IMG/VR virus record: IMGVR_UViG_3300046715_000089
Coordinates: 1-44,228 of that record
Direction: 5' to 3' (one strand)
Source of the DNA: a virus
Length of the DNA stretch: 44,228 bases
In this document: positions 1-44,228 of the stretch, piece after piece
Numbering within the stretch: position 1 is the stretch's first letter
How the letters are laid out: each line of letters starts with the position of its first letter
The notes under the pieces: model-generated
The model's input: only the letters and a program-made list of their open reading frames with translations
Databases searched by the model: none
What the model was told of the DNA's origin: nothing
Translations under genes and position numbers: made by a program

Positions 1-38
1 CGGGCCCCGCGGCCCACATAGAAGAGAAGGAACCCCTC

Positions 39-329
39 ATGAACAAGAAGGAATTTACCGCCAAGGTCGCCGAGCGCGCCGGCATCACCCAGAAGGCCGC
101 CGAGGCGCACGTGGCCGCGTTCTTCGGCGTCCTCATGGACACCGTCGCGGCCGGCGAGAAGGTCACCATCACCGGCTTCGGATCCTGGGAACGCGTCCAG
201 CGTCCCGCCCGGGACGCCCGCAACCCGGCCACCGGCGGCACCGTGCACGTCCCGGCGACGTTCGTGCCGAAGTTCAAGGTCGGCGCCGAGCTGCGCGCGG
301 CCGTCAAGGCCAACCGGCCTGCCGCCTGA
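39..329 (+). CDS. HU-family nucleoid-associated DNA-binding protein
   Basis: A 96-residue protein of typical HU length. It has the helical dimerisation half (start MNKKEFTAKVAERAG) and the beta-arm region with RPARDARNP and GGTVHVPA, matching the RxxRxxRNPxTG signature of the DNA-wrapping arms. HU bends and compacts DNA and assists recombination and replication initiation. The ATG follows an AAGGAA ribosome site. It heads the + strand transfer-like module, so it is probably a mobile-element HU rather than the main housekeeping copy; that is inference from context. It lacks the lysine-rich C-terminal tail of the long actinobacterial HU form. Confidence 0.92.
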   Translation: MNKKEFTAKVAERAGITQKAAEAHVAAFFGVLMDTVAAGEKVTITGFGSWERVQRPARDARNPATGGTVHVPATFVPKFKVGAELRAAVKANRPAA

Positions 330-344
330 TCCACCTGACGACCC

Positions 345-370
345 GGCCGGCCCGTACCCCTGGGCCGGCC
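345..370 (+). terminator. Hairpin after the HU gene
   Basis: A perfect 9-bp inverted repeat, GGCCGGCCC (345-353) and GGGCCGGCC (362-370), with an 8-nt loop. It has no U-tract, as is common in high-GC actinomycetes. It lies between the HU stop and the AAGGAG of the next gene, so it may partly terminate HU transcription or stabilise its mRNA. Confidence 0.5.
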
Positions 371-391
371 ACACGACGCAAGGAGCTTCCC

Positions 392-616
392 GTGTCTCTC
401 CTCCCACGTAAGGCCCAGATCGCGCGCCTCGTGAAGGCGTACGAGGACCAGGACGAAGGCTTCGCCACATCCAGCAAGGCCGAGCGACGCGGCGCGGCGG
501 CACTCAGGCGGGTACGCGACAACAGCACCGGCGGAGAGATCGCCCGTGCCCATCAGGAGTACCGCAAGCGGCACGGCTACCGACCGCGAATGGGCGATGA
601 CGGCTCGCGCGACTGA
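392..616 (+). CDS. Small basic hypothetical protein
   Basis: A 74-residue protein starting at GTG, 6 nt after an AAGGAG ribosome site (380-385). It is rich in Arg, Lys and Ala with a helical pattern, and has no recognised domain or membrane segment. It sits between the HU gene and the membrane-protein genes in the same direction with short gaps, so it is probably co-transcribed with the transfer-like module. Function unknown. A nucleic-acid-binding accessory would fit the charge, but nothing specific supports that. Confidence 0.7.
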   Translation: MSLLPRKAQIARLVKAYEDQDEGFATSSKAERRGAAALRRVRDNSTGGEIARAHQEYRKRHGYRPRMGDDGSRD

Positions 617-649
617 CGACCAAGCCAGAACGACACAAGGAGCACCACC

Positions 650-1096
650 GTGAGCTTCGCCAGACTCGGCGGCGTCGCCGCCCTCCTGCTCACCAGTCAT
701 GAGATCGGCGACCAATGGGTCCAGACCCACCACCAGGCGCTCACCAAGGGCCGCGACGACTGGACGGGCCGCGCCGCCTGTGCCCGGCACGTCGCCGGCG
801 TGACCGCAGTGCACGGCCTCGCGCTCGCCGCAGGGTGTGCTGCCGCCGGCGAGCGCCTGCGCCCGGGACGTGTTGCCGCCGGTCTGGCCGTCATCGCGGC
901 CTCGCACTACTGGGCCGACCGCCGCATGACCCTCGCGGGCCTGGCCGACCGGCTCGGCAAGGGCGAGTACTACCGGCTCGGCTCACCGCGGCCGGACCGC
1001 GACGACAACGTCACGACCGGCACTGGCGCCTACCAGCTCGACCAGGCGTGGCACGCCGGATGGATCGCCGTGGCCGCCTGCATCATCGCCCGCTGA
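650..1096 (+). CDS. DUF3307-like membrane protein of mobile elements
   Basis: A 148-residue protein, GTG start after AAGGAG. Residues about 15-35 carry HEIGDQWVQTHHQAL, followed by a conserved His in ARHVAGVTAVH, then SHYWADRR and a C-terminal YQLDQAWHAGW. This spaced His/Asp pattern around hydrophobic helices resembles DUF3307-type membrane proteins, which I know from actinomycete plasmids and AICEs. There appear to be three or four membrane segments. It lies directly upstream of the DUF2637 and FtsK genes, so a role in the transfer module (Spd-like spread function) is plausible but unproven. The match is from memory of the family. Confidence 0.65.
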   Translation: MSFARLGGVAALLLTSHEIGDQWVQTHHQALTKGRDDWTGRAACARHVAGVTAVHGLALAAGCAAAGERLRPGRVAAGLAVIAASHYWADRRMTLAGLADRLGKGEYYRLGSPRPDRDDNVTTGTGAYQLDQAWHAGWIAVAACIIAR

Positions 1097-1119
1097 CCTG
1101 ACCAAGGAGCACACCCCTC

Positions 1120-1773
1120 ATGCACACCGACGACACCCCCGCCGCGGCCACCACGCCGCCGGGTGCCGGACTGCGCCGGATCACGGCCGCCGTCGTCGTG
1201 CTCGTCGCCGGCATCGCAGCGATCGTCTCCTACCGCCACGGTCTCGAAGTCGTCCAGGCGGCCGGGGAGACCGGCCGGGTGGCCTACCTTGTGCCCGCCT
1301 CGGCCGACGGCGTCATCTTTGCCGCCTCGATGGTCATCCTGGCCGCTGCGAAGAACCACACCCGCGTACCCCGTCTGGCCGTCGTCGGCCTGGCGTTCGG
1401 GATCGGCGCCACCCTGGCCATGAACGTGGCCGCAGGCGCCCGCCACGGACTTGCTGGGGCGCTGGTCAGCGCCATGCCGGCGGTGGCCTTGGTGCTGGCC
1501 TACGAACTGCTGATGATCCTCGTGCGCGGCGGTCAGCCGAAGAAGCCGACCGGCCAGGCCCCGGCCATCGACCAGCCGTGCCCACACGGGGTGGCCGCGA
1601 ATCCCGACGAGGCGATCGTGAACCGGTGGCTGCACGGTCGGGACTGCGAGGGCGAGGCGCCGTCGCGCCGCCAGCTCGCGGCCGACTTCGGCGTGCACCG
1701 CGACAAGGTGGCCAAGCTGGTCGCCCCGCACGACGTGCCGCAGCCCTCGCTCAATGGATCGGGGCCGGCGTGA
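1120..1773 (+). CDS. DUF2637 membrane protein with C-terminal winged helix
   Basis: A 217-residue protein, ATG after AAGGAG. Residues about 20-130 form four hydrophobic helices containing SYRHGLEVVQ and LVPASADGVIF, typical of DUF2637 proteins that accompany FtsK-type Tra genes in Streptomyces AICEs and plasmids (sometimes annotated SpdB-like). After a loop, residues about 165-205 (VNRWLHGRDCEGEAPSRRQL, then VHRDKVAKLV) read as a helix-turn-helix. The stop overlaps the next start as GTGA, so it is translationally coupled to the translocase. Likely role: a partner of the conjugative translocase at the membrane or in plasmid spreading between hyphal compartments (family knowledge plus context). 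Confidence 0.8.
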   Translation: MHTDDTPAAATTPPGAGLRRITAAVVVLVAGIAAIVSYRHGLEVVQAAGETGRVAYLVPASADGVIFAASMVILAAAKNHTRVPRLAVVGLAFGIGATLAMNVAAGARHGLAGALVSAMPAVALVLAYELLMILVRGGQPKKPTGQAPAIDQPCPHGVAANPDEAIVNRWLHGRDCEGEAPSRRQLAADFGVHRDKVAKLVAPHDVPQPSLNGSGPA

Positions 1774-3923
1774 CGGACCTGTACGGCAACCTCCGGCACC
1801 TGCGTCCAGCAGAGCCGTCGGACGGCGAGCCCGCCCCGGAGGATGAGCCGGGGCGGGACCTCGCCGTACCAGGACCGGATGAGGTGGCCGTGCGCGCGGA
1901 CGAGGCGGTCGTCGCGTGGGAGGAGCCGCTCCCGCCGCCCGCCATCCCCCGCATCGTGAACATCATCGTCATCCGCACCCGCGAGGTAGCCGCCCACAAC
2001 AGCACCCGCGCGGTCGTGCGCGAAGCCGCCTACGTGCCCGTCGGCGCCGGCGTCCTGCTGAAGCGGCTGTGGCGCGCGAAGACCAACAGCCTCCACGAGC
2101 AGATGATCCGCGCCGCGATGGCCGCGGGGAACTGGGAAGAGGTGAAGGAGTGGGAGGCCCGCGGCGAGCAGGCCCGCGAGCGCCGCTACCGCCGCCGCAT
2201 GGCCATCCTGGAGGCGCCGGTCACGCTCGCCAAGGGATTGGTCGTCACCCTGGCCACGGTCGTCGGCCTGCTGCTGCTGATCGGCATCACCCTCGCGGTC
2301 GCGAACCATGACCCGCACGAGATCCGGCAGACGTTCGTCACCGTGTCCAACGGTGTCCGTGACCTGGTCACACTCCTCGCGATCGTGTGGGGACCGCTCG
2401 TCCTCCTCGCACCCTGGCTCGGCATTGCCGCGCTGTGGCACGTCGGCCGTAGCTCCGGCGCCGGGCCGGCCTGGCTGCAGGTCGCCGCGGAGGACGAGGA
2501 CGTCGACATCGATGAGACGACGATCGCCCGTGCGCTGGAGGCCTTGGGGATTCCGCAGGTCACGCGGTATCTGAAGCAGGGTCTGCCGCTGAAGTTCATC
2601 ACCATCCCGCGCCGTGATGGCCGCGGTACGCACGCGGTCGTACGGCTGCCCGATGGTGTGACCGCCGACCGGATCGCCCGCCGGCGCGCCGACTTCGCGA
2701 CGACCCTGCACCGGCTCTCCAAGGAGGTCTGGCCGATGACCGGCAGCGAGGCCGGGGTGCTGGATCTGTGGGTCGCCGACAAGGGCGCGCTGGCCGAGGG
2801 CGCCGGGCCGTACCCCCTGCTCACGGAGGGGAAGGTCGACGTCTTCAAGGGCGTACCGCTGGGCAAGACGCTGCGCGGTGACCCGATCCTGGCGCCGGTG
2901 ATGGAGCGCAACACCATCGCCGGAGGAATGCCGGGTCAGGGCAAGTCCAGCGCCGCCCGAGCGCTGCTGGCCGGTGCCGCACTGGACCCGTTCGCAGAGA
3001 TCCGCATCGGCGTACCCGACTCCAACTTCGACTTTGAGCTGTTCAAGCCGCGGTGCTCCCGGTACGTCATGGGCGCCGAGGACGAACAGATCGAGGAGAT
3101 CCTCCACGATCTGCGGGACCTGTATGCCGAGGTCCAGACCCGCGGGCAGATCCTCATCGAGCAGAAGGAGCCCGCGGTCACCCGGCGTCTTGCCGAGGCC
3201 GGGATTGGGCTGCATCCGCTGTTCTACCTGCTGGAAGAGGCGCACATCGCCATCCAGCACAAGCAGTACGGCAAGGAAATCTCCCAGCTCCTCATCGACA
3301 TCGTGAAGCTGGGCCGTAAGCGCGGCATCCACCTGATCGTGTCCACGCAGGCGCCGACGAAGGACTCGATGCCCCGCGACGTCACGAGGAACTGCTCCAA
3401 CGGCATCGCGTTCGCCGTCGGTGACCACGTGGCGAACGATGCGCTGCTGGGCCAGGGCGCCTACTCGGCCGGCCACCGCGCGACGGAGCTGATCCCCGGC
3501 GTGGACAAGGGCACCGCGGTGTGCAAGGGCCTGTCCGGTGAACGGTCGGACATCGTGCAGGCGTACTTCATCGCGATCGAGAAGGGCAACGACCAGCTCA
3601 CGCCCATCATCGAGCGGTCGCTGAAGCTCATCGCGGACCTCGGCCACCCCGTGCCCGGCAAGGGCGGACCGCGGCGGGTCGCACAGCGGGACCTGCTCGA
3701 AGACCTTGAGGCGGCACTCGGCGAGGAGACCGTTCCTGCGGCGGACGTCCCGGCGCTCCTGGCCCGCCACGCGCCCGGCTGGGCGCCGTACCGGCGGATG
3801 TCCGGCAAGGCCCTCAGGGATCGCCTGGCGCGCGAGTACGGGGTGAAGGTGCCGTCGACCGACAACCGCTGGTGGATCAGCCCGGCCCTCATTGCTGATG
3901 CGCTCGCGCGACGAGCGAATTAG
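1770..3923 (+). CDS. FtsK/SpoIIIE-type conjugative DNA translocase (Tra-like)
   Basis: A 717-residue ATPase. I chose the GTG at 1770 because it overlaps the upstream stop (GTGA); the frame stays open upstream but only inside the DUF2637 gene. Two membrane segments lie near residues 150-178 and 200-222. A Walker A motif, GGMPGQGKSS, is near residue 385 and a Walker B, FYLLEEAH, near 485-492, followed by the FtsK-like GRKRGIHLIVSTQAP. The C-terminal about 60 residues look like a winged helix (ending WWISPALIADALARR), as in Tra proteins that read short clt repeats. Known homologues (pSAM2 TraSA, pSVH1 TraB) pump double-stranded DNA between mycelia. It is unlikely to be the chromosomal FtsK: it lacks the long multi-pass N-terminus and sits in an AICE-like cluster. 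Confidence 0.9.
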   Translation: MTDLYGNLRHLRPAEPSDGEPAPEDEPGRDLAVPGPDEVAVRADEAVVAWEEPLPPPAIPRIVNIIVIRTREVAAHNSTRAVVREAAYVPVGAGVLLKRLWRAKTNSLHEQMIRAAMAAGNWEEVKEWEARGEQARERRYRRRMAILEAPVTLAKGLVVTLATVVGLLLLIGITLAVANHDPHEIRQTFVTVSNGVRDLVTLLAIVWGPLVLLAPWLGIAALWHVGRSSGAGPAWLQVAAEDEDVDIDETTIARALEALGIPQVTRYLKQGLPLKFITIPRRDGRGTHAVVRLPDGVTADRIARRRADFATTLHRLSKEVWPMTGSEAGVLDLWVADKGALAEGAGPYPLLTEGKVDVFKGVPLGKTLRGDPILAPVMERNTIAGGMPGQGKSSAARALLAGAALDPFAEIRIGVPDSNFDFELFKPRCSRYVMGAEDEQIEEILHDLRDLYAEVQTRGQILIEQKEPAVTRRLAEAGIGLHPLFYLLEEAHIAIQHKQYGKEISQLLIDIVKLGRKRGIHLIVSTQAPTKDSMPRDVTRNCSNGIAFAVGDHVANDALLGQGAYSAGHRATELIPGVDKGTAVCKGLSGERSDIVQAYFIAIEKGNDQLTPIIERSLKLIADLGHPVPGKGGPRRVAQRDLLEDLEAALGEETVPAADVPALLARHAPGWAPYRRMSGKALRDRLAREYGVKVPSTDNRWWISPALIADALARRAN

Positions 3924-4033
3924 GTGATGCGCGATGCGGAACACCATGCCTGGAGGGCGCCAGAGCAGGCTTTGCCGGGGGTTCCGTTCACGTAATTTTC
4001 ATCATTTTCGCAGGTCGGGGGCTGTCGGCCAGC

Positions 4034-4070
4034 GAATTACAAACCTAATCCGCTTTGACGGATGTAATTC
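4034..4070. repeat. AT-rich nested inverted repeat downstream of the translocase
   Basis: GAATTAC (4034-4040) pairs with GTAATTC (4064-4070). Inside it ATCCG (4048-4052) pairs with CGGAT (4059-4063) around a 6-nt loop, leaving AAACCTA bulged on one side. The surrounding stretch (about 3985-4075) is clearly more AT-rich than its neighbours. It lies in the 166-nt gap between the translocase and the next gene. It could be a protein-binding site (clt or att) or a structured leader; nothing decides between these. Confidence 0.5.
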
Positions 4071-4089
4071 CCCGTGGGAAGGCCTTCCG

Positions 4090-4287
4090 ATGCCCTCGAC
4101 TGTCGCCCTGATCCTCGCCATCGCTGCCCCGCCCGTGATCAGTGCGTGGCTGTGGCCGTTCGCCAAGTGCCGGTCCTGCCGCGGCTCCGGGAGAAGCGTC
4201 GGCAGCAACCGCCACCGCTGGGGAACGTGCAGGCGATGCGGCGGCGCGGGCAAGCGGACCCGGCTCGGCGCACGGCGGCAGGGGTGA
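4090..4287 (+). CDS. Small membrane-anchored DnaJ-type zinc-motif protein
   Basis: A 65-residue protein with one N-terminal hydrophobic segment (residues about 3-22), then CRSCRGSGR and CRRCGGAGKR. These are two CxxCxGxG half-sites that would form one DnaJ-type zinc ribbon. I start at ATG 4090 after GGGAAGG; the frame is open farther upstream but that part looks non-coding. Similar tiny proteins follow FtsK-type Tra genes in AICEs, as far as I recall. Function unknown, possibly an accessory of the transfer machinery. Confidence 0.65.
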   Translation: MPSTVALILAIAAPPVISAWLWPFAKCRSCRGSGRSVGSNRHRWGTCRRCGGAGKRTRLGARRQG

Positions 4288-4385
4288 CCGAAGAGACCCA
4301 GCCCACACCCCTTGTGTCCAGAAATAGACAGAGCGGCCGGCGTCCGCGACGGAAGCTGGCCCCATCACCCACGAAGGAGCACCCG

Positions 4386-4544
4386 ATGAAGCAGAAGAAG
4401 TTCGAGGACGAGCCGCTGACGCCCCGCGAGATCGAGATCTTGCAGAAGACCGCGTTCGAGATCGCCCGGAGGAAGGACAAGCGGGCCGAGGGCAACATCA
4501 CGAGCCGCGTCGACTCCATGCTCGACGGGATGAACGACGACTGA
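4386..4544 (+). CDS. Small charged hypothetical protein
   Basis: A 52-residue protein, ATG 4386 preceded by AAGGAG at good spacing. It is very charged (start MKQKKFEDEPLTPREIEI) and predicted helical, with no membrane segment or known domain. It is the last + strand gene before the convergent terminator, so it marks the end of the left module. The longer open frame from 4074 overlaps the previous gene and is not used. Confidence 0.6.
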   Translation: MKQKKFEDEPLTPREIEILQKTAFEIARRKDKRAEGNITSRVDSMLDGMNDD

Positions 4545-4559
4545 TTCCGCGCACGCAAA

Positions 4560-4624
4560 GAAGCCCCCGCCCTCCCGGCGAACCATTTCCCATCAGGAAA
4601 CAGTTCGGGGAGGGCGGGGGCTTC
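4560..4624. terminator. Strong bidirectional terminator between the transfer-like and phage modules
   Basis: A 17-bp perfect stem, GAAGCCCCCGCCCTCCC (4560-4576) with its complement at 4608-4624. The loop itself holds smaller pairs (GAAC/GTTC and TTTCC/GGAAA). It sits exactly where the + strand module and the - strand phage late operon converge, and its symmetry would stop transcripts from both sides. Confidence 0.85.
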
Positions 4625-4652
4625 CTCTTGGGGGGACCCTGCCGGGGCAGGT

Positions 4653-4826
4653 CTACGGGCGCCGAGCGGCGGCCGGGGTGTTGGGGACGAGGAGCACCAG
4701 CGCGGCACCGACGGCAGCGATGACCGTGTTGAGGACGAGCTCGGCCGTGCCGTGCAGCAGCCCGGACGAGGCCACGACGCCGGCGAAGGCCAGGGCCGCG
4801 GCGTAGAACTTGGCGTACTTGCTCAT
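4653..4826 (-). CDS. Small two-segment membrane protein, holin-like
   Basis: A 57-residue protein starting MSKYAKFYAAALAFAG, with two hydrophobic stretches (about 8-24 and 30-48) and a short basic tail. The ATG follows AAGGAGA at ideal spacing. Actinophages often carry this kind of 55-60 residue membrane protein (grouped as DUF7439 in my memory) beside the lysin genes, so a holin or holin-accessory role is a fair inference. It is the last gene of the late operon, separated from the lysin by the hairpin at 4848-4871. Confidence 0.75.
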   Translation of the reverse strand: MSKYAKFYAAALAFAGVVASSGLLHGTAELVLNTVIAAVGAALVLLVPNTPAAARRP

Positions 4827-4847
4827 GGGGGTCTCCTTGAAGGTGAG

Positions 4848-4871
4848 CTTTTTGCGCGGTCGCGCAAAAAG
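4848..4871. terminator. Hairpin with T/A flanks between lysin and holin-like gene
   Basis: A perfect 10-bp stem, CTTTTTGCGC (4848-4857) and GCGCAAAAAG (4862-4871), with loop GGTC. The five As and Ts within the stem make it read like a compact bidirectional intrinsic terminator. Placed between two - strand genes, it would lower expression of the 57-residue membrane protein relative to the lysin. Confidence 0.65.
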
Positions 4872-4876
4872 GCAGG

Positions 4877-5908
4877 TCAGTAGCTGAACAGGGCGGCCTT
4901 GGCCATGCAGCCCTGCACGGTCACCGCCTTGTCGGTCGCGTTGTAGACGCGGAGGCGGAGCCGGTTCGTGTCATCCAGCCCGAACTGCCCGCCGAGCTCC
5001 GCCCGGACCACACCGGCCGCGTCAGCGGTGTAGGTCAGCCGCCACGCGTCATCGATGAACACGCCCTTGTCGGTGACCCGAGTCCACGCCATGTCGAGCT
5101 TCTCGCCGGCGGTCAGGCCGTGCAGCTCGAAGATCGCGTCGCAGGTCGCCCAGTACTTGGCCGTGGCGATGACGACGGACAGGCCGGCCTCGCCATGCAG
5201 CTTGTGCTTGTCGCTGAACTCCTTGGTGAACTTGACGTCACCGCTCTTGCCTGCGGCGATGACCTGCGGCGTACCGGTTACGCCGAGGCTGCTGACCTGT
5301 GCCATGTCGTCCTCCTGGATGTTGGGGCCGGCACCCACGCGCCACTGCCCGTAGTCGGCCTTCGTGGCCCGGTCGTAGTCGCAGCCGACGCCGCCGAGCG
5401 TGTGGTTGTTGGAGTACTGCTGGAGCTGCGCGTCGTCGTGCCAGCGGCCACCTGACCACGCGTAGGTCTGCCAGCCCCATGCGGCGTGCCCGCTGTCCAT
5501 GGCGCGTTGGACCGGCCCGTAGCCGCCGTAGATCCCGACCCGGCCCTCGCCGAGCACACTGGCGGCGCCGTCGAGGTAGGCGTTGATCGCGGCCTGCTGC
5601 CCGCTGGAGGCGTCCCAGTCGACGGCGAAGTAGATCGGGCGCCCGGAGGGCATCCCGCACGCCTGTGCCTGCATCTGCGCGTCGATGGCGTCGGCCACGC
5701 CCGCTGTACGGCCGTCCAGGGACCGCTTCGCGGTGGTCTCCCAGACGACCACAATCCAGATCCCGGCGTTGCTCAGCGCATGCGCCTCGGCCGAGGTGAG
5801 GTTCTTGGTCGGACTGTGCGACAGGTATCGGCAGACGAACTTGACGCCGGCGGCCTGTAGGGCGGCGATGCCCGGCCGGCCGAAGGCGTAGTCGATTCCC
5901 TCAGGCAC
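4877..5908 (-). CDS. DUF1906 glycoside-hydrolase-like lysin with separable C-terminal domain
   Basis: A 343-residue protein. Residues 1-195 match the DUF1906 (Rv2525c-like, GH25-related TIM barrel) fold: GIDYAFGRPG at the start, FVCRYL, PIYFAVDWD around residue 90, and CDYDRA near 180. Such domains in actinophages act as peptidoglycan glycosidase-like lysins. Residues about 202-343 are a separate beta-rich domain beginning MAQVSSLGVTG. Directly before that Met is a textbook ribosome site, AGGAGG with a 5-nt spacer, so a free 142-residue C-terminal protein (4877-5305) is probably also made. The gene start overlaps the end of the CHAP gene by 8 nt, implying coupled expression. The glycosidase activity is inferred from fold family, not shown. 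Confidence 0.8.
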   Translation of the reverse strand: MPEGIDYAFGRPGIAALQAAGVKFVCRYLSHSPTKNLTSAEAHALSNAGIWIVVVWETTAKRSLDGRTAGVADAIDAQMQAQACGMPSGRPIYFAVDWDASSGQQAAINAYLDGAASVLGEGRVGIYGGYGPVQRAMDSGHAAWGWQTYAWSGGRWHDDAQLQQYSNNHTLGGVGCDYDRATKADYGQWRVGAGPNIQEDDMAQVSSLGVTGTPQVIAAGKSGDVKFTKEFSDKHKLHGEAGLSVVIATAKYWATCDAIFELHGLTAGEKLDMAWTRVTDKGVFIDDAWRLTYTADAAGVVRAELGGQFGLDDTNRLRLRVYNATDKAVTVQGCMAKAALFSY

Positions 5909-6401
5909 CGAGGCTCACCACCATGGCCAGATCGTCGTCGCCTGCGACGTGCGGCCACCAGTTGGCGAAGCCGGTCACCTGGGAGTCCCACGGGCGCGTC
6001 ACGAGCTCGTACCGGTTGTTGTGGTTGCCCTCGTAGACCTTCAGGGTCCGGCCGCTGACCGACTTGACGATTCCAACGTGGTTGTCTTCCGGCCCGGTGC
6101 CGCGCCAGTTGTAGAACACGATCTTGCGGGATCCGGCGTTGCCGTCGACCAGCCCCAGGGCCCTCAGACGGTTGTGCATGTTCTGCACATAGGCGTCGGA
6201 CTTGTGCAGGCCACCGATCGCGTCCAGCCCGCCAGGAACATCGCTGATGCACTTCAGTACTGAGGCCGCGCACCAGTCGGCGGCGGCGTAGACGCTGGTC
6301 TTCGGCGCCTGCGCGTCGAGCCACTTTCCGAACTCGGTCGTACCGTTGGCCGCCTCGTGCTTGCCGAGCTGGGCCTCGCAGATGTCGAGGATGTCGATCA
6401 C
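5901..6401 (-). CDS. CHAP-type peptidoglycan hydrolase (endolysin)
   Basis: A 166-residue protein with the CHAP (NlpC/P60-related) pattern. The nucleophile Cys is in ADWCAASV (residue about 44), the His in DNHVGIV (about 107), and YEGNHNN follows. CHAP domains cut peptide cross-links of the cell wall. It has no signal peptide, so it would need the neighbouring membrane proteins for release. It lies upstream of, and overlaps, the DUF1906 lysin, giving a two-enzyme lysis cassette that would attack peptide and possibly glycan bonds. Confidence 0.8.
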   Translation of the reverse strand: MIDILDICEAQLGKHEAANGTTEFGKWLDAQAPKTSVYAAADWCAASVLKCISDVPGGLDAIGGLHKSDAYVQNMHNRLRALGLVDGNAGSRKIVFYNWRGTGPEDNHVGIVKSVSGRTLKVYEGNHNNRYELVTRPWDSQVTGFANWWPHVAGDDDLAMVVSLGA

Positions 6402-6793
6402 CGGCTACCTCCTAGGGATAGGCACGCGTTCAGTGCGAGCACGGACAGCCCCACACCGCACCGCGCCGTAGGCGGCGGGGACGTGGGCCGCGGTGACGGG
6501 CCGGACGGGACACCCGGGCCGGGGCGTTCCCCTGCCGCTGAGACGCCCTGTGAGCGCGCGCCCTGGGCTACGACCACCGTGGCGGCAGGCCGGGGCTGAG
6601 CGTGTGCGGTAGTGGCCCTGCCTGCCGGGGCGGGGGCGTGGGTCACGGTGACGGTCGGGCCCGGTCGCGCCGCTGCGGTGACCGGGCCGTGGCCGGAGGA
6701 GACGAGTGCCACCGTCAGCGCCGCGACGCCGGCGGACAGGGCGATCGGCCCGCCGTGTTCGGCGCCGCTCTTCAGTGCGGCCGAGATGTTCAA
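6398..6793 (-). CDS. Pro/Ala-rich single-pass membrane protein of the lysis cassette
   Basis: 131 residues from a TTG start that overlaps the upstream stop (TTGA) and follows AAGGGGAG. One membrane helix lies at about residues 16-35 (PIALSAGVAALTVALVSS), then a long Pro/Gly/Thr-rich, low-complexity region and a hydrophobic C-terminal tail with two Cys. The ends overlap the genes on both sides, placing it firmly in the lysis cassette. It could be a holin partner or a wall-spanning accessory similar in role to spanins, but there is no homology basis for this. An upstream in-frame extension would overlap the previous gene and lacks a ribosome site. Confidence 0.6.
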   Translation of the reverse strand: MNISAALKSGAEHGGPIALSAGVAALTVALVSSGHGPVTAAARPGPTVTVTHAPAPAGRATTAHAQPRPAATVVVAQGARSQGVSAAGERPGPGVPSGPSPRPTSPPPTARCGVGLSVLALNACLSLGGSR

Positions 6794-7065
6794 TGCGCTC
6801 CCCTTGCAGTCAGGTACGCCGCGACGGCGCCCAGCACGACGGCGAGGACCATCTGGGTCAATCCGAGCAGCCACGTGCGGTTGCCGCTGGCCTTGCTGGT
6901 GTCGTCGTCCTGGAGCCGTTTGATGCTGCCCCGGTCGGCGTCCCGTTCGGCAACGTAGACGTCCTTGCGCAGGTACTCCTCGCGGACTTCCCGGCGGAGG
7001 TCGCGCTGGTCGGCGTCGAGGCGGTCGATGTCACGGGCGCGGGCGCAGGTTCGCTCATCGGTCAC
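6790..7065 (-). CDS. Coiled-coil/one-TM holin-like protein
   Basis: A 91-residue protein: residues 10-58 are highly charged and heptad-like (DRLDADQRDLRREVREEY), and residues about 64-87 form one membrane helix (LLGLTQMVLAVVLGAVAAYL). This layout matches XhlA-like or actinophage coiled-coil holin-type proteins found just before lysins. It overlaps the next gene by 4 nt and abuts the fibre gene. Most likely it takes part in membrane permeabilisation. Confidence 0.65.
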   Translation of the reverse strand: MTDERTCARARDIDRLDADQRDLRREVREEYLRKDVYVAERDADRGSIKRLQDDDTSKASGNRTWLLGLTQMVLAVVLGAVAAYLTARGAH

Positions 7066-7626
7066 TCAGACCCCCATCCACAGAATCTCGATCCGGGTCT
7101 GTGCTCCGGCGGTCGTCTGCCAGGTGAGGTTCGCGGCGGGCTCGCTGGACAGGAAGGCGTCCAAGCTGATCTGGTCGCCGAGGTTGCAATAGCCCTCCCA
7201 TAGCCCGGACGCACACTTGGGGTCCGCTGCGCCGGTGGGGATGAACAGCTCGGGGCCCTCCCAGCCGTTGGTGCCCGCGCCGGTCTGGCTGCCGCCGTTG
7301 ATGCCGAAACTCGGGATCAGCACGGTGCCTGCCGCACCGGTGCCGGCGAGGCTGATGGTGCCGGAGCACAGGTACCAGCCGGGGGCCTGCACGGTGTAGA
7401 CGGTGGGGCTGCCTACGACCCACCCGGTGTAGGGGTCCTCGTCGATGGTGTCCCAGGGGACGAGCGTGTGCGCGTTCTTGGTGACCGTGCCGGTCGCGGC
7501 CCGGCGTGCCCGGAAGGCGATCTTGTTCCGCATGAACGTGAGCGCCGTCGCCATCAGGTTCAGGTTGGTGACCGTGTCGGTGCCGGGATAGAAGACGGGA
7601 ATGTCGGGGACGGGCGGGCCGGTCAT
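7066..7626 (-). CDS. Small fibre-like virion protein with C1q/TNF-like module
   Basis: A 186-residue protein. Residues about 70-186 carry the segment TGWVVGSPTVYTVQAPGWYL, which lines up with the C-terminus of the upstream fibre protein (GGWAIANPSRYTCQRAGLYL). Both end in a beta-strand tail with a hydrophobic close (IEILWMGV and RIVAVWMAA). The pattern (…Y…P..G.Y.) is typical of trimeric C1q/TNF-like jelly rolls used as surface-binding heads on phage fibres. It probably forms part of the tail tip or a head decoration; the fold is inferred. Confidence 0.6.
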   Translation of the reverse strand: MTGPPVPDIPVFYPGTDTVTNLNLMATALTFMRNKIAFRARRAATGTVTKNAHTLVPWDTIDEDPYTGWVVGSPTVYTVQAPGWYLCSGTISLAGTGAAGTVLIPSFGINGGSQTGAGTNGWEGPELFIPTGAADPKCASGLWEGYCNLGDQISLDAFLSSEPAANLTWQTTAGAQTRIEILWMGV

Positions 7627-8846
7627 GCCGCCATCCAGACCGCGACGATGCGGGAGGCGTTACCGGCGGTGGTGTTGAGGCTGCGGGACGCGCCGGAGGT
7701 CTGCTGCATCTGCACCTCGACGTAGTCTCCGGCGGCCATGCGGATCAGGCCGGTGGCGTACAGGGCGGTGCCGGTAGGGCGGAGGGGGTCGGGCACGGTC
7801 GACCATCCGGCGTAGGCCTGCGTGCCGCCTGCTGCGAAGGTTTGGAGCAGGCGGATGGCGCGGTAGCCGCTGTTGGAGGCGGTCTCGATGAGGTTGCCGA
7901 GCCCGGCGATGAGGTACAGGCCCGCGCGCTGGCAGGTGTAGCGGCTGGGGTTGGCGATGGCCCAGCCGCCGTAGTTGTCGACGGTCTCTCCGGCGGTGGT
8001 GAAGTTGATGGAGGTCCAGCCGGTTCCGGTGGGGATGGTCTGGACGGTGCCGGAGGCGGTGATGCGGGCGATCGGCGGGTTGTTGAGGAACCGGACCATG
8101 TCCCGCAACTCGACGTTCAGCGGGACTTTGGCGCCGCCGGTGGCGGAGCCGGTGAGGACGTCGGTGGCGGTCCAGGTGTGCGGGGTGGCGGGCAGGGCCG
8201 GGGTGAAATTGGTGATGAAGCCGTTGTCGGACTGGCAGACCCAACGGACCGTCAGCGACGGAGTCTTGCCTGAGACGGCGGTGTTCACGGCGGCGGCGGT
8301 GTCGTTGTAGCCGACGAGTTCGAGGTAGTCCGAGGCGTTGCCGCTCAACTTGACGAGGTCGATGATCATCGTGTCGACGACGTGACCGGCGCCACCGGCG
8401 ATCCGGGCACCCTCCAGGATCGTGCCGCCGCCGTTGACGCGCAGGCCCGCGATGAAGTCGTTCGTTGCCGAGGAGCTGAAAGGGACGTAGCCGGTCGCCA
8501 GGTACCAGTCTCCGGCCCCGGCCCCATCGTCGGAGTTCGTTCTCGGCGCGAAGTACCGGCCGGTGTTGGTGACGTCGGAGTGGCCGGACCAGAGGTCAAC
8601 CAGCTCGGACAGGCCGGTGATCGCCGTGTAGACACGGGAGGGGATGGACTGCGCCAACGTGGCGATGCCCTGAAAGAGGGGGCGCTGGCGGTGCCAGAGC
8701 ATGCAGCCGCCCGCATCCATCTCCAGGTTCGGGGCGTGCAGCGAGGTTCCCTTGACGCCGGGCGCCTGGTCGGTCCACGTCACCGGGTCGACCGGCAGAA
8801 AGACATACTGCCCGTCGGGGAGGTACGCCTTTGCGAGGGTGGACAT
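7623..8846 (-). CDS. Tail fibre / receptor-binding-like protein
   Basis: 407 residues, starting at the ATG that overlaps the upstream stop by 1 nt. The N-terminal part begins MSTLAKAYLPDGQYVFLPVD, the middle is beta-rich with Asn/Asp/Gly turns, and the last about 120 residues form a C1q/TNF-like module shared with the next gene. Its position right after the large tail protein is where actinophage receptor-binding proteins lie. No enzymatic motif is seen. The host ligand is unknown; cell-wall glycan or teichoic acid is only a guess. Confidence 0.65.
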   Translation of the reverse strand: MSTLAKAYLPDGQYVFLPVDPVTWTDQAPGVKGTSLHAPNLEMDAGGCMLWHRQRPLFQGIATLAQSIPSRVYTAITGLSELVDLWSGHSDVTNTGRYFAPRTNSDDGAGAGDWYLATGYVPFSSSATNDFIAGLRVNGGGTILEGARIAGGAGHVVDTMIIDLVKLSGNASDYLELVGYNDTAAAVNTAVSGKTPSLTVRWVCQSDNGFITNFTPALPATPHTWTATDVLTGSATGGAKVPLNVELRDMVRFLNNPPIARITASGTVQTIPTGTGWTSINFTTAGETVDNYGGWAIANPSRYTCQRAGLYLIAGLGNLIETASNSGYRAIRLLQTFAAGGTQAYAGWSTVPDPLRPTGTALYATGLIRMAAGDYVEVQMQQTSGASRSLNTTAGNASRIVAVWMAA

Positions 8847-11773
8847 CAGATCCCCACGATCGTGTTGCCGACGATGCCCGCGACCGGGTCGTTGAGCACG
8901 GTGACCGGCGCTGGTGCCGGGCCGAGGGCGAGAGTGACCGAGCCGGTCGTCTGGTCGCCGAACGAGAGGTGGGGCTGCACGCGCAGCACCTGACAGCGGA
9001 CCGTGTACGGCGGTGCGCCCAGGTGTCGTTTGGCCACCGGGACGATATCGCCGACCTCGACGCCGAGCACGAACGGCCAGCGGCCCGGCTCGGCAGAGGC
9101 CTCTATGGTGACGGTCTCGACGCGCTTGGCCGGGGTGGAGGATCTGGCCAGCCACCACCAGGCGATATCCCATGCCCGGTACGTATCGACGAAGCGGGTC
9201 GCCTTCGGCAGGGTCCGCTCGTTGTACTTGCGGACGCTGGTGTCATCGACCGCGACCAGCGTGGACGTCAGCGGGTTCTCCAGCCCGAACGTGTTCGCGG
9301 TGTTGGCGACGGCGACGGCGTTGTAGATGCGGGCCAGGCCATAGGACGGGCTCATGCCGGGCTGGTAGGGGATCTCCCCGGCCGCCGTGTTCTCACCGAG
9401 GGTCGCGCGCGGGGACTGTTGTGCGGCAACGATGCGGTCACGGAACTGGAGTTGCCCGGCGGCGTCGGGGAAGACCATGCCGTCCTGATAGCCGCCGACC
9501 TCGGCAACGATGTCCAGCACGGACCCGCTGGGTGAGTCTTCGGCGCTCACGGACGTGAACGAACCGTTGATGACCCGTGCGCCCTTCCAGCCGACCGTGT
9601 TGAGTTTGCGGCCGATGCGGGCGCTAATCGTCTCGCCGCCCGGCTTTCCCGTCTGTGCACTGAAGTTCAGGGCGTCGACCTCGCCGTCCGTGATCCTGCG
9701 CCCAAAGACGGCGACATGGGCGTGAATGGCGGGGAAGCATTTGCCGTGGAAGAACTGGTCGGCCTCGCCGCCGACATCAATGGCAGAGAAGCTGGAGACG
9801 AGGTTCGCCGACCCGGACAGAACGCTGACGCCATCGACATAGACCGTGAATGAGGTCTGGTTGAACGTCAGCGACCACACGCGGATGTTCCCGATCAGCG
9901 AGTCGGACCCAGAGGTCGTCGTCGTGGCCGCGTGCGTGGTCTTGTCCCACACGGTGACCTGCGCATAGCCAGCCGCGTTGTCGATCGACAGTTTGAGCAC
10001 GGAGCCTTGGGCGCCCGCCGCCGGGTCGGTGTTTCGGAGGATTATCAGCGTCGGGTCGGTACTGCCCGCAGTGATCGTTGTGAACTGGGCGAACGTCGTG
10101 GCAACGACTCCGAAGATCGTGACGCCGCCCGAGATCGGCGGGAGGTCGCTCATGCCGGAGCCGACGAGCGCGTAGCCCTTCTGGGCGATCTCCGCAGACG
10201 TCTGGCCCGCCTGCGCCCAGCCGGTACCAGGGTCTCCAATGAGCGTGAAGAAGGAGCCGGTAGCGGCTTCGAAGTCCTGGAGCGACCCCCCGAAGTCGGC
10301 CTTGACGTTCGCCCCAGCGCCGTATTTTGAGACGGTCTGGGTCAGCGCCGCATTGCTCCGACCCGAGGCGTTCGCCGCGTACCCGTTGCCGGGCGCGTCG
10401 TCCATCGGCCAGTAGTGCGTCGGGTTGCGCCGCATGATCTCGCCGCGCAGGGCCGACAGGTTCGCGGCCGTGAGCGCCTCCAGGACGTCCGTGCCGGTCG
10501 CCTGGGTCTCCGCGTAGGCCGCGCCGTCGTAGACGACGGGAATGTCCGCCAGCCAGCCGGATGCGAAGACGTACGGCTGCCCGTTCCACGTCATCACGTG
10601 CCGGTACGGGATGTAGGCGTCGATGGGGATGCCGACGTACAGGTCCCCGCTCGCCGTCGCGGCCAGCGCCGCCCCAGAGCCGTCCGCCCGGGTGAAGGTG
10701 ACCGTTGTCGTCCCGGCCGCGCTGGCCGTGGCCGTGACCTGGAAGACGGCGAGCTGCTTCAACGCGCCGGAGCTGGCGGCAAGGCGGAAGAAGTCACCCT
10801 TGAAGATGCTCGTGGCCTGCGCGTCGGGCACCTTGATCGTCGTCGTCGTGCCCGCCGCGTTCGCGGTTGCCGAGCCTGCCGGGCGCGGGGTGTACGCGCC
10901 GTCCCGGTTGTCGATGGCCAGGGTCGTCGTGCCCTGTTGCGGCATGCCGGAGTTCTGGTCGACGCCCCGATCGCCGTCGAGCTGCTTCAGCCGCTTGTTC
11001 TGGCTGGTCCAGACGACGCGCGGCAGTGGCGTGGACAGGTCGTAGCCGAAGCCGACCTGGAAGTCGGAGGCAGGCCAGTTCGGGTTCGGCTGCGCAGGGG
11101 TCGCGCCGACGGTCCTGATGGCGACCGCGACACCCGCCCAATTCTGCGAGGTGCCGAGGGTGAATGTCACCGTGCCGCCGGTCGTCGCCTCACGCCAGGC
11201 CGAGGCCATGCCCACGACCGGGCCCGTGTTCGTCACCCCGGTCAGGGCCGCCCATCCCGTACCCGAAGGCGTCGCGGCCGTGGCGACGTCGGCGACTGCG
11301 GCGGCGACCATCAGGCAGTTCGCCGACCCTGCCGGGGCCGGGACGGTGATACCCAGAGAGGTCGTGGCGGACGCCGTGGCGGCCGTGACCGACTCGACGG
11401 TGATCTGCCCGGTCGTGCCCGCCACCTCGATGACGTCGAGGACCACCGAGCCGACGTCAGACGCCGTGATCTGTGCCGCCGAAGCATAGACGAACAGGTT
11501 CGTCCAGCCGTCGAACCGTGCCGCCGGGCATGCCCAGATCTCCACCTGGAGCTGTGCGGCGGCGTGCTGCGAGGTCGCGAACTTCAGCGGGTCGTACAGC
11601 AGTGACCAGCCGTTGCGGGAGACGTCGCCGACGTTCAACGTGGGTGCGGAGCTGTCGATGACGCGGGATGCGATGACCGCGATCAGCATCCGGCCCGGCG
11701 TCGGGTTGGCGACGATCTCCTTGTCCTGGTCGGCGAACGTGCCAGTCCACTGGTTGGCGATCGTGACGGCCAT
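8846..11773 (-). CDS. Large minor tail protein with LamG-like domain
   Basis: 975 residues directly after the tape measure gene (1-nt overlap). The first about 230 residues form an Ala/Thr-rich beta domain. The region about 240-300 contains GFGYDLSTPLP and LAIDNRDGAYTPRP, a baseplate-hub/tail-tip type pattern. Residues about 450-680 (from HYWPMDD) resemble a LamG/concanavalin-like lectin fold. The C-terminal part (MVFPDAAGQLQFRDR, ETVTIEA) resembles the tail-hub segments of actinophages. It therefore probably merges the roles of distal tail, hub and sugar binding. No separate Dit or Tal gene is visible. Confidence 0.75.
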   Translation of the reverse strand: MAVTIANQWTGTFADQDKEIVANPTPGRMLIAVIASRVIDSSAPTLNVGDVSRNGWSLLYDPLKFATSQHAAAQLQVEIWACPAARFDGWTNLFVYASAAQITASDVGSVVLDVIEVAGTTGQITVESVTAATASATTSLGITVPAPAGSANCLMVAAAVADVATAATPSGTGWAALTGVTNTGPVVGMASAWREATTGGTVTFTLGTSQNWAGVAVAIRTVGATPAQPNPNWPASDFQVGFGYDLSTPLPRVVWTSQNKRLKQLDGDRGVDQNSGMPQQGTTTLAIDNRDGAYTPRPAGSATANAAGTTTTIKVPDAQATSIFKGDFFRLAASSGALKQLAVFQVTATASAAGTTTVTFTRADGSGAALAATASGDLYVGIPIDAYIPYRHVMTWNGQPYVFASGWLADIPVVYDGAAYAETQATGTDVLEALTAANLSALRGEIMRRNPTHYWPMDDAPGNGYAANASGRSNAALTQTVSKYGAGANVKADFGGSLQDFEAATGSFFTLIGDPGTGWAQAGQTSAEIAQKGYALVGSGMSDLPPISGGVTIFGVVATTFAQFTTITAGSTDPTLIILRNTDPAAGAQGSVLKLSIDNAAGYAQVTVWDKTTHAATTTTSGSDSLIGNIRVWSLTFNQTSFTVYVDGVSVLSGSANLVSSFSAIDVGGEADQFFHGKCFPAIHAHVAVFGRRITDGEVDALNFSAQTGKPGGETISARIGRKLNTVGWKGARVINGSFTSVSAEDSPSGSVLDIVAEVGGYQDGMVFPDAAGQLQFRDRIVAAQQSPRATLGENTAAGEIPYQPGMSPSYGLARIYNAVAVANTANTFGLENPLTSTLVAVDDTSVRKYNERTLPKATRFVDTYRAWDIAWWWLARSSTPAKRVETVTIEASAEPGRWPFVLGVEVGDIVPVAKRHLGAPPYTVRCQVLRVQPHLSFGDQTTGSVTLALGPAPAPVTVLNDPVAGIVGNTIVGI

Positions 11774-14178
11774 CAGCGGCCCACCGGGAGGCTCACCGGG
11801 ATGCGGTTCTGCACGATGACGTTCGCGACCGTGTGCGCGAGGTCGTAGTCCGCGCGCACGCTGCCCGCCACGTTCACGTTGATCGTGGTGACGTGCTGCA
11901 CGACGGTCGAGCCATTGCTGCCGATGCCGGGACGGCCGCCACGGGCGAACCCGCCGTAGATGCTCGCCCGCATGCTCGCCAGGGACTGCTGGGCGGCGAG
12001 GGCGGCGAGGTACTCGGGGCGGGAGCGGGCGGCCGTCAGGCGGGCCGACGCCGCCTTCTTCTGCGCCGCCGTCGGCTTCTTGGCCTTCCCGCCCTTGGCG
12101 AACCCGCCGTCGGCGAAGCCATCGAGCTTGTAGTTGATCGCATCCAGCAGCGGACGGTACTTCTCGGTCTGCTTCGCATTGATGACGTACTCACCGTTGC
12201 TCAGCAGTGCCGGGATGCTGTCCGAGGTGCCCGTGCCAGGGCCGAACACCGGACCGGACGGGCCGCCGGAGTCGAGATGCTGGACCGGGCCGCCGACCGC
12301 ACGGTGAATGAAGCCGCCGGTCGCGGCTGCGCCGAGCTTCCTGTTGCCCTTGCCGAACGTGGTGCCCGCGACCGTGTAGACGGTGCGGATGTAGACCGTC
12401 TTGCCGTGCAGGCTGTCCAGTTTGTTCTGGTACGCCTGCACGGCGGCCCGCGCTGCTGCCGCGTTGTTCGACAGCCGCGTGCTCTTCGCGCTCGGGATCG
12501 AGTTCGTGGCCTTGGTGACGCCGAGCAGCTTCGTGGCCAGGGCCTCGGCGGCCCTCCGGTTCACGCCCATGCCGACCGCCGCCGAGACGAAGCGCTGACG
12601 CATCGACTCGATCGCCGCCGCCGTCGGGTGCGCGGTCGTCATCACGTTCTTGATCGCGCCCGCAAGGGAGGACAGCGCCCCGCGGTTCGCGAGCGCGGCC
12701 TTGCCCATGCCGTTGATCCCGGCGTTGGACTGCCTGGCCTGCGCGTTCGCAGCCACCAGCGCCTGACGGTAGCTCGTCTCGGCGTCGAAGGCGCCCTGAG
12801 TCGCCGACGTGAGGCCCTTCAGCGCGTTCGCGAGCTGGTTGGAGCTCATCACCGCGGCCTGCTGCGCGGACATCACGTGGTTCGTGGCCACCGCGGCGAT
12901 CGCGGCCTTCTGGGCGAAGGTCGGGAACTCGCCGCCGCCGATCTGGAGCGCATGGTTGGCGCTGATCAGGCCGCCGGTCAGGGTCTCCAGGCCACCTCGG
13001 AACGAGCTGACCGTGGTCGCGCCGCCGCTGATCGCACCGAACGCCAGGTTGAACGTGGGGCCGAGCTTCACGGCCAAGTCGAGTGCGTGCGCCAGCGGCG
13101 GCAGCATCTGCGAAGCCGCCGTCGCGACGTTCGCGAACTCCGGTGCCGCGTCGGCCGCAGAGTTCGCCATGATCTTGATCGAGCTGCCTAGGTTCCGCGT
13201 GATCTCCGGAAGCTTCGGGCCCAGCTCGCCCATCAGAGTGGACGCACCGCTGGCCGCGGCATCGAATGCGGGGCCAAGCTGAGTGAGGGCGTACCCGGCA
13301 TCATGGGAGAAGCGACTGACCGCTGGCGCCAGCTTGGCGAAAGCGCTCGTCAGCGACGGCACGAGCCCGTCGAAGGCTTGGGTCGCAGAGTCGGCGATGT
13401 CCAGCCACGTCTGCTTGAAGGGTGCGGCAATCTGCGCCGTCATCGACTTAACGTGCGACGTCATGCCGTGAAGGGCGGCCTGGACCTGTGAGTCCGACTT
13501 CGTCGCCGCCAGTCCGAGGCCGGCGAGAGCGCCGCCCAGTCCGAGGGTGATCGCACCCTCGGCAGCGACGGCCGCGAACGGCACCGCGGCAAGGGCGGCC
13601 GTAACGAGGATGATCGCGCCCGGTCCGGATGAGCCGATGGACTCGAAAGCGGACGTGCCGGACTTCTCGATCTCCTGGAAGGCTCCCGAGCCCTCCTTTG
13701 AGAGGTCACCGAAGCGGCCCTCAAGCTGCTTGAGCAGGGCATTGTGGGTCTTGACCGCACCGCCGGCCTTCAGTGAGGCGAGCCGCTGTGCCGCTCCTGC
13801 CAGCTCCGCGTCGCGCGCAAGCTGACGCATCTGGTCGGCCGCCTGGTCGGCCGCCTTCCCTACCGCTCGCTCGGCCTCAGCCGCCTTGATTGCGGCGCGC
13901 TCGACCTCGCGCAGAGCATCAGCCTCGGCCTGGGCTGCCTCATCTGCCTTGATCTCGCCCATGGCGAGCTTCTCGGCGGCCTCGCCCGCCTTCGACATGG
14001 CACGGGCGGCCTTGTCCGCGGCATCCTTCGCGGCCAGCCCCATTTTCCGAGCGGCGAGCGCGGCCTCGGAGTTCTTTTCGCCGAACTTGTCAGCGTCCCG
14101 CGCGGCCTCGCGCAGACGCGCGGAATAACCGCTGGTGTCAGCAACGAACTTCTCTCTGACCTCAGGCAGATCGGCCAT
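11773..14178 (-). CDS. Tape measure protein
   Basis: 801 residues, the classic long Ala/Lys-rich helical protein after the tail chaperones. Residues 1-150 are strongly coiled-coil (repeated AARDADKFGEK and AARKMGLAAKDAADK patterns). Residues about 190-235 contain a long hydrophobic stretch (GAIILVTAALAAVPFAAVAA), expected for proteins that enter the membrane during DNA injection. Near the C-terminus is a Gly-rich segment with GPGTGTSDSIPALLSNGEYV, a common tape-measure feature. Using the usual 0.15 nm per residue, a tail near 120 nm is predicted (inference). Confidence 0.92.
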   Translation of the reverse strand: MADLPEVREKFVADTSGYSARLREAARDADKFGEKNSEAALAARKMGLAAKDAADKAARAMSKAGEAAEKLAMGEIKADEAAQAEADALREVERAAIKAAEAERAVGKAADQAADQMRQLARDAELAGAAQRLASLKAGGAVKTHNALLKQLEGRFGDLSKEGSGAFQEIEKSGTSAFESIGSSGPGAIILVTAALAAVPFAAVAAEGAITLGLGGALAGLGLAATKSDSQVQAALHGMTSHVKSMTAQIAAPFKQTWLDIADSATQAFDGLVPSLTSAFAKLAPAVSRFSHDAGYALTQLGPAFDAAASGASTLMGELGPKLPEITRNLGSSIKIMANSAADAAPEFANVATAASQMLPPLAHALDLAVKLGPTFNLAFGAISGGATTVSSFRGGLETLTGGLISANHALQIGGGEFPTFAQKAAIAAVATNHVMSAQQAAVMSSNQLANALKGLTSATQGAFDAETSYRQALVAANAQARQSNAGINGMGKAALANRGALSSLAGAIKNVMTTAHPTAAAIESMRQRFVSAAVGMGVNRRAAEALATKLLGVTKATNSIPSAKSTRLSNNAAAARAAVQAYQNKLDSLHGKTVYIRTVYTVAGTTFGKGNRKLGAAATGGFIHRAVGGPVQHLDSGGPSGPVFGPGTGTSDSIPALLSNGEYVINAKQTEKYRPLLDAINYKLDGFADGGFAKGGKAKKPTAAQKKAASARLTAARSRPEYLAALAAQQSLASMRASIYGGFARGGRPGIGSNGSTVVQHVTTINVNVAGSVRADYDLAHTVANVIVQNRIPVSLPVGR

Positions 14179-14179
14179 C

Positions 14180-14602
14180 TCACCCCCCGATCACGACGCG
14201 ATAGAAGGCGGATGCCCCGGCAGATGCGATGCGGCTGTAGGCGCCGCTCACGTCCATGTACGGGCGCGGCGGCAGGTGAGATGCGTGGTTGCGGCCGGCC
14301 ACGCCGCCGTGCTGTTGGATGCCCGCGTAGACGACGCCACGAGGGCCGACGTAGGCGTACCAGTGGCCGCCGCCACCAGCAGGCGGGGCTGCGTGGATCG
14401 AGCCCTGCAGGGCACCTGAGATGCGTGCGGGCGGGGTACCTGGTGCGGAGGGGGTCGGTGTACCGCGACCATGGGAGCGCTGGCCGAGCTTGCGCTGGAT
14501 CTCATCCCGTCCGGCGTCGGCCATCGCCTCGGCCGCCGCTCGACCGCCTTCGTTGTCAGCCCTGTCCGCCATGCGCCGGAGCGCGTCCCCCGCTTCGCTC
14601 AC
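14180..14602 (-). CDS. HK97 gp10-like tail completion/connector protein
   Basis: A 140-residue protein from GTG. It has an N-terminal helix (ALRRMADRADNEGGRAAAEA), then PGTPPARISGALQGSI, YVGPRGVVYAGIQQHGG and HLPPRPYMDV. The TPPARxSGxL and PPRPYM elements are typical of HK97 gp10/phage-virion-morphogenesis proteins that sit at the head-tail joint. Here it lies between the chaperones and the tape measure rather than beside the connectors. It overlaps the G-T chaperone frame by 47 nt. Confidence 0.6.
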   Translation of the reverse strand: MSEAGDALRRMADRADNEGGRAAAEAMADAGRDEIQRKLGQRSHGRGTPTPSAPGTPPARISGALQGSIHAAPPAGGGGHWYAYVGPRGVVYAGIQQHGGVAGRNHASHLPPRPYMDVSGAYSRIASAGASAFYRVVIGG

Positions 14603-14765
14603 CCGAGACCTCCCGGATCAGCTCTTCGACAGGAAGGAGCCAGTCATCGAGCCACGCGTACACCTGGTTGTCGACCTGCCAGGGCGTCCAGCCGTGGGCG
14701 AGCGCGTACCTCGCGTACGGCAGCGCCTTCAGCGCCCAGTGAGAGGGTTCCAGGCCGGGGATCAC
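14556..14765 (-). CDS. Tail assembly chaperone, T part (frameshift-expressed)
   Basis: From a GTG at 14765 the frame gives 69 residues, but it stays open upstream through the end of the G gene, reading ...EDDLLRLKNVLNGHVIPG. LLRLKNVLNGHVIPGLEPSHW is the kind of sequence found in actinophage G-T fusions, so the real product is G fused to T. The shift needed is -1 relative to G, somewhere between about 14786 and 14880. I see no canonical XXXYYYZ heptamer there. The ribosome site for independent initiation at 14765 is poor. The role is tape-measure chaperoning during tail assembly. Confidence 0.7.
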   Translation of the reverse strand: MIPGLEPSHWALKALPYARYALAHGWTPWQVDNQVYAWLDDWLLPVEELIREVSGERSGGRAPAHGGQG

Positions 14766-14785
14766 ATGGCCGTTGAGGACGTTCT

Positions 14786-15166
14786 TCAGGCGGAGGAGGT
14801 CGTCTTCGCGGGTGACCTCTTCTTCGCTGCCGGCTTCGTCTCCTCCTCCTCGATCGTCTCGGTAAAACCCGCCTTCTCCCAGTGCTCGTGGGTCTTGCGC
14901 TTCAGCTCGTCGTAGGAGTCCTGCGGAAGCTGATGGATGTCCTCGGCCGCGCCGTCCTCGGACCGCTCGAAGTCATAGGACCACTGCTTGATGACCATCG
15001 CCATCAGCGTGTCCCGCAGCCGCTCCATGCGCTGCAATGACTCGTATCTGGCCGGGTCCTCGGGAATGTCGACGAGCATGTCCTGCAGGCGGACGGTGAC
15101 GAGCCGAGGCATCTCGCCCGGAGTGTGGATCTCGGCCCACTGGCCGTCTTCGAAGTCGACGCGCAT
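14786..15166 (-). CDS. Tail assembly chaperone, G part
   Basis: 126 residues, located between major tail protein and tape measure genes as in nearly all siphophages. It is acidic and helical (MRVDFEDGQWAEIHTPGEMP, then SLQRMERLRDTLMAM), with a charged tail EEEETKPAAKKRSPAKTT. The G protein and a low level of G-T frameshift product coat the tape measure and recruit tail tube subunits. The terminal Lys/Glu codons form the region in which ribosomes must change frame. Confidence 0.78.
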   Translation of the reverse strand: MRVDFEDGQWAEIHTPGEMPRLVTVRLQDMLVDIPEDPARYESLQRMERLRDTLMAMVIKQWSYDFERSEDGAAEDIHQLPQDSYDELKRKTHEHWEKAGFTETIEEEETKPAAKKRSPAKTTSSA

Positions 15167-15180
15167 GGGGGGCGCCTTTC

Positions 15181-16167
15181 TCAGTAGGTGGTGACGAGGT
15201 TCTGCAGGACGGCCTTGACCGGCCCGAGGCCACCGGAAGCGCCGACGTCGGTGGCGTTGGCGAAACCCTTCCAGGACATCTCCCAGCCGATCGGGGTGTC
15301 GCGGTTCATCGGGCCGGAGTTGTACTTCGCGGTTGTGCAGGTCAGCGTCAGGTTCCGGAGGTTGGCCACGGTGCCGCCGGAGTCGATGTTGTAGACGATG
15401 GCCTGGCCGGTGGCCGCCATGAGGGCGGTCAGCGGGGCCTCGTCCTTGGCCGCATAGGTGAGCTTGCCCGCCACGGTCATGCCCTTGCGGACGATCGCGT
15501 ACGGGTCCGGCGTGCCGTCGGCCGTGTCGACGACCTCCAGGTCACGGGAGATCGTGATGCCCCACTCGCGAACGTTCGGCTGCGCTGCACCGCCGACGGT
15601 GATGGCGGACTTGAAGGTGGGGATGACGACCTCGGCCGTGACGGTGTTCGTCGGCGCGGAACCGGCCGGAGCGGAGGCGTAGGTGGTGTACTTCGCGCTC
15701 ACGGTGACCAGGCCGGTGGCGTTGCCGGAGATCTCCAGCTCCGAGCAGCACGCGTAGGCATACGCGCGGGCGTTGACCGTCGGCGTCAGGTTGGTGTTGT
15801 CGGTGATCGTGTGCGCCACCGGCTGCCCGTCGCCGCTGTTCAGCAGCGAGAACGTGTGCGGGTAGACACCGGACACCGCGGCGCCGACGGCGTAGCCGCC
15901 GAACATGTTGTAGAGCAGGTCGCCCATCGTGTCGACGTACAGGTACGTCTCCAGGTCCACCGACCCGATCCGCGGCCCGGCGACGGCGTTGTACTCGACC
16001 GCCATCGAGCCGCGCTGCGCGTCGTCGATGAGCAGGCCGGGGCTGTCTTCGGTGTCGAGCTTCGTCCACGGCACGAAGCGGGTCGGCGCGACGGCCGTAC
16101 CGTTCGAGCTTTCCTTGCCGAAGCCGACGAACGTGCGCTCGCCGGGGAACACCACGGGGCTAGCCAT
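15181..16167 (-). CDS. Major tail protein
   Basis: 328 residues, upstream of the chaperone genes. Pattern: FPGERTFVGFGKESSNGTAV at the start (typical of tail tube proteins that begin by describing a tolerant beta fold), MGDLLYNMFGG in the middle, and DPYAIVRKGMTVAGKLTYAA, GPMNRDTPIGWEMSWKGF near the end. It is rich in Thr, Ala, Gly and beta strands. It should polymerise as hexamer rings into the tail tube. Its start overlaps the end of the next upstream gene by 8 nt. Confidence 0.85.
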   Translation of the reverse strand: MASPVVFPGERTFVGFGKESSNGTAVAPTRFVPWTKLDTEDSPGLLIDDAQRGSMAVEYNAVAGPRIGSVDLETYLYVDTMGDLLYNMFGGYAVGAAVSGVYPHTFSLLNSGDGQPVAHTITDNTNLTPTVNARAYAYACCSELEISGNATGLVTVSAKYTTYASAPAGSAPTNTVTAEVVIPTFKSAITVGGAAQPNVREWGITISRDLEVVDTADGTPDPYAIVRKGMTVAGKLTYAAKDEAPLTALMAATGQAIVYNIDSGGTVANLRNLTLTCTTAKYNSGPMNRDTPIGWEMSWKGFANATDVGASGGLGPVKAVLQNLVTTY

Positions 16168-16504
16168 CGGCCTGCTCCTTCTTCTTCGCGCGGGCGGGCG
16201 GCGTAACCGCTGGCGGCGCCGGGTTGGCAGGTGGCGTTTCGTCGGGTGGCGCTTCGGCAGCTGCCTTCGCGGCGACCTCAGCCCACGTGGGCGCGTCGGT
16301 CTCGCTCCAGTCGCGATCCGGCGGCATGGGCAGCGTCAGGTCGGTGAACTGGCCGTCCACGGTCGGTGCGGTGAGGCCGGTGGCCTGCTCGATGTCGTAG
16401 GTCTCGCCGGGCGTTGCCTTCAGCGTCGTGATCGCATCGCGGTCGCTGACGTCGAGGTAGTGGGAGAAGGTGACGGGGGCGTCGCCTTTGTATGTGGCTC
16501 TCAT
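16160..16504 (-). CDS. Small Pro/Ala-tailed structural protein
   Basis: 114 residues from an ATG (MRATYKGDAPVTFSHYLDVS). The first about 75 residues look like a small beta domain and the tail is Ala/Pro/Lys-rich (TPPARAKKKEQADG). It lies between the probable tail terminator and the major tail protein and overlaps the latter. I do not recognise the family. A connector or tail-tube accessory role is suggested only by position. The frame is open upstream to 16729 but that would overlap the previous gene. Confidence 0.6.
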   Translation of the reverse strand: MRATYKGDAPVTFSHYLDVSDRDAITTLKATPGETYDIEQATGLTAPTVDGQFTDLTLPMPPDRDWSETDAPTWAEVAAKAAAEAPPDETPPANPAPPAVTPPARAKKKEQADG

Positions 16505-16511
16505 GCCTGCC

Positions 16512-17063
16512 TCACGCGATGTTCGGATAGGTGTTGACCTGGAAGGAGATCGCCGCGTCTTGCAGCGTTCTCGGTGAGGAGCCCGGTTCGGTGGCGGGCC
16601 ATCCTGGCGAGGTTGTGATGCCGCGTTCGCCTTCGCCGGCCTGGGTGACCTTCGGGCCGGACGAGTCCGGGCCCATGCCGAGTGTCGGGTCCGCACGGAT
16701 GCGGGCGACGATGGCCTCGACCAGGTCATCGATGTGAGACTGGGCGTCTTCGGTGATCGGCCCCATGGACAGGTGCCAGATCATCAGGTGCACGGCGTAC
16801 GGCCGGTCGAGGGTGCCGCCGATGGTCAGGCGCTTCTCGGCGGACTCGCCCAGCCAGACGCCCATGACGGCGCCCATCGAGCTGCCTGCGGTCAGGCCGA
16901 TCATCCGGTCCTCGCCGGTCACGATGACGGGCATGAACGTCCGCACGCCGCCGAGGCCTGCTGCGGCCAGTGGAGTCGGCCGGTAGATCTGGTGGGCCGC
17001 GTCAAAGGTCGCCCCGCCGAAGTAGGTGGCGATGCCCTGGCGGATCAGCTTGCGGTCGCTCAT
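16512..17063 (-). CDS. Probable tail terminator-like protein
   Basis: 183 residues starting MSDRKLIRQGIATYFGGATF, with helix-sheet alternation, YAVHLMIWHLS and a long helix HIDDLVEAIVARIRADPTLG. The layout (N-terminal helix, beta sheet with a long hydrophobic strand, helix IxxRIRxDPTLG) resembles tail terminator proteins, which cap the tail tube before it joins the head. It overlaps the adaptor gene by 4 nt. Family assignment is by position and pattern only. Confidence 0.5.
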   Translation of the reverse strand: MSDRKLIRQGIATYFGGATFDAAHQIYRPTPLAAAGLGGVRTFMPVIVTGEDRMIGLTAGSSMGAVMGVWLGESAEKRLTIGGTLDRPYAVHLMIWHLSMGPITEDAQSHIDDLVEAIVARIRADPTLGMGPDSSGPKVTQAGEGERGITTSPGWPATEPGSSPRTLQDAAISFQVNTYPNIA

Positions 17064-17455
17064 GTCAGGTACGTGAACGGGGCCTGGCCGGTCAGCCCCG
17101 CCTGCTGGAGGATCGAGAAGACCTGCTCGCCGATGCGCGGCTGATCGACGGTGGACCCGCCCGCGGACAGGCCACGGGACAGGTCCACCGTGCCGGCCGA
17201 AGCACCCGAGGGCACGCCGGCCTGCATGCCGTGCCGGATCCCGGCAACATTGCCGATCTCCAGCTGGTAGACGACCTGCTCAAGGCAGGCGTCCTTGAGT
17301 GCTGCGATCACGACCGGGTCGGTCGCGTCGTAGATCGCCGACAGCAGCGCCGTGTCGATGTCGCGCGTCGCCCGATCGAGCAGCGCCTGGGCGTTGTTCG
17401 GCGCGTAGCCGTTGCCCAGATGCGTGGTCAGCTCGCCGATCGTCGCGTACGCCAT
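17060..17455 (-). CDS. Head-tail adaptor protein
   Basis: A 131-residue protein with MAYATIGELTTHLGNGYAPN at the start and the helical stretch AQALLDRATRDIDTALL followed by VVIAALKDACLEQVVYQLEIG. The pattern LLxRAxxxID...AxxxAxxxQVxYxxEIG is that of gp6/gp15-like head-tail adaptors, which dock on the portal. The position after the capsid genes agrees. The C-terminus is Gly/Ser-rich. Confidence 0.65.
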   Translation of the reverse strand: MAYATIGELTTHLGNGYAPNNAQALLDRATRDIDTALLSAIYDATDPVVIAALKDACLEQVVYQLEIGNVAGIRHGMQAGVPSGASAGTVDLSRGLSAGGSTVDQPRIGEQVFSILQQAGLTGQAPFTYLT

Positions 17456-17458
17456 CGG

Positions 17459-18046
17459 TCAGGTCGCCACGCAGTACGGCGCGAAGTTCGCCACCGCGGG
17501 AGTGGCGATCGTCGCCGGGGCGGTCGTGGTGAGCGAGGACCCGGACGTCTGGGCCAGGTTCCGCTCGCCGGTCACGATCGGCTTGGCCACGATCGACCCG
17601 AGCAGAGTCGGGACGGTGGTCGCCTTGACGTGGATGGCCGCCCAGTACACGCCGGTCTTCGGGACGGTGTACGCGGTCGCCAGCGCCTTGGTCATGACCG
17701 TGAACGCGGCCCAGGCCGTCGAGGTCTGGTCCGCGGTCTGCGCGATCAGCGCGGAGGTGGCCGCGGTGTCGTACAGGCCGAACCACCAGTTCGTCGGCGT
17801 GCCGGCCGCGGTGGCGCCGGACACGAACGACAGGTTCGTGACGACGTCGCCGGCGGCAAGCAGGATCGGCACCGAGGTCATGACCTGGGTGGTGAGTGCC
17901 ACGTTGCCGGTGTCGCTGGCCGAGTCGTACAGGCCGACGCGTGGCTGTGTGGCGCGGTAGAACTGCGTGGGCGACGTCGGGCCCATGGTCCCGTACGCCG
18001 CGAGGGCATCGCGGACGATGCCGCCGTAGAGGCCGAGCTGGGTCAC
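17459..18046 (-). CDS. Virion structural protein with repeated beta domain (head region)
   Basis: 195 residues from a GTG that overlaps the previous stop (GTGA). Beta-rich, containing RVGLYDSASDTGNVA, then TNWWFGLYDTAATSALIAQT and TVPKTGVYWAAIHVKA. The LYD segments and the closing G-V-Y-W strand suggest a C1q/TNF-like or decoration-protein fold rather than an enzyme. It lies between major capsid and adaptor, so it may decorate the head. The longer frame to 18148 is not used because it would overlap. Confidence 0.6.
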   Translation of the reverse strand: MTQLGLYGGIVRDALAAYGTMGPTSPTQFYRATQPRVGLYDSASDTGNVALTTQVMTSVPILLAAGDVVTNLSFVSGATAAGTPTNWWFGLYDTAATSALIAQTADQTSTAWAAFTVMTKALATAYTVPKTGVYWAAIHVKATTVPTLLGSIVAKPIVTGERNLAQTSGSSLTTTAPATIATPAVANFAPYCVAT

Positions 18047-18369
18047 TTGTTCTCTCCTTCGCGCTCGTTGACCCACTCGATGAGCTGGGCCTTGGTCAGT
18101 TCGGCCTGCTCCGGGGTCGCGCCGAGCTGGATCGCGTACCGCAGCCATGCGTCCTTGTTCGCGTTCACGGCGGGCTTGCCGTCCGGCGTCTCGGGCTGCT
18201 CGGCCTCCGGCTCGTCGGCTTCCTCGACGTGGTAACCCGCGGTCCGGCAGTACGCCAGCACCGAAGGGTGGACGTCTTCATCGATGACGGCCTTGCCGTC
18301 GGTGAACTGGACGTCGCCGACCTTGCCGTCGTAGTCCGCCTCGGGAGCGTGCACGTTGTGCCTGGTCAT
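18043..18369 (-). CDS. Small acidic head-module protein
   Basis: 108 residues, with the ATG overlapping the major-capsid stop by 1 nt (TGATG). Residues 8-45 (APEADYDGKVGDVQFTDGKA, HPSVLAYCRTAGYHVE) form a small beta/helix unit. A Glu/Pro-rich linker follows, then a SAP-like helical end (DAWLRYAIQLGATPEQAELT KAQLIEWV). Such proteins follow actinophage capsid genes, with unknown function; a head-fibre anchor or connector would fit. Confidence 0.6.
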   Translation of the reverse strand: MTRHNVHAPEADYDGKVGDVQFTDGKAVIDEDVHPSVLAYCRTAGYHVEEADEPEAEQPETPDGKPAVNANKDAWLRYAIQLGATPEQAELTKAQLIEWVNEREGENK

Positions 18370-19391
18370 CACTGCACCTGGATTCCGCGCAGCACGGCCG
18401 CGCTCCTGGTGTTCTTCAGGACCATGGCCAGCGGGCCCATCTCGACCTCGCCAGACTTGACGGCTCCGGCAACGGAGAAGTCGGGCAGCCAGGACCGGAC
18501 CATCGGCGAGCCGGCCGTGGACACGCCATGAAAGGCGTCCAGCCCGAAGGTGACCGCGTACAGGTCGGTCAGGCCGCCGGCTGTGATCGGGATGATCGGC
18601 GCGGACCCGTCGAAGCGGTCGCCGATGTCGACGAGGACCCACGGTCCGTACCGTTCGACCTGGCGGCCGAGGTCGTCCTTGTCGTTGGTGTACAGCGCGG
18701 CCCAGCGGGCCAGCGACCGCACGCGGGCGATGCTCTTGGTGTTGCCGAGAATGGCCCGCGTGCCCGCCGGCAGCGCACCCGGCTCGCCCTGGTCGCCCGA
18801 GCCGGTATGGCTCGGCACGATCAGCGACAGCCAGTCATCGACCTCATCGAGGCGCTTGTTGGCCTCGACCTGGGTGATCACGGTCTGCGGGCGCCAGTCG
18901 GTCGTGGTGCCGCCGAGGTAGTTCACGGTCTTCTCGGTGGAGGTGCCGGTCAGGGCCTTGGACAGGCCGTCGAAGCCGGCGGAGTCCACGGCGGTGTCGC
19001 CGAGGATGACCTCCTGCTGGAAGCGGATCTTCATGCCGGTCATGAGCTGCTGCATCTGGAAGCTCAGCTCGTTCGTGGCGGCCGGTCCGAGGTTGGCCAG
19101 GATGCGGTCCAGGGTGAACGCGCCACCGAGGGGCTTCAGGTCCGTGGTGAACCGGGTCCGGCCGGCCTGACCGGGCGTGTACTCGGTGTTGTAGGCACGG
19201 AACGCGGCGCCGACCGGGGTGGTGAGCCGCGTGTAGCCGTAGGTGAGGGTCGAGCCCCCACCGGCCGGGTTGACGCAGTCGTCCCAGACGACCTGGTCGA
19301 GCAGCCACGAGTAGCGGCGGAGGTTGTCGATCACGCTGAAGTCGACGTCGTTCAGCGTGTTCACCGCCGCCTGTGCGAGCGTGACAGGCAT
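18369..19391 (-). CDS. Major capsid protein (HK97-fold type)
   Basis: 340 residues directly after the scaffold gene. It begins MPVTLAQAAVNTLNDVDFSV. FTLDRILANLG with FSFQ-like helices marks the E-loop/spine-helix region, NTKSIARVRSLARWA lies near the middle, and GLDAFHGVSTAG follows in the A domain. Order scaffold, capsid, connectors and the length fit a HK97-fold capsid without its own protease domain. No prohead protease is encoded nearby, so assembly probably relies on the scaffold. Confidence 0.85.
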   Translation of the reverse strand: MPVTLAQAAVNTLNDVDFSVIDNLRRYSWLLDQVVWDDCVNPAGGGSTLTYGYTRLTTPVGAAFRAYNTEYTPGQAGRTRFTTDLKPLGGAFTLDRILANLGPAATNELSFQMQQLMTGMKIRFQQEVILGDTAVDSAGFDGLSKALTGTSTEKTVNYLGGTTTDWRPQTVITQVEANKRLDEVDDWLSLIVPSHTGSGDQGEPGALPAGTRAILGNTKSIARVRSLARWAALYTNDKDDLGRQVERYGPWVLVDIGDRFDGSAPIIPITAGGLTDLYAVTFGLDAFHGVSTAGSPMVRSWLPDFSVAGAVKSGEVEMGPLAMVLKNTRSAAVLRGIQVQ

Positions 19392-19406
19392 GTAGTTCTC
19401 CTTGGC

Positions 19407-20039
19407 TTAGCCGCCGAGGGCCCCTCTGAGGGCTTCGGTGAGGCTCTTGGGCCGCTGCTTTGCGGGCGGCGGCGCTCCGGTCATCTCGCCACCCGAGCGG
19501 GCGGCGGCGGTGCTGGTGGTGGCCTTCAGGCCGGGGTTGGCCTTGAGCGCGTCCTTGATCGCGGCGTCGACCTTGGAGGCGAACTCCGGGTCATCGAGCT
19601 GGACGTCGCCGATGGACTCCCAGAACTTCACCGAGTCGGTGAGCGCATCGGGATTCACGCCGTGCTTGTCGGCGGCCTTGATGGTCTGTAGCTCGACCTT
19701 CGCCGACCACAGTTCGGTCTGGTGCTCGCCGAGTTGCGCGGCAAGCGCATCGGGATCGGGCACCTCGTCGCCGTCGGCATTGATGCCCGCGGCTTTGAGG
19801 ATCGCGGCGACTCTCGCCTGTTCCGCGGAGACCTGCTCCGTGGCCGCGTTCTTCTCGGTGCGGTATCTCGCCGCCTGGTTTCGTGCGTCCTTGAGTTCCT
19901 TCTGCGCCCAGTCGGGGAGCTTCGCGACGTCCTGCGCCTGCTCGCTCGGCTGCTGGGTTTCGGTCTCGGCAGCTGCTGGCTGCTGGCCACCGTCCTGCTG
20001 TCCGGCCTCGGGCGCGCCTGGCGCCGCGGATTCGGTCAT
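19407..20039 (-). CDS. Capsid scaffold protein
   Basis: 210 residues, highly acidic with a Gln/Glu/Ala-rich N-terminus. A central coiled coil (WAQKELKDARNQAARYRTEK) is followed by ...AADKHGVNPDALTDSVKFWE and ends in a basic KQRPKSLTEALRGALGG. The disordered front, coiled centre and basic helical C-terminus are the classic scaffold layout. The C-terminal helix would bind the capsid subunits. It sits immediately before the major capsid gene with its own ribosome site (GGAG). Confidence 0.85.
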   Translation of the reverse strand: MTESAAPGAPEAGQQDGGQQPAAAETETQQPSEQAQDVAKLPDWAQKELKDARNQAARYRTEKNAATEQVSAEQARVAAILKAAGINADGDEVPDPDALAAQLGEHQTELWSAKVELQTIKAADKHGVNPDALTDSVKFWESIGDVQLDDPEFASKVDAAIKDALKANPGLKATTSTAAARSGGEMTGAPPPAKQRPKSLTEALRGALGG

Positions 20040-20106
20040 GGTGATCTCCTGCGATTGAGCCGGACGCCTGGCCCGTCTCTACTTCCCGGCCGGCTGGCCG
20101 GAGGTC

Positions 20107-20592
20107 TCAGTACGGCTTGGGCAGCGGCGCACGGGGCTTCGGCTTGGGTGCCGCCTGGGGCTTCGCCTTCGCCGCGCGAGCGCGAACGTGCGCGGTAGTG
20201 GTCTTGCGCGCGCCGGCCTTCGCGAGCATTGCCGGGCTGACGACACCGTCGGCCTTCATGCCGTTCTTGCGCTGCCACGCCTTGATCGCCTGGGTGGTGA
20301 GCGGGCCGAGCTTCCCGTCGACGGCGAGCGGCTTGCCGTGCGCGTCCTTCAGGCCGAGCTTGTTCAGCATCGTCTGGAGCTTCTTGACGCGCGGGTCGCC
20401 GTTCTTGGAGCCGTAGCCTGTGCCGGTCTTGCCGTTGAAGCTCATCGAGCCGTGCGGAGCGGCTCCGGCCTTCTTGGCGCCCGGCTTCTTACTCGCGGGC
20501 TTGGCCGCTGGCTTCGCTCCCGAGCCACCCTTGAACTCGCCGCCGCCCGGACCCTTCATGTTGCGCGGGTGCGCGGTCTCGGTCCATGCCAC
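20107..20592 (-). CDS. Peptidoglycan-binding-domain protein in the head module
   Basis: 161 residues from the GTG at 20592 (VAWTETAHPRNMKGPGGGEF). An ATG at 20634 in the same frame is possible but has no ribosome site and would overlap the opposite-strand gene. Residues about 65-125 match a PG_binding_1 domain: DPRVKKLQTMLNKLGL, LAVDGKLGPLTTQAIKAWQ, GVVSPAML. The tail is Lys/Ala/Pro-rich and basic. Presumably a virion or scaffold-associated wall-binding protein; being in the head module rather than the lysis cassette is unusual. Confidence 0.7.
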   Translation of the reverse strand: MAWTETAHPRNMKGPGGGEFKGGSGAKPAAKPASKKPGAKKAGAAPHGSMSFNGKTGTGYGSKNGDPRVKKLQTMLNKLGLKDAHGKPLAVDGKLGPLTTQAIKAWQRKNGMKADGVVSPAMLAKAGARKTTTAHVRARAAKAKPQAAPKPKPRAPLPKPY

Positions 20593-20632
20593 GTGGGCCC
20601 CTATCTGAGCTGTGAAGTGGGAGAATGGGGCC

Positions 20633-20902
20633 ATGAGCGACTGGGAGTGGTACGTACCGAGCCTGACCAGGCCCGAAGAGTGGGAGACGGCCGAGCCTCA
20701 CGAGAAGGGCGCCGTGCGCTTCGCCAACTGCGAGCCGCTCCGGTGGCGCTGGAGTCGTCAGCAGACCAGCGGCCAGTACCCGAGGACGCCACCACCGCAG
20801 ACGATCCCCGAGGCCACATGGACGCACGTGCTCGGCACGGACGTTGAGGTTTACAACACGACCGGCGAGACCGCCGTGGTGGCCGTACGGCACGTCGCCT
20901 GA
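20633..20902 (+). CDS. Opposite-strand moron-type gene
   Basis: An 89-residue protein on the + strand inside the otherwise uniformly - strand late operon. Third codon positions are almost all G or C, as expected for a real gene here. Upstream GTGGGAGAATGG can serve as ribosome site. The start MSDWEWYVPSLTRPEEWETA is Trp-rich; there is no recognised domain, membrane segment or HTH. Its ATG overlaps, in mirror image, a possible ATG of the peptidoglycan-binding gene. Extra genes with reversed direction between head genes are often morons expressed from the prophage. Function unknown. Confidence 0.6.
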   Translation: MSDWEWYVPSLTRPEEWETAEPHEKGAVRFANCEPLRWRWSRQQTSGQYPRTPPPQTIPEATWTHVLGTDVEVYNTTGETAVVAVRHVA

Positions 20903-20914
20903 CCGCGCACCACG

Positions 20915-21946
20915 TCACCCATGCGCGTGCCTGATGGATGGCGTGTGGCCGTAGTCGGTGCGCTCGCGCTGACGGGACCGCTTGAGGCCCTCGGCGGCGA
21001 GGTGCTTGCGTAGCTCGGCCTGCCAGGCGCGGACCTTCACGCCCGCCTTGGCCTTGGTCGCGTCGTCCAGGGCCGCATCCTGGCGGCGCTTCCAGGAGCG
21101 GATGTGCCGCTCGATGTCGCGCTGGCGCTGGGTGGCCTCGTAGGTGCCGGGCTGGTTGCTCAGCGAGTGTGGCGGCCAGACGAAGCCCGGAGCCCACGCG
21201 AAAATGGTGTGGTGACAACGTGGGTGGAACAGGCCCGCCTCGCGTGCCGTAGCCATGCTCGGCCGCTTCGGGTCGGCGCCGGAGACCGAGAGCACCTCGT
21301 GTTCCCACGGATCGCAGAGCGGGCACGGATGCGGGGACTCGGTCACGATGACCAGGTCGTCGCCCTCGGCCGCGAGACGGTCGGTGAAGCCCTCGATCGC
21401 GGCCTGGCCTGCCTGATGCTGCACGGTCTGCTCGACGTACGAGCGCAGGGCCCACTCACGGCCGCGCGAGTCCGCGAAGCCGGTGATGCCTTTGCCTGCC
21501 GCCTGCTGGAGCGTGTGGTCGGCCGTCGCTCGCGGGTTCGGTGTGCGCATCGCGGCGGTGAGGCGGCCGAGTAGCCGCCAGACCCAGCGCTGGATGCCGT
21601 ACCGGAGTGTCCGGAGTCGGCCGAGGGCGTCCCGGACGGCATGCTCGGCTGCCAGTTGCTCGATGCCGTGGCCGCGCCCGTACGCCTCGCTGAGGGCCTT
21701 CGGTACGGCACGGGCGGCAAGGTGCTCGGCACGGTCCATGATGCGGCGTACGGCGCTCTGTACGGCAGGGGAGCGGCGGGCCAGCTCGGTGGCCGGATCG
21801 AGGGACCGCAGGGCGATGCGGGCGTTGAGGGTGATCGCGGCGAGGATCGCGGCTTCGCCATCGACGTAGATCTGCGTGACGGTGACCGCGAGACCAGCGG
21901 CGAGGGCCGGAGAGGCGGACTCAGGCGGTGGCTGGGTGGTCGCCAT
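20915..21946 (-). CDS. Phage minor capsid protein (min_cap2/gp7-like)
   Basis: 343 residues from the ATG at 21946. An upstream extension of 34 residues overlaps the neighbouring small genes and is rejected. Pattern: long helices (DRAEHLAARAVPKALSEAYG), GKGITGFADSRGREWALRSY, then CPLCDPWEHEVLSVSG and LFHPRCHHTIFAW. The SRGREW and CPLC…HPxCxH elements are the signature of phage minor capsid proteins that enter the head beside the portal. The two Cys and clustered His probably bind zinc. Located just after the portal, as expected. Confidence 0.8.
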   Translation of the reverse strand: MATTQPPPESASPALAAGLAVTVTQIYVDGEAAILAAITLNARIALRSLDPATELARRSPAVQSAVRRIMDRAEHLAARAVPKALSEAYGRGHGIEQLAAEHAVRDALGRLRTLRYGIQRWVWRLLGRLTAAMRTPNPRATADHTLQQAAGKGITGFADSRGREWALRSYVEQTVQHQAGQAAIEGFTDRLAAEGDDLVIVTESPHPCPLCDPWEHEVLSVSGADPKRPSMATAREAGLFHPRCHHTIFAWAPGFVWPPHSLSNQPGTYEATQRQRDIERHIRSWKRRQDAALDDATKAKAGVKVRAWQAELRKHLAAEGLKRSRQRERTDYGHTPSIRHAHG

Positions 21947-22070
21947 CGGCAGCGTTCTTCTCGTCCCAGGCCGCCAAGCCGTAGCCACACCGACGGGAGA
22001 TCCGCCCGAAGGCGCATCCGACCACGAGGCCGAGCACACATACAGCAACGAGAATGCAGGCAGGTATCAC
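21921..22070 (-). CDS. Tiny single-pass membrane protein
   Basis: 49 residues from a GTG that overlaps the previous stop (GTGA) and follows GAGGAG. One membrane helix (residues 2-20, IPACILVAVCVLGLVVGCAF), then a short basic tail. It overlaps the minor capsid gene start by 26 nt. Function unknown. Confidence 0.55.
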   Translation of the reverse strand: MIPACILVAVCVLGLVVGCAFGRISRRCGYGLAAWDEKNAADGDHPATA

Positions 22071-22234
22071 CGTGCGCTCCTCACTCCAGGTGCCCTCTTG
22101 CGGGTCGGCAGCCGCCGGTACCGGATCTTCTTCCCGCCCGGTGTGGCGTGCGCGTGACGGTGCGCCCAGGTCTTGCCCGTGGCAAAGGCCCATCGCCACT
22201 GGCTGCGTGACTGGAAGCCGTGCGAGCCGGGCAT
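22067..22234 (-). CDS. Tiny basic phage protein
   Basis: 55 residues, MPGSHGFQSRSQWRWAFATG at the start, then TWAHRHAHATPGGKKIRYR and an Arg/Lys tail. Short basic proteins with SRSQWRWAFA…WAHxxAHxTPGG are, in my memory, conserved in actinophage head regions. Their role is unknown; the charge suggests DNA or RNA contact during packaging. Confidence 0.65.
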   Translation of the reverse strand: MPGSHGFQSRSQWRWAFATGKTWAHRHAHATPGGKKIRYRRLPTRKRAPGVRSAR

Positions 22235-22238
22235 CGCT

Positions 22239-22526
22239 CTATCGCCCGCGCAGAGGGTTGTTCCGTACGGCGTCCTGGACCACCTTCGCCAGCTCGGCTT
22301 CGCTGCGCGTCGTTCCGGTGACGTGGACGTTGACCGTGACCGGCGGGACTGCGATGACCCCATCAGCGAGCAGCGACCGGACGACCGCGATCATCAGGTT
22401 CTTGTTCGCCTCGGGCACGTCCTTCCACGGCACGGCCGACGCCTCGCGGGTCTCGTAGCCGTACTCGGGCGCGAGGTGCTCATAGGTCGCATGGAAGGCG
22501 TAGGCGATCTCTTCGGCGCGGCTCAT
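22239..22526 (-). CDS. Conserved small head-region protein
   Basis: 95 residues. MSRAEEIAYAFHATYEHLAP, then VPWKDVPEANKNLMIAVVRSL and a Val-rich VTVNVHVTGTTRSE. The ...W..VP...K.L..AV...L.. helical pattern is that of a small phage protein common in actinophage genomes (VPWxxxPxxNKxLMxAV). It overlaps the portal gene by 4 nt (ATGA). Function unknown. Confidence 0.65.
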   Translation of the reverse strand: MSRAEEIAYAFHATYEHLAPEYGYETREASAVPWKDVPEANKNLMIAVVRSLLADGVIAVPPVTVNVHVTGTTRSEAELAKVVQDAVRNNPLRGR

Positions 22527-24130
22527 CCTGATCCTCCGTACGCTGCTGCCGGGTCCTGTTGCTGCTGGTCAGGTGGGGTGTCCGACCCGCCTGACCCCAT
22601 GCCGCCGAACGGGTCGGACACGTTCATGGCCTGCTGCTCACCTTGGATCTTGGTGACCTCTTCGGTGACCTGCGTCTCGTCCCAGTCCGGGTGGACCATC
22701 GCGACGCGCACCTCGGTCGAGGCGGACTCGGCAGCATGCAGGGCCTGGACGGTCTGCGCCACGGTCGTCGGGTCCTCACTCACGCCATCGCCCCACTCAA
22801 GGTCGGGCTTGGACGGCGTGATGCCGGAGTTGAACACGGCCTGGTCGATGGCCAGCAGCGTCTCGATGATCTCCATGAGCGCAGGACGCCAATAGTTGAT
22901 CTTTCGCTGGCGGGTGATGAACGACTTCCGCTCCCGCGCGGCAACCTCGGTGGCGGTCAGCGCGACAGCGTTCTCGCCCATCAGGCCGAACGTCTGTGAT
23001 TCGTACCCGGCCGCGCTGACGATCCTGGTCATCAGGTCGTAGGCGGTCTCCTTGTGCTCGGTCACGCGGATCGCGAACTGGTTCTCGGTGATCTGCATCT
23101 GCGACGGGTCGCCGAGCATCTCGACGCTCTCGTACACCTCGCGCTCCGGATCCCAGTGCGCCCCATCGCCTGCACCGAGCGATTGCAGGTAGATCTTCGG
23201 GACGATCAGCCGGGCCTTGCCGAGGCGGATGTCGCGCATCCAGGAGGAGTACGTCTCATCGAGGGCGTCCATGAGCTGCTCGGTGCCGGAGAAGTCCGAA
23301 CGCCCATACGGCGCACCGGCCGGCAAGGAGCGCCACAATCGGTTGGGCCGCATGTTCGGCACGTACACGACGTCGAGCTGCTTAATGCCGGTCGCGATCA
23401 TGCCCGTGTCGTCGGCCGCTTCGGCAATGGCCTCGGTCTGCGGCAGCGACTCCAGCGCCGCCGACTTGCCGAGCTCGGTGGGCGTGCCCTTGTACAGGCC
23501 GTGCAGGATCTTGCCGGGCTCGTGGCGTTCGAGGTGGCGGAAGACGGTCGTGCCATCGTTGGACAGCTCCCGCCAGAAGGTCACCGCGGACAGCCGGCCC
23601 CACTTCCACTCAGGCACCGCAGCATCGGCGTGGACGACGTCGAGCCAGGGCTTGTCGCCCATCGCCTGATCCCAGCAGACCCGCAGGTACGCGCCACCGA
23701 GCGCGGCACACACCTCAGCCGCTTCGAGCAGCGTGGCGTGCACGCCGTCATCGATCAGCTCATCGAGGCGCTTCTGGGTGGTCTCGTCCTTGACGGTGAT
23801 CGTGGGCGGCTCGGAGAACAGCAGATCAGCGGAGGTCGCGGCAATATCGGAGGCAATGGGGATGTGCAGCTTGGTGTTCTTCTGCGTGGCCGTGAAGGGC
23901 TCGCCCCAGAAGAAGCGCGCGAACCAGCCGACGACGCCGCCGCGGTACTGCGAGGGGTGCTCGCGTACACGCTGGAGGGCGGTCGTGTCGTACGGCGCCG
24001 CGGAGTAGGCGCCGTAGGCGCGGGCCAGGTCATCGGGTGACCCGGAGTACCAGGCGGCCCAGGAGGCCAGGCGCTGGTAAATCGGGGCGAGCGGCTCGGG
24101 CGGCCACACTCCACCAGTGGGCAGGGGCAT
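22523..24130 (-). CDS. Portal protein (SPP1 gp6-like)
   Basis: 535 residues between terminase and minor capsid genes. It begins with a head-region domain containing WAAWYSGSPDDLARAYG and VGWFARFFWGEPF. The middle has IPIASDIAATSADLLFSEPP, typical of the SPP1-gp6 family. FGLMGENAVALTATEVAARE and the helix RKINYWRPALMEIIETLLAI mark the stem and crown. The C-terminus is Gln/Gly-rich. It forms the dodecameric DNA gate of the head. The ATG follows AAGGGGG. Confidence 0.9.
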   Translation of the reverse strand: MPLPTGGVWPPEPLAPIYQRLASWAAWYSGSPDDLARAYGAYSAAPYDTTALQRVREHPSQYRGGVVGWFARFFWGEPFTATQKNTKLHIPIASDIAATSADLLFSEPPTITVKDETTQKRLDELIDDGVHATLLEAAEVCAALGGAYLRVCWDQAMGDKPWLDVVHADAAVPEWKWGRLSAVTFWRELSNDGTTVFRHLERHEPGKILHGLYKGTPTELGKSAALESLPQTEAIAEAADDTGMIATGIKQLDVVYVPNMRPNRLWRSLPAGAPYGRSDFSGTEQLMDALDETYSSWMRDIRLGKARLIVPKIYLQSLGAGDGAHWDPEREVYESVEMLGDPSQMQITENQFAIRVTEHKETAYDLMTRIVSAAGYESQTFGLMGENAVALTATEVAARERKSFITRQRKINYWRPALMEIIETLLAIDQAVFNSGITPSKPDLEWGDGVSEDPTTVAQTVQALHAAESASTEVRVAMVHPDWDETQVTEEVTKIQGEQQAMNVSDPFGGMGSGGSDTPPDQQQQDPAAAYGGSG

Positions 24131-24180
24131 GTGAGCGATACCCCCTTGGGCTGGTTACGTTCGGTGGCAAGTGGCGCGAT

Positions 24181-24199
24181 GGATGCCCAGGTGGCATCC
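24181..24199. repeat. Small hairpin in the portal-terminase gap
   Basis: GGATGCC (24181-24187) and GGCATCC (24193-24199) with loop CAGGT, in the 102-nt gap between the TerL stop and the portal start. It could tune transcript levels or mark a packaging-related site. Nothing else is visible in this gap apart from the portal ribosome site. Confidence 0.45.
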
Positions 24200-24232
24200 G
24201 TACTGGCGAGTAGCAAGTCGACGGAGAGTGAG

Positions 24233-25471
24233 CTACGCCGCTTCCCTCACGTGGTGCCGCCAGTGGCCCTCGGTGGTGTGGATCGCGTACCGCATCGCAT
24301 CGCTCGCGTGGTCATCGACCTTGATCGGTGCGTCTTCGCCCTTGGCGGCCTTGACGTCGTCCCAGGAGTAGCCGGGCAATTCGTTCAGCAGGTTGCGGCA
24401 CGAGCGGTGGATGCGAAGCTTGCCGCGCGCCAGCAGTGAGGACACGGTACGGATGCCGTTCAGCACCTCGTTGTTGCCGAGCGTGGGACTCAGGCCGTCC
24501 TGCCATGCCTGCGTCATAAAGCTCGCTGCGCTCGGGTCGATGACGACGTACTGCGGGCGAATCCCGCCCAGGTCAGCGTCCATCCAGCCGCGCAGCCGCG
24601 TCGAGTACTCCACGTCCGTGAGCTGCTTGCGCTGCTGCTTGGAGTTCCACCACCACTCGTGAGCGAGGTAGAGGTTCCCGTCCGTGCCCACGCCGAGCAT
24701 CAGGGCGGCGAAGGGATTCACCGTGCCGTAGTCCACGCCGAGAGCGAGCCAGCGCTGGATGGGCGGCAGGATGTCCACGACGTGGCGTTCGGGGTCGAAC
24801 ATGTCGTAGATCGCGCCCTCGGCCAGGCACCACTCGCCCTGGATCATGCGCCGATACCAGAGGCCGACGTATTCCAGCTTCAGCGAGCGGACGTAGTCGG
24901 AATCGAGCGCCGGATTGTCGTCGAGGGTGAAGTGCCAGGACCGCAGGTCAAGCTCATGCTTACGGAGCAGGAAGTTCTGTCGCAGCCAGTGGTTCGGGCC
25001 ATCGGGGTTGGTCGTGGCAAACAGCTTCGCGCCCTTGAGGCTGAGGCGGGCGAGCATCTGCGTCCAGTACGACTCCGGCAGCAGCGTCGCCTCGTCGATG
25101 TAGGCGCCGGCGCACGTCATGCCTCGCAGCCGGCCCTCGGCTCGCTCATCGTTCGCGGTGATGACCTCGATGGTGCGGCCGAGGATCGTTCCCGTCGGTG
25201 CGCCGCGGGTCCACTTCACCAGCGCGGCCGACTTGCCGGTGATGGCCGGGTCGGCGAGCGGCCCGAACACGTTGCGGGCCACCGTGTCGTAGGTCTTGCC
25301 GGACACGACCAGCGCGCCACCGGCCGGCGCTTGGGGGATGTACATCATCCAGCGCAGTAGCGAGGCGATCGTCTTGCCGGAGCGGACCGCGCCGGACCAG
25401 ATGTTCAGTCGGGCGTTGGCGTGGGCGATCGAGCGTTCTTGAAGCTCACTCAGCTTCGGAGCCATCGCCAT
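24233..25471 (-). CDS. terL: Terminase large subunit
   Basis: 412 residues with the packaging ATPase and nuclease. Walker A SGAVRSGKT at residues 26-34, Walker B AYIDEAT with Asp126/Glu127. Three nuclease acid positions can be read: GVDYG (about 247), VVIDPSA (about 312) and DDHASDAMRY (386-395). This is the PBSX-like TerL type. The start overlaps the small-subunit stop by 26 nt. An alternative Met lies two residues downstream of the start. Confidence 0.95.
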   Translation of the reverse strand: MAMAPKLSELQERSIAHANARLNIWSGAVRSGKTIASLLRWMMYIPQAPAGGALVVSGKTYDTVARNVFGPLADPAITGKSAALVKWTRGAPTGTILGRTIEVITANDERAEGRLRGMTCAGAYIDEATLLPESYWTQMLARLSLKGAKLFATTNPDGPNHWLRQNFLLRKHELDLRSWHFTLDDNPALDSDYVRSLKLEYVGLWYRRMIQGEWCLAEGAIYDMFDPERHVVDILPPIQRWLALGVDYGTVNPFAALMLGVGTDGNLYLAHEWWWNSKQQRKQLTDVEYSTRLRGWMDADLGGIRPQYVVIDPSAASFMTQAWQDGLSPTLGNNEVLNGIRTVSSLLARGKLRIHRSCRNLLNELPGYSWDDVKAAKGEDAPIKVDDHASDAMRYAIHTTEGHWRHHVREAA

Positions 25472-25949
25472 GCCTGGCTTGCAGCTCGTCGAACAGGGAG
25501 TCCAGCAGGGACTCGACCTCGCTCACGTCGCCGCCAACGTCGTGGCGGTCCTGGGCGAGGTGCTTGTCGAACGCCGTCGCGGCCGAGACGACCAGGTTGC
25601 GGATGTCCGCGGTCGGCGGGGCGTCCAGCTGGTGCTCGGTGTAGACGTTGTCCTTGCCGCCGATGTTGAACACGATGTGCGGCTGTTTCAGCTGGTCGAG
25701 CAGGTCGTTCGCCACCGTCAGGAAGCGACGCGAGGTGCTGACCCGCCACGCTCGATCGTCGGCTTCGGCGGCTTCTGTAGCGCGTTTTGTGGCTGACCGG
25801 TCAAAGGCATCTTCGATCACGAACTCGCGAGCGATGTTCGTTACCGTGCCGGCCGAGACGCCGTGATCGCGGGCGATCTGGTTGCGAGCCTTGCCTGCGC
25901 GGATGTCGGCGGCGATCGTCTGGCGCTTGCTGTCGGAGATGCGAGCCAC
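25446..25949 (-). CDS. terS: Terminase small subunit
   Basis: 167 residues starting at GTG. The N-terminus has a helix-turn-helix (KRQTIAADIRAGKARNQIAR, HGVSAGTVTNIAREF), expected for recognising the packaging site. The central region is helical (RFLTVANDLLDQLKQP) and forms the ring oligomer in known homologues. The C-terminus is acidic. Upstream of TerL with overlap, as usual. It follows a possible late promoter. Confidence 0.8.
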   Translation of the reverse strand: MARISDSKRQTIAADIRAGKARNQIARDHGVSAGTVTNIAREFVIEDAFDRSATKRATEAAEADDRAWRVSTSRRFLTVANDLLDQLKQPHIVFNIGGKDNVYTEHQLDAPPTADIRNLVVSAATAFDKHLAQDRHDVGGDVSEVESLLDSLFDELQARHGDGSEAE

Positions 25950-26019
25950 ACGAGATCACCGCCTCGGTCAGCTCCTGGAATGCGGAAAGGCCCGCCGGTT
26001 GGCGAGCCTCTCGGACATG

Positions 26020-26090
26020 CGTGTTGTAGAAGTGACTGTATCCGAAGATCATCATGTGGACAACCACGTGGATAACCTGCGTCAAGCCAG
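26020..26090 (-). promoter_or_regulatory. Probable late promoter with two DnaA-box-like 9-mers
   Basis: The gap between early and late genes (25950-26091) is locally AT-rich. On the - strand TTGTCC, 17 nt, then TACAGT fits a sigma-70-type promoter for terS. The -35 lies within TTGTCCACA (26063 to 26055), an exact match to the Streptomyces DnaA-box consensus. A second, TTATCCACG (26075 to 26067), lies 3 nt away in the same orientation. CCACGTGG (26064-26071) is also a palindrome, so an operator reading is possible. Confidence 0.5.
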
Positions 26091-26091
26091 G

Positions 26092-26319
26092 TCAGTCGTC
26101 GTCGCTACCCACCATCGTGTAGGTCCCGTTCGCATAGACGTACCAACCGGTCTCGGCGCACGTCCACGACTCCCGCAGCGGCACGGGCTCGCCAGTGAAC
26201 GCGTCAGTCATCATGTCGCCCGCGAGGACCTCGTCGCCCGCATCGAACAGGATCTCAGTGAGATCCGTGTCAGAGCCGGGCGGGATGACGAGCGTCGGAT
26301 CGAGCGGCTGCTCACTCAT
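26092..26319 (-). CDS. Small acidic hypothetical protein
   Basis: 75 residues (start MSEQPLDPTLVIPPGSDTDL), very acidic, ending YVYANGTYTMVGSDDD. The ATG overlaps the upstream stop by 4 nt. A longer frame to 26553 runs over the upstream gene. It is the last gene of the early operon before the late promoter. No family recognised; the beta-like, Asp-rich composition suggests a soluble protein. Confidence 0.6.
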   Translation of the reverse strand: MSEQPLDPTLVIPPGSDTDLTEILFDAGDEVLAGDMMTDAFTGEPVPLRESWTCAETGWYVYANGTYTMVGSDDD

Positions 26320-27173
26320 ACCGCCATCCTCTCTCGCTTCTCCACGTCCGTCACCTGCTTGGCCTCCCAGTCCTTGGTGGTCACTCCGGACAGGAGCGCG
26401 GAAGTGGCTGAGTCCATCACACGCTCCTCGCCCTCGGAATTCGACGGCTGAGCCACCTTGGCTCTGCGCAGGATCGCCGCGACCTCGGGCTTCACGTGCT
26501 CGGCGAGGAACTCCCAGTCCCACGTGGGCCAGCATGGTCGGCCGCGATGCCACGTCCCCACATCCTTCGTCGGCGGCTCACACGTCCCGGACTCGCACAC
26601 GATGGCGACGAGACCACCTGGCAGCTCCCGTACACGCCAGGTCTTCTCACCGCCCACCGGGGCAAGCTCGGTCCTGCCCTCACACCACGGGCATTCGACG
26701 TCGAGGCGCTGGCCGTCGTAGACGAGGCAGAGGGCGCGGGCGATGTCCTGCTTCATGCCGTTGGCGTAGCCCGCGATCACGTCGAGCACGGCGGCATCAT
26801 CGATGGCGGGCAGGTGCTTGGCCGCGTAGCTCAGGTACGGCCGCGCATCGGCGAACGCGGTGCTGGGCGGTGCGAGGCGCTCGACACCGGCCGCCTGGGC
26901 GACGTGCTCATGGATCGTGTCGGCATCCCACAACAGCGAGGCGAGCAGGTCCAGGACGCCGACGTCGACCGGGGCCGGCGTCTCCCCCCAGGCATCATCG
27001 GACCGATCCGCGCGCTCCAGCCGGGCGGCGTGGTCGCGTTCGGCGCGCTGGTCGGGCGTGAGCTCGGGCTGGCGCCATGGCCGGGCGGTGCCGGGCAGGC
27101 GGGACTCGGTGAGGTCGGGCCAGTAGGCGATGACCCATTCCAGGTCGGTGATGACGTGCTGGGACAGGGTCAA
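26316..27173 (-). CDS. Conserved actinophage protein with zinc-ribbon
   Basis: 285 residues from a TTG that overlaps the upstream stop (TTGA). N-terminal helical part (VITDLEWVIAYWPDLTESRL), middle ASLLWDADTIHEHVAQAAGV, then CPWC and CESGTC spaced as a zinc-ribbon around residues 175-215. The fold resembles HTH-adjacent hypothetical proteins common in Streptomyces phages between replication and terminase genes. Function unknown; nucleic-acid binding is suggested by the Cys pairs. Confidence 0.65.
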   Translation of the reverse strand: MTLSQHVITDLEWVIAYWPDLTESRLPGTARPWRQPELTPDQRAERDHAARLERADRSDDAWGETPAPVDVGVLDLLASLLWDADTIHEHVAQAAGVERLAPPSTAFADARPYLSYAAKHLPAIDDAAVLDVIAGYANGMKQDIARALCLVYDGQRLDVECPWCEGRTELAPVGGEKTWRVRELPGGLVAIVCESGTCEPPTKDVGTWHRGRPCWPTWDWEFLAEHVKPEVAAILRRAKVAQPSNSEGEERVMDSATSALLSGVTTKDWEAKQVTDVEKRERMAV

Positions 27174-27550
27174 CGAGCACCTCGCGTGGTCACACGGTGG
27201 TAGCGGACCGGGATACCGAACAGCGCGGCACGCTCTGCGCAATGCGTGGCACCGCGTGAGCCGTCGACGATGAACGCGAGGCAGACGTCCGCGCCCTCGT
27301 CGACCATCACCTGGTTGCGCATGAAGCCCGCACGCTTGCCGTAGCGGCCCCACTCGGCCGGGTGGCGCTCGATCGTCATGCCCGTCCAAGCGCGAGCGAT
27401 CTCATCGGCGAGGGCATCGGCACCGCGCACGCAAGCACCGTGCACGATGGTCATGTTCTCCGGACCGTGCAGCATGGCGATCTCAGCGAACGCGCGGCGG
27501 ATGGCGGTCTCGTCGCTCCAGCCGCGAGATCCCGTAACGAGCACCCTCAT
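27170..27550 (-). CDS. SLOG-family protein (DUF2493, YspA/YpsA-like)
   Basis: 126 residues. The start MRVLVTGSRGWSDETAIRRA contains the GSRGW nucleotide-binding turn of the DUF2493 branch of the SLOG superfamily. GACVRGADALADEIA follows, the second binding element. SLOG proteins bind nucleotides or nucleotide-derived signals and several branches take part in antiphage signalling; DUF2493 itself has no fixed function. In a phage it may process a host nucleotide signal, but this is inference. It overlaps neighbours on both sides by 4 nt. Confidence 0.85.
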   Translation of the reverse strand: MRVLVTGSRGWSDETAIRRAFAEIAMLHGPENMTIVHGACVRGADALADEIARAWTGMTIERHPAEWGRYGKRAGFMRNQVMVDEGADVCLAFIVDGSRGATHCAERAALFGIPVRYHRVTTRGAR

Positions 27551-28014
27551 CGTGGGCCCTCCTGTGCCTCTGTCGTCTCTCCGTGCGCCTCCGTAGCCGC
27601 AGTCACGGGAGAGGGGGCGTCAGCGTTGCTCTCAGGGGCGTACGGCACGATGCACGGGCACACGAGGTCGCGACCGGGCTCGCTGGTCGTGATGGCGTAC
27701 CAGCAGCCCTCCGGCTGGTGATGTCCGGCGAGGTGGTCGCAGGATGGGCAGCGCTCGGCCGCCAGTTGCTCGCCTCGTGCCAGGAGTTCGCTTCCGTTGG
27801 CCTCCAGCGCGGTGATGCGGTTGCGGAGACGGCCCAGCTCGCCTCGCGCTTCGGTCAGCTCATCCTCGGCACGCCAGCGGGCGTTCAGTGCCGCGCCCGC
27901 GACATGGGCGACCTTGTTGGTGGCGTACACCAGCAGCGCGTCGACAACTGCCTCGTTCGGCTCGCCGAGCAGTTCGGTGACCTGCTCGCGCAGCTCCTCG
28001 CCCATCTCAGGCAT
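27547..28014 (-). CDS. Coiled-coil protein with Cys/His zinc site
   Basis: 155 residues from the ATG at 28014 (MPEMGEELREQVTELLGEPN). A coiled coil (ELTEARGELGRLRNRITALE) in the middle, then CPSCDHLAGHH and a later CPC, likely a zinc site. The C-terminus is low-complexity. No family known to me. It overlaps the upstream gene by 8 nt. Confidence 0.6.
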   Translation of the reverse strand: MPEMGEELREQVTELLGEPNEAVVDALLVYATNKVAHVAGAALNARWRAEDELTEARGELGRLRNRITALEANGSELLARGEQLAAERCPSCDHLAGHHQPEGCWYAITTSEPGRDLVCPCIVPYAPESNADAPSPVTAATEAHGETTEAQEGPR

Positions 28015-28267
28015 TCGGGTCTTCCTTCCGGGTGATGGCGGCCTTCGCGGCCTCGTACGTCTCGTTCGGCGGGTCGCCTTCACGGCGGGCCGTGATGACG
28101 GTCTGCGAGGGGATCACGCACTTCCAGTGCTCCTCCCGCATCGCGGTGACGATGCGGTGGGCCCAGGCGTGCTCATCGGCGAGCAGCGACGGAGGGCAGA
28201 CCTCGCGGACCTGCCGGGCCAGCCACTCGATCGCCTTCTCGGCTGCCTCGTCCTGGTCGGTGGTCAT
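28007..28267 (-). CDS. Small hypothetical helical protein
   Basis: 86 residues (MTTDQDEAAEKAIEWLARQV at the start), helical and acidic, with CPPSLLADEHAWAHRIVTAM. The ATG overlaps the upstream stop by 4 nt. It lies next to the replication genes. Function unknown. Confidence 0.6.
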   Translation of the reverse strand: MTTDQDEAAEKAIEWLARQVREVCPPSLLADEHAWAHRIVTAMREEHWKCVIPSQTVITARREGDPPNETYEAAKAAITRKEDPNA

Positions 28268-28659
28268 GGCCGGGTGCTCCACTGGGCGAGCAGCGCTGGG
28301 ACGTCACGCGTCGTGCCGCCCTCGATCGCAGGAGCTGCCTCGCGGCGGCCGTCAGCGACCGCGGTGCGCTGGGCACGCAACGCGGCGAGGTAGACCTGCG
28401 GGTCCTTGTCGCCTTCGACGGGCACGTACTGGAAGCCCTCCAGTCGGCCGGAGCGAATCCGCCGCACCTCACCGCGGATCTCGGCGGGGGCGACGAACGG
28501 CTGACGGCCGGCGACGTTCGCCACTGCGGTACGGCAGTCGGTGAGGGTCAGATGTCCGAGCAGGTCATGCCAGGCATCGGGGGTGAACTCATCGATCGCC
28601 TGCTGCGGGCAGCACGCCTTGACGTAGCGGCACAGGACCGCGGTTTCCTCATGGTTCAC
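28264..28659 (-). CDS. Conserved replication-region protein
   Basis: 131 residues from GTG with GGAGG upstream. Contains CRYVKACCPQQAIDEFTPDAW, then AGRQPFVAPAEIRGEVRRIR. The CCPQQxxDxxTPDAWxxLL pattern is, as I recall, widespread in actinophages directly downstream of the replication initiator. The role may be helicase loading or initiator partnership (inference from position). It overlaps the initiator gene by 11 nt. Confidence 0.65.
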   Translation of the reverse strand: MNHEETAVLCRYVKACCPQQAIDEFTPDAWHDLLGHLTLTDCRTAVANVAGRQPFVAPAEIRGEVRRIRSGRLEGFQYVPVEGDKDPQVYLAALRAQRTAVADGRREAAPAIEGGTTRDVPALLAQWSTRP

Positions 28660-29473
28660 CGTGAGCCTCCTCGGCGTCTCGGGCTCGGGCGCGCTCCATC
28701 GCGCGGTCGAACAGATCGTTGGTGGCCTGCTGGCGGCGGTCGATGTGCACGACGGAGCTGCCGGGTGCGGATCGAACCGCGGGGGTTCGCCGTTCGTGTT
28801 CGCGGCGCATCCAGTTCCGCCACGTGGCTGGCCAGTCGGCCTTCCGGCCTTTCGCGCCGGCGATGCCAAGCCAGTAGTCGCGGAACGCTTCGTGGTCGGC
28901 GGTGCCGCACGAGGGTGCTTTCTCGCGCGCCCATGCGGCCATGTCTGCCGAGACGGTGAAGTCATCGGGCAAGCGCGTGCCTCGTGACCCCTTGGGGGGT
29001 CCCGGCGAAGCCGGGGGGGCATCTTGTTTTAGTTCTCCGTTAGGAGAACTACGGGTCGGGTCGGGTCGGGGTTGCGAACGATCGGTGAACTTCGCCCGAA
29101 CGTTCGCCCCATGTTCGCCCGAACGATTCCCGGACTGACCAGCAGGTTTACGTTTTGCCCTCAGGTTTCTCATGCGTTCCCGGGCTGCGTCGCGCTCCTT
29201 TTTCACATCCGAACTGTTCGGGTTGTAGTCGCCCCAGTCGTGGAACCGGTAGCCGCCCTTCGCTCGCCTCCACAACCCTGCGGTGACCAGCACGTCGGCC
29301 AGCTCGGCAGAGTCCGGGAGAAGCCGCAGGAGCGCGGAGTCGGGAACGAACCCATCCGTGAGGTTCGCTCCGCTCCACGCCCCGGCGACGACCCACAGAC
29401 CCAGCGCTGCGGGCGACGTGGCCAGCACCTTGGGGTGGGAGTGGAACGAGTCGTCCACCTTGAACCAGGTCAT
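28649..29473 (-). CDS. Phage replication initiator (O-protein/replisome-organizer-like)
   Basis: 274 residues. Residues 1-95 are a winged helix of the replisome-organizer type (MTWFKVDDSFHSHPKVLATS, LGLWVVAGAWSGAN, GGYRFHDWGDYNPNSSDVKK). A basic, disordered linker follows at 96-170, then a C-terminal helical part (ADMAAWAREKAPSCGTADHE, DYWLGIAGAKGRKADWPATW RNW). The second half resembles DnaD/primosome-type ends that recruit helicase. The DNA of the linker contains iterons, a G4 motif and a hairpin, as expected if, like lambda O, it binds its own coding sequence. Confidence 0.75.
   Translation of the reverse strand: MTWFKVDDSFHSHPKVLATSPAALGLWVVAGAWSGANLTDGFVPDSALLRLLPDSAELADVLVTAGLWRRAKGGYRFHDWGDYNPNSSDVKKERDAARERMRNLRAKRKPAGQSGNRSGEHGANVRAKFTDRSQPRPDPTRSSPNGELKQDAPPASPGPPKGSRGTRLPDDFTVSADMAAWAREKAPSCGTADHEAFRDYWLGIAGAKGRKADWPATWRNWMRREHERRTPAVRSAPGSSVVHIDRRQQATNDLFDRAMERARARDAEEAHGEP
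29031..29125. other. Candidate phage replication origin inside the initiator gene
   Basis: Within the linker DNA of the initiator gene: TTCGCCCGAACG at 29091-29102 and 29114-29125, with a partial copy TTCGCCCC at 29103. Start-to-start spacing is 12 and 11 bp. Next, GGGTC repeated three times plus GGGG (29053-29071), a four-run G-quadruplex motif. Next, a perfect hairpin AGTTCTCC/GGAGAACT (29031-29050) flanked by an AT-rich TTGTTTT. Iterons, a duplex-destabilising element and a hairpin together resemble an origin, and the location matches lambda ori in gene O. Protein-coding constraints could explain part of it. Confidence 0.5.
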
Positions 29474-29740
29474 TCAGCTCTCGTCCTGTCCGCTGATGGT
29501 GGGGTGGTTCCAGTAGCCGCGTTCGGCCGGCTCGGGCGCGTACCTCTCGGCCTCCAGGTCGTCCGGGCGGCGGACCCTCTCGCGCTCCAGGAGAGCGAGA
29601 GGGTCCTCATCTCCAGCCCGCTCGGCCGCGAGAAGGGCCGCATACTCACCGCGGTGGGCGGCGGCAAGGCGGGCCAGGGCCCGCTGCCGGGCACCGTGGT
29701 AGGCGCGCTGGTAGGCGACCCGGTCAGTACTCGTAGTCAT
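29474..29740 (-). CDS. Small charged helical protein
   Basis: 88 residues from the ATG at 29740, after GGAGG. Strongly helical and Arg/Glu-rich (YQRAYHGARQRALARLAAAH, LLERERVRRPDDLEAERYAP). It overlaps the upstream gene by 17 nt and ends directly before the initiator start. No family known. Confidence 0.6.
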   Translation of the reverse strand: MTTSTDRVAYQRAYHGARQRALARLAAAHRGEYAALLAAERAGDEDPLALLERERVRRPDDLEAERYAPEPAERGYWNHPTISGQDES

Positions 29741-29999
29741 CGTTGGATCGCCTCCAGCACTCATCCGGGTCGTAGCGGCGAAGGCAGGACAGGCATACGG
29801 CCGGGTCGTAGGGGTTCATCCACCCCACGCCCTCACGCGGCTCACCCTCGTAGGTGAGTTCCTCGCAGTCGATGAAGAGGTGGTCGCCATAGCCCGGGTC
29901 GATACCGCGGTACCAGGGGCGCACCATCCCGCTCACCGCGTGCAATCGCGGCCGTTCGGGTTCGGGGAACATCGGCAGGGTGCCGAGAGGGTCGATCAC
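29724..29999 (-). CDS. Small acidic protein with Cys pair
   Basis: 91 residues from a GTG that overlaps the WhiB stop (GTGA). Contains GIDPGYGDHLFIDCEELTYE and ends NPYDPAVCLSCLRRYDPDEC, so three Cys may form a zinc site with a further Asp/Cys ligand. No recognised family. Strictly co-transcribed with the WhiB gene. Confidence 0.6.
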   Translation of the reverse strand: MIDPLGTLPMFPEPERPRLHAVSGMVRPWYRGIDPGYGDHLFIDCEELTYEGEPREGVGWMNPYDPAVCLSCLRRYDPDECWRRSNDDYEY

Positions 30000-30457
30000 G
30001 AGGCCACCTCTTCCTTGGCGCGCCTGGCCGCCCTGTTCGCGCGGTACCGCTTCTGGCAGCAGGTCCGGCACTGCCTCTCCCGCCCGCCCGGATATCTCGG
30101 CCGCTGGTAGAACTCGTGCGCGGGCTGCTTGACCTCGCCGTGCACGCATTCCTTGCCGCGCGTGCACGCCCTCGGCTCCTCTGGGCCGGCCACCTTCCCC
30201 CGCCGGATACGGCGCCGCACCTTCTCCCGCTCCTTCGCCGTCATCCCGCCGGCGACCCCCGACACGTCCTCGCGGGGCGGCAGGGACAGCGTCCAGCGGG
30301 CACAGGCGTCCTCGACAGGGCAGGCGTGGCACATCGCCTTGGCGAGCTTCTCGGCCGCGGGCGTCTCGGCTTCCATGAGCGCCCCCCTGCCGTGACAGAT
30401 CGCCTTGGCCATCCATTCGGCATCCGGCGGGGTGAGGGTCAGCAAGGTGGCGCTCAT
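29996..30457 (-). CDS. WhiB-family regulator fused to a C-terminal zinc-ribbon
   Basis: 153 residues. Residues 12-90 are WhiB-like: Cys21, Cys43, Cys46 and Cys52 give the Cx2Cx5C cluster for a [4Fe-4S] centre, followed by GVAGGMTAKEREKVRRRI. The usual G-V/I-W-G-G turn has Ala instead of Trp. A basic segment follows, then a second Cys set in CTRGKEC and CRTCCQKRYR with EFYQRPRYPGGRERQ, reminiscent of the small zinc-ribbon proteins of phages. WhiB proteins bind the primary sigma factor and steer promoters; phage WhiB (e.g. TM4) can inhibit the host WhiB2. The fusion is unusual. Confidence 0.8.
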   Translation of the reverse strand: MSATLLTLTPPDAEWMAKAICHGRGALMEAETPAAEKLAKAMCHACPVEDACARWTLSLPPREDVSGVAGGMTAKEREKVRRRIRRGKVAGPEEPRACTRGKECVHGEVKQPAHEFYQRPRYPGGRERQCRTCCQKRYRANRAARRAKEEVAS

Positions 30458-31107
30458 GCCGCGGCCCTCCGCTCGAGCTCGGCCATCAGCAGGCGGCCGA
30501 CGTATTCGGTGTAGGCCGGCGGGATCGCCTCACGGAGCTCGTCGCGGGTCATCCAGTCGATGCCCATGGCGGCCTTTGCCTCAGCGACGCCGGAGAAGTT
30601 CCCGACGACGTGCATGCGGTGGCCGGGCTTCGGCGGGCGGCCCATCTTTACGAGCGGCTCGGCATGCGGCTGGTGCGGTGGCTGGCCGATCGCAGGCCAG
30701 TTGCCCATCTCGAAGAGCCGTTCCCGGTAGACGTTCAAGCCGGGGAACATGCAGCCGCACAGCTCGACCGGGTTGATGAGCGGGGCGCCGACGACGTTCT
30801 CGATGACGTACGGCTTGCCGGTGGCCTGAAAAGCAGCCCTGACCGGCGGGATGAGGTCGGGGTGTTCTCGGCCGCGGATCCGCTGCGCGAGGGTGTGCCG
30901 CTGGCAGGGCGGCCCGCCGGCGTACACATCGAAGGTCGCCATAAACGCCTCGTCGCGGATCACGTCGAGTGCGTCGGCCTGGGTGAACTCGTACGGGAAG
31001 TTCTTCTGCGGGTCCTTGTCGACCCCGACGACCTCGAACCCGGCGCGGGCGTAGCCCTCGGCGGCGCCGCCGGCCTTGGAGCACAGCTCCAGCAGTCGGG
31101 GCTTCAC
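30454..31107 (-). CDS. DNA cytosine-5 methyltransferase (compact)
   Basis: 217 residues from GTG, after AGGAGG. Motif I LLELCSKAGGAAEGYARAGF (SAM binding), VVGVDKD as motif II, AGGPPCQ with catalytic Cys68 (motif IV), PYVIENVVGAP (motif VI), RERLFEMG (VIII) and EAIPPAYTEYVG (X). The target-recognition region between VIII and IX is very short, so this is a minimal DNMT of the phage type. No partner restriction nuclease lies nearby, suggesting protection of phage DNA from host restriction. It overlaps neighbours at both ends. Confidence 0.85.
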   Translation of the reverse strand: MKPRLLELCSKAGGAAEGYARAGFEVVGVDKDPQKNFPYEFTQADALDVIRDEAFMATFDVYAGGPPCQRHTLAQRIRGREHPDLIPPVRAAFQATGKPYVIENVVGAPLINPVELCGCMFPGLNVYRERLFEMGNWPAIGQPPHQPHAEPLVKMGRPPKPGHRMHVVGNFSGVAEAKAAMGIDWMTRDELREAIPPAYTEYVGRLLMAELERRAAA

Positions 31108-31250
31108 GCGTCCTCCTCGGCATTGTCGCGGCGCACGCCGTGCAGGTGCGCGAGGGTGAACAGGACACCGAGGGGGACGAGCACGGCCACGGTGAACGCG
31201 GCGGACGTGACGACCGGGTGGAACACGGCGGATGCGTTGTGGAGGGTCAC
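31104..31250 (-). CDS. Tiny single-pass membrane protein
   Basis: 48 residues, GTG overlapping the previous stop (GTGA), and its own stop overlapping the methyltransferase start. A membrane helix at residues 12-33 (PVVTSAAFTVAVLVPLGVLF), a His/Arg segment, then an acidic tail NAEEDA. It contains the methyltransferase ribosome site in its last codons. Function unknown. Confidence 0.6.
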   Translation of the reverse strand: MTLHNASAVFHPVVTSAAFTVAVLVPLGVLFTLAHLHGVRRDNAEEDA

Positions 31251-31525
31251 AGGTCCTCCTCGTGCAGGTCGCCCTCGAAGACCCCGAGGATCGCGGCGCG
31301 GATGATCTCGCCGTTCTGGCCGCCCACGTAGGCGAGCTTCTTGATCTCGGCGAGTTGCTGCTCCAGTGCGACCGCTGCATCACGGGCCCGGTCACGGTCG
31401 GCCTTGGCCTCGATCAGCTCAGTGCCGAGCACCTGGAGCTGCGCCTCCTGCTCCCGGCCGTCGGCGATCATTGCGTCGATCTCGGCGCAGAGTTGACGGA
31501 TCTCTTCGTGGACGTCGATGGCCAT
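31247..31525 (-). CDS. Coiled-coil protein
   Basis: 92 residues (MAIDVHEEIRQLCAEIDAMI at the start), continuous heptad pattern (LQVLGTELIEAKADRDRARD AAVALEQQLAEI), ending in an acidic tail. No known domain. The TAATG overlap with the upstream gene and GTGA overlap downstream place it in a coupled chain. Perhaps an oligomeric accessory of the neighbouring membrane proteins. Confidence 0.65.
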   Translation of the reverse strand: MAIDVHEEIRQLCAEIDAMIADGREQEAQLQVLGTELIEAKADRDRARDAAVALEQQLAEIKKLAYVGGQNGEIIRAAILGVFEGDLHEEDL

Positions 31526-31770
31526 TACGCGGTCCTCGCAGCGAACGGGCCACCGTCGGGGATGGTGACCACAGCGGACATGGGGGCAGTGGCGGGCTCG
31601 TCGTTGTACGGGCCGTAGCGCGCCGTGGCGGGCACCTCGTGGGCGTCCAGCCAGGCCGCACCGTGACGCGGTCGGCTGCTGCCAGGTGGGCGGACAAGAC
31701 GCATCGACAGGACGAGCAGGGCCATGAAGACGACGGCGGCGATCGTGGCGAGGGTGTCCGGGGAGGGCAT
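31525..31770 (-). CDS. Small N-terminally anchored membrane protein
   Basis: 81 residues, one membrane helix at residues 6-24 (TLATIAAVVFMALLVLSMRL), then a Pro/Arg/Ala-rich soluble part. Its stop overlaps the coiled-coil gene start (TAATG) and its start overlaps the methyltransferase stop. Function unknown. Confidence 0.6.
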   Translation of the reverse strand: MPSPDTLATIAAVVFMALLVLSMRLVRPPGSSRPRHGAAWLDAHEVPATARYGPYNDEPATAPMSAVVTIPDGGPFAARTA

Positions 31771-32489
31771 CAGGCACCTCCGGCAGTGTTCGCGAGCCTC
31801 TTGGCGGCCTTCTCGGCGGTCGCTTCGTCCTTCTCGATGCCGATCGCCTTACGGCCTTCCAAACGGGCGGCGGTCAGTGTCGGCCCGTATCCGGCGAACG
31901 GGTCCAGGACCGTCTCGCCCCAGCAGCTGGAGGACTCGATCAGCTGCCGGAGCAGCAGGACGGGCTTGGGCGTCTGCTGCGGGTCGTGACGGTCTTCGAG
32001 CTGGCCAGCGTTCGCGCGCGGGACGGTGATCACGCTTCCCTTGCGGAGTCTGGCGGCCAGGCGACCGGTCCCCCTGGCGCGAGCCGCCGGACGCGTGACG
32101 TGCACGCCAAAGGTGATCGGCTCATGTGCCGCCCCCCAGGGCAGCGATAGGTCCCCGGTCCCGAGCATCGTCTTGTTCCAGATGATGGGGACCGAGGCGT
32201 TGATGGTCGGACAGAGCGTCAGATCGGCCGGGCCGAATACATAGAGGTGGCGCTGGTTCCGCAGGACTCGCAGGGCTGTGGTTATGCACGCCTCGACGTC
32301 CAAGGTTCCGTCGTCGCCCTCGATCGGCGCGAGGCGCGTCTTGCGGAAGCCGCTCTGCCAGTTCTTGCCATACGGCGGATCGGTGACGATCAGATCGACC
32401 GACTCGCGCGGGAGTCCTGGCAGGACGTCCCGGCAGTCGCCGTGGTACAGGGTGACCGTGTCGTCGGAGTAGTACGGCTCGATGCTCAC
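31770..32489 (-). CDS. DNA N6-adenine/N4-cytosine methyltransferase
   Basis: 239 residues from a GTG overlapping the upstream stop (GTGA). HGDCRDVLPGLP followed by VDLIVTDPPYG (motif IV at residues 37-40) and, near the end, VLDPFAGYGPTLTAA (motif I) with GIEKDE. The order DPPY first, FxGxG last marks the beta class (phage M.-type). The target-recognition part between is short, with GTGRLAARLRKGSVITVPR. Probably acts alone as an anti-restriction methylase: no cognate nuclease is seen. Confidence 0.9.
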   Translation of the reverse strand: MSIEPYYSDDTVTLYHGDCRDVLPGLPRESVDLIVTDPPYGKNWQSGFRKTRLAPIEGDDGTLDVEACITTALRVLRNQRHLYVFGPADLTLCPTINASVPIIWNKTMLGTGDLSLPWGAAHEPITFGVHVTRPAARARGTGRLAARLRKGSVITVPRANAGQLEDRHDPQQTPKPVLLLRQLIESSSCWGETVLDPFAGYGPTLTAARLEGRKAIGIEKDEATAEKAAKRLANTAGGA

Positions 32490-32872
32490 TGCGCCACCCC
32501 CCCGGTGACGCCCGCCCCATCCACGCGCGTGTCCCCGGCAGGCGAACGGGTGGCCGTGTGTTCGTCCGGGCCGGGCACCTGGCAGGCCGTCTCGTTGTTG
32601 TGGACGTGCCCCCAGCCGAGCGCGTCCTGTGCGATCGCCTGTCCGCAGTTCCAGCACGGCATCGTGAACGCGGGCTCCGGGCCGGTGCTCATCTGCCCGT
32701 CGGCGAGCTTGTCGATCTCGGCGGCGGCACGGCGCAGCTTCGCGGCCTCGTCCTGCCCGCCGGCAACGATCTGGTTGGCGGTGTCTTGCGCCTTGGCGAG
32801 GACCTCTTCAGCCTGCTTGCGCATCCGGTCGGCCTGGTCTCGCAGGGCCGGGACGGTGTACTCCTCGCTCAT
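32486..32872 (-). CDS. Coiled-coil protein with zinc-ribbon
   Basis: 128 residues. N-terminal coiled coil (YTVPALRDQADRMRKQAEEV, TANQIVAGGQDEAAKLRRAA), then CWNCGQAIAQD…HVHNNETAC, a CxxC/His/Cys zinc site near residues 73-98. The tail is low-complexity. No known family. Overlaps both neighbours by 4 nt. Confidence 0.65.
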   Translation of the reverse strand: MSEEYTVPALRDQADRMRKQAEEVLAKAQDTANQIVAGGQDEAAKLRRAAAEIDKLADGQMSTGPEPAFTMPCWNCGQAIAQDALGWGHVHNNETACQVPGPDEHTATRSPAGDTRVDGAGVTGGVAQ

Positions 32873-33210
32873 CGGACAGCCGCCTTCTTCTCGACGTTCG
32901 TCCAGACACGGAGCGACGCGCCCTCGTAATCGGCCGTCGCCTCGATACGAGTCCAGTCGCCGTCCTCATCGGAGCACAGCTCCGAGGCGACCTCGGTCCC
33001 GAGGAAGTCGGCCCAGGCGGCGAGGGCCGCGCGCAGCTCGGTGTCGGTCTTGCCGACGAGAGGCACGAGACCGTCGAGCTTCAGCGGACCATGCGGGGAG
33101 ACGGTCCAGTTTGCCGGGGGCAGGTCGGTCTCCAGTGCCCTGGCAAGTGCGCGGGTGGCGATGAGTTGCTGCTCACGCACGCCCGGCTGGGGGGTCGTAA
33201 GATCGGTCAT
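32869..33210 (-). CDS. Conserved hypothetical protein
   Basis: 113 residues, MTDLTTPQPGVREQQLIATR start, LPPANWTVSPHGPLKLDGLV, then helices and a final strand set (DWTRIEATADYEGASLRVWT). The pattern of a short alpha/beta domain with a W at the end is like small proteins beside actinophage recombination genes. Function unknown. Confidence 0.6.
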   Translation of the reverse strand: MTDLTTPQPGVREQQLIATRALARALETDLPPANWTVSPHGPLKLDGLVPLVGKTDTELRAALAAWADFLGTEVASELCSDEDGDWTRIEATADYEGASLRVWTNVEKKAAVR

Positions 33211-33446
33211 GGATGGATCTCCTTCGGGGGGTCAGGGACGGCCTCCGTTGCATCGGGGGCCGTCTCGTTGTTGAGGTCGTCCATCAGGGCTGTGATCGCC
33301 CGCTCGTAGCGCATGGCGAGGCCGGACGTGATGCCCATCTGTCGAGCGGCCTGGGCAACGGTCATGCCCTCGTCGCGCCAGACGGCGAACCGGAGCAGGT
33401 CGCAGGCGATCGCCTCGCGCTCCGTCTTCTCCCAGATCTGCGGCAT
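33207..33446 (-). CDS. Small helix-turn-helix protein
   Basis: 79 residues from ATG 33446 (1-nt overlap with the HNH stop). EREAIACDLLRFAVWRDEGM TVAQAARQMGITSGLAMRYERA is a clear helix-turn-helix, followed by an acidic tail. It may be a phage-encoded regulator or a sigma region-4-like binding unit; the partner is unknown. Confidence 0.65.
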   Translation of the reverse strand: MPQIWEKTEREAIACDLLRFAVWRDEGMTVAQAARQMGITSGLAMRYERAITALMDDLNNETAPDATEAVPDPPKEIHP

Positions 33447-33889
33447 CAGGCCGCACCTCCCCACGTCGGCGGGAAGCGCAGCGTCCCGTCATCCAGCAGG
33501 TAGACGACTCCGTGCACCGCGTGCACGACCGGGACGTCCGTGGTGGCCTCTCGAGAGTTCAGCGACACGACGTAGCCGTGCTCGAGCGCTTCGGTGGGAC
33601 TCGAGCCGATCCAGCCGTGGCAGCCGGTCGTCCCGGTGCCGCAGACCGTCAGCAGGTTCGAGGGGGCGTTGATGAGCGGGTCGCTCGAGCCGCCGGATCC
33701 CCGGTTGCGGCGGTGGTGGATGTTGAACGGGATCTCGAGGACGCTCTGCCCGCAGACGGCGCAGCGGTACTCGTCCCGCTCGAGCACGAGCACTCGAGTC
33801 GACTTGGCCGGTCCGGTGTCCCGGCGGCCGGTGCGCTTCTCCCGGGACGTGCGGAGAGGCGACTTGCGCTTCAGCTCGGTGCGCCTCAC
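33446..33889 (-). CDS. HNH endonuclease
   Basis: 147 residues from a GTG overlapping the upstream stop (GTGA). A basic N-terminus, then CAVCGQSVLEIPFNIHHRRN, SNLLTVCGTGTTGCHGWI: the HNH core with two CxxC/CxnC zinc pairs. A C-terminal beta segment follows. HNH enzymes of this type support packaging or nick DNA, but this one lies in the recombination region rather than next to terminase. Its exact target is unknown. Confidence 0.85.
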   Translation of the reverse strand: MRRTELKRKSPLRTSREKRTGRRDTGPAKSTRVLVLERDEYRCAVCGQSVLEIPFNIHHRRNRGSGGSSDPLINAPSNLLTVCGTGTTGCHGWIGSSPTEALEHGYVVSLNSREATTDVPVVHAVHGVVYLLDDGTLRFPPTWGGAA

Positions 33890-34389
33890 GCCTCCTCGCC
33901 GCCCTCTATCGCCAGGAGCCCCGACATCAGCTCGGTCAGCTCCCCGGCCTGCCACGCCTCCGCGACCGCCTCACGGGCGTCCTCGGCGAGCTTCACCATC
34001 GGGTATGGGTCGCCGGCCGCGACGGTGATACCGGGCACGGCCTCGCCGTTCTCATCTACCGCAGTGCCGAGCTGTCGGGCGGCCGAGGTGAGGCGAGCGG
34101 TGGCGTCCGGGTTGATCCGGGTCGTCTCCGGGACCGTCTCGACCCACTCGGGGTGAGCGTTCCGCGCCCACTCCTCGTACGCGGCGGCATCGGTGACGGT
34201 GGCGGTGGTGCGGCCCTTCGCGAGGGTGACCGTGCCGACGTCCTTGTTGTTCGGGAGGGTGGCGGTCAGCCGGTCGGCAGGTCGCCACCCGTCGCGAATC
34301 TCGCCATCGGCGATCTTCTTGGCCGCGCCCAGCTCGGTGACGAGCACCTTCAGCAGTGCGAACTTCAGTGCCAGTTCCTGGGGGGTCAC
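33886..34389 (-). CDS. Conserved recombination-region protein
   Basis: 167 residues, MTPQELALKFALLKVLVTEL start, ATLPNNKDVGTVTLAKGRTT, then YEEWARNAHPEWVETVPETT and an acidic end. This protein accompanies ERF genes in many actinophages, in my memory, without known function. It may support single-strand annealing. 4-nt overlaps on both sides. Confidence 0.65.
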   Translation of the reverse strand: MTPQELALKFALLKVLVTELGAAKKIADGEIRDGWRPADRLTATLPNNKDVGTVTLAKGRTTATVTDAAAYEEWARNAHPEWVETVPETTRINPDATARLTSAARQLGTAVDENGEAVPGITVAAGDPYPMVKLAEDAREAVAEAWQAGELTELMSGLLAIEGGEEA

Positions 34390-35039
34390 GCGGGCTTCCC
34401 TTCGAGCTCGGCCTTGCGCTGCGCGAAGAGCGCCACGAACTTCACCTGGTCGCTGGTCGCGACCTCACCGGCCCGGTACTTCACGTCCATCTCCTCGTAC
34501 AGGCCGCGCAGGGTGCCGACAGAGGTCACGTCGGTGATGCGCTGGATGAGGCCGTTCGCCCACTCCACATCGGTGACCGGCTCGGGAGCGGGCGTCTCCC
34601 ACTGCGGGTCGGGCTGCGCGGCCGGTCGGCGGGCTTCCGCCTCGGCCGCCGCGCCATCGTCGTCGTCCTCCGGCGCCACTCCGGTGACCGCGCACAGGCA
34701 GTACCTGCGGGCGTAGGTGATGGCAGAGCCCATCGACTGCGGCGTGCCGCCGGTCGGCAGCGGGTACTGCCCGTCCTCGGACGCCCCAGAGGTGTGCAGG
34801 AGCTTGTAGGCGAGGACCATGCGGCCGTCGTCGGTCATCGTCGGCTTGGCGATGAACGACAGACCGCACTCGCCGAGGATCGGCAGCAGCACACGGCTGA
34901 TCTGCGCGAGGTCGGCGTAGGTGTACTTGTAGGAGCCGCCGCCCTTCGTCTCGACCTTGGCTTCGCTGACCTTCTTGATCTCGGGCAGCTTCGTCATCAG
35001 GGTGGCCAGCGCTTGTGCGAGGCCGTTCGTCTCGGTCAT
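34386..35039 (-). CDS. ERF-family single-strand annealing protein
   Basis: 217 residues from the ATG at 35039, overlapping the upstream stop (ATGA). Residues 1-140 match ERF: LMTKLPEIKKVSEAKVETKG, YADLAQISRVLLPILGECGL, then QSMGSAITYARRYCLCAVTG followed by DDDDG, the ERF signature. The C-terminal half is Pro-rich and then helical. ERF anneals complementary strands for recombination and circularisation. No exonuclease partner is evident in the operon. The longer frame to 35186 is rejected because it overlaps the next gene. Confidence 0.9.
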   Translation of the reverse strand: MTETNGLAQALATLMTKLPEIKKVSEAKVETKGGGSYKYTYADLAQISRVLLPILGECGLSFIAKPTMTDDGRMVLAYKLLHTSGASEDGQYPLPTGGTPQSMGSAITYARRYCLCAVTGVAPEDDDDGAAAEAEARRPAAQPDPQWETPAPEPVTDVEWANGLIQRITDVTSVGTLRGLYEEMDVKYRAGEVATSDQVKFVALFAQRKAELEGKPA

Positions 35040-35332
35040 CGGCGCCATGCCCCCGTCATGTAATTCAGATCGATTTCCGCCTCGTGCGGCAGCGGGCGGG
35101 AGAGGTCGGGCCGCCGCCGTACGACGCCGCGAAGCACTCCCTCGAAGCACGCTTCGCGCAGCCCCGGCCCGACGTCGGCGGGGCACAGGGCCTCGATGAC
35201 GGCGTGCGGGACGTCGTAGTCCTCGCGGTCGGTGAGGTAGTCGGCGAGGGCGACGATGGTCGCCCTGATGCGCTCCTCGGCGTCGCGGAGCTTCTCGCGG
35301 TCTCCGATGAGGCTGCGGGTATCAGTGCTCAT
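35036..35332 (-). CDS. Small conserved hypothetical protein
   Basis: 98 residues: helical N-terminus (SLIGDREKLRDAEERIRATI), then DVPHAVIEALCPADVGPGLR and a basic end. Overlaps the ERF gene by 4 nt and the next by 11 nt. No known domain. Confidence 0.6.
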   Translation of the reverse strand: MSTDTRSLIGDREKLRDAEERIRATIVALADYLTDREDYDVPHAVIEALCPADVGPGLREACFEGVLRGVVRRRPDLSRPLPHEAEIDLNYMTGAWRR

Positions 35333-35525
35333 TGCGGGCCACCCACTCCCTCTCGTGCTGCTCGGTCTTGATGACTGCGGTGAGGGTGGCCAGCTCCTCG
35401 GCGAGGTCGGTCAGCTCGTCCGGGGCCATGTCCGGGATCGCGGGGGCGGCTGCGGTGAGGCTGACCGTGAGGCGGGTGTACGTCGCGGTGGCCGCTTCGG
35501 CTCGGGGGGTGCGTGCGTCGATCAC
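35322..35525 (-). CDS. Small helical hypothetical protein
   Basis: 67 residues from a GTG overlapping the upstream stop (GTGA). Ala-rich with PDELTDLAEELATLTAVIKT, then acidic and basic helices. Function unknown. It overlaps the next gene by 11 nt. Confidence 0.55.
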   Translation of the reverse strand: MIDARTPRAEAATATYTRLTVSLTAAAPAIPDMAPDELTDLAEELATLTAVIKTEQHEREWVARNEH

Positions 35526-36139
35526 AGGGCACCGCCGATCTCTCGCTGGATCGCGGGCGCCACGGTCGTACGGAACCAGGCGGACGCCTCAAAGCCGCCG
35601 GTGCACAGCTCGATCAGCTGCTCATAGCCGGTGTGCACCTCGCCCGTGAACTCGTTCTTCCAGGCCCAGCGGACGCCGCGCTCATCGAGCCAGCGGCCGA
35701 GATCGGCAAGAAGGGAGGCGTGCAGATCTCCGCAGCCGCGCCCCTGCTCGTCCTTGTAGCTGTAGGCGGTGTCGAAGGAGATCTCCAGCCAGCAGGCCGG
35801 GTAGTGCCAGGAGCCGTCGCACGGTCCGGCTTCCTCGTCGTACCACTCGGTGCCGGGCAGGTTGCAGTCCTCATCGTGCGCGGCGGCATCGGCCTCCGAC
35901 CGGAGCGGAGCGTCCGGCCGGTACTGCACGTCAAGCAGCGCACACAGCCCCTGTCCAGGCCGGTTCCAGTACCACCAGGGGTCGCCGGGCTCGACGAAGC
36001 TCTCACCCTTGCGCCAGCTCTTCTTCTGCTCGTGGACGGCCTTGACGCTCTCGTCGGCCCCGATGAGCTGGTTGCACTTCAGCCAGACATCCTTCGCGCT
36101 GATGCGGTCGAGCACGTAGACGCGGGTGTCAAGAGTCAT
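35522..36139 (-). CDS. Conserved actinophage hypothetical protein
   Basis: 205 residues with many Trp and Cys. MTLDTRVYVLDRISAKDVWL start, PWWYWNRPGQGLCALLDVQY, CDGSWHYPACWLEISFDTAY and LLADLGRWLDERGVRWAWKN. This is a conserved Streptomyces phage protein of unknown function, in my recollection. The Cys/His/Asp residues may bind a metal. Overlaps both neighbours by 4 nt. Confidence 0.65.
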   Translation of the reverse strand: MTLDTRVYVLDRISAKDVWLKCNQLIGADESVKAVHEQKKSWRKGESFVEPGDPWWYWNRPGQGLCALLDVQYRPDAPLRSEADAAAHDEDCNLPGTEWYDEEAGPCDGSWHYPACWLEISFDTAYSYKDEQGRGCGDLHASLLADLGRWLDERGVRWAWKNEFTGEVHTGYEQLIELCTGGFEASAWFRTTVAPAIQREIGGAL

Positions 36140-36354
36140 GCCGCACCGCCCATCGCGGCACGCAGGCCGGTCATCGCGAGCCTGAGCGCGGCGGCGGACG
36201 TCGGTGCGGTGGCCTCGAAGTGGTCCTGCCCATGCCAGGCGTCAGCGGTGTGGGTGCGTGTGATGCCTTCGCCGTCGGCGGTGAAGGTGACGGTCTCGGC
36301 GGTGTGCAGCGCGGCGGACAGGTCGTGGTCCAGGTCGCTGGTGTGGGCGGTCAT
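36136..36354 (-). CDS. Small hypothetical protein
   Basis: 72 residues from the ATG at 36354 (4-nt overlap). Contains SAALHTAETVTFTADGEGIT and an Ala-rich helix at the end. The open frame to 36567 overlaps the previous gene and is not used. Function unknown. Confidence 0.55.
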   Translation of the reverse strand: MTAHTSDLDHDLSAALHTAETVTFTADGEGITRTHTADAWHGQDHFEATAPTSAAALRLAMTGLRAAMGGAA

Positions 36355-36557
36355 GAGACCTCCTCGCCGTTTTCGTCCACGACCCACGCGCCGGAGGTCG
36401 CGTGATTGGTGAGCTCGCTTTCCGCGAGTTCGCCGAGATAGTCGCTCCGCTGCTTCTCGGAGAGGTCGTCCCAGTCCGCAGGCAGGTCGCAGTAGCTGTC
36501 TTCGATGTCGCAGCCCGAAAAGTTGACTTCGCAGTGGACGCGGATCCGGCGGGTCAT
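36351..36557 (-). CDS. Small acidic conserved phage protein
   Basis: 68 residues starting MTRRIRVHCEVNFSGCDIED, beta-strand pair followed by an acidic helical part ending VVDENGEEVS. Two Cys. The layout fits short DUF7167-like actinophage proteins, though I cannot be sure. Overlaps both neighbours by 4 nt. Confidence 0.55.
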   Translation of the reverse strand: MTRRIRVHCEVNFSGCDIEDSYCDLPADWDDLSEKQRSDYLGELAESELTNHATSGAWVVDENGEEVS

Positions 36558-36748
36558 GACCGGCCACCGCTCTGGCGCTGTCCGGCGGCGATGACGTCGG
36601 ACTCCCAGAACCTGCGATGTCCGCCCGGCGTCATCCGGGCGACCGGCAGCCGGCCCGACTTCGCCCAGCGGGTCACCGTCTTCGGGTCGACGGAGTAATA
36701 GGCGGCGACTTCAGCCGGCGTCATCAGCCAGTCGGTAACCTGTGTCAT
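36554..36748 (-). CDS. BldC/MerR-type winged-helix protein
   Basis: 64 residues from the ATG at 36748. LMTPAEVAAYYSVDPKTVTR WAKSGRLPVARMTPGGHRRF is almost the BldC pattern (LLTPAEVAxxFxVDPKTVTRWAKAGKL…GGHRRY). BldC-type proteins bind direct repeats cooperatively and excisionases share the fold. In this position it could regulate the early operon or act as the recombination directionality factor of the serine integrase; neither is shown. The ribosome site is CAGTCC…, weak. Confidence 0.85.
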   Translation of the reverse strand: MTQVTDWLMTPAEVAAYYSVDPKTVTRWAKSGRLPVARMTPGGHRRFWESDVIAAGQRQSGGRS

Positions 36749-36819
36749 GGCCAGTCCTTTCAGGGTTGGGGGTTGGCCGGGGGCTCTCGGCGGGATGTGC
36801 CGGGGGCCCCGTTGGGTTC

Positions 36820-36963
36820 TCAGGCCGCGGAATCGCGGCACGCCGGCCGAGCGGTCGCGAAGATCGCGGCTGCGCGGCGGCAGTTCTCATCGGTGAGGGG
36901 CGGGAGTCCGGCGAGCAGCTCGTCGATGCGTCGCTGCCACGAGGCTGGGATCTCGGCCGCCAT
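36820..36963 (-). CDS. Tiny conserved actinophage protein
   Basis: 47 residues, starting MAAEIPASWQRRIDELLAGL. LPPLTDENCRRAAAIFATAR is a pattern I recall from small proteins of many Streptomyces phages and integrative elements (LTxEQxxRxAxIL). Start overlaps the antirepressor stop by 1 nt. The 71-nt gap after it (36749-36819) holds only a GGGGGC/GCCCCC imperfect hairpin. Function unknown. Confidence 0.6.
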   Translation of the reverse strand: MAAEIPASWQRRIDELLAGLPPLTDENCRRAAAIFATARPACRDSAA

Positions 36964-37832
36964 CACGACACCGGCTCTCGGAGTTCGAGGGGTTCGGAGC
37001 CGCCCATCCGCTTGTGCAGGTAGGCGAGCCCTTCGGCAGTGATGCGGACCTGCGGCTTGGCGGGCATCTCCTCGTTCGTCGCGCGGTTGGTGAAGGTCCG
37101 GGGGCGGAGCTTCACGTGCCTCGCGTGGCTGGCGTAGGGGATGTCGCGGGAGTCGATGACCTTCATCCGGCGCAGCTCGTTGAACAGGCGCTGCTGACCG
37201 GTGTCGATCGCCGGGTCGCGGTTCAAGATGAACGCGGCTTCCCGTACCGACCAGTCCGGGTCAGCGGAGGCCAGGACGTCCCAGGCTTCGGCCTTCGGTT
37301 CAGCCGTGGCGAGCTGGAGACGCTGCCGCTCGATCTCGTCAGCCTGTGAGGCGGCGAGGCGCAGGGCCTCGCCGAGCGTCCGCGGGATCTCAAACTGTGG
37401 GGCGGCGGTGTACGAGCCGGTGCTGCGGATCGCGGGGAGCACCTCGTGTGTGATCCACCGCTTGAAGGCCCTCGCCTCCGACTTGCGGCTACGGAGGATG
37501 AGCGAGTACAGGCCCGGCTCGTTGACCGTGAGCATGTTCTGCTCGCCGGAGGGGGTGTCTACTGAACACCTCCCCCGCTCGTCCTCGTCGAGGTACCGGA
37601 CGGAGTCCTGTGGACGTCCGATGCTGAGCACAGCACACACGTCAGCGGCAACGAACCATGGCTGACCGTCCACCGTGACGGTGCGGACGGGCTGGCCTGT
37701 GGCCGGGAACGCAAAGGGCGTGATCTCGGAGGTTCCGGACTGGCAGTTCCGGCACCGCGTGCGGCTCGACTCGTTCCAGGAGTTGCAGCCGCTACAGGTC
37801 CAGCCGTCGTCCTTCTTGGGTGTCGGGCTCAT
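36963..37832 (-). CDS. Antirepressor: RanBP2 zinc finger + Bro-N + ANT/KilAC
   Basis: 289 residues from the ATG at 37832, overlapping the regulator stop (ATGA). Residues 11-30 form a RanBP2-type zinc finger: Trp11, Cys13, Cys16, Asn20, Cys27 and Cys30 at the exact W-x-C-x2-C-x3-N-x6-C-x2-C spacing. Residues about 50-140 are Bro-N: DGQPWFVAADVCAVLSIGRP, EPGLYSLILRSRKSEARAFK RWITHEVLPAIR. Residues about 185-285 are ANT/KilAC (WSVREAAFILNR, ITAEGLAYLHKRMGG). Bro/ANT proteins antagonise or modulate phage repressors. A RanBP2 finger (RNA or ubiquitin binding in eukaryotes) is very unusual here. Confidence 0.85.
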   Translation of the reverse strand: MSPTPKKDDGWTCSGCNSWNESSRTRCRNCQSGTSEITPFAFPATGQPVRTVTVDGQPWFVAADVCAVLSIGRPQDSVRYLDEDERGRCSVDTPSGEQNMLTVNEPGLYSLILRSRKSEARAFKRWITHEVLPAIRSTGSYTAAPQFEIPRTLGEALRLAASQADEIERQRLQLATAEPKAEAWDVLASADPDWSVREAAFILNRDPAIDTGQQRLFNELRRMKVIDSRDIPYASHARHVKLRPRTFTNRATNEEMPAKPQVRITAEGLAYLHKRMGGSEPLELREPVS

Positions 37833-38077
37833 CCGGCCGCCACCTCGCGCTTGCGCTCCAGCACGACCACCGGGCAGTTGCACGCTTCGGCGATCTTCAC
37901 GAGGTTCTCCGGCGTTGCATTCCGCCAGCCGCTCTCGATCTCGCCCATCAACTGCTCCGAGAAGCCGCAGCGTTCAGCCAGTTCACGCTTGGTGAGTCCG
38001 GCCTTTTCGCGTGCGTAGGTGACTGCCTCCGGCTCTTGGTTGAACGGCTTCTTGGGCCGCTTACGGGAGGTCGTCAT
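37829..38077 (-). CDS. Cro-like XRE-family regulator (first early gene)
   Basis: 82 residues from the ATG at 38077. AREKAGLTKRELAERCGFSE QLMGEIESGWRNATPENLVK is a complete XRE helix-turn-helix. The ATG is about 7 nt after a -10-like TAGTGT and has no ribosome site, so the mRNA is probably leaderless. It is divergent from the repressor gene and is the first gene of the early operon, as Cro would be. Operators overlap its promoter. Confidence 0.8.
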   Translation of the reverse strand: MTTSRKRPKKPFNQEPEAVTYAREKAGLTKRELAERCGFSEQLMGEIESGWRNATPENLVKIAEACNCPVVVLERKREVAAG

Positions 38078-38084
38078 GGGGACC

Positions 38085-38133
38085 ACACTAGTGCGTAGTG
38101 CTGCGTAGTACAAGCACTACGCACGAACTACGC
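38085..38133 (-). promoter_or_regulatory. Early promoter with TGCGTAGT operator cluster
   Basis: On the - strand TTGTAC, 17 nt, TAGTGT gives a good sigma-70 promoter for the Cro-like gene. TGCGTAGT occurs at 38092-38099 and 38102-38109 (10 bp apart); its complement ACTACGCA lies at 38116-38123, and ACTACGC at 38127-38133. Copies two and three form a perfect inverted repeat with a 6-bp spacer that covers the -35. A repressor bound here would silence the early operon. Confidence 0.75.
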
Positions 38134-38182
38134 GGCTCAGCCTATGGCATGCAGGCCAACAAACCCTTACCGGCGGTCAGGG

Positions 38183-38210
38183 TTGTAGTAGTGCGTAGTT
38201 ATGCGAAGAT
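38183..38210 (+). promoter_or_regulatory. Repressor promoter with a single operator copy
   Basis: TTGTAG (38183-38188), 16 nt, GAAGAT (38205-38210), then 7 nt to the repressor ATG. A fifth TGCGTAGT (38192-38199) lies inside the spacer, which would allow autorepression. The lack of a ribosome site suggests a leaderless mRNA. The -10 match is only moderate. Confidence 0.5.
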
Positions 38211-38217
38211 GTGGGTC

Positions 38218-38664
38218 ATGAGCGAACGTGCAGGCCCGCTACCTGAAGGCGCTCTGATCACCGCCGCGCTCAAACGCCGGAGACTCTCGGCGCGTGCGGC
38301 TGCGCCCCAGGCCGGCATCAGCGAGACCCGCTGGCGACAGATCACCAGCGGGTACCAGACCGTCAGTGGTCAGCGCATCCCCGTGCGCGCACCCGCTGAC
38401 ACCCTCGCCCGAATGGCGCAGATCGCCCGGGTGACGCCCGAACAACTCATCGAGGTTGACCGCGCCGACGCAGCCGAAGAGCTACGCAACCTGCCGCCTC
38501 TTGACGAAGAGGCAGCCGAGGGGCCCGAGCCGAGCCTGCGCGAACTGTCCGAGCGGCTCGCCGAGCTCACCAACGAGATCAAGGAAGACCGCGCCCGCGA
38601 GGCGCGGCGGGTGCAGGAGCTGGAGGACGAGGTAAAACGCCTCAGAGAACAGCGTTCCGGATGA
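38218..38664 (+). CDS. XRE-like phage repressor with C-terminal coiled coil
   Basis: 148 residues from the ATG at 38218; upstream open frame lies in the operator region. ITAALKRRRLSARAAAPQAG and ISETRWRQITSGYQ form the helix-turn-helix, PVRAPADTLARMAQIARVTP EQL follows, then a coiled coil (LRELSERLAELTNEIKEDRA, VQELEDEVKRLREQ) that would dimerise. This is a common regulator type in Streptomyces phages and integrative elements. It has no peptidase (LexA-like) domain, so induction by self-cleavage is unlikely; the antirepressor may relieve it. Divergent from the Cro-like gene. Confidence 0.8.
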   Translation: MSERAGPLPEGALITAALKRRRLSARAAAPQAGISETRWRQITSGYQTVSGQRIPVRAPADTLARMAQIARVTPEQLIEVDRADAAEELRNLPPLDEEAAEGPEPSLRELSERLAELTNEIKEDRAREARRVQELEDEVKRLREQRSG

Positions 38665-38670
38665 CCCTGA

Positions 38671-38692
38671 TGTCACAGATTTGCCGGTGACA
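38671..38692. repeat. Inverted repeat after the repressor gene
   Basis: TGTCAC (38671-38676) and GTGACA (38687-38692) with a 10-nt spacer, 7 nt after the repressor stop. Further TGACAC and TGTGAC elements follow to about 38730. It looks like a binding site for a dimeric regulator of the downstream membrane-protein gene. No promoter is obvious. Confidence 0.35.
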
Positions 38693-38746
38693 AAAACGTG
38701 GCCGTTGCGCTCGATGACACGAATGTGACGTTGTGTGCAAGATAGG

Positions 38747-38767
38747 CCTCCCTGCGACGCAGGGAGG
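38747..38767. terminator. Hairpin after the repressor gene
   Basis: CCTCCCTGC (38747-38755) pairs perfectly with GCAGGGAGG (38759-38767), loop GAC. Followed by GTCAAAAAGG. Probably terminates the repressor mRNA in the 181-nt gap; the rest of the gap contains the ribosome site AAGGGAGAAG of the next gene. Confidence 0.7.
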
Positions 38768-38845
38768 GTCAAAAAGGGGCCCACTATCACATCGTGCACC
38801 CCTGTCGGGGGACTGGCCTTGATCGCCTGACAAGGGAGAAGTCAT

Positions 38846-39226
38846 ATGGGGGAAGTTCATCAAACGATCGCCGAGACCGCCGCGAAGTTCGACTTCCGGG
38901 CACGACTGTCACTCGTCGCCATCGCCGCGTTCGGCGCGGTCGGCGCCCTCCTCGTCACCGAAACCGCCTCCCACGTCGACCCCGCATTGGCGGCCTACGT
39001 CGGCGGAGTGGCGCTGTGCGTCTGCGCATGGACGATGGTCATCGGCTGGGGCGCGTCCAGCCACCATGCCGAACTGGCCCGTCTCGCCGCCGACGGTCAC
39101 GAGCGGCTGCATGAGCTGATCGCGGAGCGGCTCACCGAGATCGAGGCCGTCGAACGCCAGAACGGCCAGGCCGTCGTCGTCGCCCTCGACGATCTGCGCG
39201 AGCAGCGCCGAAGGCACGGCGGCTAA
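38846..39226 (+). CDS. Two-TM membrane protein, possibly lysogeny-expressed
   Basis: 126 residues, ATG after AAGGGAGAAG. Two membrane helices (about residues 21-41 SLVAIAAFGAVGALLVT and 49-70 YVGGVALCVCAWTMVIGWG), then a cytoplasmic coiled coil (RLHELIAERLTEIEAVERQN GQAVVVALDDLREQ). It lies between repressor and integrase on the repressor strand, a place where superinfection-exclusion genes are found. That function is inference. The gene ends before a convergent terminator. Confidence 0.7.
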   Translation: MGEVHQTIAETAAKFDFRARLSLVAIAAFGAVGALLVTETASHVDPALAAYVGGVALCVCAWTMVIGWGASSHHAELARLAADGHERLHELIAERLTEIEAVERQNGQAVVVALDDLREQRRRHGG

Positions 39227-39238
39227 CCCCACCGGCCG

Positions 39239-39264
39239 CCGCTCCAGGCCCGCAACTGGAGCGG
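39239..39264. terminator. Convergent terminator between membrane-protein and integrase genes
   Basis: CCGCTCCAG (39239-39247) and CTGGAGCGG (39256-39264), loop GCCCGCAA. It lies in the 40-nt space between the two convergent stops, so it serves both directions. Confidence 0.8.
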
Positions 39265-39266
39265 CC

Positions 39267-40709
39267 CTACAGCGGCACCAGCTCCACCCGGCCGGGATCG
39301 AACCGGCCCCTCAACTTCGTCGGCCGGATGACGATCCGCGCGATATTCGCCGCGCGCAACAGTGCCGACTTGCGGTCCACGTCGATGGACTCCCACCGCT
39401 CCTCCAGGTCATCCATGTCGAGTCCGACCACGGGATCGACCCCAACGAGCCGGGCCAGCGACGCCCGGTTCTCCCCGATACGCGACCGCACCTTACGCAG
39501 CGCCCCGCGCACCTCCGGAATCTCCTCCGGGTCGCCGTCGGCGAGCTGGGCCTCCAGCAGAGAAAGGCGACGCTCATCCTGGTCGATCGTCCGCATCAAC
39601 AGCTTCGTCTCCGCACGCGCACCATCGGCCCGCGCCGCCAGGCCGCGCAGCATCCTCGGGTCCCCGAGCCGCTCGATGACCAAGGCCTTCATGAACCGCT
39701 CCAGGTCGTCGAGGATGACGACACGAGACCCGCACCCGCCCTCGGTCTTGGCCTTGCACACGTACCGGCGCTTGCCGTTCTTGGCCTTACCGACCCCCAT
39801 GGCCATACCGCAGGAGCAGAACACCGAGCCTGTCAGCCAGAACTTGCGGGCCTTCGAGCCGGTCGGCGCGCCGCGGCCGGCCAGCAGGGCCACCAGCTCC
39901 TCGTGCGTGTCCTTCTCCAGGATCGGCGGCCACTGCGCGACGACGCCCTCGACGGCCTTGCGGCGATGCACGACCATCCCGGCAAGGCGCGGACTGGTCA
40001 TCATCTGCCGGAAGGAGGTGATGGACCAGCGGTTGCCCAGGCTCGTCAGCAAGCCCTCGCTGTTCCAGCCGGCCGAGACAGAGCGCATCGACTCCCCCGC
40101 CAGCAGCCGTTCGGCAGCATCGCGGATCGCTGCGGCCTCCCGCTCGTTGATCGTCTCCCCGGTGATCTTCCGGGTCGGGCTGCCGGCATCGTCATAGTGC
40201 CGGTCATAGCCGAACGGCCGCGGTCCGCCGCACGGACGCTTGCCGGCAGCGACCATCTCCTCGGCCTTGAGGCGGAGCCGTTCGCCCTTGCGGCCGGACT
40301 CGAACCGGGCGACGCTGCCCATGATCCGCGCGCGCAGCAGGCCTTCCTCGGTGTTCAGGTCCAGCTCACCACCGACGACCGTCCGCACCGCCGTGCGGTT
40401 GCCGGCGAAGACCTCCACGAGGCGCTCCAGCTCGATCGGGTGCCGGGTGAGCCGGTCGACCGCGTAACAGAGCACGCCGTCGATGCGTCCGGCCTGTACG
40501 TCGGCGAGCATCCGCTCATACTGGGGGCGCTTCTTGGTGCGGTCGTAGGCGGACTTGGAGTTGTCGGGGTAGACGTCGGCGATGCTCCAGCCGATCCGCT
40601 CGGCAAGTTCACGGCAGGCCTTCAACTGCCGGGCGACGCCGAGTCCGGAGCCTTCGCTGTCTCTGCTGATGCGGCAGTAAATGGCCGCGCGCACACCATT
40701 GCCAGTCAT
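39267..40709 (-). CDS. int: Large serine integrase
   Basis: 480 residues from the ATG at 40709; the frame is open upstream but crosses the promoter. Resolvase domain 6-150: AAIYCRISRDSEGSGLGV with catalytic Ser15, then GVLCYAVDRLTRHPIELERL. The Recombinase domain about 175-300 contains PCGGPRPFGYD and EREAAAIRDAAERLLAGES. A zinc-ribbon follows (CSCGMAMGVGK, YVCKAKTEGGC), and then a coiled coil (about 365-445). It cuts and joins attP and attB and needs a separate directionality factor for excision. No ribosome site; a -10-like TATGCT lies 9 nt upstream. Confidence 0.95.
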   Translation of the reverse strand: MTGNGVRAAIYCRISRDSEGSGLGVARQLKACRELAERIGWSIADVYPDNSKSAYDRTKKRPQYERMLADVQAGRIDGVLCYAVDRLTRHPIELERLVEVFAGNRTAVRTVVGGELDLNTEEGLLRARIMGSVARFESGRKGERLRLKAEEMVAAGKRPCGGPRPFGYDRHYDDAGSPTRKITGETINEREAAAIRDAAERLLAGESMRSVSAGWNSEGLLTSLGNRWSITSFRQMMTSPRLAGMVVHRRKAVEGVVAQWPPILEKDTHEELVALLAGRGAPTGSKARKFWLTGSVFCSCGMAMGVGKAKNGKRRYVCKAKTEGGCGSRVVILDDLERFMKALVIERLGDPRMLRGLAARADGARAETKLLMRTIDQDERRLSLLEAQLADGDPEEIPEVRGALRKVRSRIGENRASLARLVGVDPVVGLDMDDLEERWESIDVDRKSALLRAANIARIVIRPTKLRGRFDPGRVELVPL

Positions 40710-40718
40710 AGTGCGTTT

Positions 40719-40745
40719 AGCATAACCTGTCGCTCGACAGACAGG
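40719..40745 (-). promoter_or_regulatory. Integrase promoter with nested inverted repeats (att candidate region)
   Basis: On the - strand TATGCT (40724 to 40719) ends 9 nt before the integrase ATG. Just upstream lies CTGTCG ct CGACAG (40727-40740), overlapping the wider CCTGTC/GACAGG pair (40726-40731 and 40740-40745). For large serine integrases the att site often lies just 5' of int, so the right prophage end may be here. No matching copy was found near the left end. Confidence 0.45.
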
Positions 40746-40768
40746 CCCGATCACACTAAGGACGGTCC

Positions 40769-41101
40769 GTGACATTCCCCGGCATGGAGACTCCGCCCAC
40801 GGCGGTATTTCGCGATCTGAATCGGCAACAATCTGACGGTTTGTCATGTGTTGTCTGCAACGCACCATTTCATGTTCCGCCAGCGATCGAGAGCGTCCCT
40901 GTTGGTGTCGCCGCGGTCGTCGGCGGCCAGGTGTTCGCCTGCAACACCACTGAGTGCGCGGTGGCGATCGGCTACGTGCCCATCAGCGACCAGCTCCCGC
41001 TCAGCACCGACTGCGGTCCCGGCTGCTGCGCACCTGTGCTCGGCGTGCACGACTCCTGCCCTGGCCCGCTGGTGGGCCAGACGGTGGAGAGTGCGCGATG
41101 A
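40769..41101 (+). CDS. Cys-rich small protein
   Basis: 110 residues from GTG, preceded by AAGGACGG; an ATG 15 nt further is an alternative. CVVCNAPFHVPPAIESVPVG, then GGQVFACNTTECAV, and DCGPGCCAPVLGVHDSC at the end: two CxxC sets and a Cys cluster. I recall CVVC…VPVG…VFAC proteins in Streptomyces mobile regions, with unknown function. It starts 59 bp from the integrase start, divergently. Coupled to the next gene by ATGA. Confidence 0.65.
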   Translation: MTFPGMETPPTAVFRDLNRQQSDGLSCVVCNAPFHVPPAIESVPVGVAAVVGGQVFACNTTECAVAIGYVPISDQLPLSTDCGPGCCAPVLGVHDSCPGPLVGQTVESAR

Positions 41102-41259
41102 CACCCCCCTCAGACCAGCAGCTCAGCGACTGCGGGTGTCCTGCCGGTGAGTGCTACCACGGCGACCTGAGCATGGACTACGGCCACATTTACGGTGCCT
41201 GCCGCCTCTGTGGCAACCCCATGTTCGACGGCGGTTGCTACTGCCAGGAGGAGTCGTGA
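41098..41259 (+). CDS. Tiny Cys-rich protein
   Basis: 53 residues, ATG overlapping the previous stop. CGCPAGECYHGDLSMDYGHI, then CRLCGNPMFDGGCYCQEES: eight Cys in 53 residues, likely one or two zinc sites. Function unknown. Coupled at both ends. Confidence 0.6.
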   Translation: MTPPSDQQLSDCGCPAGECYHGDLSMDYGHIYGACRLCGNPMFDGGCYCQEES

Positions 41260-41567
41260 GCGGCCTCGTGTACTACCACCGCGACGACGAGAGCGAGACG
41301 TTCAACGCCGCCGTACGCGACCAGATGCGCCGCGACGGCTACGACGCCCGCATCCGCCGTGCCGAACGGACCCGCCGGGACGCCGCGCTCACCAAGAGGA
41401 CGAGGACCCACCTGCTCGCCTGGATCATCGTCCTGGTTGCTGCCGCGCTCATCATCATCGGCTGGGACCACGAGCGGGGACCGATGAACCTGCCCCGCCC
41501 GGTCGAGACCACCGACGTTACGGCCACGGTGCCGCCACATCCGGCCACGACCGGTAGCCACCCGTAG
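41256..41567 (+). CDS. Single-pass membrane protein with coiled N-terminus
   Basis: 103 residues from a GTG overlapping the previous stop (GTGA). Charged helical front (DDESETFNAAVRDQMRRDGY, RIRRAERTRRDAALTKRTRT), a membrane helix at about 65-83 (LLAWIIVLVAAALIIIGW), then a Thr/Pro-rich tail. Function unknown. Confidence 0.6.
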   Translation: MSGLVYYHRDDESETFNAAVRDQMRRDGYDARIRRAERTRRDAALTKRTRTHLLAWIIVLVAAALIIIGWDHERGPMNLPRPVETTDVTATVPPHPATTGSHP

Positions 41568-41613
41568 CGCTCGGGTTCGCGTCTCAACGAGCACCGACGG
41601 AAGGACTTCCCCC

Positions 41614-41940
41614 ATGCAGCCGAACCCCGTGCCGGGCCAACGCAAGACCGAGGCCGAGCGTGCCGCCATCATGCAGCAACGCCTCCGCGAACTTGCCTTC
41701 TACGGCTACACCATCTCGGCCGTTGACGGCCCGCGCGCCGCCGTCTGGCGCGGTGCTCCGGTCAACCACATCCTGCATCTGCTGTTGTCGGTGTTCACGT
41801 GTGGACTGTGGCTGGCGGTCTGGCTCCTGATCATGATGTTCGGTGGCACCAAGCAGCAGCACATCTACATCGACGAGTACGGCAACCTCATCGGGAACGG
41901 GCTTCCTATCGGCCCTCAGGGCGGTCCTCGGGTGGCCTGA
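41614..41940 (+). CDS. Membrane protein of mobile regions
   Basis: 108 residues, ATG with GGAAGG upstream. Soluble front (MQQRLRELAFYGYTISAVDG), VNHILHLLLSVFTCGLWLAVWLL forms one or two membrane segments (about 52-72), then IYIDEYGNLIG. The CGLWLxVWxx and xDEYGN pattern occurs in small Streptomyces proteins of plasmids and phages. Its 3' end overlaps the GntR gene by 35 bp tail to tail. Confidence 0.65.
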   Translation: MQPNPVPGQRKTEAERAAIMQQRLRELAFYGYTISAVDGPRAAVWRGAPVNHILHLLLSVFTCGLWLAVWLLIMMFGGTKQQHIYIDEYGNLIGNGLPIGPQGGPRVA

Positions 41941-42193
41941 CGTAGCTCCCCTTGCCCTGCACCGTGTACACCAGCCCGCGCGCCCGTAGCTCACGCACGG
42001 CCCTGCGGATCGTGTCCCGGGAGACGGGGTAGAGCTGCGCGAGCTGGGTCTCGGACGGTACCGGGCGGTGCGGGGCGAGTTCACCGCTTAAGATCCGCGC
42101 TTCGAGCCGGTCGGCGATCTGTTGTGAGAGCGGCCGGCCGTGCTCCGGATCAAGATCATCATCGTGCACGGACAGGACACTAGACGCCCGCAC
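41906..42193 (-). CDS. Minimal GntR-family repressor (winged helix only)
   Basis: 95 residues from GTG. PLSQQIADRLEARILSGELA, then SETQLAQLYPVSRDTIRRAV RELRARGLVYTVQGKGSYV: a complete GntR winged helix with no effector domain. Such short GntR proteins, like the longer KorSA of pSAM2, regulate transfer or replication genes in AICEs. No good ribosome site; an inner GTG 24 nt downstream is possible. A palindromic repeat lies 25 nt upstream. Confidence 0.85.
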   Translation of the reverse strand: MRASSVLSVHDDDLDPEHGRPLSQQIADRLEARILSGELAPHRPVPSETQLAQLYPVSRDTIRRAVRELRARGLVYTVQGKGSYVRPPEDRPEGR

Positions 42194-42217
42194 TCATGGC
42201 CGGGCGTGGCCATACGG

Positions 42218-42240
42218 GTGCAGACGAGTGCAGACGTCTG
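42218..42240. promoter_or_regulatory. Operator-like repeats upstream of the GntR gene
   Basis: GTGCAGACG occurs at 42218-42226 and again at 42228-42236, one helical turn apart. The second copy is part of a perfect palindrome CAGACGTCTG (42231-42240). It lies 25-47 nt upstream of the GntR start, a good place for autoregulation. A -35-like TTGACC is seen on the - strand about 30 nt further upstream. The rest of the 42241-42367 gap shows nothing clear. Confidence 0.55.
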
Positions 42241-42367
42241 GACAGCGAGAACGACCACCACGTACGGTCAAACGACGCGACCCGGAGCGCATGCGGGTGC
42301 GCTTCCGGGCCGCGTACACAGCATTACACGAGGCTGAAGTTGACGTAGGATCGTCGTGAGACTGGAC

Positions 42368-42396
42368 GAGGCCCCCGGTGTGATGCCGGGGGCCTC
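42368..42396. terminator. Terminator after the DUF397 gene
   Basis: GAGGCCCCCGG (42368-42378) and CCGGGGGCCTC (42386-42396), 11-bp perfect stem, 7-nt loop. It lies 15 nt after the stop of the DUF397-like gene. No U-tract. Confidence 0.8.
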
Positions 42397-42410
42397 TCCT
42401 TTGCGGTGGG

Positions 42411-42524
42411 CTACTCGCCCTGGTCGCCCTCAACGGCGACGACCTCGACGCAGTTACTGGCGTCACCGCTGTGAGTGCTCTTGTACCAGGGCGCGCCTGA
42501 AAGATCCTTCTCGGGGACGTTCAT
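42411..42524 (-). CDS. Short DUF397-like protein
   Basis: 37 residues, ATG 10 nt after the upstream stop with AAGGAG inside that gene. APWYKSTHSGDASNCVEVVA is the DUF397 N-terminal half (W-KSxxS…NCVEV). The usual second half (VRDSK…W..F) is missing: a stop follows VEGDQGE and the terminator lies directly after. DUF397 proteins pair with DUF5753 regulators and are widely treated as toxin-antitoxin-like partners (Scr1/Scr2 type). This copy is either a natural short form or truncated. Confidence 0.7.
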   Translation of the reverse strand: MNVPEKDLSGAPWYKSTHSGDASNCVEVVAVEGDQGE

Positions 42525-42533
42525 GAGACTGGA

Positions 42534-43382
42534 CTACTCCTTCGTGATGGCGGCGATCCGCTCCAGGGATTCCTCGGGCGGCAGCGCCGCGGATTTCAGG
42601 GCTTCAAAGTCAACCCTAAGCGCACGGACCGTTGTGGTGTCTTCCGCGTACCCCTCACCGATCCGCGTGCCGACATAGGCGACGGCAGGTGCGATCTTCT
42701 CGGGGAAGTCGAGGAGGATGAACGGCCCGTCCAGACCCGCGTGCGTGCCGCGCTCGAACGGCAGGACGCGGATCTCGACGTTCGGCCGGCGTGAGGCGTC
42801 GATGAGAGCGCGCAGCTGCGCGCGCATGACGTCCCGGCCGCCGATCGGGCGACGCAGAACGGCCTCGTCCAGGATCGCGCTCAGCGTGGGCGCGGCAGGA
42901 TCGGTACGGCCGAGCAACGCCTTGCGGGTCATGCGCGCCTGCACACGCCGGTGGACGCCTGCCTCGTCGCCCGGCCAGCCCGCGCGGATCACCTCGCGGG
43001 CGTACTCCTCGGTCTGAAGCAGGCCGGGCACGACCTGCGGACTCCACTCGCAGATGTTGCTCGCATCGTCTTCCTGTGCCACGTAACTCCCTCGGAAGAC
43101 GTCGTTGTAGTCGTTCCACCAGCCGCGGCGGTGCGAGTCCTTGACCAGCGCGATGAGCGCCGCACGCTGGCCACCGTCGCCGTAGAGGTCGAGCATCGCC
43201 GTGACGGCCGCCTCGGTCGGCTTCACCTTGGCCTTTTCGAGCCGCCTGACCCGGAAGCGGTTCCAGTCCGCACCGAGCTGGTCAGCGGCTTCATCCAGCG
43301 TGAGACCGGCCTCCTCGCGGAGCCGTTCGAGTTCGGCGCCGAGCTTGCGGCCTCGCACGGTCGGGCTGTGTGGCTGTGGCAT
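42534..43382 (-). CDS. XRE helix-turn-helix/DUF5753 regulator (Scr1-type)
   Basis: 282 residues. N-terminal HTH (LGAELERLREEAGLTLDEAA, DWNRFRVRRLEKAKVKPTEA), then the DUF5753 domain: LVPGLLQTEEYAREVIRAG in the form VVPGLLQTEEYAREV, RMTRKALLGRTDPA, AILDEAVLRRPIGGRDVMRA QL, and the end FILLDFPEKIAPAVAYVGT. This family is highly amplified in streptomycetes and is mostly paired with DUF397 genes. Function: transcriptional control, antitoxin-like. Upstream lies TGCACTGTGCA, a potential operator. Confidence 0.9.
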   Translation of the reverse strand: MPQPHSPTVRGRKLGAELERLREEAGLTLDEAADQLGADWNRFRVRRLEKAKVKPTEAAVTAMLDLYGDGGQRAALIALVKDSHRRGWWNDYNDVFRGSYVAQEDDASNICEWSPQVVPGLLQTEEYAREVIRAGWPGDEAGVHRRVQARMTRKALLGRTDPAAPTLSAILDEAVLRRPIGGRDVMRAQLRALIDASRRPNVEIRVLPFERGTHAGLDGPFILLDFPEKIAPAVAYVGTRIGEGYAEDTTTVRALRVDFEALKSAALPPEESLERIAAITKE

Positions 43383-43461
43383 TCGATCAGTTTCCCGTCA
43401 TGGCCTGCGGTCAGCAATCGGCAACAGATCGCAGTCTATTTGCGCTAGGGCATTGCCATAG

Positions 43462-43486
43462 TGCACTGTGCAGTAGCAGTATGCAC
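43462..43486. promoter_or_regulatory. Operator-like repeat in the divergent region
   Basis: TGCACTGTGCA (43462-43472) is a palindrome with a single central base, and a further TGCAC half-site lies at 43482-43486. It is placed between the DUF5753 gene (start 43382) and the + strand gene at 43527. The region (43383-43526) is the shared upstream region of both; clear -35/-10 pairs are not seen. Confidence 0.45.
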
Positions 43487-43526
43487 CTAAGTCCAGTCTC
43501 CCGCTCCCCACCCCGGAGTGATCGCA

Positions 43527-43796
43527 ATGAGCAGAAGCTCGGCCGCTGAACCCACCGCCCTCGACGCGCTCCGCAATGAGTGGGGAGAGGGGTGGCACTT
43601 CTTCCGCGCCCGAGCCTCCACCGATGCCCCCGGCGCCGCGCCGACCGGTGACTACATCGCCACCCTGCTGAGTTCCGGGTGGGGCATCCACCGGACCCTC
43701 ATGCACACGACACCAGCCGACATGTACCGGGCCCTGGTCATCCAGAAGGCCGCCGCAGACGCCGGGCGCAGCCTGTACACCCTGGCGACGCTGTGA
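43527..43796 (+). CDS. Small protein next to the DUF5753 regulator
   Basis: 89 residues from the ATG at 43527, 8 nt after CCGGAG; a GTG 9 nt earlier overlaps that ribosome site. ALDALRNEWGEGWHFFRARA, then DYIATLLSSGWGIHRTLMHT TPADMYRALVIQKAAADAGR. I do not recall a named family, but similar short proteins occur beside DUF5753 genes. Function unknown. Coupled to the next gene by GTGA. Confidence 0.65.
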   Translation: MSRSSAAEPTALDALRNEWGEGWHFFRARASTDAPGAAPTGDYIATLLSSGWGIHRTLMHTTPADMYRALVIQKAAADAGRSLYTLATL

Positions 43797-43999
43797 CCGC
43801 GCCCGACAAGCCCGTGATCACGGGCTACGAGGTCGAACCACTCGGCGGCGGCTGGATCGCCCGGCCGATCACCGGCGGACAGGCACTCCTCGGCAACGAC
43901 CAGGACGAGCTGAACGCCGCCCACCATCGCATCCTCTCCGCTGGCCTGTCCCGCCTTCGCGGCTCCAATCCCCCTGACGGCTCCGGGTCGCCCCCCTGA
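43793..43999 (+). CDS. Small hypothetical protein
   Basis: 68 residues, GTG overlapping the previous stop. VTAPDKPVITGYEVEPLGGG, WIARPITGGQALLGNDQDEL, a helix, then a Pro/Gly/Ser tail. No known domain. It ends the short + strand unit before two hairpins. Confidence 0.6.
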   Translation: MTAPDKPVITGYEVEPLGGGWIARPITGGQALLGNDQDELNAAHHRILSAGLSRLRGSNPPDGSGSPP

Positions 44000-44100
44000 C
44001 CGGAGCCGGGGCGTCCGTTCCGCGCGGGAGCGGGCGTCCCTGGCCGCCGGGTCGAGCGCGCATGCCGTCCGCCCGCAGCGCTCCCCGGCGGCCCTTAGAC

Positions 44101-44138
44101 GAGGGCGCGGTCTCTGTGAGGACGGGCGCCGCGCCCTC
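44101..44138. terminator. Hairpin, first of two
   Basis: GAGGGCGCGG (44101-44110) pairs with CCGCGCCCTC (44129-44138). The same hexamer TTAGAC lies just before and, nearly so, after it (44095-44100 and 44140-44144). Probably terminates the + strand unit; the preceding stretch 44000-44100 shows nothing else. Confidence 0.6.
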
Positions 44139-44144
44139 TTAGAC

Positions 44145-44189
44145 CCGGTGGCCCCGGGCTGGAAGATCACAAGACCCCGGGGCCACCGG
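44145..44189. terminator. Hairpin, second of two
   Basis: A perfect 14-bp stem, CCGGTGGCCCCGGG (44145-44158) and its complement at 44176-44189, 17-nt loop. Two strong hairpins in a row isolate the gene that starts at 44222 from upstream transcription, or regulate it if read as a leader. Confidence 0.65.
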
Positions 44190-44221
44190 ACACCATCCGG
44201 CCAGTGGTGAAAGGAGGGGAC

Positions 44222-44228
44222 ATGGAGT
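44222..44228 (+). CDS. Start of a further gene, cut by the window end
   Basis: ATG at 44222 preceded by AAAGGAGGGG at good spacing, so a real start is likely. Only the first two codons are inside the window; nothing can be said on function. Confidence 0.5.

Follow-up and report, generated by a model that had tools for sequence, protein, structure and literature searches.

Organization of the lysin locus

We analyzed a 44-kb virus record (44,228 nucleotides, hereafter the window), the minus strand of which carries two adjoining lysin genes. One of them, encoding a DUF1906 lysin, contains an in-frame start codon preceded by a ribosome-binding site between its two domains. The features of the locus are as follows.

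4877 to 5908, minus strand: full-length lysin gene, 343 aa, with a GTG start at 5908 and its stop codon at 4879–4877; DUF1906/Rv2525c-like domain, linker and predicted C1q/TNF-like domain
5342 to 5896, minus strand: Rv2525c-like (DUF1906, PF08924) glycoside-hydrolase-like domain, residues 5–189 (Pfam, E = 2e-29; phmmer match to solved Rv2525c, 4pmq/4pmn)
5306 to 5341, minus strand: linker RVGAGPNIQEDD, residues 190–201, doubling as the internal ribosome site
5311 to 5316, minus strand: internal Shine-Dalgarno (SD) sequence AGGAGG, duplex with the anti-SD of −10.3 kcal/mol
5303 to 5305, minus strand: internal start codon ATG, codon 202, in frame
4877 to 5305, minus strand: predicted short product, 142 aa, a complete C1q/TNF-like jelly-roll domain by its model (AF2 pLDDT 90; homologous stand-alone genes)
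5914 to 5919, minus strand: GGTGAG, the weaker SD of the full-length GTG start, within the 3′ end of the CHAP gene
5901 to 6401, minus strand: CHAP-type lysin gene, 166 aa, tail GDDDLAMVVSLGA, adjoining the DUF1906 lysin gene

PF08924 matched residues 16–175 of the lysin with 103.6 bits against a cut-off of 27.2, the PHROG annotated as endolysin was also matched (E = 2e-35), and the solved Rv2525c chains aligned to residues 5–189. Because the Pfam and Rv2525c alignments both stop upstream of the internal ATG, this codon falls within the 12-residue linker. The first strand of the modelled C-terminal domain begins only 3 residues past the ATG, so that the short product would comprise the whole domain. 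The original prediction had read this locus as a DUF1906 lysin with a C-terminal beta domain, in which AGGAGG with 5-nt spacing precedes an in-frame ATG at the domain junction, giving products of 343 and 142 residues, and had named no strand. These points proved exact: the AGGAGG at 5316–5311 is separated by ACGAC from the ATG at 5305–5303, the lengths follow from coordinates 5908–4877 and 5305–4877, and the C-terminal domain was modelled as all-beta. Thus, as in the endolysins known to yield two polypeptides from one gene, an in-frame start with its own ribosome site lies between the domains, and the reading frame is predicted to join a putative enzymatic N-terminal domain to a distinct, folded C-terminal one.

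The SD duplex of the internal start was stronger than that of the lysin's own GTG start (−6.2 kcal/mol) and that of the capsid gene (−8.3 kcal/mol), and stronger sites were confined to a few of the window's genes. Within the whole lysin gene, the internal ATG was the strongest in-frame start, ranking above the GTG. Local mRNA folding predicted at the internal start (−20.8 kcal/mol) was not weak, yet was similar to that at real starts. A search of the window with Rfam found no RNA elements.

The CHAP gene ends (tail at about 5904–5942) in DDDLAMVVSLGA, whereas its counterparts in two related contigs end in DDTAMVVSLGA (L002) and DDDTAMVVSLGA (L035); in both contigs, the overlap between the CHAP end and the DUF1906 start is near-identical in DNA to the window. 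Since this tail resembles the internal junction EDDMAxVSSLG, the CHAP gene may once have borne a C1q-like domain, the tail being a relic of a CHAP–C1q fusion. Elsewhere in the window, a 175-aa protein with PG_binding_1 (20107–20634, minus strand) is encoded within the set of head genes, with the likely scaffold/capsid block to one side of it and the portal side to the other, and ARAGORN called a tRNA-Val (35885–35964, minus strand) inside a longer open reading frame, which may be a false positive.

Predicted fold of the C-terminal domain

Searches of Pfam, PHROGs and PDB sequences assigned no family to the C-terminal domain. We modelled it with AF2 from an alignment of 27 relatives, which gave an all-beta domain of 10 strands with a pLDDT of 90. 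Structural matches spanned the whole domain and comprised C1q heads, the TNF family, BclA and ExsFA; among them were Caprin-2 C1q (VIA Z 15.4, 2.2 Å over 126 residues), a C1q head (VIA Z 14.5), BclA (Z 13.8) and the petal domain of the phage phi812 spike (Z 15.6). The ten-stranded jelly roll that characterizes the C1q/TNF-like superfamily is thus present in the model, and we consider it very likely from this model that the domain is a C1q/TNF-like jelly roll. No match to a C1q/TNF Pfam profile was found in the 27 members of the domain family, and a profile search of the PDB found no C1q/TNF chain; because of this lack of sequence similarity to C1q or TNF profiles, we limit the label to the fold.

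C1q/TNF-like domains are usually trimers. Judging from the monomer model, the lysin domain is probably trimeric as well. Another C-terminal family that shares the junction signal (A5) yielded no more than a generic beta-sandwich lacking any trimeric hallmark, and oligomerization is therefore not generalizable to all lysins with a start at the junction.

Conservation of the junction signal in DUF1906 relatives

By itself, the motif is weak evidence for an internal start, because the window contains 5 instances of AGGAGG-N4-9-ATG where 1.5 would be expected. When the lysin gene was shuffled synonymously with its protein fixed, an equally strong SD arose in about 93% of draws (p = 0.94), since Gln-Glu is almost always CAG GAG in a GC-rich code. 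The lysin gene alone is thus unable to prove selection, its SD being fully explained by its amino acids.

Viral and genome contigs were searched for DUF1906 relatives, the position at which each catalytic domain ends was determined, and a non-redundant set of 105 proteins (<70% identity) was compiled. In the 25-codon window at the junction, a strong SD (duplex ≤ −7 kcal/mol) followed by ATG was present in 49 proteins (47%), compared to 0.3% of 1,139 other windows; with any start codon allowed, the proportions were 66/105 (63%) and 3.4%, respectively. The strongest start of the gene lay at the junction in 68 of the 105, against 12.1 expected. The C-terminal domains formed 54 sequence clusters, which were split by BLAST alone, so that some may be distant relatives; in 35 of them most members carried the signal. 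One cluster, whose 23 members have peptidoglycan-binding domains on Pro-rich linkers, essentially lacked it and provides a natural control. Linkers as different as EDDM, GGGTM, GGGSM, GVDM, PGEDM and QEEPDV all encode an SD, a spacer and a start, and in Nocardia relatives the junction residue is Val or Leu, encoded by GTG or TTG at one position. The best start of the gene was also located where the DUF1906 domain ends, and was mostly GTG, in seven phage lysins from GenBank (P19, prophi91-3, Shagrat, Archimedes, RobinSparkles, StorminNorm and Fairfaxidum); in the lysin A of StorminNorm and Archimedes, it lies at codon 239 or 230.

Within the C1q-like family, the start codon is kept at the junction in 34 of 43 proteins; one further protein has GTG at this position but without a good SD, and a start codon is missing there in about 9 of the 43 close relatives. 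Poor conservation of the AGGAGG in homologues keeping the fusion had been named beforehand as an outcome that would speak against an internal start. In such fusions we found both SD and start conserved, which supports the internal-start reading. Homologues thus keep the start at an equivalent place, as in known two-polypeptide endolysins, and because the signal recurs in front of many kinds of end domain, it looks selected rather than accidental.

Three arrangements among the relatives were observed in addition. In one lysin (L023), the junction near codon 200 reads AGGAGGACGACATG, identical to the window despite an unrelated C-terminal domain. In another contig (L169), adjacent genes (2477–3382 and 3385–4053) encode the same C-terminal domain; the DUF1906 gene has an SD and ATG at the join, and the second gene has neither. 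Four Streptomyces genes (L080, L081, L087 and L092) end at the junction, with no obvious partner gene directly downstream.

Codon usage around the junction start

Gly codons in the SD zone (the three codons upstream of the junction start) were GGA in 31 of 43 cases (72%), compared to 5 of 76 upstream of other Met codons and 9% elsewhere (p = 6e-23 for the junction excess). Counted per lysin, GGA was used in 25 of 33 against 4.6 expected (P = 2e-19), and over the eight codons past the junction ATG, GC3 fell by 0.11 (p = 1.8e-6), compared to a change of +0.003 past control Met codons; all these p-values overstate independence because the sequences are related, and the per-cluster count (35/54) is the safer figure. 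Among the C1q-like proteins that keep the start codon, the linker Gly was GGA in 22 of 27. No such shift was seen for Glu and Gln within the SD zone, as their codons already end in G. The enrichment of GGA in the linker and the fall in GC3 after the ATG indicate selection on the nucleotides.

The domain as a separate gene

The C-terminal domain diverges fast: the query P0002 alone found no match in phages and viral contigs, and a two-row alignment found none in genome contigs, so that a profile (A3) searched over Actinomadura-family genomes was needed. This profile located the C1q-like domain in 103 of 297 genomes, and several of the matches were short separate genes. Among the collection's isolate phages, no credible member of the family was found.

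Two of the stand-alone genes (L228 and L230) start at GAGGAGGACGA(C/T)ATG, which is the sequence of the fused junction; upstream of this ATG, neither gene has an alternative start codon in frame. In two further contigs, Amidase_2–C1q-like fusion genes (L238, 1480–3441, minus strand; L239, 1477–3441, plus strand; coordinates on the oriented strand) link an amidase to the domain through EGDDDM, where an SD is also encoded; directly after the fusion comes another, unfused copy of the domain, which has an SD of its own. The amidase part of both genes is broken by an intein-like segment of about 330 residues (CVDE.TEILTEDGW ... YFTGNS).

Separate genes also encode the DUF1906 and amidase parts in Rhodococcus phage Perlina and Nocardia phage NC1, and in L086 a separate gene immediately follows DUF1906. 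The DUF1906–C1q arrangement is not only viral, because three Actinomadura contigs (L049, L058 and L066) carry it in a shared chromosomal neighbourhood apparently outside prophages, with the internal start kept. The neighbours there are a conserved F420-type oxidoreductase-like gene and an XRE-type gene.

Probable production of two proteins from one gene

We favor, with a probability of about 0.6, a model in which a single phage or prophage gene supplies both a full enzyme and unattached C1q-like subunits, which join it in a common assembly. The GTG start would give the 343-residue lysin, whose DUF1906 glycoside-hydrolase-like domain would act on peptidoglycan, and the internal AGGAGG–ATG would give the free 142-residue C1q-like domain. 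Judging from the sequence comparisons, use of the internal start is highly probable. The free domain would be stable on its own and, because the internal start signal is stronger than that of the GTG, would probably be in excess of the full-length lysin. Free domains would then trimerize with the C-terminal domain of full-length molecules, yielding a particle whose trimeric head bears one or two catalytic arms, and this head would hold the host wall by multivalent contact. For a hetero-oligomer of the short and full-length products, which draws on the modelled fold and on analogy, we see about even odds.

The two products might instead be made without co-assembling, the free domain alone masking wall or debris sites, timing lysis or serving the neighbouring CHAP enzyme. 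Some two-polypeptide endolysins, such as LysJavan488, do not form hetero-oligomers, and Ms6 LysA affects timing (PMC9430671). The CHAP gene adjoins the lysin gene here, and the neighbouring enzyme in L169 has the same C-terminal domain without the start. We nevertheless regard this alternative as unlikely: the C1q/TNF-like fold, predicted for this domain, is usually an obligate trimer, so that free and fused copies in one cell should mix.

The original prediction offered as an alternative that two once-separate genes had fused by loss of a stop codon while the second kept its ribosome site. As an origin of the arrangement, gene fusion is likely, given the stand-alone C1q-like genes with the same start context, the separate DUF1906 and amidase genes of Perlina and NC1, and the separate gene that follows DUF1906 in L086. 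It is not really an alternative to an internal start, because codon-level selection suggests that the retained site is more than a relic. A site persisting without a product would be expected to decay in genomes of 70% GC, yet GGA, rare elsewhere, is kept at the SD, GC3 falls past the ATG, and the signal is retained in the syntenic chromosomal copy of several Actinomadura species; we consider a mere relic improbable. Coincidence, by which an acidic linker (QEDD-M) in a GC-rich code happens to spell AGGAGGACGACATG, could appeal to the uninformative shuffle of the single gene and to the five AGGAGG–ATG occurrences in the window, but is contradicted for the family by the homologue statistics, as varied linkers (EDDM, GGGTM, GVDM, PGEDM, EANV) give the same nucleotide signal at the junction and not elsewhere, which makes it very improbable.

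Beyond the model of a co-assembling enzyme and free subunit, we tentatively suggest that the linker with its ribosome site is a portable module boundary, through which any C-terminal domain joined to it would be made in fused form and as a free protein alike. Lysins of phages, and of a syntenic Actinomadura chromosomal gene, would use this boundary to attach unrelated domains; here, the attached C1q/TNF-like subunit would give hetero-trimeric lysins with an adjustable number of catalytic arms.

The nucleotide-level evidence across many unrelated C-terminal domains points to internal starts in lysins as selected rather than incidental, and the lysin repertoire would gain a domain of C1q/TNF-like fold that is probably trimeric. 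Preparations of purified 'single-chain' actinophage lysins may contain two proteins, which matters for assays and enzyme engineering, and phage genomes could be annotated for hidden second products by means of the junction signal.

Comparison with known systems

The original prediction described internal starts as known for a few endolysins of low-GC Gram-positive phages. This was too narrow: the element studied here is a high-GC actinobacterial one, and such starts are predicted for about half of the endolysins of Gram-positive phages, with proof in some cases, those of mycobacteriophages among them (PMC9430671). Single genes encoding two-polypeptide endolysins include those for Lys170, LysIME-EF1, CTP1L/CD27L and LysP7951 (PMC9430671, PMC7098653, PMC4777826). 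The present gene resembles them in that an internal start, in frame and with a ribosome site of its own, lies where the catalytic domain gives way to the C-terminal one, and in a predicted short product that corresponds to the C-terminal domain. It differs in its high-GC actinobacterial setting, its DUF1906 catalytic part and its C1q/TNF-like C-terminal domain, and in being known from sequence. The known assemblies are 1:3, 2:2 or 1:5, whereas the fold model leads us to expect a trimer here; analogy with Lys170, LysIME-EF1 and LysP7951 would favor a mixed one.

Mycobacteriophage LysA (Ms6 Gp2, Pollywog; PMC9430671) is likewise an actinobacteriophage lysin with an internal in-frame start, but its short product retains a catalytic domain, whereas none is recognizable in the short product here. 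Rv2525c (PF08924) shares the catalytic-like domain with lysin residues 5–189; it is Tat-secreted according to its PDB title and lacks a C1q-like part, since the match stops at the end of the Rv2525c chain. With C1q heads, BclA, ExsFA and the phi812 spike petal, the C-terminal domain shares its predicted fold over its whole length (Z 13–15), but no sequence match, and here it forms the C-terminal part of a lysin. A literature search, covering mainly freely available papers, found no account of a C1q/TNF-like C-terminal domain in an endolysin or of internal starts in DUF1906 lysins. Two-polypeptide endolysins are thus already known, and what is new is the C1q-like version, together with a junction signal common to many different C-terminal domains.
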